Of a stretch of DNA of 33,273 bases, positions 1 through 33,273 are shown one piece after another. How positions within the stretch are numbered: position 1 is the first letter of the stretch; the number at the start of each line of letters is the position of its first letter. The stretch is taken from contig JAJEIP010000083.1 of the NCBI GenBank assembly GCA_022827885.1, positions 1-33,273 on the forward strand. Reading direction: 5' to 3'. The stretch is from Candidatus Poribacteria bacterium. GTDB taxonomy: Bacteria; Poribacteria; WGA-4E; WGA-3G. The position numbers and the translations under genes are program-made. The notes beneath the pieces were generated by a model. That model was not told the origin of the DNA, did not search any database, and saw only the letters and a program-made list of their open reading frames with translations.

Positions 1-600
1 AGCATTCGTGTCCATCGCCTGATCGCCACCTTCCTTGCCCTGAAGTTCACCGTCGACGTAAAGATCGTGATCTTGCACAGAGTCGGAACCTTTGGGAAAA
101 ACCACTGCCATATGATGCCATTCTTTATCACAGACATCATCTGCTCCGTAATTTTGACCTCCAGCGACCTCAACTCTCAAGTTGCACTCCGCACCCCGTA
201 GGTGCGCACGGACGTAATATTTTTCTCCCGTCAGGTTTGGTCCCCATTTCACCCACGAATGCTCTCTTGTGTCCCCTGCTTTAAACCAGAAGACCGTCGT
301 TCTCGGATCTGTGCCACCAATGCCAGCGTAGCCGGAAACGATCAAATTGTCATCTTTACCGTCGTAATCCAGACACTGCCCGAACACACCTTTGGTGTAT
401 TTCGCGCCAGATATCTCTCCGTCTCGACCGTTCCCAGAAATATCCTTGGCGACTGTCCCTTTCCCTTCATCAAAGAGGTATGCAACCTCAACCGTCTCGG
501 GATCCAGTATAGCAGTATGGCTGATGCTCGTAACCAATACTCCGAAAGCGATAACAATTAACCAAACCAGGGCAAAACTGACTCGACTTCTAAGTTTCAT
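1..600 (-). CDS. Secreted LamG (concanavalin A-like lectin) domain protein, 3' end outside window
   Basis: The frame is open for exactly 200 codons from the ATG at 600-598 to the window edge, so only the N-terminal part is visible. A good ribosome-binding site (AGGAGG) lies just upstream. Residues 1-30 form a signal peptide with a hydrophobic core (SFALVWLIVIAFGVLV). The mature protein opens with VEVAYLFDEGKGTVAKDISG and NGRDGEI, followed by YTKGVFGQCLDYDG, the typical N-terminal half of a LamG/Laminin_G_3 jelly-roll. EWHHMAVVF and DLYVDGEL are the later strands of the same fold. LamG domains usually bind carbohydrate or protein, and the protein is probably exported. The ligand cannot be told, and further domains may lie beyond the window. 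It is divergent from the methyltransferase gene across a 257-bp gap. Confidence 0.85.
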   Translation of the reverse strand, partial: MKLRSRVSFALVWLIVIAFGVLVTSISHTAILDPETVEVAYLFDEGKGTVAKDISGNGRDGEISGAKYTKGVFGQCLDYDGKDDNLIVSGYAGIGGTDPRTTVFWFKAGDTREHSWVKWGPNLTGEKYYVRAHLRGAECNLRVEVAGGQNYGADDVCDKEWHHMAVVFPKGSDSVQDHDLYVDGELQGKEGGDQAMDTNA

Positions 601-770
601 AGTTTCCTCCTATGCAAATATATCACTAAATTTTCAATCCAAAACCTTATATTTCGATGGAAGGACCTAAGGGGGTTAGTACGCCAGACCATAGTTTTCT
701 AAAAAATGGATTATAGCAAAATTGTTGAAAAATAAGCAAGAGAAAAACAGTAATAACAGTGTGACTTTCA

Positions 771-800
771 TTGATTTCACAAGTCCAAACAAGGTATAAT
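771..800 (+). promoter_or_regulatory. Putative sigma-70 promoter for the methyltransferase gene
   Basis: TTGATT (771-776), an 18-nt spacer and TATAAT (795-800) make a plausible -35/-10 pair about 58 nt upstream of the ATG at 858. The rest of the 601-857 gap is AT-rich, and I see no gene or strong hairpin in it. Confidence 0.45.
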
Positions 801-857
801 ATAATGTGGTTACGAGATACTGAGAAATGCATAAATCCTTTTCACGTTTAATTCTGT

Positions 858-1481
858 ATGAATATACAAAAAGCATACGACACCTGGTCATCAGTTTATG
901 ATTCTGATGAGAACCGCACCCGAGATTTAGATCGGATTGTTACGAAAAAAACGCTGGAAAATTCCTGCTATAAATCAATCCTTGAGATCGGCTGTGGAAC
1001 CGGAAAGAACACCCGTTTACTCTCACAGATCGGTGAGAACGTTCACGCGATTGACTTCTCAGAAGGTATGATTTCTCTCGCCGGAGAGAAGTTGAAATCC
1101 AGCAATGTGACGTTTTCTCTCGCCGACCTTACCCGTCCGTGGCACTGTGATAATGCGTCTATGGACCTTGTCGTCTGTAACCTCGTCCTTGAGCATATAG
1201 AAAATCTTGCATTCATATTCTCAGAAGCATTCCGGGTATTAACCGAGGGAGGTCATTTCTTTGTCTGTGAACTTCACCCATTTAGGCAATATCAAGGAAC
1301 GCAGGCAAACTTTCAAACGGCTCGCGGAACTATGGAAATTCAAGCGTTTGTGCATCACATATCCGATTTCCTCGACGCTGCCAAAAGCAGTGAATTCCGC
1401 CTTGAGGAATTTAAGGAATGGTGGCACGAAACAGATCAAAACAAACCTCCAAGACTTGTGTCGTTTATGTTCAAAAAATGA
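858..1481 (+). CDS. Class I SAM-dependent methyltransferase (Methyltransf_11 type)
   Basis: 207 aa, a normal length for a small stand-alone class I methyltransferase. Motif I, the SAM-binding glycine loop, is ILEIGCGTGKNTRLL at residues 41-55. The acidic end of strand 2 is in NVHAIDFSEGM, and motif III-like sequence VVCNLVLEHIENL follows, the typical Methyltransf_11 pattern. The protein has no signal peptide and should be cytoplasmic. The substrate is not visible. There is no obvious Shine-Dalgarno sequence before the ATG, but the N-terminus (AYDTWSSVYD) is family-like, which supports this start. The sulfotransferase gene begins 26 nt after its stop, so the two are probably co-transcribed and may modify the same small molecule; that link is an inference. 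Confidence 0.85.
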   Translation: MNIQKAYDTWSSVYDSDENRTRDLDRIVTKKTLENSCYKSILEIGCGTGKNTRLLSQIGENVHAIDFSEGMISLAGEKLKSSNVTFSLADLTRPWHCDNASMDLVVCNLVLEHIENLAFIFSEAFRVLTEGGHFFVCELHPFRQYQGTQANFQTARGTMEIQAFVHHISDFLDAAKSSEFRLEEFKEWWHETDQNKPPRLVSFMFKK

Positions 1482-1507
1482 AATATTAAGAAAGGAGCTT
1501 ATCTTTC

Positions 1508-2308
1508 ATGGAACCACGCGTTTCATATTTGATTTGTGCAACACCGCGCTGTGGCGGGTATCTGCTGTTTGAGGCTTTGGAGAATACAGGACTTGCTGGA
1601 AATCCAGGAGAATATTTTTGGGAGGATGAACGTTGGGCTAAAGAATGGGGCGCCACCGATTACACCGACTTCCTCAATAAAGTAAAGCAGAAAAGCACAA
1701 CCCCAAATGGGGTCTTCGGAACAAAACTCATGTGGGGCTACTTTGAAAAGTTCATTAACAAAACACTTCAAATCCCGCAATTCAGAGACAGAAACCCGTC
1801 ACCACATACAGTGCTAAACGAATTGTTTCCGAACCTGCGTTATATCTGGATCATGCGCCGAGATAAAGTCCGTCAAGCCGTCTCTTTATGGAGAGGACTT
1901 CAGACATTGATCTGGTGGAAACGAACCGGTGACCCCACTCCCGAGTTGGAAAAAGAACCCGAGTACAACTTTGAGGCAATTGACTATTTCGTTCAAGAGA
2001 TTGTTTTTCACGAAGCAGCCTGGCAGTCTTACTTCACCGAATACAATATAACCCCATTTACAGTAATTTACGAGGATCTCGTGCCTTTCTACGAGGAAAC
2101 GGCTCTCAGAATTATGGATTGGCTGGAAATTTCTTATCCTGAGAATCTCGTGTTTGGTCCCAGACGCCTCCAAAAACAAGCCGACGGTATTTCTGAGGCG
2201 TGGGTTCAACAATATCGTGCCGATAAACAGAAACAAGAAAATGATAACCAAACATACTCACCTTTCTCTATCACTTCCTGGGACTTTAAAACACCTAATA
2301 TTTCTTGA
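1508..2308 (+). CDS. Stf0-family sulfotransferase
   Basis: 266 aa. The N-terminus SYLICATPRCGGYLLFEAL (residues 6-24) is the 5'-phosphosulfate-binding P-loop-like motif of the Stf0 family, and the following NPGEYFW matches the family's conserved G-x-P-x-E-Y-F block. A second motif at residues 117-129 (RRDKVRQAVSLWR) fits the 3'-phosphate-binding helix for PAPS. Known Stf0 enzymes move sulfate from PAPS to carbohydrate or lipid acceptors, for example trehalose 2-sulfotransferase in mycobacteria. The acceptor here is unknown. A clear ribosome-binding site (AAGGAG) precedes the ATG. The P-loop reads PRCGG where many members read PRSGS; this is a mild variant and not a sign of inactivation. Confidence 0.87.
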   Translation: MEPRVSYLICATPRCGGYLLFEALENTGLAGNPGEYFWEDERWAKEWGATDYTDFLNKVKQKSTTPNGVFGTKLMWGYFEKFINKTLQIPQFRDRNPSPHTVLNELFPNLRYIWIMRRDKVRQAVSLWRGLQTLIWWKRTGDPTPELEKEPEYNFEAIDYFVQEIVFHEAAWQSYFTEYNITPFTVIYEDLVPFYEETALRIMDWLEISYPENLVFGPRRLQKQADGISEAWVQQYRADKQKQENDNQTYSPFSITSWDFKTPNIS

Positions 2309-2356
2309 ATACCTATAAGAAAAAATGACCGATGCAAGAATTTTTGAAAAAAAAAT

Positions 2357-2385
2357 TTGACATAAAGAAAAACATGTGATATAAT
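2357..2385 (+). promoter_or_regulatory. Consensus sigma-70 promoter of the TetR gene
   Basis: TTGACA (2357-2362), exactly 17 nt, then TATAAT (2380-2385): a perfect match to the bacterial housekeeping consensus. The TetR start codon is 47 nt downstream of the -10 box. The putative operator at 2384-2402 overlaps the -10 box and the expected start of transcription, so a bound repressor would block this promoter. Confidence 0.8.
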
Positions 2386-2402
2386 ATTAACACTGTAAAG
2401 TT
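2384..2402 (+). promoter_or_regulatory. Putative TetR operator, site 1 (autoregulation)
   Basis: The 19-mer ATATTAACACTGTAAAGTT matches 16 of 19 positions of the dyad at 4837-4855 and 15 of 19 of the one at 3083-3101. The shared core is TTAACASTGTAAA. It sits on the -10 box and probable +1 of the regulator's own promoter. Its symmetry is weaker (6 of 9 base pairs) than at the two downstream sites (8 of 9), as expected if the autoregulatory site binds more weakly. Operator function is inferred from position and recurrence. Confidence 0.6.
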
Positions 2403-2431
2403 AGATAACTCTGTCAATAAAGGTTAAAGCA

Positions 2432-3037
2432 ATGGGCACCAAAGAACGCAGAGCAAGAGAAAAGGAACAACTGCGACAGCAAATTCTCGTTGCAGCACGT
2501 GAGTTGTTTGTCAATGAAGGCTATGAGAACATCTCCATGCGAAAGATTGCCAACAAGATTGAATACTCTCCAACAACGATCTATCTCTACTTCAGAGACA
2601 AGGCGGATCTTTTAGATTCCGTTTGCCAGGAAACTCTTTTGAACCTGTTGAACACGCTTGAGCAGCTAAAAAGAGATGAGAGCGATCCGGTTGAAGCATT
2701 GAGAAAAAGTGGACGAACCTATGTCGAGTTCGGTCTCAAATATCCGCAGGATTACAAACTCACCTTTGTCATCCGACCCCAGTTTCAGAAAGGGTTAGGT
2801 CTGGAGGAGGGATCTGTTGGTGAAAAGGTGTTCAATTACTTACGCGAAATGGTTTCTGAGTGCGTCCAGCAGAAGAGATTCCGTCAGATGGATGTCGAAA
2901 CCACCGGTCAGGTGCTGTGGTCAGCAGTTCACGGCGTTACACTGCTTCTGATTGATTTCCCGGACTTCCCTTGGACCGAGAAAGACGAATTGATAGACAC
3001 AGTAATTCACACGACAATCGAGGGTTTGAAGGCATAG
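2432..3037 (+). CDS. TetR/AcrR-family transcriptional regulator with WHG C-terminal domain
   Basis: 201 aa. The N-terminal DNA-binding domain is canonical: the region around residues 17-60 contains ILVAARELFVNEGYENISMR, the recognition helix (SPTTIYLYF) and the closing FRDKADLLD. The C-terminal region carries VLWSAVHGVTLLLI (W163, H167, G168), the signature of the TetR_C WHG ligand-binding domain. It acts as a cytoplasmic dimer, normally a repressor released by a small ligand; the ligand is unknown. It is transcribed from a consensus promoter overlapped by a dyad, and closely related dyads lie at the promoters of the two FG-GAP genes that follow on the same strand. It therefore probably controls itself and that cassette. 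Confidence 0.92.
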   Translation: MGTKERRAREKEQLRQQILVAARELFVNEGYENISMRKIANKIEYSPTTIYLYFRDKADLLDSVCQETLLNLLNTLEQLKRDESDPVEALRKSGRTYVEFGLKYPQDYKLTFVIRPQFQKGLGLEEGSVGEKVFNYLREMVSECVQQKRFRQMDVETTGQVLWSAVHGVTLLLIDFPDFPWTEKDELIDTVIHTTIEGLKA

Positions 3038-3082
3038 GTTTAAAACTGTTTGGCAAAGGGTGCCTATATTTTTTTTATCTAT

Positions 3083-3114
3083 AAGTTAACAGTGTAAACT
3101 TATTTACCTATGTT
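3083..3114 (+). promoter_or_regulatory. Putative TetR operator site 2 and overlapping promoter of the first FG-GAP gene
   Basis: The dyad AAGTTAACAGTGTAAACTT (3083-3101) is symmetrical at 8 of 9 pairs. A TTAACA inside it (3086-3091) can serve as a -35 box, with a 17-nt spacer and a -10-like TATGTT (3109-3114). The same arrangement is kept at 4837-4868. The repressor would cover the -35 box. The ribosome-binding site before the ATG at 3147 is AAAGGA. Confidence 0.65.
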
Positions 3115-3146
3115 AATATATTCACAAACTTAAAAGGAACATAAAA

Positions 3147-4793
3147 ATGAAAAAGCGAAGCCTATTCTCAATACTAACCCTTGGTATCCTTCTATCCGGA
3201 TACCTCAACCTGTTTGGCGAAGAGGTTGAGCAAATACCGCCTGCCCCTGTGGAATTCACTTTCGATCAATATGAGATCGTTATTGGCTCCACGAAACGCC
3301 AGACCGTTCTGACGGGGTTTCTCCTCGGTGGTGCTATCGCGGAAATTGCCGTGGTGCACACAGACGAGAACAACAATCGGCACTTACGTATCTACGTATT
3401 CAGCGACGACACTTGGACCCTGAAATTCAACACAACCCTGCGTCCCGAAGTGTTGTTTGTCGATGTCGCAAACATCGGTGGTCGTGATCGATTAATCACA
3501 TATGGAAACAGTCACCTGAACTGGTTCGATCCAGACTCACAGACGGAACGCTTGCTGGTGTCGGTTACTTCCAACTTCACGCCACCTCGTAAGGACGAAA
3601 TTCCCCATGTAGACGTTACTCGAGACGTGAATGCTGACGGCCGCGATGACTTGGTAGTGCCTGATGCCGATGGCTTCTATGTGTGCATCCAGATGAGCGA
3701 CGGCACGTTCGCTGATCCGGTGAAACTCGGTCCGTCCACTGAGATGGAGAGGATCCTCGGTGCTGACGGATATCGATACGATCCGTGGTCTCAGAGCCGT
3801 ATCTATAAGATCGACTATGACAGAGATGGACGCGTCGACTTGGCGTTCTGGAACGAAGACCATTTCGAGGTGCATCTCCAGGACGAACGTGGGCTGTTTG
3901 CACCGAAAGCCAGGACCTTCATGACCGATGTCGCATTTGACTCCGACCGGATCGCCGCACTCACCACCGGGGACATGACCGGAAAGGTGTTGCACTCATT
4001 AGCAGACCTGAACGGCGACGGTATCGCGGATCTGATCGTTTTCAGACTTTCGGGCAGAAACATCTCCAGCAAGCGCTCCGGGTACGAGGTGCATTTCGGC
4101 GCGTCAACACCCGATGGTGGCATTACTTTCGCGCCGGATGCTGACATCACATTCCGGGCGGACGAGAGAATCCAGCTTGCAATGAACCGGCACGACTTCA
4201 ATTGTGATGGTCGGATTGACCTAATGATTACGACCATCCATGCCGAGCACCTCAAGGGGAGTCTCTGGAAGCGTCTCAAGGGGTTCATGGGGGATGACAT
4301 CGGGCTGGGACTCGAGTTCTATCAAATGAAAAAGGGCCGCTATCCCGACACGCCTAACACTACTCGTGGCATCGCGTTAGACGGAGTCCCCAGCCATCGC
4401 GAACCGGGGTGGGTACCGCTGGATATCGTCCTTCGAGGCGCGACACACAAGAACCGGAATACTCAAAAAAGTTACCCGCGTGCCTTCAACACAACCTTGC
4501 GCATCGGGGATGTTACCGGTGATGGCCGCTCAGATCTGCTCATCGCGGATCATCCGCGGATCATGCTCGTCTTCGTCGGTGTACCGGGACCAGAAATATT
4601 CGCTCGGCAGCCTCAGAAGGTGGCAGTTGCGCTTCCCAACGACGAAGAATACACCCGACTGGTGGACCTCAACAAGGACGGGGTCCAGGATATCCTCATG
4701 CATCATCCATTCACGCTACGGGATGCTCACGGAGCCCCGAAACTACCTCCGGGTACTGAACAGCATCGTGTGACGATGCTGATGGCGCGATAG
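3147..4793 (+). CDS. Exported FG-GAP/VCBS-repeat beta-propeller protein, copy 1
   Basis: 548 aa with an N-terminal signal peptide. The mature part carries six Ca-binding-loop motifs of the FG-GAP/VCBS type: DVNADGRDDL (160-169), DYDRDGRVDL (223-232), DLNGDGIADL (287-296), DFNCDGRIDL (350-359), DVTGDGRSDL (455-464) and DLNKDGVQDI (507-516). This predicts an integrin-alpha-like propeller outside the cytoplasm, a fold used for adhesion or ligand binding. It is a clear paralogue of the next gene. The signal peptide ends LLSGY (Tyr19) where the paralogue has the lipobox LLSGC, so this copy should not be lipidated at that site and may be released. It lies 109 bp after the TetR gene, behind its own dyad. 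No enzymatic motif is visible. Confidence 0.85.
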   Translation: MKKRSLFSILTLGILLSGYLNLFGEEVEQIPPAPVEFTFDQYEIVIGSTKRQTVLTGFLLGGAIAEIAVVHTDENNNRHLRIYVFSDDTWTLKFNTTLRPEVLFVDVANIGGRDRLITYGNSHLNWFDPDSQTERLLVSVTSNFTPPRKDEIPHVDVTRDVNADGRDDLVVPDADGFYVCIQMSDGTFADPVKLGPSTEMERILGADGYRYDPWSQSRIYKIDYDRDGRVDLAFWNEDHFEVHLQDERGLFAPKARTFMTDVAFDSDRIAALTTGDMTGKVLHSLADLNGDGIADLIVFRLSGRNISSKRSGYEVHFGASTPDGGITFAPDADITFRADERIQLAMNRHDFNCDGRIDLMITTIHAEHLKGSLWKRLKGFMGDDIGLGLEFYQMKKGRYPDTPNTTRGIALDGVPSHREPGWVPLDIVLRGATHKNRNTQKSYPRAFNTTLRIGDVTGDGRSDLLIADHPRIMLVFVGVPGPEIFARQPQKVAVALPNDEEYTRLVDLNKDGVQDILMHHPFTLRDAHGAPKLPPGTEQHRVTMLMAR

Positions 4794-4799
4794 ACCCAC

Positions 4800-4834
4800 A
4801 GACGAAAAATAATGACACGCTCAATTTTTCGTCT
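4800..4834 (+). terminator. Perfect 11-bp inverted repeat after FG-GAP copy 1, possible attenuator
   Basis: AGACGAAAAAT (4800-4810) and ATTTTTCGTCT (4824-4834) are perfect reverse complements around a 13-nt loop. It begins just after the stop of copy 1 and ends 3 bp before operator site 3. No T-run follows, so it is not a classical intrinsic terminator. It could stabilise the 3' end of the copy 1 mRNA or weaken read-through. The right arm lies inside the gene remnant at 4812-4838. Confidence 0.45.
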
Positions 4835-4838
4835 ATAA
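4812..4838 (+). pseudogene. Nine-codon remnant of the start of the barrel-protein gene
   Basis: ATG ACA CGC TCA ATT TTT CGT CTA TAA encodes MTRSIFRL and a stop. The intact gene at 6596 starts ATG ACA CGC CCA ATT TTT (MTRPIF). From 4811 to 4829 and from 6595 to 6613 the DNA agrees at 18 of 19 positions. The match breaks at a T-run, after which this copy continues as GTCTATAAG plus the operator, the same context that precedes site 2. This is what a tandem duplication joined at T-runs would leave. No clear ribosome-binding site precedes it. Confidence 0.65.
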
Positions 4839-4868
4839 GTTAACACTGTAAACTTATTTATCTATGTT
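4837..4868 (+). promoter_or_regulatory. Putative TetR operator site 3 and overlapping promoter of the second FG-GAP gene
   Basis: The dyad AAGTTAACACTGTAAACTT (4837-4855) differs from site 2 only at the central base. TTAACA (4840-4845), a 17-nt spacer and TATGTT (4863-4868) reproduce the promoter geometry of site 2. A strong ribosome-binding site (GAGGAGG) follows before the ATG at 4895. Confidence 0.65.
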
Positions 4869-4894
4869 AATGAGAAAGTCGAGAGGAGGATCAA

Positions 4895-6577
4895 ATGAAA
4901 AAGCGAAACCCATCCCATAAACGCTTTTTTACCGCAAAACCGAGATCGGCAGCTAAACGCACAAGGTATCCGCGACAGAACCTATGCTTCGTGTTGGTTT
5001 TTGGCATATTGCTATCGGGATGCTCAGGTCTACTGGGTAAAAAGGACATCACGATGGTGCCTGCTCCTGTGGAAATTACTTTCGATCAGTATGAGGTCGT
5101 CACTGGTGTTGCAAAACATCAAACCGTTCTGACAGGATTTTTTTTCGGAGGCTCTCTCGCGGAGTTTGCTGTGGTCAATGTTGATGAGAACAGCAAGCGG
5201 CACTTGTGTATTTATGCGTTTGACGATGATACCTGGGTACTGAGACTTGACATGCCGCTGCGTTCTCAAGTGCTGTTCATTGATGTCGCGAATATCGGTG
5301 GACGCGATCGCTTAATAACGTACGAACGAGGTCGCCTGAACTGGATAGATCCCGAATCGAGAACGGAACATGTTCTTGTTGAAGTCACTACGAACTACAA
5401 CGCAGCAGGCGATCGGGGTATCCCGCATGTCGACGTCACTCGGGACGTAAACAGTGATGGCCTCGACGACTTGGTAGCGCCGGTTCTTGATGGTTTCTGG
5501 ATAGCGATGCAAGTGAACAACGGTTCATTCACCGATCCCATAAAACTCGGACCGTCCGAACCCTTTCTCAACGAGATTGCTTTGGACGATACCCGCAGTT
5601 ACCGCAAGGTCGGAATAACTGCCTTGACTGTTCCGTGGTATCTCAGCCGTGTTCACCAACTGGACTATGACCAGGATGGACGCAGCGATCTTGTGTTCTG
5701 GAACGCTGATCATTTCGAGGTTTATTACCAAGATGCTAATGGAATGTTTTCCACAGTGGCAGATACTTTCACCGTTGACATCCCATTTGACACGGATGGG
5801 ATCTACTCGATCGCCTTCGGATTCAGTGGCGAGAGCGCGTTTTCCCTCGTCTTTGGATTCAGAGAGAGCACGACTCTAAGGGTGTTGCACTCGTTCCGCG
5901 ACATGAATGACGACGGTGTCGCCGACATGGTCATCCTCTCATTGGAAGGCCGGAGTCTACTGAGCCAGCGCAGCCTATACGAGGTGCATTCCGGCACGCC
6001 AACGTCCGACGGTATCTTGTTCGCACCAGAGGTTAACACAGCGATCCAACCACAGGGAAGAGCGGGGGGATTGCTGCACTCTGGATATTCGTCCGTGTGG
6101 TTGCAAGATTTCGATGGAGATGGCCAAATCGACATGATGTTCAGAGACGTGAATATTGGTGTTGCAGGGATAATGCGTGCGCTCCTCGGCAATTCCGTTA
6201 TGATGGATGTTGAGTTCTATCGACTCGACAACGGTATTTACCTTGACAAGCCCACTACCACGCATAAAATCAGACCTGATATCAATCCATTTGACAAACA
6301 AAATATATTTTTCTCTCCGGTCCTCATGGGAGATGTGACCGGCGACAAACGCTTAGATCTGCTGGTGGGGAAGAGTCGAGAAGAACTGCAAGTCTTTGTC
6401 GGTGTCCCGGGACCAGAACTGTTAGCACAGCAGCCCAAAAAGATCGCGGTCACCTTGCCTATGGACGAACGGAATACTCGGTTAGTAGACTTCAACAAGG
6501 ATAGTCAACAGGACATCCTCATGTATCATCCATCCACTACTGATTCACACCGAGTGACACTATTGATCGCTCAATAA
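4895..6577 (+). CDS. FG-GAP/VCBS-repeat lipoprotein, copy 2
   Basis: 560 aa, collinear with the preceding paralogue over almost its whole length. The N-terminus has an unusually long basic region (about 30 residues, many Lys/Arg), then a hydrophobic stretch and the lipobox ILLSGC (Cys43), so it should be a lipoprotein. Ca-loop motifs are DVNSDGLDDL, DYDQDGRSDL, DMNDDGVADM and DFDGDGQIDM. The last two (DVTGDKRLDL, DFNKDSQQDI) have lost the central glycine and are degenerate. It differs from copy 1 by extra residues around the second propeller motif and by lacking the insertion near the C-terminus. The barrel-protein gene starts 18 nt after its stop, so the two are co-transcribed and their products may work together at the outer membrane. 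Binding partner unknown. Confidence 0.87.
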   Translation: MKKRNPSHKRFFTAKPRSAAKRTRYPRQNLCFVLVFGILLSGCSGLLGKKDITMVPAPVEITFDQYEVVTGVAKHQTVLTGFFFGGSLAEFAVVNVDENSKRHLCIYAFDDDTWVLRLDMPLRSQVLFIDVANIGGRDRLITYERGRLNWIDPESRTEHVLVEVTTNYNAAGDRGIPHVDVTRDVNSDGLDDLVAPVLDGFWIAMQVNNGSFTDPIKLGPSEPFLNEIALDDTRSYRKVGITALTVPWYLSRVHQLDYDQDGRSDLVFWNADHFEVYYQDANGMFSTVADTFTVDIPFDTDGIYSIAFGFSGESAFSLVFGFRESTTLRVLHSFRDMNDDGVADMVILSLEGRSLLSQRSLYEVHSGTPTSDGILFAPEVNTAIQPQGRAGGLLHSGYSSVWLQDFDGDGQIDMMFRDVNIGVAGIMRALLGNSVMMDVEFYRLDNGIYLDKPTTTHKIRPDINPFDKQNIFFSPVLMGDVTGDKRLDLLVGKSREELQVFVGVPGPELLAQQPKKIAVTLPMDERNTRLVDFNKDSQQDILMYHPSTTDSHRVTLLIAQ

Positions 6578-6595
6578 ACAAAAAGGAGAAAGACA

Positions 6596-7147
6596 ATGAC
6601 ACGCCCAATTTTTTGCACAATTTGTATCCTTATCGGATTAACCCTCAGTTTCTCGGTTCAGGGGCATGCCGCTGATCCTAACAAAGATAGTGTAAAGCAA
6701 GACAAATTCCTCACGGATGACTCGGAATTTGGTATCGGACTTCAGGGAGCCACCTCTGAGTTTGGCGGGATTAGTTTTCGTTACACTGGACTGGCACCGA
6801 TATACTTTCAAACCGTTGGACGTTTTATTCTCAACGACCAGAATAGCGATCACATGTTAGGGGGTGGCGTTTCCTACGCTATATTTGAGCACCACGGTAG
6901 GTGGCATACATCACGCCTCTATTTCACCTTAGAAGGGGGCTGGCGATACCATAAAGAACGGGAATTCCTTACCACCACGTTAGGCGGCGGACTCGCTTTT
7001 GGAGGTGAACTTGTGTTCTCACTCGGCGGCATCCCGCTCGGTTTGAACGTGGCTGTCGGTCAAGGGTTTGGGAGAGAAACATCCGACTCACAATCCAAAG
7101 GGATCGCTGGTGTTTACGTAGGAATGGGTATACATGCCTACTTTTAG
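6596..7147 (+). CDS. Small exported protein, probable outer-membrane beta-barrel
   Basis: 183 aa with a signal peptide (hydrophobic core ILIGLTLSFSV, cleavage near GHAADP). The rest is a series of short alternating, glycine- and aromatic-rich strands (FGIGLQGATSEFGGISFRY, LYFTLEGGWRYH, TTLGGGLAFGGELVF, GIAGVYVGMGIHAYF). The last residue is Phe, as in many outer-membrane barrels. I do not recognise a named family. Its ribosome-binding site (AAAGGAGAAAG) is strong, and it lies 18 nt after the FG-GAP lipoprotein gene in the same TetR-linked cassette. A hairpin follows it at 7179. A fragment of its 5' end is also found at 4812-4838. Confidence 0.7.
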   Translation: MTRPIFCTICILIGLTLSFSVQGHAADPNKDSVKQDKFLTDDSEFGIGLQGATSEFGGISFRYTGLAPIYFQTVGRFILNDQNSDHMLGGGVSYAIFEHHGRWHTSRLYFTLEGGWRYHKEREFLTTTLGGGLAFGGELVFSLGGIPLGLNVAVGQGFGRETSDSQSKGIAGVYVGMGIHAYF

Positions 7148-7178
7148 TAGAGTCGTTCGATTTTCACTCAGACTCGGT

Positions 7179-7209
7179 AGGAGCGGTTTCCTAACCGCTC
7201 CTGCTCCTT
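7179..7209 (+). terminator. Hairpin terminator ending the TetR/FG-GAP cassette
   Basis: AGGAGCGGTT (7179-7188) pairs with AACCGCTCCT (7193-7202) around a 4-nt loop, a perfect 10-bp GC-rich stem. GCTCC and a short T-run follow. It lies 32 bp after the barrel-protein stop. The T-run starts several bases after the stem, so termination may be partial. Hairpins of this look can also be dispersed intergenic repeats. Confidence 0.6.
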
Positions 7210-7294
7210 TTTCCATTTTTATTTATCCCCTCGGAATCCTCCTTATCAGGTGGACTGTAAAGGGAAATGCATAAGTCCTAAGTTTAAAAAACAT

Positions 7295-8185
7295 TCAATC
7301 CGATTTACGATGTGCTGTATTCCACTCTTCCCACGTCGGTTTATGGCCTTCAGTAAGCACGACAAGCGGCACCCTATTCCCCCTCAAAGCTTTCGTTTTC
7401 ACGAATTCGGCGGCTTCGCGCGCTTCAGTAGTCAAGTTAGCCCGTTCAGGCGTAGGAAAGTAACGGAAGTCGATACTCCACCGGGATTTCCGCGTTGTGT
7501 TCACCTTGCTCGTATGGACGCAAAGGTTCGACATAAACAACGCACCACCAGGCTTCAGAGGAACCGGGACTGGTGTGCCACGTGCTTCGACATCTTCCTC
7601 CATCCGCACGTTTGAATCTGCGCCGCGCGCACCGTCCAGCAAACCCCAACGGTGACTCCCCGGGATGACCCAGCAACACCCATTCTCAACTGTCGCTTCC
7701 ACCAACGGCACCCATACCGTAACCATGTGGAGACCGCCTGTGTGCTGCTCCTTTTTCCCGATAGTTGACTGGTCCAAATACTGGCTGTCTTGATGCCATG
7801 GAAACGAGGTAATCACGCTTCCGGGGAGTTTCGTCCGTAATGCCGGTGTGCCGATATTTGAAACTTCAGGACCTAAAAGCAGGCGAAGCACGTCAAGAAC
7901 ACCCGGGAGGTTGTAGAGATCGTAAAACTCACGTCCATACATACCAAAACTCCAGTTGCGAGGTAATATATCCAACTCTTCGCAGATCGCCGCATACCGC
8001 CGCTCGAAGGATTCGTCCTCATAGCGCGAGGATAGTTTGCCTTCACTATATAACTCGTGGCTATACGCAGCAACTTTCGCCTTAATGAAATCTCGAATAG
8101 GCTCTAAATCTCGGTTATCAATAAGGTCTCTGACGACAACGTAACCATCACGTTCATAAGCGGTTTTGATTTCTTGATCTGTCAT
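7295..8185 (-). CDS. Phytanoyl-CoA dioxygenase (PhyH) family Fe(II)/2-oxoglutarate oxygenase
   Basis: 296 aa, usual length for bacterial PhyH proteins. The metal-binding facial triad is visible: H131 and D133 in PWHQDSQY, and the distal H224 in CVHTSKVN. R235 in SRWSIDFRY is the expected 2-oxoglutarate anchor. The family hydroxylates small molecules with O2 and 2-oxoglutarate in the cytoplasm. The bacterial homologues are many and mostly of unknown substrate, so no specific product is assigned. The start is supported by AAGGAG just upstream of the ATG at 8185. It is divergent from the S51-like gene, with a dyad and a promoter in the shared gap. Confidence 0.9.
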   Translation of the reverse strand: MTDQEIKTAYERDGYVVVRDLIDNRDLEPIRDFIKAKVAAYSHELYSEGKLSSRYEDESFERRYAAICEELDILPRNWSFGMYGREFYDLYNLPGVLDVLRLLLGPEVSNIGTPALRTKLPGSVITSFPWHQDSQYLDQSTIGKKEQHTGGLHMVTVWVPLVEATVENGCCWVIPGSHRWGLLDGARGADSNVRMEEDVEARGTPVPVPLKPGGALFMSNLCVHTSKVNTTRKSRWSIDFRYFPTPERANLTTEAREAAEFVKTKALRGNRVPLVVLTEGHKPTWEEWNTAHRKSD

Positions 8186-8212
8186 TGACGCATCTCCTTT
8201 TCGGAAGTCACG

Positions 8213-8233
8213 CTATCACGATCATCGTGATGG
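8213..8233. promoter_or_regulatory. Perfect dyad in the phyH/pepE-like divergent gap
   Basis: TCACGATCATCGTGA (8216-8230) is a perfect palindrome around one central base, and pairing extends to about 10 bp per side (8213-8222 and 8224-8233, one G-T pair). The single-base centre suits a protein-bound DNA operator better than an RNA hairpin. It lies about 30 bp upstream of the phyH-like start codon, in that gene's leader or promoter region, and about 20 bp upstream of the -35 box of the plus-strand promoter. No regulator gene is adjacent. Confidence 0.45.
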
Positions 8234-8253
8234 CACGCTTCCGCCCGTCGCTG

Positions 8254-8282
8254 TTGCACAATCTTAAAGGATATGCTATCAT
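8254..8282 (+). promoter_or_regulatory. Putative promoter of the S51-like gene
   Basis: TTGCAC (8254-8259), a 17-nt spacer and TATCAT (8277-8282) match the sigma-70 consensus at 4 of 6 and 5 of 6 positions. The start codon follows at 8356, preceded by GGAGAT. Confidence 0.5.
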
Positions 8283-8355
8283 GAATGCATAGCAAACGCA
8301 ATATAATTGAACTTTCCTGACCAACACACGTAAGAACTGTTTCGGAGATCATTTA

Positions 8356-9105
8356 ATGAACACAACACGGAAGATTGTCGCAATCGGTGGTGGAGAGCTT
8401 AAATTACTGGAAACCGCCGACATCGACAAACGCATCATTGAGTTGACCGGCAAAACACGACCAAAGGCACTCTTTATTCCGACTGCCAGTGGGGACCCTG
8501 CGGGATATATAGATACCTTTGAGGCGTGCTACGGCAAGCATTTTGGGTGTCAAACTCGGACCCTCAAGCTGATTCAAAGTCCGCCAGCGTTTGAGGAGAT
8601 GTCAGCATTGGTATTGGAGTCAGATCTGATTTACGTCGGCGGTGGAAATACATACAGGATGATGAAAACATGGCGACGATTGGGGTTGGACACTATGTTA
8701 GCGGAAGCCGCGTCTCGTGGTATTGTCCTGTCGGGCCTCAGCGCAGGCGCGATTTGCTGGTTCAGATACGGTTGCAGTGATTCTCGTTCCTTCTCCGAAA
8801 ACGTAGCGTGGGACTACATCCGTGTGAGTGGTTTAGGATTCATTAATGCTGTATATTGTCCGCATTACCACTTCGAGAAGCGGGAGGATGCTTTCTCAAA
8901 GATGATTGAAAAACGCGGTGGTATTGGAATTGCCTGTGACAATAATGCCGCGATTGAGATTGTTGGAAACCATTACCGTGTGCTTACCTCGACTCCGAAT
9001 GCAAAGGCATATAAACTCTTCAAACGGAACGGGCGCACTATCATTTCGGAGTTACCTCAAGAGAATGAATATACCCCTTTGGACAATCTTTTGAAACGAA
9101 AATAA
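8356..9105 (+). CDS. Peptidase family S51 (dipeptidase E / cyanophycinase-like) protein
   Basis: 249 aa. The class-I glutamine-amidotransferase-like fold of family S51 is recognisable: IVAIGGGELKL at the N-terminus, DLIYVGGGNTYRMMKTW (90-106) as the oxyanion/glycine loop, and the nucleophile elbow VLSGLSAGAICWF with Ser129. A histidine-bearing CPHYH segment (168-172) comes at the position expected for the catalytic His. Characterised S51 members are aspartyl dipeptidases or cyanophycinases. The substrate cannot be told here. It is cytoplasmic, with no signal peptide. The enolase-superfamily gene follows 67 bp downstream, and I see no terminator between them. Confidence 0.85.
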   Translation: MNTTRKIVAIGGGELKLLETADIDKRIIELTGKTRPKALFIPTASGDPAGYIDTFEACYGKHFGCQTRTLKLIQSPPAFEEMSALVLESDLIYVGGGNTYRMMKTWRRLGLDTMLAEAASRGIVLSGLSAGAICWFRYGCSDSRSFSENVAWDYIRVSGLGFINAVYCPHYHFEKREDAFSKMIEKRGGIGIACDNNAAIEIVGNHYRVLTSTPNAKAYKLFKRNGRTIISELPQENEYTPLDNLLKRK

Positions 9106-9172
9106 TATCAAATTCTTAGGATTGTAACACCGATCGACTTTTTTACCGATTTTACACACGAAAGGAACAGAT

Positions 9173-10306
9173 ATGAAAATCACCGATGTAAAAGCGATGA
9201 CACTCAAGGGATACAAACAGTGGAACTACGTCCAGATTGAAACCGATGCGGGATTGACAGGGATAGGCGAGGCGCATCCGGGGGCAGGCGTCGCTGAAAT
9301 TATCCTGCAATTCAAAAAGACACTCGTCGGTGCGGATCCAAGAAATATAGAACCCCTCTATCATCGAATGATTGGTGCAGCGAGTAACCGATACGCAATG
9401 GGTTTATCGGCTATCGGTGGGATAGAAACGGCACTGTGGGATCTGCTTGGAAAAAGCCTTGGGGTGCCGGTCTATCAGCTGTTAGGTGGAAAGTATCGGG
9501 ACCGTATCCGACTCTATGCGGATGTTGGACACGGAAAAGGGAACACGCCTGAAGGCTGGGCACAGCGAGCCAAAGAAGGCGTTGCGGACGGTTATCAAGC
9601 AATCAAGTTCGACATCGATAACTCGGCAAACGAACTCAAGCAGGATGCGGTCAATCGGGAACTCAGTACAGCGGAATTACAGAAAATGACCTCGTTGGTC
9701 GCCGCCGCACGAGAAGCCGCTGGCGATGGAATTGACATTAGTATTGATTGTCACAGTCTCTTCAGTACCCATTCAGCAATGAAACTCGCTGAACGCTTAG
9801 AGCCGTTCGATTTGATGTTCTTGGAAGATCCAGTGCCGAATGATAACGTTGAAGCAATGGCGAAGGTGAGTGCTGCGACCTCTATTCCAATTTGTACCGG
9901 CGAATTCCTATTCCGACGCGACGGCTTTCGAGAATTGATCCAGACTCAAGCGTGTGATATGCTGCATGTTGATGTGTCTGGAACAGGTGGAATACTCGAA
10001 GCAAAAAAGATTGCAGATCTGGCAGACCTCTATTACATCCCATTTGCTGCCCATAACATCACATCGCCAATCGGGATGACAGCGACAGCGCATGTCTGTG
10101 CAGCGGTGCGGAATTTCATCGTTATGGAACTCCCATATCACGCCGATCAGGTTGAGTGGCGATGGGATCTCGCAATTTCCAATGAACCGCTCATGCAGGA
10201 TAGCGTATTCGTAGTGCCAGAGCAGCCGGGACTTGGTGTCGAAATCAATGCAGCCGTTGCCAGAGAACATCTCATGCCTGGGTCTGACTATTTTGGGATC
10301 GACTAA
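9173..10306 (+). CDS. Mandelate racemase/muconate lactonizing enzyme family protein, probable sugar-acid dehydratase
   Basis: 377 aa, typical of the enolase superfamily. The capping domain is N-terminal (ITDVKAMTL, IETDAGLTGIGEAHPG). The barrel carries the Mg ligands D192 (ISIDCHSLF), E218 (LEDPVP) and E244 (CTGEFLF), with H294 in AAHNITSPIG as the catalytic base. H194 two residues after the first ligand, with E-x-P and GEF motifs, resembles the mannonate/galactonate/gluconate dehydratase branch more than muconate cycloisomerase. The likely reaction is dehydration of an aldonic acid to a 2-keto-3-deoxy acid; the exact sugar cannot be assigned. AAAGGAAC is the ribosome-binding site. The gene faces the TolB-like gene across a 97-bp gap with a small stem (10361-10378). 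Confidence 0.88.
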   Translation: MKITDVKAMTLKGYKQWNYVQIETDAGLTGIGEAHPGAGVAEIILQFKKTLVGADPRNIEPLYHRMIGAASNRYAMGLSAIGGIETALWDLLGKSLGVPVYQLLGGKYRDRIRLYADVGHGKGNTPEGWAQRAKEGVADGYQAIKFDIDNSANELKQDAVNRELSTAELQKMTSLVAAAREAAGDGIDISIDCHSLFSTHSAMKLAERLEPFDLMFLEDPVPNDNVEAMAKVSAATSIPICTGEFLFRRDGFRELIQTQACDMLHVDVSGTGGILEAKKIADLADLYYIPFAAHNITSPIGMTATAHVCAAVRNFIVMELPYHADQVEWRWDLAISNEPLMQDSVFVVPEQPGLGVEINAAVAREHLMPGSDYFGID

Positions 10307-10403
10307 ATTTCAGCAATGGATGTACAGTTAGGCATACACCGCTTTTCTGTTGGTGGGGGTCTTGGGGAAACACCCAAGCAAAAACATCTTGGCCTGAATA
10401 CGG

Positions 10404-11366
10404 TTACTGCTTGCTTTTGAGGTGTCCCCACAGCGTCACCAACTTTTCTTGGGGTTGAACCGCCAAGGGTAGCGGCTGCCAATCGGGACCGCTACTCTTT
10501 CCAGCCAGATTTCGAGTGAGATTAACAGGATTAGAACCGTCGTCATTCATTACATAGATGTCATCCTCACCATCACGGTCAGAAGTGAAGGCGATTTTTG
10601 TCCCATCTGGCGACCAGGCAGCCCGATCATCAAATATGAATAGATTATGCGTTAGTTGAATGGTATTGGAGCCATCGGCATCCATCACATAAATTTCAAA
10701 ATCACCATCTCTGCCTGAAGTGAAGGCAATACGCTTGCCATCTGGCGACCAAGCAGCGGCCCTGTCCCATGGCTCCAGGTTTTTCGTCAGTTGAATCGGT
10801 CTACCCCCTCCAACTTTTACCACATAGATTTCACGATCACCATCTCGATCTGAGGTAAATACTATTCTTGTCCCATCTGGCGACCAATCTGGGTGGCGGT
10901 CTGCTTTTACGTGCCGTGAGAGATTCATAGGTTTGCTACCATCCGCGCCCATGATATAGATTTCTTCGTTACCTCGGTTTGAGCCGTAGACGATTTGCGT
11001 CCCGTCTGGAGACCAGTCAGCGCCAAAGTCGCCTGACGAATTTCGTGTGAGATTGATGCGGTTTGTCCCATCGGCATTTATCGCATAGATATCGTAAACG
11101 CCTTTTGGGTTCGAAGTAAAAGCGATGCGCTTACCGTCTGGAGACCAAGTGGGTCCGTTGTCTGCTGCTGGATTTTGAGTTAACCTGACAGGGTTTGTTC
11201 CATCAGCATTCATCACATAGATTTCAGAATTACCATCGCGGTTTGAAGTAAAGGCGATCTTCATAGGATCCGCCGGTGTCTGAGCTGCCAATACGGAAAA
11301 AAAAACTGTCAATACTACTAAAAAACACTTCTGTAAGCAAAACAACTCAGGAAACGTCAACTTCAT
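10404..11366 (-). CDS. Secreted TolB-like WD40/PD40 beta-propeller protein
   Basis: 320 aa. A signal peptide (hydrophobic core [16 protein letters not shown]) is followed by six repeats of about 43-45 residues, each with an IAFTSxRDGxxEIYVM-like stretch, an ADGxNxxxLT turn and a WSPDGxx end. This is the PD40/TolB C-terminal propeller. The final repeat ends GPDWQPL. There is no enzymatic domain, so it probably acts as a periplasmic or secreted binding propeller; the partner is unknown. The repeats are also visible in the DNA, with a period of roughly 130 bp, so the locus may be prone to repeat gain or loss. The start is supported by AAGGAGG upstream of the ATG. Confidence 0.9.
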
Positions 11367-11475
11367 GGTTTACCTCCTTAGCGATCTGAACGAAAACCTT
11401 CGAGAGAATTTTGTATTTTTAACGTGTCGCAGGTATAAGCGTTTACATATAGGTTGAAGAAATACGTAAGAACGA

Positions 11476-13389
11476 TTATCCGGGTAAGGCACCTTGGTAA
11501 TTCACACCCGTAAACATCCCGATTAGCATCCAAATCCCTACAATGCCAAATTCACCGATAATCAATCCCATAAACAGGGGTCGGAGTCTTCGATAGGAGC
11601 CAATCCCACCCGATTTCAATATCAGATACTTCAAAAACCAGCCAATGCATATACAAGACCAGAGGAAATAGGAGGAATAAACCGCACCCATCACATATCC
11701 AATCGGATGAAGGTGCCACCACATAAATTGACGCTGCATAATCAGGAGGAAGCCGGTGATCCCAGCTCCCAAAAGCATGCTGTATGCTTCCCCCAATTTC
11801 GGGTCTTTCGGATACTGAATCAGGGAAACGATATGATTGAAGTATCTCGGTGCCCCGGTAAAGGGCCCCCTTTGCAGATTCAAGCCACCTTTCTCATAAA
11901 TCAACGGCAACGATGTGACATAAGAAACACCGATAGCGACAGCAATCGCAAGCACCATCGCACCGAGAACACTTCTTCGATTTAATCCGACCGGATCTGC
12001 CGCTTTGAACCCGTGCAGAACGCTCGGCATCAGAATCCCCCCCCAATCGCGCATCATTACCCGCTGGAACCCTAAGAGTGACAAACTGTTCGCGTTGATA
12101 ATCCTCGAACCCGCAATAATTTCAAAATATTCGACCGGATACATCGGTGCTTGAATCAGTAGCATGCCACCATTGACGACCATCCACGACAATGCCGTAG
12201 AAGCAATCAGGAACAGCGCAATAATGCTACAAGCGACCCAAAACGACATCCCGGCGTAGACGCAGAGACCCGCAAGCAACAGGAAACTGAGAATTGTCCC
12301 CAGCACAGCCCATCTATACGGCAATACTTCCTCTGAGTCGTCAATCGTTGTAGAGGTAGACGTCCCCAGAAACGTGCGTCTCAAGAGTTCTGTGATATGG
12401 GATCGACTGTTCAGGAGGAAGGCGAGAACCATGACCACATAAGCAGCCATTGTCTGTCCTCTGGCAGAGATCCAGGGGCTGATAGGGATTGCAAAGGCGT
12501 TGATGATGATGTACTGTAACTTGAAGAATAGGAAGAAAAACCAGCAACTGAAAGACACATCCATGGCGAGAAAGTAGGTTATACCGATAACCGAGAAATA
12601 GAGGAAGAACCGAAATTGGGGCCACCACCCCATCACAATCCACGGACGCTCCGTAAATGGGGTGTACAAATCATATCGATTCGGAATGCGTGGGAGTGCG
12701 GGGACATACTCGTGCAGTCCATTGAGTAAATGGAAGAAAGCAGCGATTCCAAATCCTATCCACACCAGCCGATTCCTGAACAAACTGTTCAGTCCCGCCT
12801 GCATCGAGGTTTGCTGGACCATCTCCACAGGCACAGTAACGAGCGGAAAGATGAACCTTTCGCGTTCAACCCACTGTTTCCTTAACACCACCGATACGCA
12901 AATCGTCAGAGCGTAGAGCAGTAGAATGAAAACCGTCCAGACAAGAAGCGGTTTTGCCCAGAGCACCCACGGGACAACCGATTCCCCCTCATAGAAATCA
13001 GTGACGGCATGCGTGTCCCACACAATTAGCCATTCAGGAAAGTGCGGGTGTAGCGTTTCTGCCCACTCGTTCTCAGGTGTAGCGAAATAGACGGGTGCCG
13101 CCAGAAAGGGCAATAAATACCCGATCATGCCTTTCGATGGGATCGCTGAACTGATAACCATCATCACCCAGACGATCATCAATTCACTTGGATTTAGCAC
13201 GCCTCGAGGAAATACTTTTTTTAGGATGGGATTGACGACAAAGGTGAGAAAAATCAGTGTGAACACTGTCCCCAAAGGAAAATGGTTTCCGGCAATATCT
13301 GTTCCTTGGAGATAGTAGTCGTTATACGGGGTAATTGCTGTCTGTATAATGACGAGTGCCAAACCGATCAGAATCGCTCTCACGCTCAT
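11476..13389 (-). CDS. Large multi-pass membrane protein, DUF6785/DUF6784-like
   Basis: 637 aa with roughly 12-14 hydrophobic spans along its full length. Characteristic stretches are LNPSELMIVWVMMVISSAIP and SKGMIGYLLPFLAAPVYF near residues 65-105, then a periplasmic-looking segment (ENEWAETLHPHFPEW). From memory this arrangement matches the DUF6785 family with a DUF6784-like C-terminal half, common in Planctomycetes and Poribacteria and of unknown function. The layout resembles a transporter, but I see no motif that fixes a substrate. The start is preceded by AAGGAAC. It lies downstream of the 844-aa gene with 165 bp between, including an inverted repeat, so co-transcription with the long operon is uncertain. 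Confidence 0.8.
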   Translation of the reverse strand: MSVRAILIGLALVIIQTAITPYNDYYLQGTDIAGNHFPLGTVFTLIFLTFVVNPILKKVFPRGVLNPSELMIVWVMMVISSAIPSKGMIGYLLPFLAAPVYFATPENEWAETLHPHFPEWLIVWDTHAVTDFYEGESVVPWVLWAKPLLVWTVFILLLYALTICVSVVLRKQWVERERFIFPLVTVPVEMVQQTSMQAGLNSLFRNRLVWIGFGIAAFFHLLNGLHEYVPALPRIPNRYDLYTPFTERPWIVMGWWPQFRFFLYFSVIGITYFLAMDVSFSCWFFFLFFKLQYIIINAFAIPISPWISARGQTMAAYVVMVLAFLLNSRSHITELLRRTFLGTSTSTTIDDSEEVLPYRWAVLGTILSFLLLAGLCVYAGMSFWVACSIIALFLIASTALSWMVVNGGMLLIQAPMYPVEYFEIIAGSRIINANSLSLLGFQRVMMRDWGGILMPSVLHGFKAADPVGLNRRSVLGAMVLAIAVAIGVSYVTSLPLIYEKGGLNLQRGPFTGAPRYFNHIVSLIQYPKDPKLGEAYSMLLGAGITGFLLIMQRQFMWWHLHPIGYVMGAVYSSYFLWSCICIGWFLKYLILKSGGIGSYRRLRPLFMGLIIGEFGIVGIWMLIGMFTGVNYQGALPG

Positions 13390-13455
13390 TTTTTAATTGT
13401 TCCTTGCGGTTCAGTCAGGTGAAATTGAGGTTTTGAAGCACCTTTACGTAGATCC

Positions 13456-13527
13456 GCCTGCCGAACCCGAAACTTGTCTTCGATACAATACTTAAAAGCA
13501 CGAGTATCGGGTTCGGTTGTTGCAGGC
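13456..13527. repeat. Inverted repeat between the 844-aa gene and the membrane protein gene
   Basis: CCGAACCCGA (13461-13470) and TCGGGTTCGG (13507-13516) are perfect reverse complements. The outer bases GCCTG (13456-13460) and CAGGC (13523-13527) extend the symmetry. The 36-nt centre contains smaller ATACT/AGTAT-like symmetry. There is no T-run after the stem on the minus strand. It may be a structured 3' end for the upstream operon or a dispersed repeat. Confidence 0.45.
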
Positions 13528-13554
13528 TATGTTTTTTGGCACTCTTGTAATGGA

Positions 13555-16089
13555 TTACGGCTCGTCACTGAACACAGGCTCTTTTGCTGGTCGGACGACC
13601 CACGCCGCGAAGGCCGCCTCAAACGACGCTGACGTGTCTCCGAGATAAAGGTGCTGGATACTTTCGATTGGAACGCTTATTTCTCCATAAATCGATGAAC
13701 GTCCCAACAATTCATCATCTTTGATCTCAAGCGGTTCAAACATTAGAATTGAACCATCGGTTAATCTCATAGCGACTTCAGAAGAGTTGTCAGTTGTCAC
13801 ATTTGCCTCGCTATGGGAGTTATCAGTTAAAGATAAAGAGGACTCTGGTTTAACAACTCTCTCTCTTAACTGCCGACTTTTTTGCTGATTGTTATTAACA
13901 GTGTCCCGCAGGTTTCCTATAGAGGTTTGCGTTACATCCACCACCCGTGCGACACGGTCTATAGGAACGGAAAACTGGCGTAGTTTGGAATCAAACCGAA
14001 TCGTTTCTCCATTGAAGCCCAGCAATTTGCCCCGTTTCATATCTCCGTTCTCTCCCACTAAGATATGACTCGGGGGTGTGTCCCGGTTGAAACGTGGAAC
14101 GGTTAACGCACGCTCCAATTTCTCGTCTAACTTGTGGTTTGTAGATGTGCCGCCATGAAAAACCTCTTCAAGGACGGCTTCGCCTAAATTCTGATCGGGA
14201 CGCACGTGTATTTTCTTGCCATCTATCATGAGTATGATTTCACCTTCTCTCACATTTATCTCGCCACCCTCTGCCAGAAATCCGTCCAGGTTACCATCTC
14301 CTTTGACTTCAATTCTATGGATTACACGGTTGTTGAACCGATTTCCCCCTCTCTCTAAAGCAGTATATGGACGTTTATTGTTTGTTGAATGTGCCCAATC
14401 AATATAGCGCGCGTGCGTTCTGCCAGAGAATTCAAGTGCTTTCACATTTGCTGAATCCATAAGGTGCGCGGTAATAAAAGGAGATTGGAACCCGACGGTC
14501 TTTTCGTCGTATGTCGAGATTTGACACGGAATGATCTCTCCACTCTTCAGGTGCAATATGTGGCGGAACTGTGAGGTGTCAAAGGGATACACCTTCGACG
14601 CACGTCTATTGTTGCGTTCTATGTGTGCCCTCCGACTGTTCGCCAACCGGACTGCCTTTGACGCACCGACGGGTTTCCAGCGAATGAACGATCCATCTTC
14701 TATATCGAAGAAAACGCGGCCTCGGAGATTCCCTAATGGATGAAACAATCTGTCTTCGTCTTCAATCTGACCGTTATTCTTGGGGGCCCTTGATTCCATA
14801 CGAAGCAGTGAAGCCCCCGCGAACATACATTCTATCGGTTCATTCGCGAACGCTGTCTGTAACAATACACTGTCTGGGTTCACTTGCGCAATCTTGCCGC
14901 GCAAAACCGCGCCATCGGGATATGTCAAGGCAACGGGGTGTTCCCTTTCGACTAAGGCAGCACCAGGTTGAACGACACGATCAATTTGCTGGATATCGAG
15001 GTCATGCCGATTCCCGTCGCCATCAAGGACATAACTGCTTTCTTTCTCGACAAACAACTTCCCATAAACGACGTGCCCATTCATCATGTGGATCCGTGGT
15101 TTGGAAGCCTCGATTTGCTGTTGTGTGGAACCAATAGGTTGCCGGTAGACCCTTAACCGCCGTACCGTCAGATTCTGACCTCGATTGTAGATATAGACAC
15201 CGGATTCTTCAACTGTCGGTTTCTCGACCTCACCCAATTTCAGAAGCAGATTGCCAGCAAAATCGAATACCGCCAGGACACGGGTGTCTCCGTTGTAAGC
15301 AAGACGTAAACGGAAGTTTCGTCGGTTGGGTTGGATCGTCAATACCGGCTCGAACAGTGTGCCTTGAACGACAACGAGTTCGTTAACCCAAGTCTCCAAT
15401 CGCAATGCCTCGTATAAATTTTTGCCGAGTGCGAAAACAAAACCTGGAGGACGCGCTGCAGATGCTAACTCCAAATCAATCTCAAAATGTTGAGGCCAGT
15501 CGAGCGAGTGAAACATTTTTCCCTTGACTTTGTCCGTCCGTGGATGTCCCCCGCGATCCGCATACCAATCCGGAAGCGTATTCCCACCGAAGAGCAATAT
15601 TGGCTTGTTGGCATCCTCTTTGGGTAATTCCCAATTCGTCATTTGGGAACCATCAAAAACAAGGTTGGGATGCACCCGGCGTTCAAGGGTATAGATCGCC
15701 TCACGATTTACTCGAAACTGACCGTGTCGCTTACTCGAAAAGTGAAAGGTTCTTTCATCCGAATCAACGATGTCGGCGATCCAGATGTCTCCCGATACGG
15801 TACCGACGCGAAAAGCCTCTGTTGCTGGAACAGACTGTTTTGGAAAAGCAACCGATTCCAATACACCAATATCGACAATCAGATCGTCCGAAAAGTAGGG
15901 CGATGACCAGTGAATCGCGCCAGACGCACTTTTCAGCAGATTACCGGAAAGAGCATCACCATTTTTCCAACGCAATGTTTGCGTATCGGTTTGCGAAATC
16001 GCTGCTTTTTGGGCCTCTATTATTGGGGCGCATAACACTGTCACTACCGCGGTAGCCGCAACAAGTAGTCTCTTTAGATTCCATTGCAT
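13555..16089 (-). CDS. Secreted modular protein with repeated small beta modules and a LamG-like centre
   Basis: 844 aa with a signal peptide (LLVAATAVVTVLCAPIIEA). I do not recognise a named family. About six modules of roughly 45 residues share a pattern of a hydrophobic strand, a D/N-G turn and a G-x-L strand: RWKNGDALSGNLL (N-terminus), HMMNGHVVYGKLF, TYPDGAVLRGKIA, HLKSGEIIPCQIS, VGENGDMKRGKLL and RLTDGSILMFEPL. Each ends in a V/L-x-x-I/V-x-x-I/V-x-x-V/L stretch such as VPIDRVARVVDV. Residues about 165-320 look like a concanavalin-A-like sheet domain. Residues about 719-765, between the last two modules, are low-complexity and encoded by repeat-like DNA. AAGGAGA precedes the start. Probable extracellular scaffold or binding protein. 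Confidence 0.75.
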   Translation of the reverse strand: MQWNLKRLLVAATAVVTVLCAPIIEAQKAAISQTDTQTLRWKNGDALSGNLLKSASGAIHWSSPYFSDDLIVDIGVLESVAFPKQSVPATEAFRVGTVSGDIWIADIVDSDERTFHFSSKRHGQFRVNREAIYTLERRVHPNLVFDGSQMTNWELPKEDANKPILLFGGNTLPDWYADRGGHPRTDKVKGKMFHSLDWPQHFEIDLELASAARPPGFVFALGKNLYEALRLETWVNELVVVQGTLFEPVLTIQPNRRNFRLRLAYNGDTRVLAVFDFAGNLLLKLGEVEKPTVEESGVYIYNRGQNLTVRRLRVYRQPIGSTQQQIEASKPRIHMMNGHVVYGKLFVEKESSYVLDGDGNRHDLDIQQIDRVVQPGAALVEREHPVALTYPDGAVLRGKIAQVNPDSVLLQTAFANEPIECMFAGASLLRMESRAPKNNGQIEDEDRLFHPLGNLRGRVFFDIEDGSFIRWKPVGASKAVRLANSRRAHIERNNRRASKVYPFDTSQFRHILHLKSGEIIPCQISTYDEKTVGFQSPFITAHLMDSANVKALEFSGRTHARYIDWAHSTNNKRPYTALERGGNRFNNRVIHRIEVKGDGNLDGFLAEGGEINVREGEIILMIDGKKIHVRPDQNLGEAVLEEVFHGGTSTNHKLDEKLERALTVPRFNRDTPPSHILVGENGDMKRGKLLGFNGETIRFDSKLRQFSVPIDRVARVVDVTQTSIGNLRDTVNNNQQKSRQLRERVVKPESSLSLTDNSHSEANVTTDNSSEVAMRLTDGSILMFEPLEIKDDELLGRSSIYGEISVPIESIQHLYLGDTSASFEAAFAAWVVRPAKEPVFSDEP
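13775..13880 (-). repeat. Intergenic-type CAGTTRTCAGTTA repeat translated inside the 844-aa gene
   Basis: This stretch contains GTTGTCAGTTGTCAC, GGGAGTTATCAGTTAAAG and CTTAACTGCCGAC, the same direct and inverted CAGTTGTCAGTTA-type words that build the intergenic elements near 16100, 31200 and 32950. In the gene it is read as the linker containing SLTDNSHSEANVTTDNSSEV. It adjoins the 42-bp repeat at 13891-13932. The origin by insertion is inferred. Confidence 0.5.
13891..13932 (-). repeat. 42-bp intragenic repeat, copy A (translated)
   Basis: It matches 34 of 42 bases of 24881-24922 without gaps, in the same orientation and the same reading frame, although the two host genes are otherwise unrelated. 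The core TGTCCCGCAGGT is identical apart from its flanks. The encoded peptide is TQTSIGNLRDTVNN here and TQTHKGDLRDNINN in the other gene. It lies at about residues 719-733 of the 844-aa protein, exactly at the end of its fifth module. Confidence 0.6.
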
Positions 16090-16099
16090 CGTACTTCTC

Positions 16100-16240
16100 C
16101 TTTTTTACTTGTCAGTACGTCTGCTGTGCAGGCTTTCAGTTAAAACGGTACTTGTGGCAGTCGCGGTTATCGTTATCATCAGAAAGGCTTAACTGATGAC
16201 TGAAAGGTTTTTCGTAGAAAAACCGTACCGATAACTGACC
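16100..16240. repeat. Intergenic inverted-repeat (MITE-like) element, copy 1
   Basis: The gap between the 844-aa and 357-aa genes begins TTGTCAGTACG and TTTCAGTTAAAACGGTAC, and ends with TTAACTGATGACTGAAAGG and GTACCGATAACTGACC, so its two ends are imperfect reverse complements. Inside the right part, GGTTTTTC (16206-16213) and GAAAAACC (16217-16224) form a perfect 8-bp stem with a 3-nt loop. It carries no gene. Confidence 0.5.
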
Positions 16241-16245
16241 ACTAT

Positions 16246-17319
16246 TCACCTTTCATAAATGGGCAAGAGACGATAGTTCAACGCCAAAGCGAGGATAGCC
16301 ATCCCCGTGCCGTAGGCTCTGCCGTGGGAACTCGAGAAACTACCATCTTCTGCCTGCGTCTTCTGGAGCCATTCGATCGTTCTTTGGTTCCAAGCCTTCC
16401 ACGCCTCAAAGTCACTTTGAAACAGTGCCTGCGCCATATAGTAAAGATTATAGAACAGGTGTCCGCTGCCGCGCTGGTCAATTCGTCGTTTGATGAACTG
16501 GGAAGCGGCTTTATATTCAGGGGTGTCTTTTCTTTTCGCAATCGCATAAATCAGAACCCCAATTGCCGTCCGGGTGAGTCCGCTGCCATGACTGCTTGCC
16601 ATCTGATACGTTACACTCCCGTCTTGCATCGTGTGTGTCTGAAAAAAACTTACAGCCTTGTCAACGGCTTCGTTAGGGATCTCAATACCCGCGTTCCGGG
16701 CACCGAGTATGCCCATCAACACGGTTCCCGCCACAGTTGTGTCGGCATCTTGAGAATCTGGGGAGTAACGCCAAGCACCCCACGGATTCTTCCGTTGCGA
16801 GGTCAACGAGGAACGCACTGCGAGTTCTAACGCTTCACTAAGCGTGCGCCGCCGTTGGGACGGAGCGTCGCTCCCTTCCCAGAGCAATCGCTCACTGACC
16901 GCACCATACGCTTCGGAAAGTGCCAATAGGGCGAAACCGTGCTGGTACATGGAGCCGTGTCCGCCCCAACTGCCACCGATATATCCTGTCCTCGCATCCT
17001 GATTGCTAATGATATTCTGCAAGGCTTTACGGATGTTCGTAGCATAAGGACCAAAGTCAGGATCTTCACCGCTCGCCATCAATGCCATGACACAAATTCC
17101 TGTTATGCCGGGTCCGCTCCCCGCCCCCGACCAACTTCCGTCCTCCATCTGTGCGTTCGCGAGATAGCGTAAACCGCGATCATTGATGATACGAACCGCC
17201 GCAGGGACACCTGTTCCATAACGGAGGGCAACCTCCTGCGCATTCACAGGCTCGATTGAGAATCCTACCAGCACCACTGCAAAGAAATAGCAAAAAAGTG
17301 CGCGAGTGTTCATTATCAT
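16246..17319 (-). CDS. Exported squalene-cyclase/prenyltransferase-type alpha-toroid repeat protein
   Basis: 357 aa with a signal peptide (ALFCYFFAVVLVGFSIEPVNAQ). The mature protein is built of (alpha/alpha)6-type repeats with QW-like motifs: ANAQMEDGSWSG near residue 55, GSWGGHGSMYQHGFALLALS, NPWGAWRYSPDSQDADTT, THTMQDGSVTY and KTQAEDGSFSSS. Export, and the lack of a visible DXDD-type catalytic motif of hopene cyclases, argue against a triterpene cyclase; it looks like a secreted toroid binding protein. Its ATG overlaps the TAA of the upstream gene by one base (TAATG), indicating translational coupling. A second in-frame ATG two codons later (17313) is an alternative start. Such proteins accompany MoxR/DUF4175 operons in Planctomycetes-like bacteria; the function is unknown. 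Confidence 0.82.
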   Translation of the reverse strand: MIMNTRALFCYFFAVVLVGFSIEPVNAQEVALRYGTGVPAAVRIINDRGLRYLANAQMEDGSWSGAGSGPGITGICVMALMASGEDPDFGPYATNIRKALQNIISNQDARTGYIGGSWGGHGSMYQHGFALLALSEAYGAVSERLLWEGSDAPSQRRRTLSEALELAVRSSLTSQRKNPWGAWRYSPDSQDADTTVAGTVLMGILGARNAGIEIPNEAVDKAVSFFQTHTMQDGSVTYQMASSHGSGLTRTAIGVLIYAIAKRKDTPEYKAASQFIKRRIDQRGSGHLFYNLYYMAQALFQSDFEAWKAWNQRTIEWLQKTQAEDGSFSSSHGRAYGTGMAILALALNYRLLPIYER

Positions 17320-19007
17320 TATCTCCTCCTCGCAATCGGACCGAATACACGTTCAAATTCACCTTGCTGCCACGGTGTCAGGACTTCAAAGTCTACCGTC
17401 TGTGGGAAGAGCTGGAAAAACATCACGGTCGGGGAACTTTTCTCACGCAGCGGGGTGGGTATCAACACCGACGCTACCGTTTCTATCGTTTCCCGTTGCA
17501 TGTCATCCAAAAGCATCTGCATATCCATACACGCCACCACTATATCACGTAACGCCTGTTGATGCAAAGATGCTCTTTCAGTTTGATGCTTGCTATATGC
17601 TCCGAATGCTTCTTCAGAAAGCACATCTTTGATAGCCTGTTGATAGAGCGGATGATGTGTGAGATCTGAAGTTTCGTCTTGGGCTTCAAAGTACTGTTGA
17701 GCCACACCTTTGGCAGCGAGTGCCAAGCGTCGAGTTGCACGTTCATCGAGGGCACCTAACAACTCGGTATGCGCTGCGAGTTTAGCTTCGGCGATTTCCA
17801 TCATTTGTTCTGAAGATTCCGCTGGATCCGGTTTAATTTCAATCCAAGGTTGCAGCCCCTGCGGGTCAATCACTATATCCTCAATAACGATTTCAACTTC
17901 TTTCTCGATCCCAATATGCTCGTCTGGTTCATTGGGAATAAATACAAATCTCTTGTTCGGGTCAGCAACGTCTCCCTCATCGACCTTATCAACCTCGATT
18001 ACCTTTTTGATGCCGATTTCGGGTGCAACGATAAACATATCCACTTCGTTTGCTTTTGCGTGAACCAATCCCTGCCAAACCTTGGACTGCGCCTCACTCA
18101 AAACACCATTCAAAGAGACTTTCAACCTGTAATGTGCCAGTTGTGCCGCCTGTTGTGGAGCGAGCCACAATGCGTTCATTGAGATGGGAAAAAGTTCGTT
18201 ATCTGCTGCATTGAGGAACGACTGCACAAGCTGTTCGCGTTGCGCTCTTCTCAAACTGAGTTCCTTATCAAGTGTGGCAGTAAGCCAATAAGCGACCGCC
18301 TGTCGATCTCGGACTTCTCGTGCCTCCGTCAATTCCAAATAATCTTGAAGTTGTGCCTCGCTTAGATGTCTGGTAAACGCTGCCTTGCAGACCGGATGTG
18401 ATAATAACATTTTGATCAACGCTACATTACTACCCTCTGTTACCTTTCCGAAGACCAGTATATTCCTGCTGTCCTGTTCCAAGGCGGTCTCCACAGATTC
18501 AGGGATTGACAAACTAAGTGCGTTGACAGCAGCTGCGTCCAAATCGTAACGCGCGCCGATACTTTCGCTGAGATGTTGACGCAAGGATTCAATTCGCGGT
18601 TTCAGGACAGAATTCATTCTGCTCGGCTTTAATTCAAAGGGCGGCTTGATTTTGCTTTTTTTAGACATCTTGAGCGAAATGAAGTGGTCACCGCCATCAA
18701 CGATAACAACAGGTTTTCCCGCCCGATCTTCGTATCCTTCTTTAGATATACGAATCAGATAGCGTCCCGTGGGAAGTCCAGCGTGTTTATAATTGCCATC
18801 GGCATCCGTTTTTGTTATAAATTCCTTTCCACTATCTTGGGCAACTATCTTGACCTCAACGCCTTCAATTGGATTTTGGGCTGGCGTTACGTCAGTAATA
18901 AGTCCGCGGAGAGTCCCACCCTCCAGGGCATCGTCCTGTGCCAAGATGATACCGAACGACATACTGACACAAACAACCCCTATTAATACATATCGTAAAT
19001 GACGCAT
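17319..19007 (-). CDS. Exported carboxypeptidase-regulatory-like domain protein
   Basis: 562 aa. A signal peptide (VLIGVVCVSMSFGIILAQ) is followed at about residues 30-115 by a CarboxypepD_reg/TTR-like beta-sandwich (LRGLITDVTPAQNPIEGVEV, TKTDADGNYKHAGLPTGRY, LIRISKEGYEDR). The long remainder is mostly alpha-helical with recurring L-S/T-x-x-Q-like segments (HLSEAQLQDYLEL, GVLSEAQSKVWQGL, VLTPWQQGEFERVF), reminiscent of LTxxQ/CpxP-like helical repeats. An acidic middle part (KVDEGDVADPNKR) separates two helical blocks. It is extracytoplasmic and non-enzymatic as far as can be seen. GAGGAGG precedes the ATG and overlaps the stop region of the upstream gene 15 nt away; its own stop is fused to the next start. 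Confidence 0.78.
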   Translation of the reverse strand: MRHLRYVLIGVVCVSMSFGIILAQDDALEGGTLRGLITDVTPAQNPIEGVEVKIVAQDSGKEFITKTDADGNYKHAGLPTGRYLIRISKEGYEDRAGKPVVIVDGGDHFISLKMSKKSKIKPPFELKPSRMNSVLKPRIESLRQHLSESIGARYDLDAAAVNALSLSIPESVETALEQDSRNILVFGKVTEGSNVALIKMLLSHPVCKAAFTRHLSEAQLQDYLELTEAREVRDRQAVAYWLTATLDKELSLRRAQREQLVQSFLNAADNELFPISMNALWLAPQQAAQLAHYRLKVSLNGVLSEAQSKVWQGLVHAKANEVDMFIVAPEIGIKKVIEVDKVDEGDVADPNKRFVFIPNEPDEHIGIEKEVEIVIEDIVIDPQGLQPWIEIKPDPAESSEQMMEIAEAKLAAHTELLGALDERATRRLALAAKGVAQQYFEAQDETSDLTHHPLYQQAIKDVLSEEAFGAYSKHQTERASLHQQALRDIVVACMDMQMLLDDMQRETIETVASVLIPTPLREKSSPTVMFFQLFPQTVDFEVLTPWQQGEFERVFGPIARRR

Positions 19008-19022
19008 CTGTTCAATCCTCCT

Positions 19023-19970
19023 CTAATTTTCTTGGATTGTAGTCAACCCCGTCTGCCATTCCTCGCCTTTCTTGCCTGCGTAGATCATTGCGTAGGTGTC
19101 TCCAACTTCAAATATCTGACCCGTCAACACGCCATCGCAATCGAAGGCATCGGGATCGTCCGACGGTGTGAATACCGGGTTATAAGGGTTCGGCTCGAAG
19201 GTCTGGAAATCGCGGGTCCGCACGTGTCCGATCCGCCAGACTTCACCATCGTATCCACCATAGAGAATATGGAAGTACTGCGAATCCTTGAACAATTCGG
19301 TCTCACGAACGGCTCGACTGTCCCATGCCTGCCCACTTCCTGTAAAAACGGGATTGTTAGGATTTTTTATGACCGACGCTGGATCGTTCGTCGGTGCGGT
19401 CGCATGACACATCGTCAATCCCTCCCCAAAGGACCGTGTCGCTTTCCCTGTATAAACGATGTGGATCGTGTCGTCCTCTATCGCAACCGAAGGGTGGGTT
19501 GCGCCGTGCCGCTCGTGATCGGTATCCGCTGGAATGACAGGCGTATTTCGGACGCGTCGCCACTCACCAAGGTCGCCATCGCTTACAAGGAGCCCCGTCT
19601 GTTCCGGTGTCGTTTGCCCTTTGCCTCGATAATACATATAGAACTTTCCATCAGCAGGATTTAGGAACGGGAAAGGGTACTCAACGGCTGCATCATCGAA
19701 CCCTTCCGTTGACGGCTCCAGAATAGGATTCCGCGCATCCTGTGTGATGTTGGTGAGATCATTCACCGGAGCCATCGCGTGCATTATCAACCATCGGACC
19801 CCAAGGTCGCGCTTACACCAGATGTAATGGACCGTTTCATCAACGATAATAGCGTGGGTCGCCGCTGCCCAAAGCGGTGGCGACAGAGCAATGATCGGAT
19901 TGCCCGTCTCAATTCGCTTGAAACTGGCGAATATTTCAAATGGAATAGGGTCTTTCCGTGGATTTGTCAT
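19023..19970 (-). CDS. Five-bladed beta-propeller glycosidase-like protein (GH43/GH32/GH130-type fold)
   Basis: 315 aa, no signal peptide. Repeating propeller strands are visible: THAIIVDETVHYIWCKRD, FLNPADGKFYMYYRGKG, THPSVAIEDDTIHIVYTGKA, DSQYFHILYGGYDGEVWRIG and GDTYAMIYAGKKGEEW. Acidic residues at the starts of blades (EGFDDAAVEYPF, AWDSRAVRETELF, DAFDCDGVLTGQ) are where catalytic Asp/Glu lie in clans GH-F/GH-J and GH130. The exact family and substrate cannot be fixed. Its ATG overlaps the TGA of the DUF4175 gene by 4 nt (ATGA), so the two are coupled. A cytoplasmic sugar-acting enzyme between large membrane and exported proteins is unexpected for this operon type. Confidence 0.72.
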   Translation of the reverse strand: MTNPRKDPIPFEIFASFKRIETGNPIIALSPPLWAAATHAIIVDETVHYIWCKRDLGVRWLIMHAMAPVNDLTNITQDARNPILEPSTEGFDDAAVEYPFPFLNPADGKFYMYYRGKGQTTPEQTGLLVSDGDLGEWRRVRNTPVIPADTDHERHGATHPSVAIEDDTIHIVYTGKATRSFGEGLTMCHATAPTNDPASVIKNPNNPVFTGSGQAWDSRAVRETELFKDSQYFHILYGGYDGEVWRIGHVRTRDFQTFEPNPYNPVFTPSDDPDAFDCDGVLTGQIFEVGDTYAMIYAGKKGEEWQTGLTTIQEN

Positions 19971-22900
19971 TGTTGGGTTCTCCCTTCCAAAGCATCGAAA
20001 TAAGCGTCTAAACCTTGGCGGAATTCTTCCGGTAACACGCGCCCCGTCTTCCCGGTTGCCTGTCTCGGTGAACGATTTTCAATAGAGGCTTTGCCACTGT
20101 CATCATCGACACCGAGGAGCATCAAAGCTGACGCGGTGGCTGGGGGTGCGTTTCTTATCATGGGGGCATTCGGCATACGCCCGGTTTCGAGTAGGATTTC
20201 AATTGTCTCCGTTATTGCGGCAATCGCTCTGGGACCGGTGTCGGGTTCCGCGAGGATGTCTTCGACCTCTTCCATGACTTCCGCAGCACGTCCTACTTTC
20301 GCGAGTTGCCCCTGGATGAAGCGTTCTTGTGCATTGGGTAGGAGACTCATCTGTGCCTCTACCTCGCGGGTATCCTCGGTGAGTGTGATTTGCGTCTCAT
20401 ACAGTGCGATGCTGCGATCGCGGTATTCATCAGCAGTAAGTGCTTCCTTCGCCTGCTCAAGTTCCCGTGTCTCTTCCCGCAATTGGATCTCGCGATTGAT
20501 GATACGCATCACCTCCACGACGATTTCTGGGGGTAGGTTCGGCAGCTCAACCAGCCCCATCTCCGGCGGCGGATTCCCATCAGGTAGGGGATCTACCAAC
20601 TGCTCTGCCCACCGATCCAACGTATCTGCCCAGAATTCCGCCTCAATCGTTGCGTCCCCGATAAAATTGTCCTGAATCGCTTCCGCCATGTCCAGCATCT
20701 GGTCGGATACAACGGCGTCCTGCATCTCCGACAGCACACGCGAGAAACCCTCGGACGGTCGGCGGTCAGCATAAGCAGCCATGTCCTGTAGGAGTGTAGA
20801 GGCTACCTTAGACTCAGAGACCTCTTTTCCCGCCAAACGCCCGCGGTCGGATGCCTCTTCCACTGCATCACTCACATCTTGCCCGAAACCGTCCAGATTG
20901 TTCAGGTCCACTGCGATGTCGATCTGCCGTCGCGATGCCGCTTTTAAACGTTTCACGAACGTGCTATTTTCAAAACCCGTGAGCAATTTGTTCATTTTTT
21001 CTGCCAATGCAGCAAAGGCATCCAGCAATTCTTGCTGTTCCTTGACGGCTTCCAAAACGAGTTCCGCCGTCTGAGGTGCAGGGGGTTCTTCCTCCGTATC
21101 GTTTCTACCGCTCCCTCTGAGGGTTGTCCCAGGGATTCCCAGACCTCCAACGACCTGTGGTGCCTGTTCCGGTGCGTCTTCACTTTCATTGAAACCGGAT
21201 TCAACATCAACGACACGCGGTGTGGGGTTGGCAGGTACATAACCCGGTTTACCGTCTGGCTGCTTGCTTCTGTTCACGACAACGTCTGTGCCGGGAGTAT
21301 TCGGATCTTCTGGCGTCTCGTCTAATCCTTCAGGAGGTGTCTTGCGCTCGGGTCCGTATTTCTCCACGTTCTCCAAATTATTAGGTTCACCCTTAGAAGG
21401 GGATGGAGGTCTCTCCGCTGCCGGAGACGAGCTTTCTTGCTGATTGTTGGCGGGCGAGGGAGCCTCGCCTCTACTCTGACCTGGTGCCTCAGCAGCACGT
21501 GCAAGTAGATCAGCGACAGAGGGCATTCTCTTCCCAGCGATCTCCTCTAACTTCTTGAGTATTTCTGCCCACGACTCCAGCTGATTCGGATCGAATTCCT
21601 CGTTTTTTGTGGCTTCTTGCACCAACTCGGTTCCAAGTTGGATGAGACTCTCAAGCCTCGCCGCATTGGCACGCTCTGCAGCGGCTTGATTTTGAAGTTT
21701 CCTGCGCTGTGCTGGATCGTCAAGGGCTTCGGGCGGTAGGTCACGCAGTTCGCGGTTGGTTTCGTGCAACTGCAATTCTTTGTCGTGGACCTCCTGTGCT
21801 GCACCCATCCAGAGTTCCATCTGCCCGACCAACCACTTGAAATGTTCCGCTGGGGTCAACACATGTATGACGAGGTCGGGTGAACGGACGCGCTCGCGAC
21901 CCGGAAGATAATCCTCTGCAAAGGCACGTAGACGTAAGCTCTGCGGACGCACATTTTCCCGCAAGGCAGAAAATGTAGCCGCAACAGTCATAACATCTGT
22001 GGTTGGTGTGCCGGACGCTACCGTTTTCTCACCACTCGTAGGCTCGGGATTGTGGATCGGATTGCCAATGCCTTCCCATTCCAACCCTACCCGTTTCACA
22101 CCGAAGTCGTCCCCCGCCTGAACCTCAAAGGTGAGGACTTCACTGGAAAGCACAACACGATTGTTATTGAGTTTATTGAAACTAACCTTCGGGGATTCAT
22201 CTTCTCGCGCCTCTAATTGTATCACTTGCGGTTGGCGTGCAGCGAGACCAAAGCGATCCCGCCACGCCAACTGGAGTAAGGTATCGGGGTTAAAAACCCC
22301 TCCTACGACGCTGATGGGCTCGGTTGTCACGTGCGCACCCTCCACATGTTGTAGGCGACCGTTTAAAGTCGCTTCTGCAAGTGCCCGTGTTGTTGTGGCT
22401 TCTAAGACTGCAGTACTCCCCTTCAACACACTGAGGGTCCCACCGCGGACATCCTCCACGAGTGGCTCGCTGCGTTGCAAATAGGCTGGTAATTCTACCT
22501 TAGCAGTAAGCTGCGTCAGGGCAGGACGCAATTTGGGTTCGATGGGAATGGTGTGCCGGGCATCGCCGACTCGAAGTTTGAGGTGCCCATCCCTTGTTTG
22601 CGGTGGTAGTTGAAATCGGTAAGTTGCCTCGTCTCGCGTCGCAACCACCGGGATTTGGTTGGCGTAACGAGCTTCTCCTGACTCGGGTTTCCACGGAGAA
22701 TCTTCTTTTAAGCGTGCTTCCACATCAAAGGGTTCGGCGTAAGGGACAACACGCACTCCTGATTCACCTTCCAATTGTGCAAAGGTATAACGCGGCACAT
22801 CACGCCACGGGGTTAGCCAGCGGGCGAAGGTGTTCCAACTCGTTGCGGGTATTGCTACGGTTCCGATCACCACCAGCACTAATGGCAGGGCTGCTGCATA

Positions 22901-23392
22901 AGCCCAATGTCGGTGCCGCGGATTGGGAACCGCATCTGCCAAATTATGTCTTGCGACCTCGGCATCAACCTGACGCATGGCTGCCTCAACCAGCGTAGGG
23001 CTCGACAATTGATCCTCTCTGTTACGTGCTAATTCTACGATGCCCAGCACGTGATCCCCAAAACGTGGAAACTTTTGCTGCAACAACCGAGCGACACCCT
23101 CCAATTGTCGATGCTTCCAAACCCAGTTGTAGTATTTCATGGGTAAGAGAAAGACCATTCCTACCATACCAACCCCTAAGATGAGCACCCGTAGAAGCAT
23201 GGGTGTATCAAAGACTCGGTCTAAGCAGAAAACGATGATATAAGAGACGAGGATGCCAAAGATTGCCGCCAGAATACCTTCAGCGAGTTTGATCGTCCAT
23301 ACCCGTTTTTGGTACCGTTCCAGTGCCGCTTTCATACGTGGCGGTATTTTAATTTTTTCTTGCGGTTCGGTCAGGTGCGTCTGGATTTTCAT
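19967..23392 (-). CDS. DUF4175-family large membrane-anchored protein
   Basis: 1141 aa. Three hydrophobic spans lie near the N-terminus (about 35-55, 65-88 and 162-182). Beta-rich extracytoplasmic domains follow (about 200-510), with typical phrases such as RWLTPWRDVPRYTFAQLEGE and KVELPAYLQRSEPLVEDVRG. Next come a helical/coiled-coil region (515-635), a Pro/Glu/Ser-rich disordered stretch (about 636-775) and a helical C-terminal domain (TAELVLEAVKEQQELLDAF onward). This architecture matches DUF4175 proteins found next to MoxR-DUF58-vWA genes. The role is unknown; it is likely a client or scaffold at the membrane. GGAGGAAAAC precedes the ATG. It starts 24 nt after the stop of the vWA/GATase gene. 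Confidence 0.85.
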   Translation of the reverse strand: MKIQTHLTEPQEKIKIPPRMKAALERYQKRVWTIKLAEGILAAIFGILVSYIIVFCLDRVFDTPMLLRVLILGVGMVGMVFLLPMKYYNWVWKHRQLEGVARLLQQKFPRFGDHVLGIVELARNREDQLSSPTLVEAAMRQVDAEVARHNLADAVPNPRHRHWAYAAALPLVLVVIGTVAIPATSWNTFARWLTPWRDVPRYTFAQLEGESGVRVVPYAEPFDVEARLKEDSPWKPESGEARYANQIPVVATRDEATYRFQLPPQTRDGHLKLRVGDARHTIPIEPKLRPALTQLTAKVELPAYLQRSEPLVEDVRGGTLSVLKGSTAVLEATTTRALAEATLNGRLQHVEGAHVTTEPISVVGGVFNPDTLLQLAWRDRFGLAARQPQVIQLEAREDESPKVSFNKLNNNRVVLSSEVLTFEVQAGDDFGVKRVGLEWEGIGNPIHNPEPTSGEKTVASGTPTTDVMTVAATFSALRENVRPQSLRLRAFAEDYLPGRERVRSPDLVIHVLTPAEHFKWLVGQMELWMGAAQEVHDKELQLHETNRELRDLPPEALDDPAQRRKLQNQAAAERANAARLESLIQLGTELVQEATKNEEFDPNQLESWAEILKKLEEIAGKRMPSVADLLARAAEAPGQSRGEAPSPANNQQESSSPAAERPPSPSKGEPNNLENVEKYGPERKTPPEGLDETPEDPNTPGTDVVVNRSKQPDGKPGYVPANPTPRVVDVESGFNESEDAPEQAPQVVGGLGIPGTTLRGSGRNDTEEEPPAPQTAELVLEAVKEQQELLDAFAALAEKMNKLLTGFENSTFVKRLKAASRRQIDIAVDLNNLDGFGQDVSDAVEEASDRGRLAGKEVSESKVASTLLQDMAAYADRRPSEGFSRVLSEMQDAVVSDQMLDMAEAIQDNFIGDATIEAEFWADTLDRWAEQLVDPLPDGNPPPEMGLVELPNLPPEIVVEVMRIINREIQLREETRELEQAKEALTADEYRDRSIALYETQITLTEDTREVEAQMSLLPNAQERFIQGQLAKVGRAAEVMEEVEDILAEPDTGPRAIAAITETIEILLETGRMPNAPMIRNAPPATASALMLLGVDDDSGKASIENRSPRQATGKTGRVLPEEFRQGLDAYFDALEGRTQQ

Positions 23393-23416
23393 GTTTTCCT
23401 CCGTGGATCTCCTCCA

Positions 23417-25657
23417 CTATACTGCTCCCGACATTTTTCTCGCAACCCAGAACACCCCGAGCAGCAGGATAAGAAGCCCTGCCCAAAGTGGGTGTGCCCA
23501 GATCCGTGTGCGATGCACCGTTGGTTCAGGTTCCGGTAAGGCTGCGAGATCATCTAACAGACTTCTCGCCTCAGAAACCGACACTAACTTGCCATCTGTA
23601 ATTTTGGCGATTTCGTCTAAAACCTCAAAACGCGCCAAACGCCCTTGTTGTTCCCGATTTAAACCTTGGACTGACAGATCGGTTTGGACCGAAGCCCCAG
23701 TTTCAATGCTACTCGCAACGAGTTGATAGTTTCCAGATTCTTTCGGGGTAAACGAACCTGTGAACAATCCTATTGCATCACCTTCACCCGGTTGTAAATG
23801 TATTGTTTGTGTTTTACCTGACGGTGAAATCGCTTGGACAACAACCGACCCCCTATCCACCGGTGTCCCCAACGGATCGTTCACGTTGGCATTTAACATC
23901 ACAACATCATCGACGTGCGGTCGGTCGGGTGAATAAAACAAACGCATTGATTCGCCTTGTGCCATCTGCCGGCGATACGCCATCCACCGAGCGACTTGGC
24001 TCCAGAAACGGTAGTGATACTTATCCTCAACCCCTTGCCGCCACCGCCATGCGCTATCTGTTCCGATAAACAACACTTTACCCGCACCGTAGGTTTTGCT
24101 CACGATGAGCGGCACGCGTCCAGAAGTCGTCGTGACCTCATTGTGCACGGCTAAAGTCTCTGTCCCCGCCTTGGCGCGTTTGACTGCAGCGTACCAGTAG
24201 AAACCTGGCAATGTGCGCCATACTTGGCGGTTGAGTTCTACGGTTTCTCCGAGGCGAGTTAATAAACTCCGTTGTCCCAATTGCGTGAGTGCGAAATACC
24301 CCTGCGTTGCCGCCCCAACACCATACGGGGTCGCAGCGTCCAAAACCACGGGATAGAGATCCGCAAGCGGACCGGACATCAACGATTCATGCATCCCGGT
24401 CCGTCCCGGCATAAAAACGAGTCCTGAAGCCTGTGCACTGACAAGCTGCCGTAGGTCCCGCGCCTGTTCAATTGTTAACTGTTTCTCTTTGACACCGACA
24501 TCACCAAGGAACACCACGTCGTAGCGGCTCAGTTCGTTGGTCGTAGGAAAGTTTTTGATGTAACTACGCCCTCCACCGACCTTCGGTAGTTTCGGATGAA
24601 AAAGTAGACAGGTCAATTCGACCCCGGGATCCCGCTCCAAGGCATTGCGCAGATAACGGTACTCCCACCGTGGGTAGGATTCGACGACCAAGACCTTCAA
24701 TTGTTCTTTGCGCACTGATATCGGCACAGCAATCTCATTGTTTTCTGGGATTAATTCCTGCGTATCTCTCGGAATACGCATTGTTAGCAGATAGTCACCA
24801 ACTGTTGGCGGTGTCCAGACCATGTTCTCTTGTGTTTGGCCCATCGCGGGGACACGGATAAGTTTGCTAACTGTTGATTTATTGTTAATATTGTCCCGCA
24901 GGTCTCCTTTATGGGTTTGCGTCAAGGTAACATTCACGTCTCTGTCCTGACCCAAAGTGCTGCGAACAACAAAGGAGATACGAAGTTGCTTATTGACAAC
25001 CGCAAAAGTCGGGGCATCCATACTTACTAACTCAAGGTCAGGTAACGGCACTTTACTACCCACCCCAACGGCAAAAACAGGAATTCCGCGCATCCGAAAC
25101 CGCGTCGCCGCCTCGACAGGTGAATTGCCGATATTCCAATCACCGTCCGACAATAGCACGACACCGCGAAGATTTGCATGCGTGTCTAAAACCTGCGACA
25201 GTCCGGCATTCAAATCTGTTGCTTCCTCCGCCGGATCTAACTGTGAAGAGAAGGGTTCAAATACTACATTGAGGTCACTGGCGTCCAAAGGTTTCCAAAC
25301 CTCCTCAGACATCAAGGGTTGAATCGTTTCCGCTCGACTTTTCGGATCCTTTTGCTCAAGGTCTTGTGGGTCTATTACGTCCCGTGTTTTCATGCTATTA
25401 GATGTGTCCCAAAGCACTGTGAGTGTAGAACGCCGATCGGGTGGTTGTGTTTGCAACCATTCGGGCTGATTCAGGGTTAGAACGACCATGCAAATCAACA
25501 CAAAGCGCAGGAATTCAAGCACTGCGGTCTTTTTGCTATAACCGCTGCGACACCATGCCAGCCAGCATAATATGCCAGCCACAATTATGACAGCCACACT
25601 CAACCCTAAGAAGGTGCCACTTGAGAAAAATTCAAGGTTCCCCTGTTGTTTCTGCAT
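23417..25657 (-). CDS. Membrane-anchored vWA / glutamine-amidotransferase-like protein
   Basis: 746 aa. Two hydrophobic spans at the N-terminus (about 15-36 and 46-64) and one at the C-terminus (LLILLLGVFWVARKM) anchor it with the bulk outside. A von Willebrand A domain carries the MIDAS motif DTSNS (84-88) and VVLLSDGDWNIGNSP. The middle part (KVLVVESYPRWEYRYLRNAL, YDVVFLGDVG) is a class-I GATase-like domain lacking an obvious catalytic Cys triad, usual for this family. Residues about 246-260 (TQTHKGDLRDNINN) are encoded by a repeat shared with the 844-aa protein. The start ATG has no clear ribosome-binding site and lies next to the TnpB element, which separates it from the BatA gene that would normally precede it. 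Confidence 0.83.
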   Translation of the reverse strand: MQKQQGNLEFFSSGTFLGLSVAVIIVAGILCWLAWCRSGYSKKTAVLEFLRFVLICMVVLTLNQPEWLQTQPPDRRSTLTVLWDTSNSMKTRDVIDPQDLEQKDPKSRAETIQPLMSEEVWKPLDASDLNVVFEPFSSQLDPAEEATDLNAGLSQVLDTHANLRGVVLLSDGDWNIGNSPVEAATRFRMRGIPVFAVGVGSKVPLPDLELVSMDAPTFAVVNKQLRISFVVRSTLGQDRDVNVTLTQTHKGDLRDNINNKSTVSKLIRVPAMGQTQENMVWTPPTVGDYLLTMRIPRDTQELIPENNEIAVPISVRKEQLKVLVVESYPRWEYRYLRNALERDPGVELTCLLFHPKLPKVGGGRSYIKNFPTTNELSRYDVVFLGDVGVKEKQLTIEQARDLRQLVSAQASGLVFMPGRTGMHESLMSGPLADLYPVVLDAATPYGVGAATQGYFALTQLGQRSLLTRLGETVELNRQVWRTLPGFYWYAAVKRAKAGTETLAVHNEVTTTSGRVPLIVSKTYGAGKVLFIGTDSAWRWRQGVEDKYHYRFWSQVARWMAYRRQMAQGESMRLFYSPDRPHVDDVVMLNANVNDPLGTPVDRGSVVVQAISPSGKTQTIHLQPGEGDAIGLFTGSFTPKESGNYQLVASSIETGASVQTDLSVQGLNREQQGRLARFEVLDEIAKITDGKLVSVSEARSLLDDLAALPEPEPTVHRTRIWAHPLWAGLLILLLGVFWVARKMSGAV
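24881..24922 (-). repeat. 42-bp intragenic repeat, copy B (translated)
   Basis: It matches 34 of 42 bases of 13891-13932, same strand and same frame. It is read as TQTHKGDLRDNINN within the extracellular part of the vWA/GATase protein. CTAACTG lies just outside the copy on one side, as TTAACTG does near copy A, which hints at a longer shared element. Confidence 0.6.
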
Positions 25658-25775
25658 TTTTTAATTTTTAATGATTCGCAAGGCGTTAAAAGGTAAACTT
25701 AACACTCCCTCGTCAAATCCCCATGCTTTAGCTTGTGGGATGTAGACGGCGTAAGGGTTTATTGAAAAATTGAAC

Positions 25776-25804
25776 TTGACATTCACCGAAAAATGTAGTA
25801 TAAT
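25776..25804 (+). promoter_or_regulatory. Consensus promoter of tnpB
   Basis: TTGACA (25776-25781), 17 nt, TATAAT (25799-25804): a perfect sigma-70 consensus inside the element's left end. Transcription should begin at about 25811, just where the inverted-repeat leader starts. Confidence 0.75.
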
Positions 25805-25809
25805 GAGAA

Positions 25810-25896
25810 TATCAGGTTGGCAGACAAGTCAAGCGTAATCGCAAGGTTACGTGTCTGTCTCCCACTTGACTGCGGATAAATGCCTGATACCTGATA
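25810..25896 (+). promoter_or_regulatory. Nested inverted-repeat leader of tnpB
   Basis: Three nested pairings are exact: TATCAGGT (25810-25817) with ACCTGATA (25889-25896); AGTCAAG (25827-25833) with CTTGACT (25865-25871); CGTAA (25834-25838) with TTACG (25847-25851). The outer helix begins at the predicted transcript start and ends 5 nt before the tnpB ATG at 25902, so folding would hide the ribosome-binding region. Leader hairpins that limit translation are known for IS200 tnpA; a role here is inferred. Confidence 0.55.
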
Positions 25897-25901
25897 CTCC
25901 C

Positions 25902-27014
25902 ATGAGAAAAGCCTACAAATACAAACTCCAAAATCAATCGAATGTCATCAAGCTCGGCAACATGCTTGACGATATGTGGGGTATCCACGTTCATATTATG
26001 CTTTTATCGCGTCGGTATTATCGCATATTTGGGAAGAACCTGTCTGCGTCTCGTATAAACAAGCATATTACAAAACTCAAAAAGCGGACAAAACCGCATT
26101 GGAAAGCCCTACCGAGTCAAGTTGTGCAAGACGTTGTGCTGCGTTATGGTAAATCCCAAGACACTTTTTTTGACAATATCAAAGACCGAAAAGCCGGCAA
26201 AACAACCCATAAAGTCGGTAGACCGAAAATCAAACCGCGTCAGAAATATAACTCTATGACGTTTACACAAGTCGGATACGAACTTGAAGGCAATCGTATC
26301 AAAATCAATTGCATAGATACATGGTTCTCTTTCCATCAACACCGTGATTTCACAGGTATCATCAAGTCAATCACACTCAAACGCGATAAGTGCGGGGACT
26401 ATTGGATATGCTTTTCATGCGAGAATGTTGACGCTTCCGACCCCAAAGCCAAGACGGGTAAGAGCGCAGGATTTGATTACGGAAACAAAACATTCCTAAC
26501 GAGCGACGAAGGCGATAAGCTAGAATCTCCGCAGTTTTTCAAACAATCACTCAACACATTGCGATCTCTCAGCAAAGCATTAAGCCGTAAGGTCAAAGGT
26601 TCTGGCAATTGGTATCGTGCGTGTCGTGCTTTGGCAAGACACCACAGAAAAGTTGCCCGACAAAGAGAAGATTGGCACTGGAAACTTGCCACCGACCTTT
26701 GCACAGCGTTTGATATACTCTGTTTTGAAACGCTGAACCTTGAGGGTATGAAACGCCTCTGGGGTCGCAAAGTCTCTGACCATGCCTTCTATCAGTTTCT
26801 ACAAATATTGGAACAGAAATGCGCAAAACACGGCAAAACCTTCGTCAAAATCTCTCAATGGACAGCAACGACGAAACCTTGCAGTGATTGTGGTTATCAT
26901 AACAAAGACCTCTCTCTTGCAGATAGACAGTGGACATGCCCCGACTGTGGTTCACACCACGACAGAGACGTAAACGCTGCTATCAATATCAAACGGGCAG
27001 GCTTGGCTGCCTAA
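25902..27014 (+). CDS. tnpB: TnpB, RNA-guided nuclease of an IS605-type element
   Basis: 370 aa from the ATG at 25902 (MRKAYKYKLQNQ), the usual TnpB N-terminus. An in-frame ATG 17 codons upstream (25851) lies within the leader and is less likely. The RuvC-like site is complete: D192 in AGFDYGNKTF, E276 in LCFETLNLEG and D356 in HDRDVNAAIN. The zinc ribbon has CSDCG (C327, C330) and CPDCG (C346, C349). The length is close to known active TnpB proteins, with no frameshift or stop. TnpB proteins use an RNA from the element's right end to cut DNA matching the adjacent guide, which favours retention of the element. The gene runs against the surrounding operon. Confidence 0.93.
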   Translation: MRKAYKYKLQNQSNVIKLGNMLDDMWGIHVHIMLLSRRYYRIFGKNLSASRINKHITKLKKRTKPHWKALPSQVVQDVVLRYGKSQDTFFDNIKDRKAGKTTHKVGRPKIKPRQKYNSMTFTQVGYELEGNRIKINCIDTWFSFHQHRDFTGIIKSITLKRDKCGDYWICFSCENVDASDPKAKTGKSAGFDYGNKTFLTSDEGDKLESPQFFKQSLNTLRSLSKALSRKVKGSGNWYRACRALARHHRKVARQREDWHWKLATDLCTAFDILCFETLNLEGMKRLWGRKVSDHAFYQFLQILEQKCAKHGKTFVKISQWTATTKPCSDCGYHNKDLSLADRQWTCPDCGSHHDRDVNAAINIKRAGLAA

Positions 27015-27104
27015 AGTGGAGCGACAGTCAGACGGTGGACTCTCTGAGAAAACCGCAGTCGCTATGAAGCACAAGCCCCTACCTTTAGGTTGTGGGTACC
27101 ATTG
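26930..27104 (+). ncRNA. Probable omega-RNA (reRNA) region at the TnpB right end
   Basis: In TnpB elements the guide RNA scaffold comes from the 3' end of tnpB plus the right end, and the guide is the flanking DNA. Here the right end has AAACCGCAGTCGCTATGAAG and then the terminal hairpin (27076-27096), the usual arrangement. The guide would start at about 27097-27105 and read into the BatA gene's 3' end. The limits are not visible from sequence alone. Confidence 0.4.
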
Positions 27105-29142
27105 ACAAAGTCGTTTTGGTTCTCTTACCCGGTAAACTCAGTGCCGCCTCTGCCAGAAGTGCCACTATCATTGCGATGAGAAAAATACGCCACAGTTCAC
27201 TCGCTAATGCAGATGTGTCACTTACATCAACATCAATCCGTCGATACGACATCCCATCAAAGAGTGCGTCCACCGTCTCGACTGGAACCGCTGTAGCACT
27301 GTCTTCAATTTGGCTACGATTTACAGCCGTCCAGTACGCGCCGTCTCGGTACACACCCGCATGTAACCCGCGTTGTGACAGGAGTGGCGAGTTGTCCGTA
27401 GGTGCGACTAACTCCCAAGCCGAAGAATCTGCCAACACATCAGGACCTGCGTCGCGTTGAGAGGCAACAGACAAGGCTTGGCAACCCCAGCCTAACGCCC
27501 GCTGTAAAATCACGTAAAAGATGACCCCTTCGCGTTCGAGGGAGGAAAATTGTGCCGTGGGTAGCGTGCTACAAAAGTATACCGCACCGCGATCGGTAGC
27601 GACACGACTAAGTAGAGGCGCATCGTCATTAAATCTCGCTAAGGGTGTCCCAGGACTTTCAAAAGAACGGTATCGATACGTGCGTAATTCGTTCAGTGGC
27701 AATGCGTCCCCACTCTCTACATGAGCCAGCAGATCTGTATCGCCACGCCACCATGAAGTGCTGAAAATCTGTTGACTTCCGGGAGTTTGCCAGGCTCCCC
27801 AATGCGATCCAAATAGCCGTTCATTTTCACTTTGATTTCCCTTCCCAGAAACCTGTGATGACCCGGGTGGGAAGAACATAACCACGCGCCCTGTATCAAC
27901 GAATTGCGCAATCTGTTCTGCAACTGGCCCGCGCGGTAGAGCCGCTTGCCAGATCAACAATCCTGTATTTTCCCATTCTCCCGCAATCCTGTTAAGGCTT
28001 GCGCCCTCTGCAGCACTATCTACGGAGATTACATCAATCTGATGTTGAAGTCGAGGGTCTATCGGAATAGCAAGTGCCCGTCGAAACGCTTCACCGTTCT
28101 TTACATCATCACTCACAACAATGGCTCTCCGCACCGGCGATTCCGAAAACACAAAGAAGAACCGATTATCCAAGGGATTCGCGTCGCCCGGCAGCCCAAC
28201 CGAACCCCAACCTGAACGGAGTTTGGTATCAATTGGGATACGATGTCCTTTCAGAGAGGCGCCCTGTTGGTCAAGCTCCACCTCAACGACAGACCTAACG
28301 TTGTTGACTTCAAACTCAATCGGAACCTCTTGACGTCTTGTGCCACGATTCCCCTTCGACCGAACTATCACATCAAGGACAAGCTCCGCATCGTTCCCGC
28401 GTTCCCACCGTTGGACGTTTTCTACCCTTATCGACAAATTGCTGGAAGGTAAATCTGCGTCTGCCATCAAGAAATGATGGACACCCTCTAATTGCGCAAA
28501 TTCCTCGCGTATCGCTTGCCAGCGTCCGCTTTCAACATCCCAATCATTCTCGTTCAAGTCAGAGCAGATCCACACGTCAACGCGTCCCGACTCATTCGCG
28601 TTGAGATACGCTAAGGTGGACGCAAGCATCCCCGGAATATCCGCACTGGTGGCACTCGGTCCGGCGATGGGTATATCCAATAGCGCCTTCGGTGAATCGA
28701 CCTCCTGTAGTTGACCGCTTGCACTGTCAATCAGCATCAAGTGTGTCCCGTAATCTCCCTGTTCCAGCAATTCCGCGAGTTTTTTCAGTGCCGCAGATCG
28801 CTTTGACTGCCCCGTTTGTAAGTCTTGCATTTCCATGCTTACAGAACGGTCCAGGAGTATCAAGGTGGCATCCGGTTTACTCATTCCGATGCTACCCAAC
28901 CATCCACCGGATAAGGGACGACTGACGACGAAAATTAGAGCCGCGACTGCAAGCACACGCATCAATAGAATAAGGAAATGCCGAAGACGCGCCATACCTT
29001 TGCGCATCCGTTTCGCACGCATAAGGAACATCATGGCTGCCCAAGGGATCGTGCGGTGCCGATACTGATTGATGAGGTGGATAAGGATCGGCAACGCGAT
29101 TAAAGGGAGGGCGATTAATGCGAACGGTTGCAGAAAACCCAT
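27085..29142 (-). CDS. BatA-like aerotolerance/vWA membrane protein
   Basis: 685 aa from the ATG at 29142, where the sequence starts MGFLQPFALIALPLIALPIL, the classic BatA N-terminal membrane domain, with IHLINQYRHRTIPWAAMMFL after it. An upstream GTG (29196) would add 18 atypical residues. A second span follows at about 55-75. The vWA-like domain has the MIDAS motif DRSVS (98-102). A C-terminal span (IFLIAMIVALLAEAALSL) anchors the end. It is probably folded or assembled by the MoxR ATPase of the same operon. The last codons, including the TAA at 27087-27085, lie inside the right end of the TnpB element, so the original C-terminus has been replaced, at least for the final few residues. Confidence 0.87.
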   Translation of the reverse strand: MGFLQPFALIALPLIALPILIHLINQYRHRTIPWAAMMFLMRAKRMRKGMARLRHFLILLMRVLAVAALIFVVSRPLSGGWLGSIGMSKPDATLILLDRSVSMEMQDLQTGQSKRSAALKKLAELLEQGDYGTHLMLIDSASGQLQEVDSPKALLDIPIAGPSATSADIPGMLASTLAYLNANESGRVDVWICSDLNENDWDVESGRWQAIREEFAQLEGVHHFLMADADLPSSNLSIRVENVQRWERGNDAELVLDVIVRSKGNRGTRRQEVPIEFEVNNVRSVVEVELDQQGASLKGHRIPIDTKLRSGWGSVGLPGDANPLDNRFFFVFSESPVRRAIVVSDDVKNGEAFRRALAIPIDPRLQHQIDVISVDSAAEGASLNRIAGEWENTGLLIWQAALPRGPVAEQIAQFVDTGRVVMFFPPGSSQVSGKGNQSENERLFGSHWGAWQTPGSQQIFSTSWWRGDTDLLAHVESGDALPLNELRTYRYRSFESPGTPLARFNDDAPLLSRVATDRGAVYFCSTLPTAQFSSLEREGVIFYVILQRALGWGCQALSVASQRDAGPDVLADSSAWELVAPTDNSPLLSQRGLHAGVYRDGAYWTAVNRSQIEDSATAVPVETVDALFDGMSYRRIDVDVSDTSALASELWRIFLIAMIVALLAEAALSLPGKRTKTTLSMVPTT

Positions 29143-29257
29143 CTTTTTAATTATTGCTCCTGGGCTAAAGAAACGCCCAATCAAAAACCCTTCCACTTCG
29201 TTTCAGGCAGGTTTTCGGTTAATTCGCGATTGGGTTTGAAGATTTGTAGCGTTTTTC

Positions 29258-30160
29258 TCATTTGTGTCGCTTTGGGGTCCGACCCAGTAGAAATCGCGCT
29301 AACACATCGTCGTAGTTCTCGTCAATGCGGATACGATGATAATCGACTTCGGTCTCCTGAATGACCGTGTTCATATCTTCAAGATATATTTCCAGTGCTC
29401 GCTGGTATTGCGCCCCGATGACGGTTGGATCCGCCAATATAGGCTCGCCGCCCTCCATGTCAACGAAACGCATGGGACGATCGAATTCCAACGCCAATTC
29501 GCGCTGCTCTAACAAATGAAACACCGCGACATCGTGCTTACGGAATCGTAGATGGTCAAGACAGTTCCGAACCACTTCCGGTTCGATGAACAGATCGGAA
29601 AGGATGATAATGAGTGCCCTTTGGGGGACACGTTCAGCGGTTTCATGGAGAACATTCGCTAACCCTGTTTCACCAGAGGCTTCCATCGCACCCAATTCAT
29701 CGAGGACTGCGCTGAGATGTGCCGCACTCCGTTTCGGTGGTATCTCTTTGTGGAAGCCTGTGCCTGCGCAGTAGAGTCCGACGGCATCACCTTGCTGTGC
29801 CGCGATATAGGCTAAGGTCCCAGCGATACGACGGGCATAGTCCAGTTTACGCATTCCATCGTGTGCGAAATTCATGGAACCGCTCGTATCAACGACTAAA
29901 CACATCCGTAAATTGGTGTCAGCCTCAAACTCTTTGATGTAGTAGCGATCGTTCCGGGCGTAAGCGCGCCAATCAAGTCTTCGGGGGTCATCTCCCGGCA
30001 CATACTTGCGGTATTCTGCGAACTCAAGGCTCGAACCGCGAATCGGACTCCGATGTTTGCCCGATACGCTTCCAATCATAGGCAACCGAGCGTGCAATTG
30101 AAGGGTCGAAAGTCGTTCCAACACCTTCTGATCAAGGTAATCTCGTTTGAGTTGCAGCAT
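29258..30160 (-). CDS. DUF58 domain protein
   Basis: 300 aa, cytoplasmic. The DUF58 signature is complete: SSLEFAEYRKYVPGDDPRRL, then DWRAYAR (44-69). It is followed by a vWA-like fold with the MIDAS motif DTSGS (91-95) and ALIIILSDLFIEPE. DUF58 proteins occur almost always next to MoxR ATPases and are thought to be their partners. It begins 3 nt after the MoxR stop, indicating tight coupling, and is followed by the BatA gene after about 115 bp. No missing motif is seen. Confidence 0.92.
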   Translation of the reverse strand: MLQLKRDYLDQKVLERLSTLQLHARLPMIGSVSGKHRSPIRGSSLEFAEYRKYVPGDDPRRLDWRAYARNDRYYIKEFEADTNLRMCLVVDTSGSMNFAHDGMRKLDYARRIAGTLAYIAAQQGDAVGLYCAGTGFHKEIPPKRSAAHLSAVLDELGAMEASGETGLANVLHETAERVPQRALIIILSDLFIEPEVVRNCLDHLRFRKHDVAVFHLLEQRELALEFDRPMRFVDMEGGEPILADPTVIGAQYQRALEIYLEDMNTVIQETEVDYHRIRIDENYDDVLARFLLGRTPKRHK

Positions 30161-30163
30161 GCC

Positions 30164-31180
30164 TTAATTCCCTTCAGACAACTCCTCAACGAGTCGATTG
30201 ACGATGTCTTTACTGGTAATATTTTCAGACTCGGCAGCGAAGGAGGTGATAACACGATGCGCCAGCACTGGATTCGCCACCGCGACAACATCTTCAAGGC
30301 GTGCCATGTAGCTGCCACTGAGTGCTGCACGAGCTTTCGCACCGAGAATGAGATATTGAACCGCCCGCGGACCAGCGCCCCAAGCAACCAAGGGTTTCAA
30401 CCAATCAGGTGCTGCATCTCCTTTCGGACGTGTGCTTCGGGCGAGGTCCACGGCAAATTCGTAGATGTGCTCGGCGACGGGAACGCGACGCACCAGGTCT
30501 TGAAACGATCGCACTCGTTCACCGGTCAGCACATGCTCCAGTGTCGGGAGGGACGCGCCAGTTGTTGTGCGGGCAATCTCGATCTCTTCAAACCGTGCGG
30601 GATAGTCCACCTCGATTCTGAACATGAATCGGTCTAACTGCGCTTCTGGTAACGGGTAGGTGCCTTCCTGCTCGATTGGGTTTTGTGTCGCTAAGACAAA
30701 GAAGGGGAGATCCAGAGCGTATGTTCTGCCGATGACAGTAATTTTATATTCCTGCATCGCCTCAAGCATAGCCGCTTGGGTCTTTGAAGGGGCGCGATTA
30801 ATCTCATCCGCCAAAATCAGATTCGCAAAGAGGGGTCCCTTTACGAACTCGAACTCCCGTCTGCCGCCGGGGATTTCCTGAAGAATGTCTGTGCCGGTAA
30901 TGTCCATCGGCATGAGGTCAGGTGTGAATTGGATACGACTAAACTGCAACGCCATCGTCTCAGCAAACCGACTGACCAATAACGTCTTTGCCAAGCCTGG
31001 AACACCCATCAGCAGCGCGTGCCCTTGCGAAAATAGGCAGATCGCCAAGTGTTCGATGACTTGTTCCTGACCGATGATGATCCTTGCAAGCGATGTCTTT
31101 AACTCGTCATAGACGTCTCGGAGCTCGTCAATTGCAGCAACGTCATCGGCATGCATTCCGTTATTCGTTGAGGTCGTCAT
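30164..31180 (-). CDS. MoxR-family AAA+ ATPase
   Basis: 338 aa. Walker A is GVPGLAKT (59-66), Walker B is LILADEINRAP (121-131), and sensor 1 lies in FVLATQNPIEQEGTYPLPEA, with QLDRFMF after it, all typical of the MoxR family. MoxR proteins act as chaperones that insert cofactors or assemble vWA-protein complexes, and the genes that follow (DUF58, BatA, vWA/GATase) are the expected partners. This is the first gene of the long minus-strand operon. Its start has the ribosome-binding site AAAGGAA, and upstream lies a repeat-rich 287-bp gap in which I could not identify a strong promoter. Confidence 0.94.
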   Translation of the reverse strand: MTTSTNNGMHADDVAAIDELRDVYDELKTSLARIIIGQEQVIEHLAICLFSQGHALLMGVPGLAKTLLVSRFAETMALQFSRIQFTPDLMPMDITGTDILQEIPGGRREFEFVKGPLFANLILADEINRAPSKTQAAMLEAMQEYKITVIGRTYALDLPFFVLATQNPIEQEGTYPLPEAQLDRFMFRIEVDYPARFEEIEIARTTTGASLPTLEHVLTGERVRSFQDLVRRVPVAEHIYEFAVDLARSTRPKGDAAPDWLKPLVAWGAGPRAVQYLILGAKARAALSGSYMARLEDVVAVANPVLAHRVITSFAAESENITSKDIVNRLVEELSEGN

Positions 31181-31195
31181 AATATTCCTTTTAAT

Positions 31196-31465
31196 GGTTA
31201 TCAGTGATCAGCCGTCAGTCGTCAGTTAAGAGGTTTTCATTTAACAAAACCCTCTTTTATAGTGAATCCAAAAAATAAATCGACATTCGCCCTCCACTCA
31301 CTTCTTAGTGACACACTTTTAGCGTGAGAAGGTTGCACAATCTTGGAATAACCCCAAAGAAACACCTCTGTAAGGGTTGGGAGTGTAATACAAGGAATGG
31401 ATTTGGTCTATTTAAAGACCAAATCCCAAACCCCTACGAAAACTGACAACCGATAACTATTCTCA
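31196..31465. repeat. Intergenic inverted-repeat element, copy 2 (moxR upstream gap)
   Basis: The left end reads GGTTATCAGTGATCAG and CAGTCGTCAGTTAAGAGG; the right end reads GAAAACTGACAACCGATAAC, so the ends are imperfect reverse complements. Inside, AAGAGGTTTT pairs with AAAACCCTCTT (31228-31256) with one bulge, and ATTTGGTCT (31401-31409) pairs perfectly with AGACCAAAT (31416-31424). It fills nearly the whole gap between sulfatase and moxR and has no coding potential. Any moxR promoter must lie in or beside it. Confidence 0.5.
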
Positions 31466-31467
31466 TA

Positions 31468-32928
31468 CTAATGCGAAGCGACGCGTGGTATCATCTGCGG
31501 GTGGGCATAAACCGTCGCGTCGAAGCTTTTCTGCATCAGTTCCCATTTGACGGCTTGGTAATCGGCATGCTCCGAAAGATCGTTGTGTTCCCAAGGATCG
31601 TTGTCGAGATCGTAAAGTTCGCAAAGTCCCTTTTGATGGTAGGTTACGAGTTTCCAGCGTCGGTCTCGATACATCGTGGCGTGTGTCCGGTCCGGCATCG
31701 AGATTGCATCGAAAAATTCACAACGAACCGCCTCCCGATGATCGTTAGCGGCGGTATCACCGCGCAGGAGCGGAGCAAGGGATTTGCCTTGGACATAGTA
31801 GGGAACCTCCGTACCCAAAGCATCATATAGCATCGGAACAATATCGGTCAGTTCAACAAGGGCATCACTCTGAACGCCTTGCAAGAACTGCCCGGGCCAC
31901 GAGATCATGAGTGGTACCCGCACGGATCCTTCATAAAAACGACACCCTTTGAATGCTAACCCGTGGTCGCCGAGTGCCTCTCCGTGGTCGGAAGTAAAAA
32001 TAATGATCGTGTCTTCACGCAGCCCTTCAGCGTCGAGGTGGTCGAGTATACGCCCGAACTCGTGATCGAGTTGCTCAACCATGGCGTAATAAGACGCTTG
32101 CATCCGTTTGTCGTCCCATTCCGAAGGCGGTTTCGCTTGGGATTGAAAGTCGATACCAGCCGCTGTCAATTTCGATTGAAAGGCAATATCGCTCTCCTGA
32201 AAGTGTGGACCGGGGAGTGATTCCGGGTCGTATCGTCGATAATACTCCCAAGGCGCATCAAACGGTGGGTGCGGATCAAACGGATTGATACTCAGCATCC
32301 ACGGCTGATTTTCCCGGCGATTTTTCCCGATAAATTCGATTGTCTTCTCGGTGCACCAGTGGGTTTGATGAAGGGGCGGCGGAACATTGTCGCGATCGGG
32401 GGTCGGTTCTTGCACGCGTCCAGCACTGTTCGGATACTTTTGGGAAATCGCTTTTCCTGCTATCAACGCTTCAGGATCAATCCCTTGTGCGCGTTGCCAA
32501 TCCGCGTATTCATGTCCGAGGGCATTCGGCTTGCCGTGGTCGTGGCTGTATTGGAAATAGCGGTATCCGTCATCCACACGCTGTTCTTGTGCCTCAAAGG
32601 CACTGGCGAGGTGGAGTTTGCCGATTAACCCGCAGTCATACCCATCCTGTGCCAACGCATGGGTTATGAGTCGATCTTCATAATATTTGGGGAAAACCGG
32701 GTTGCCGTTACCAGTGACGCTAACGGCTGAAGGATACATACCCGTCATAAAACTCGCACGGGAAGGTGTGCAGATGGGAGACTGGCAATAGGCGTGGGTG
32801 AATGTGACCGACTGACCCATAAATTCGTCGAGCCTTGGCGTGTTGATATGTGAATTTCCCAATGCTCCGATAGTATCGAAGCGTTGCTGGTCTGTACAGT
32901 ACCATAAAATATTCGGACGTTTTTCCAT
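31468..32928 (-). CDS. Type I sulfatase
   Basis: 486 aa. The N-terminus RPNILWYCTDQQRFDTIGAL carries the first metal-binding Asp region. The formylglycine motif is CTPSR within SPICTPSRASFMTGMYP, the Cys-type site matured by formylglycine-generating enzyme. FTSDHGEALGDHGL carries the second metal-binding D-H pair. There is no signal peptide: the chain starts MEKRPNILW, so the enzyme is probably cytoplasmic, unlike many marine polysaccharide sulfatases. The substrate (sulfated sugar or other ester, possibly a phosphonate or choline ester) is unknown. AAAAGGAGT precedes the ATG. It appears to be a single-gene unit between two repeat-filled gaps. Confidence 0.92.
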   Translation of the reverse strand: MEKRPNILWYCTDQQRFDTIGALGNSHINTPRLDEFMGQSVTFTHAYCQSPICTPSRASFMTGMYPSAVSVTGNGNPVFPKYYEDRLITHALAQDGYDCGLIGKLHLASAFEAQEQRVDDGYRYFQYSHDHGKPNALGHEYADWQRAQGIDPEALIAGKAISQKYPNSAGRVQEPTPDRDNVPPPLHQTHWCTEKTIEFIGKNRRENQPWMLSINPFDPHPPFDAPWEYYRRYDPESLPGPHFQESDIAFQSKLTAAGIDFQSQAKPPSEWDDKRMQASYYAMVEQLDHEFGRILDHLDAEGLREDTIIIFTSDHGEALGDHGLAFKGCRFYEGSVRVPLMISWPGQFLQGVQSDALVELTDIVPMLYDALGTEVPYYVQGKSLAPLLRGDTAANDHREAVRCEFFDAISMPDRTHATMYRDRRWKLVTYHQKGLCELYDLDNDPWEHNDLSEHADYQAVKWELMQKSFDATVYAHPQMIPRVASH

Positions 32929-32942
32929 TTGTACTCCTTTTT

Positions 32943-33075
32943 AAGGGTTGTCAGTCCTCAGTCGTCAGTTGTCAGTTAAGAGGGTTTCTTGTAACAATCT
33001 TCCCAAGCGTTGGAATATTCCAAGTTTTAGGGAATTGTTACCAAACGCCTCTTGTGACTGAAAACTGAAAACTAA
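32943..33075. repeat. Intergenic inverted-repeat element, copy 3
   Basis: The left arm, CAGTCGTCAGTTGTCAGTTA and then AAGAGGGTTTCTTGTAACAA (32978-32997), matches the reverse complement of the right arm, which reads AAGAGGCGTTTGGTAACAA (33053-33035) after TTAGTTTTCAGTTTTCAGTC. The centre is the perfect palindrome TTGGAATATTCCAA (33010-33023). The right edge reaches the TAG stop of the neighbouring gene. It is about 130 bp with no ORF and has the form of a MITE. Confidence 0.55.
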
Positions 33076-33273
33076 TTATCCACTGTTGCACTGAGTGCTG
33101 CGTCAGTCGTGACGACCTGTTTTCCACCTGAACCCTCGATTCTGGTTATCATCAGGGCTTTCAGTTCTTTCAGTTCCAACGGGGTCAATTCTTCAACGAG
33201 CGAGCTCTCAATGAAGTTTCGATAGGCACGACTGGTATCCGTTTTCGGCATGATATACATCGGGATGATGGCT
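33072..33273 (-). CDS. C-terminal part of an unidentified protein (5' end outside window)
   Basis: The frame is open from the window edge to a TAG at 33074-33072. The visible C-terminal part is about 66 residues, including MYIMPKTDTSRAYRNFIESS, LVEELTPLELKELKALMI and TRIEGSGGK. It is mostly helical and charged, with no motif I recognise. An ATG at 33260 could start a 62-aa protein, but no ribosome-binding site can be judged this near the edge, so I treat it as the end of a longer gene. Its last codons abut the inverted-repeat element. Confidence 0.5.
   Translation of the reverse strand, partial: AIIPMYIMPKTDTSRAYRNFIESSLVEELTPLELKELKALMITRIEGSGGKQVVTTDAALSATVDN

Follow-up and report, generated by a model that had tools for sequence, protein, structure and literature searches.

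The window analysed here is the whole 33,273-nt stretch of a contig from Candidatus Poribacteria, which are bacteria of sponges. On its plus strand, positions 25704-27106 held a TnpB-only IS200/IS605-type (IS1341-like) element, which contained TnpB domains and subterminal hairpins and no tnpA; its ends were placed where alignments of paralogs stopped while the flanks went on in relatives. The left-end hairpin (CCCCATGCTTTAGCTTGTGGG, 25719-25739) recurred at the left end of copies, and the right-end hairpin (CCCCTACCTTTAGGTTGTGGG, 27076-27096) likewise recurred in copies. The tnpB gene (25902-27014) encodes 370 aa with matches to Pfam OrfB_IS605 and Cas12f1-like_TNB. Its ATG at 25902 was common to relatives, as was the distance from the upstream leader to this ATG. 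The element sits between two minus-strand genes (23417-25657 and 27085-29196) and adjoins DUF58/BatA-type genes; with flanking genes so oriented, an antisense operon transcript across the element is plausible. The left flank reads TTAAC (25699-25703), a sequence found again beside several copies, and TTGAC stands at the right end (27102-27106); these are likely the insertion target and the target-adjacent motif of the nuclease.

The perfect promoter reported in a preliminary description of this DNA was present on the plus strand (TTGACA 25776-25781, a 17-nt spacer, TATAAT 25799-25804), matching the consensus at 12 of 12 positions, and was the sole such site in 5 kb. The predicted +1 lies near 25811, at the 5' strand of helix P1 (UAUCAGGU, 25810-25817), termed here the toggle strand; the leader thus begins at the expected +1, as had been proposed, with its outer 5' strand at the predicted 5' end of the transcript. 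Of 93 leader-bearing copies, 86 had a -10 element matching at 5 or more of 6 positions; the toggle strand mostly began 5-7 nt downstream of this element.

The leader is predicted to form a five-helix pseudoknot. Downstream of the toggle strand, the 5' strand of P2 (GGCAGACA, 25819-25826) pairs with TGTCTGTC (25852-25859), enclosing P3, a 7-bp hairpin with a GCAA loop (25834-25851) in which CGTAATC (25834-25840) pairs with GGTTACG (25845-25851). The loop of the P5 hairpin (UCC/GGA, 25860-25876) holds CTTGACT (25865-25871), the partner of AGTCAAG (25827-25833). The resulting helix P4 joins the strand between P2 and P3 to the P5 loop and crosses P2. The outer strand TATCAGG (25810-25816) pairs with CCTGATA at 25890-25896 and equally with a copy at 25883-25889; the proximal complement (25883-25889) closes the domain, and the distal complement (25890-25896) lies 5 nt upstream of the ATG. 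The three pairings described previously were all found, the last stopping 5 nt short of the ATG at 25902, and as helices they are real. Their nesting did not stand, since the middle helix is P4 and crosses P2; P2 had not been recognised, nor had the presence of the outer 3' strand in two tandem copies. A plain nested hairpin was rejected as the fold, having -19.0 kcal/mol versus -24.7 kcal/mol for the P2-containing fold and omitting P2, which covaries.

The leader from promoter to ATG folded only modestly better than shuffled sequences (z = -2.0), so that the case has to be carried by comparison. A DNA search of the window's genome gave 33 matches, several of which spanned the leader and not tnpB; those leaders precede TnpBs only 26-30% identical to that of the window. 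An alignment of 21 same-genome paralogous leaders yielded P1, P2, P3, P5 and the pseudoknot P4, with 94% of cells paired and 100 double-change cells, compared to 29 for shuffled alignments and at most 14 for slid partners. A covariance model holding the nested helices only (R1) then gathered 104 leaders from the window's genome and relatives; neither P4 nor the distal copy had been used to fit this alignment. The nested structure overall was paired in 96.9% of cells. P4 was paired in 93.8% (222 double-change cells versus 73 shuffled), the distal copy in 92.0% (95 versus 26), and, with the register unchanged, the proximal copy in 94.8% (111 versus 27). Since related sequences may exceed shuffles without any structure, the slid controls weigh more, and these gave at most 20 double-change cells for both P1 copies and at most 31 for P4. 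Covariation was seen in P2, P3 and P5 as well. The toggle strand covaried with both downstream copies: its sequence fell into classes such as ATCAAG, ATCACG, ATCAGG, ATCGTG, ATCTCG, ACCAG, ATCATA and others, and both copies generally matched. G-U pairs were frequent in the leader helices. The check that had been suggested earlier, covariation of the helices among relatives, was run and left the claim unrefuted. Together, these comparisons supported all five helices with their pseudoknot and each of the two alternative pairings of the toggle strand, as well as the link to the promoter and the constant placement in front of tnpB.

Because the proximal and distal helices use the same toggle-strand bases, they are mutually exclusive. 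By nearest-neighbour energies, which leave out the pseudoknot and tertiary contacts, each state of the window leader was at -24.7 kcal/mol. Across 71 leaders of genus g1, median duplex energies were -8.8 kcal/mol (proximal) and -9.0 kcal/mol (distal), the two duplexes lay no more than 2 kcal/mol apart in 64 leaders, and the distal copy ended a median of 5 nt from the ATG. A Shine-Dalgarno (SD)-like site was found in none of 78 g1 leader-tnpBs and in 18 of 21 host genes of the window. The earlier notion of a leader simply hiding the start was accordingly not upheld: the outer strand can take either of two equivalent partners, only one of the balanced states covers the start region, and the window's tnpB has no SD-like site to hide. 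In genome G082, the distal copy of three leaders (L264-L266) was itself SD-like (GAGAAGG; GAGAAGA in L265). Three other leaders of this genome (L263, L268 and L273) had the domain with no evident distal copy, and L263 and L268 carried an SD-like stretch in its place. No leader-specific terminator was found; the distal copy leads directly into the start codon.

We further investigated how widely the leader occurs. Within the window's genus, R1 had matches in each of the 38 genomes searched, with up to ~50 copies per genome; across Poribacteria, it matched 49 of 85 genomes. A broader model (R2) matched 56 of the 85 and gave no match in 29; several leaderless Poribacteria genomes have no TnpB domain whatever. 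Among the matches listed for four genomes, a leader preceded 89 of 105 tnpB-domain matches by no more than 3 kb in the same orientation, which gives an estimate of the share; among those listed for G018, three leaderless tnpBs had a same-strand Y1 transposase ~1 kb upstream. The same plan was followed by leaders of unrelated sequence before tnpB genes in genera g5 and g18 and in part of g20: a 5' strand after the -10 element, a pseudoknotted domain and two complements, the second directly before the ATG. With filters off, g5 matched R1 down to E 3e-9. Two scans were designed once the architecture was known, and their counts are thus descriptive, not blind, with copies inside one genus being kin and hence not independent events. 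The sequence-blind scan for the double complement scored 71/78 in g1, 11/13 in g5, 6/6 in g18, 2/3 in g19 and 3/10 in g20 (the last with a relaxed gap; 0/10 with a wider minimum gap), where shuffles led us to expect 2.1, 0.3, 0.13, 0.05 and 0.5 respectively. The scan for P2 crossed by P4 scored 65/78, 8/13, 5/6, 3/3 and 1/10 in the same order, with shuffle expectations of 1.6, 0.1, 0.0, 0.1 and 0.15. The double complement was absent at the annotated start codon of all 12 tnpBs taken from plasmids of other phyla, many of which carry an SD-like site, and from all four tnpBs in G049, another Poribacteria genus; on these counts, the idea of a general feature of tnpB genes was rejected.

Sequence comparison indicated that the leader tracks host genus and not TnpB family. 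Within g1, leader identity was 0.75-0.77 whether the TnpBs averaged 32%, 47% or 78% identity. Between g1 and g20, TnpBs were up to 75% identical, that of the window included, yet leader identity was at about the shuffled level. A leader that follows the host and not the protein speaks against recognition specific to TnpB, and suggests a partner on the host side or promoter-leader modules exchanged within a host.

These results suggested that the leader is probably, though by no means certainly, a conserved cis-acting RNA of Poribacteria tnpB-only elements that works as a two-state translational toggle. The transcript would start at the toggle strand. In one state, the toggle strand and the proximal complement would close the pseudoknotted domain (P2-P5); the start codon and the distal complement would stay single-stranded, and translation would presumably be on. 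In the other, the toggle strand and the distal complement would mask the region where ribosomes bind, up to about 5 nt from the ATG, and translation would presumably be off. The balance may be set by how the pseudoknot domain folds, whether unaided, in the course of time or with help from a host factor. TnpB derives its guide RNA from its own mRNA (PMC10278001), so a leader limiting translation and not the transcript would separate the two outputs; its purpose may be to keep nuclease output low while the same transcript provides guide RNA. The covariation, the balance of the two states, the recurrence of the plan in other genera, the lack of SD-like sites in g1, the SD-like distal copy in L264-L266, the leaderless tnpBs near a Y1 transposase in G018 and the lack of a leader-specific terminator favour the toggle. 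The G082 leaders that show no evident distal copy count against it, and the two copies of the complement could have other roles. Few bases are both conserved and unpaired, and an insert of 26 nt is tolerated in the P3 loop, so that no ligand pocket is evident. Tentatively, and with greater doubt, the leader may represent a new bistable class of regulatory RNA that is matched to the lineage of its host. Such an RNA would sense a metabolite or a factor of the host, switch an RNA-guided nuclease on or off, and direct the transcript to guide RNA or protein. TnpB probably gave rise to Cas12, and the leader bears on how a cell tolerates dozens of RNA-guided nuclease copies: it is conserved in up to ~50 elements per genome, where it could determine how much nuclease is made relative to guide RNA. 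One strand with two equivalent partners makes an unusually clear and testable switch design.

Several other readings were weighed against the toggle. The pseudoknot might position the 30S subunit for constitutive, SD-independent loading, promoting translation rather than gating it; the absence of an SD-like site in 78 leader-tnpBs and the fixed distance to the ATG fit this idea, but two equivalent complements of the 5' strand and the SD-like distal copies in some leaders would be left unexplained, and we regard it as rather unlikely. The toggle strand's place at the predicted 5' end, together with the production of guide RNA from the tnpB mRNA (PMC10278001), would also suit an mRNA stabiliser, in which a paired extreme 5' end protects the transcript from decay and favours guide-RNA supply. 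A single complement would suffice for that, however, and the position of the distal copy at the start codon would have no explanation, which makes a stabiliser unlikely.

Binding of TnpB to the leader, with repression of its own translation, might be expected of an RNA-binding protein whose mRNA contains the leader. It is hard to reconcile with leaders ~75% identical across TnpBs only 32% identical, and with unrelated leaders before TnpBs 75% identical in other hosts; recognition by shape alone might still work, but autoregulation of this kind appears quite improbable. The least credible reading is a DNA-level transposition signal made of single-strand hairpins and not an RNA at all. The ends of IS200/IS605 elements do use hairpins in single-stranded DNA, but this element has end hairpins of its own, separate from the leader, and neither the frequent G-U pairs nor the tie to promoter and start codon would be expected of such a signal. 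The toggle thus remained the preferred reading.

In comparison with known systems, the leader looks like an undescribed element by which tnpB mRNAs of Poribacteria switch production of their nuclease. When the window leader and six divergent leader loci were searched with Rfam 15 covariance models, none matched at E<=1, so no known RNA family was recognised. A self-cleaving ribozyme was likewise set aside, there being no Rfam match and nothing obvious to cleave, as the predicted 5' end is already at the outer strand. The IS200 tnpA leader, in the 2015 work of Ellis, Trussler and Haniford, is reportedly a structured 5' UTR that suppresses translation. It resembles the leader described here as a structured 5' UTR of an IS200/IS605-family gene, and the distal state here would reach 5 nt from the ATG, over a ribosome-binding region that in g1 has no SD-like site. 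However, its gene is the transposase tnpA and not tnpB, repression by the present leader is proposed, and we know of no tandem alternative partners or pseudoknot in the IS200 leader. By analogy, the toggle is like the expression platform of a riboswitch. It has a folded conserved domain with covariation, linked to an expression signal by mutually exclusive helices of which both partners covary, and, as in translational riboswitches, one strand is common to the domain-closing helix and the start-covering helix. It differs in that the gene is a transposon nuclease, no ligand is known, the shared strand is the transcript 5' end, and few unpaired bases are conserved.

The IS10 transposase mRNA, controlled by Hfq and an antisense RNA (PMC5006887), is likewise a mobile-element message restrained at its translation start, as is proposed here, but that control is trans-acting (PMC5006887) whereas the present leader is a conserved cis structure. 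For a Halobacterium TnpB, the parts of the report consulted propose repression by SmAP1 or antisense RNA, suggesting translational repression at the 5' end of the tnpB transcript; the system is archaeal, and those parts describe no conserved leader structure (PMC10134880). The omegaRNA and RAGATH-18-derived RNA are also structured RNAs of TnpB elements, but they lie on the 3' side and carry the guide (PMC10278001, PMC11061315). The present leader is 5' of the start codon, ending 5 nt before the ATG and not at the tnpB 3' end into the flank. In the literature searched, which left most subscription papers outside its scope, we found no description of a conserved 5' tnpB leader and no paper covering both Poribacteria and TnpB, in agreement with the preliminary statement that no described equivalent was known for a TnpB-only element.

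Some leaders departed from the common pattern. A GC-rich hairpin insert of ~26 nt (CCCCCTTCCCAGTAACGGGTGGGGACCCC) was present in the P3 loop of L149, L170, L183, L185, L189 and L056, from at least three genomes; it is perhaps a small hairpin that is mobile or repeated. Leaders without an intact tnpB were mostly degenerate, frameshifted or internally deleted in appearance, and a host riboswitch captured by transposons was rejected as the origin. In G044, L243-L253 were followed by the first tnpB codons only or by other genes, and some resembled internally deleted elements. L051, L056 and L062 (2978-3078) were leaders without tnpB that had a common downstream sequence (TTTTGAAAGACAA...GCGAACAG). 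L152 (G022, 2001-2102, minus strand) is a possible exception to this degeneration: a leader with both complements stood exactly before the ATG of a 121-aa non-tnpB protein with a signal-like start (MKHVLFFSILF...). Here a host gene may have reused the switch, or the insertion may be decaying.
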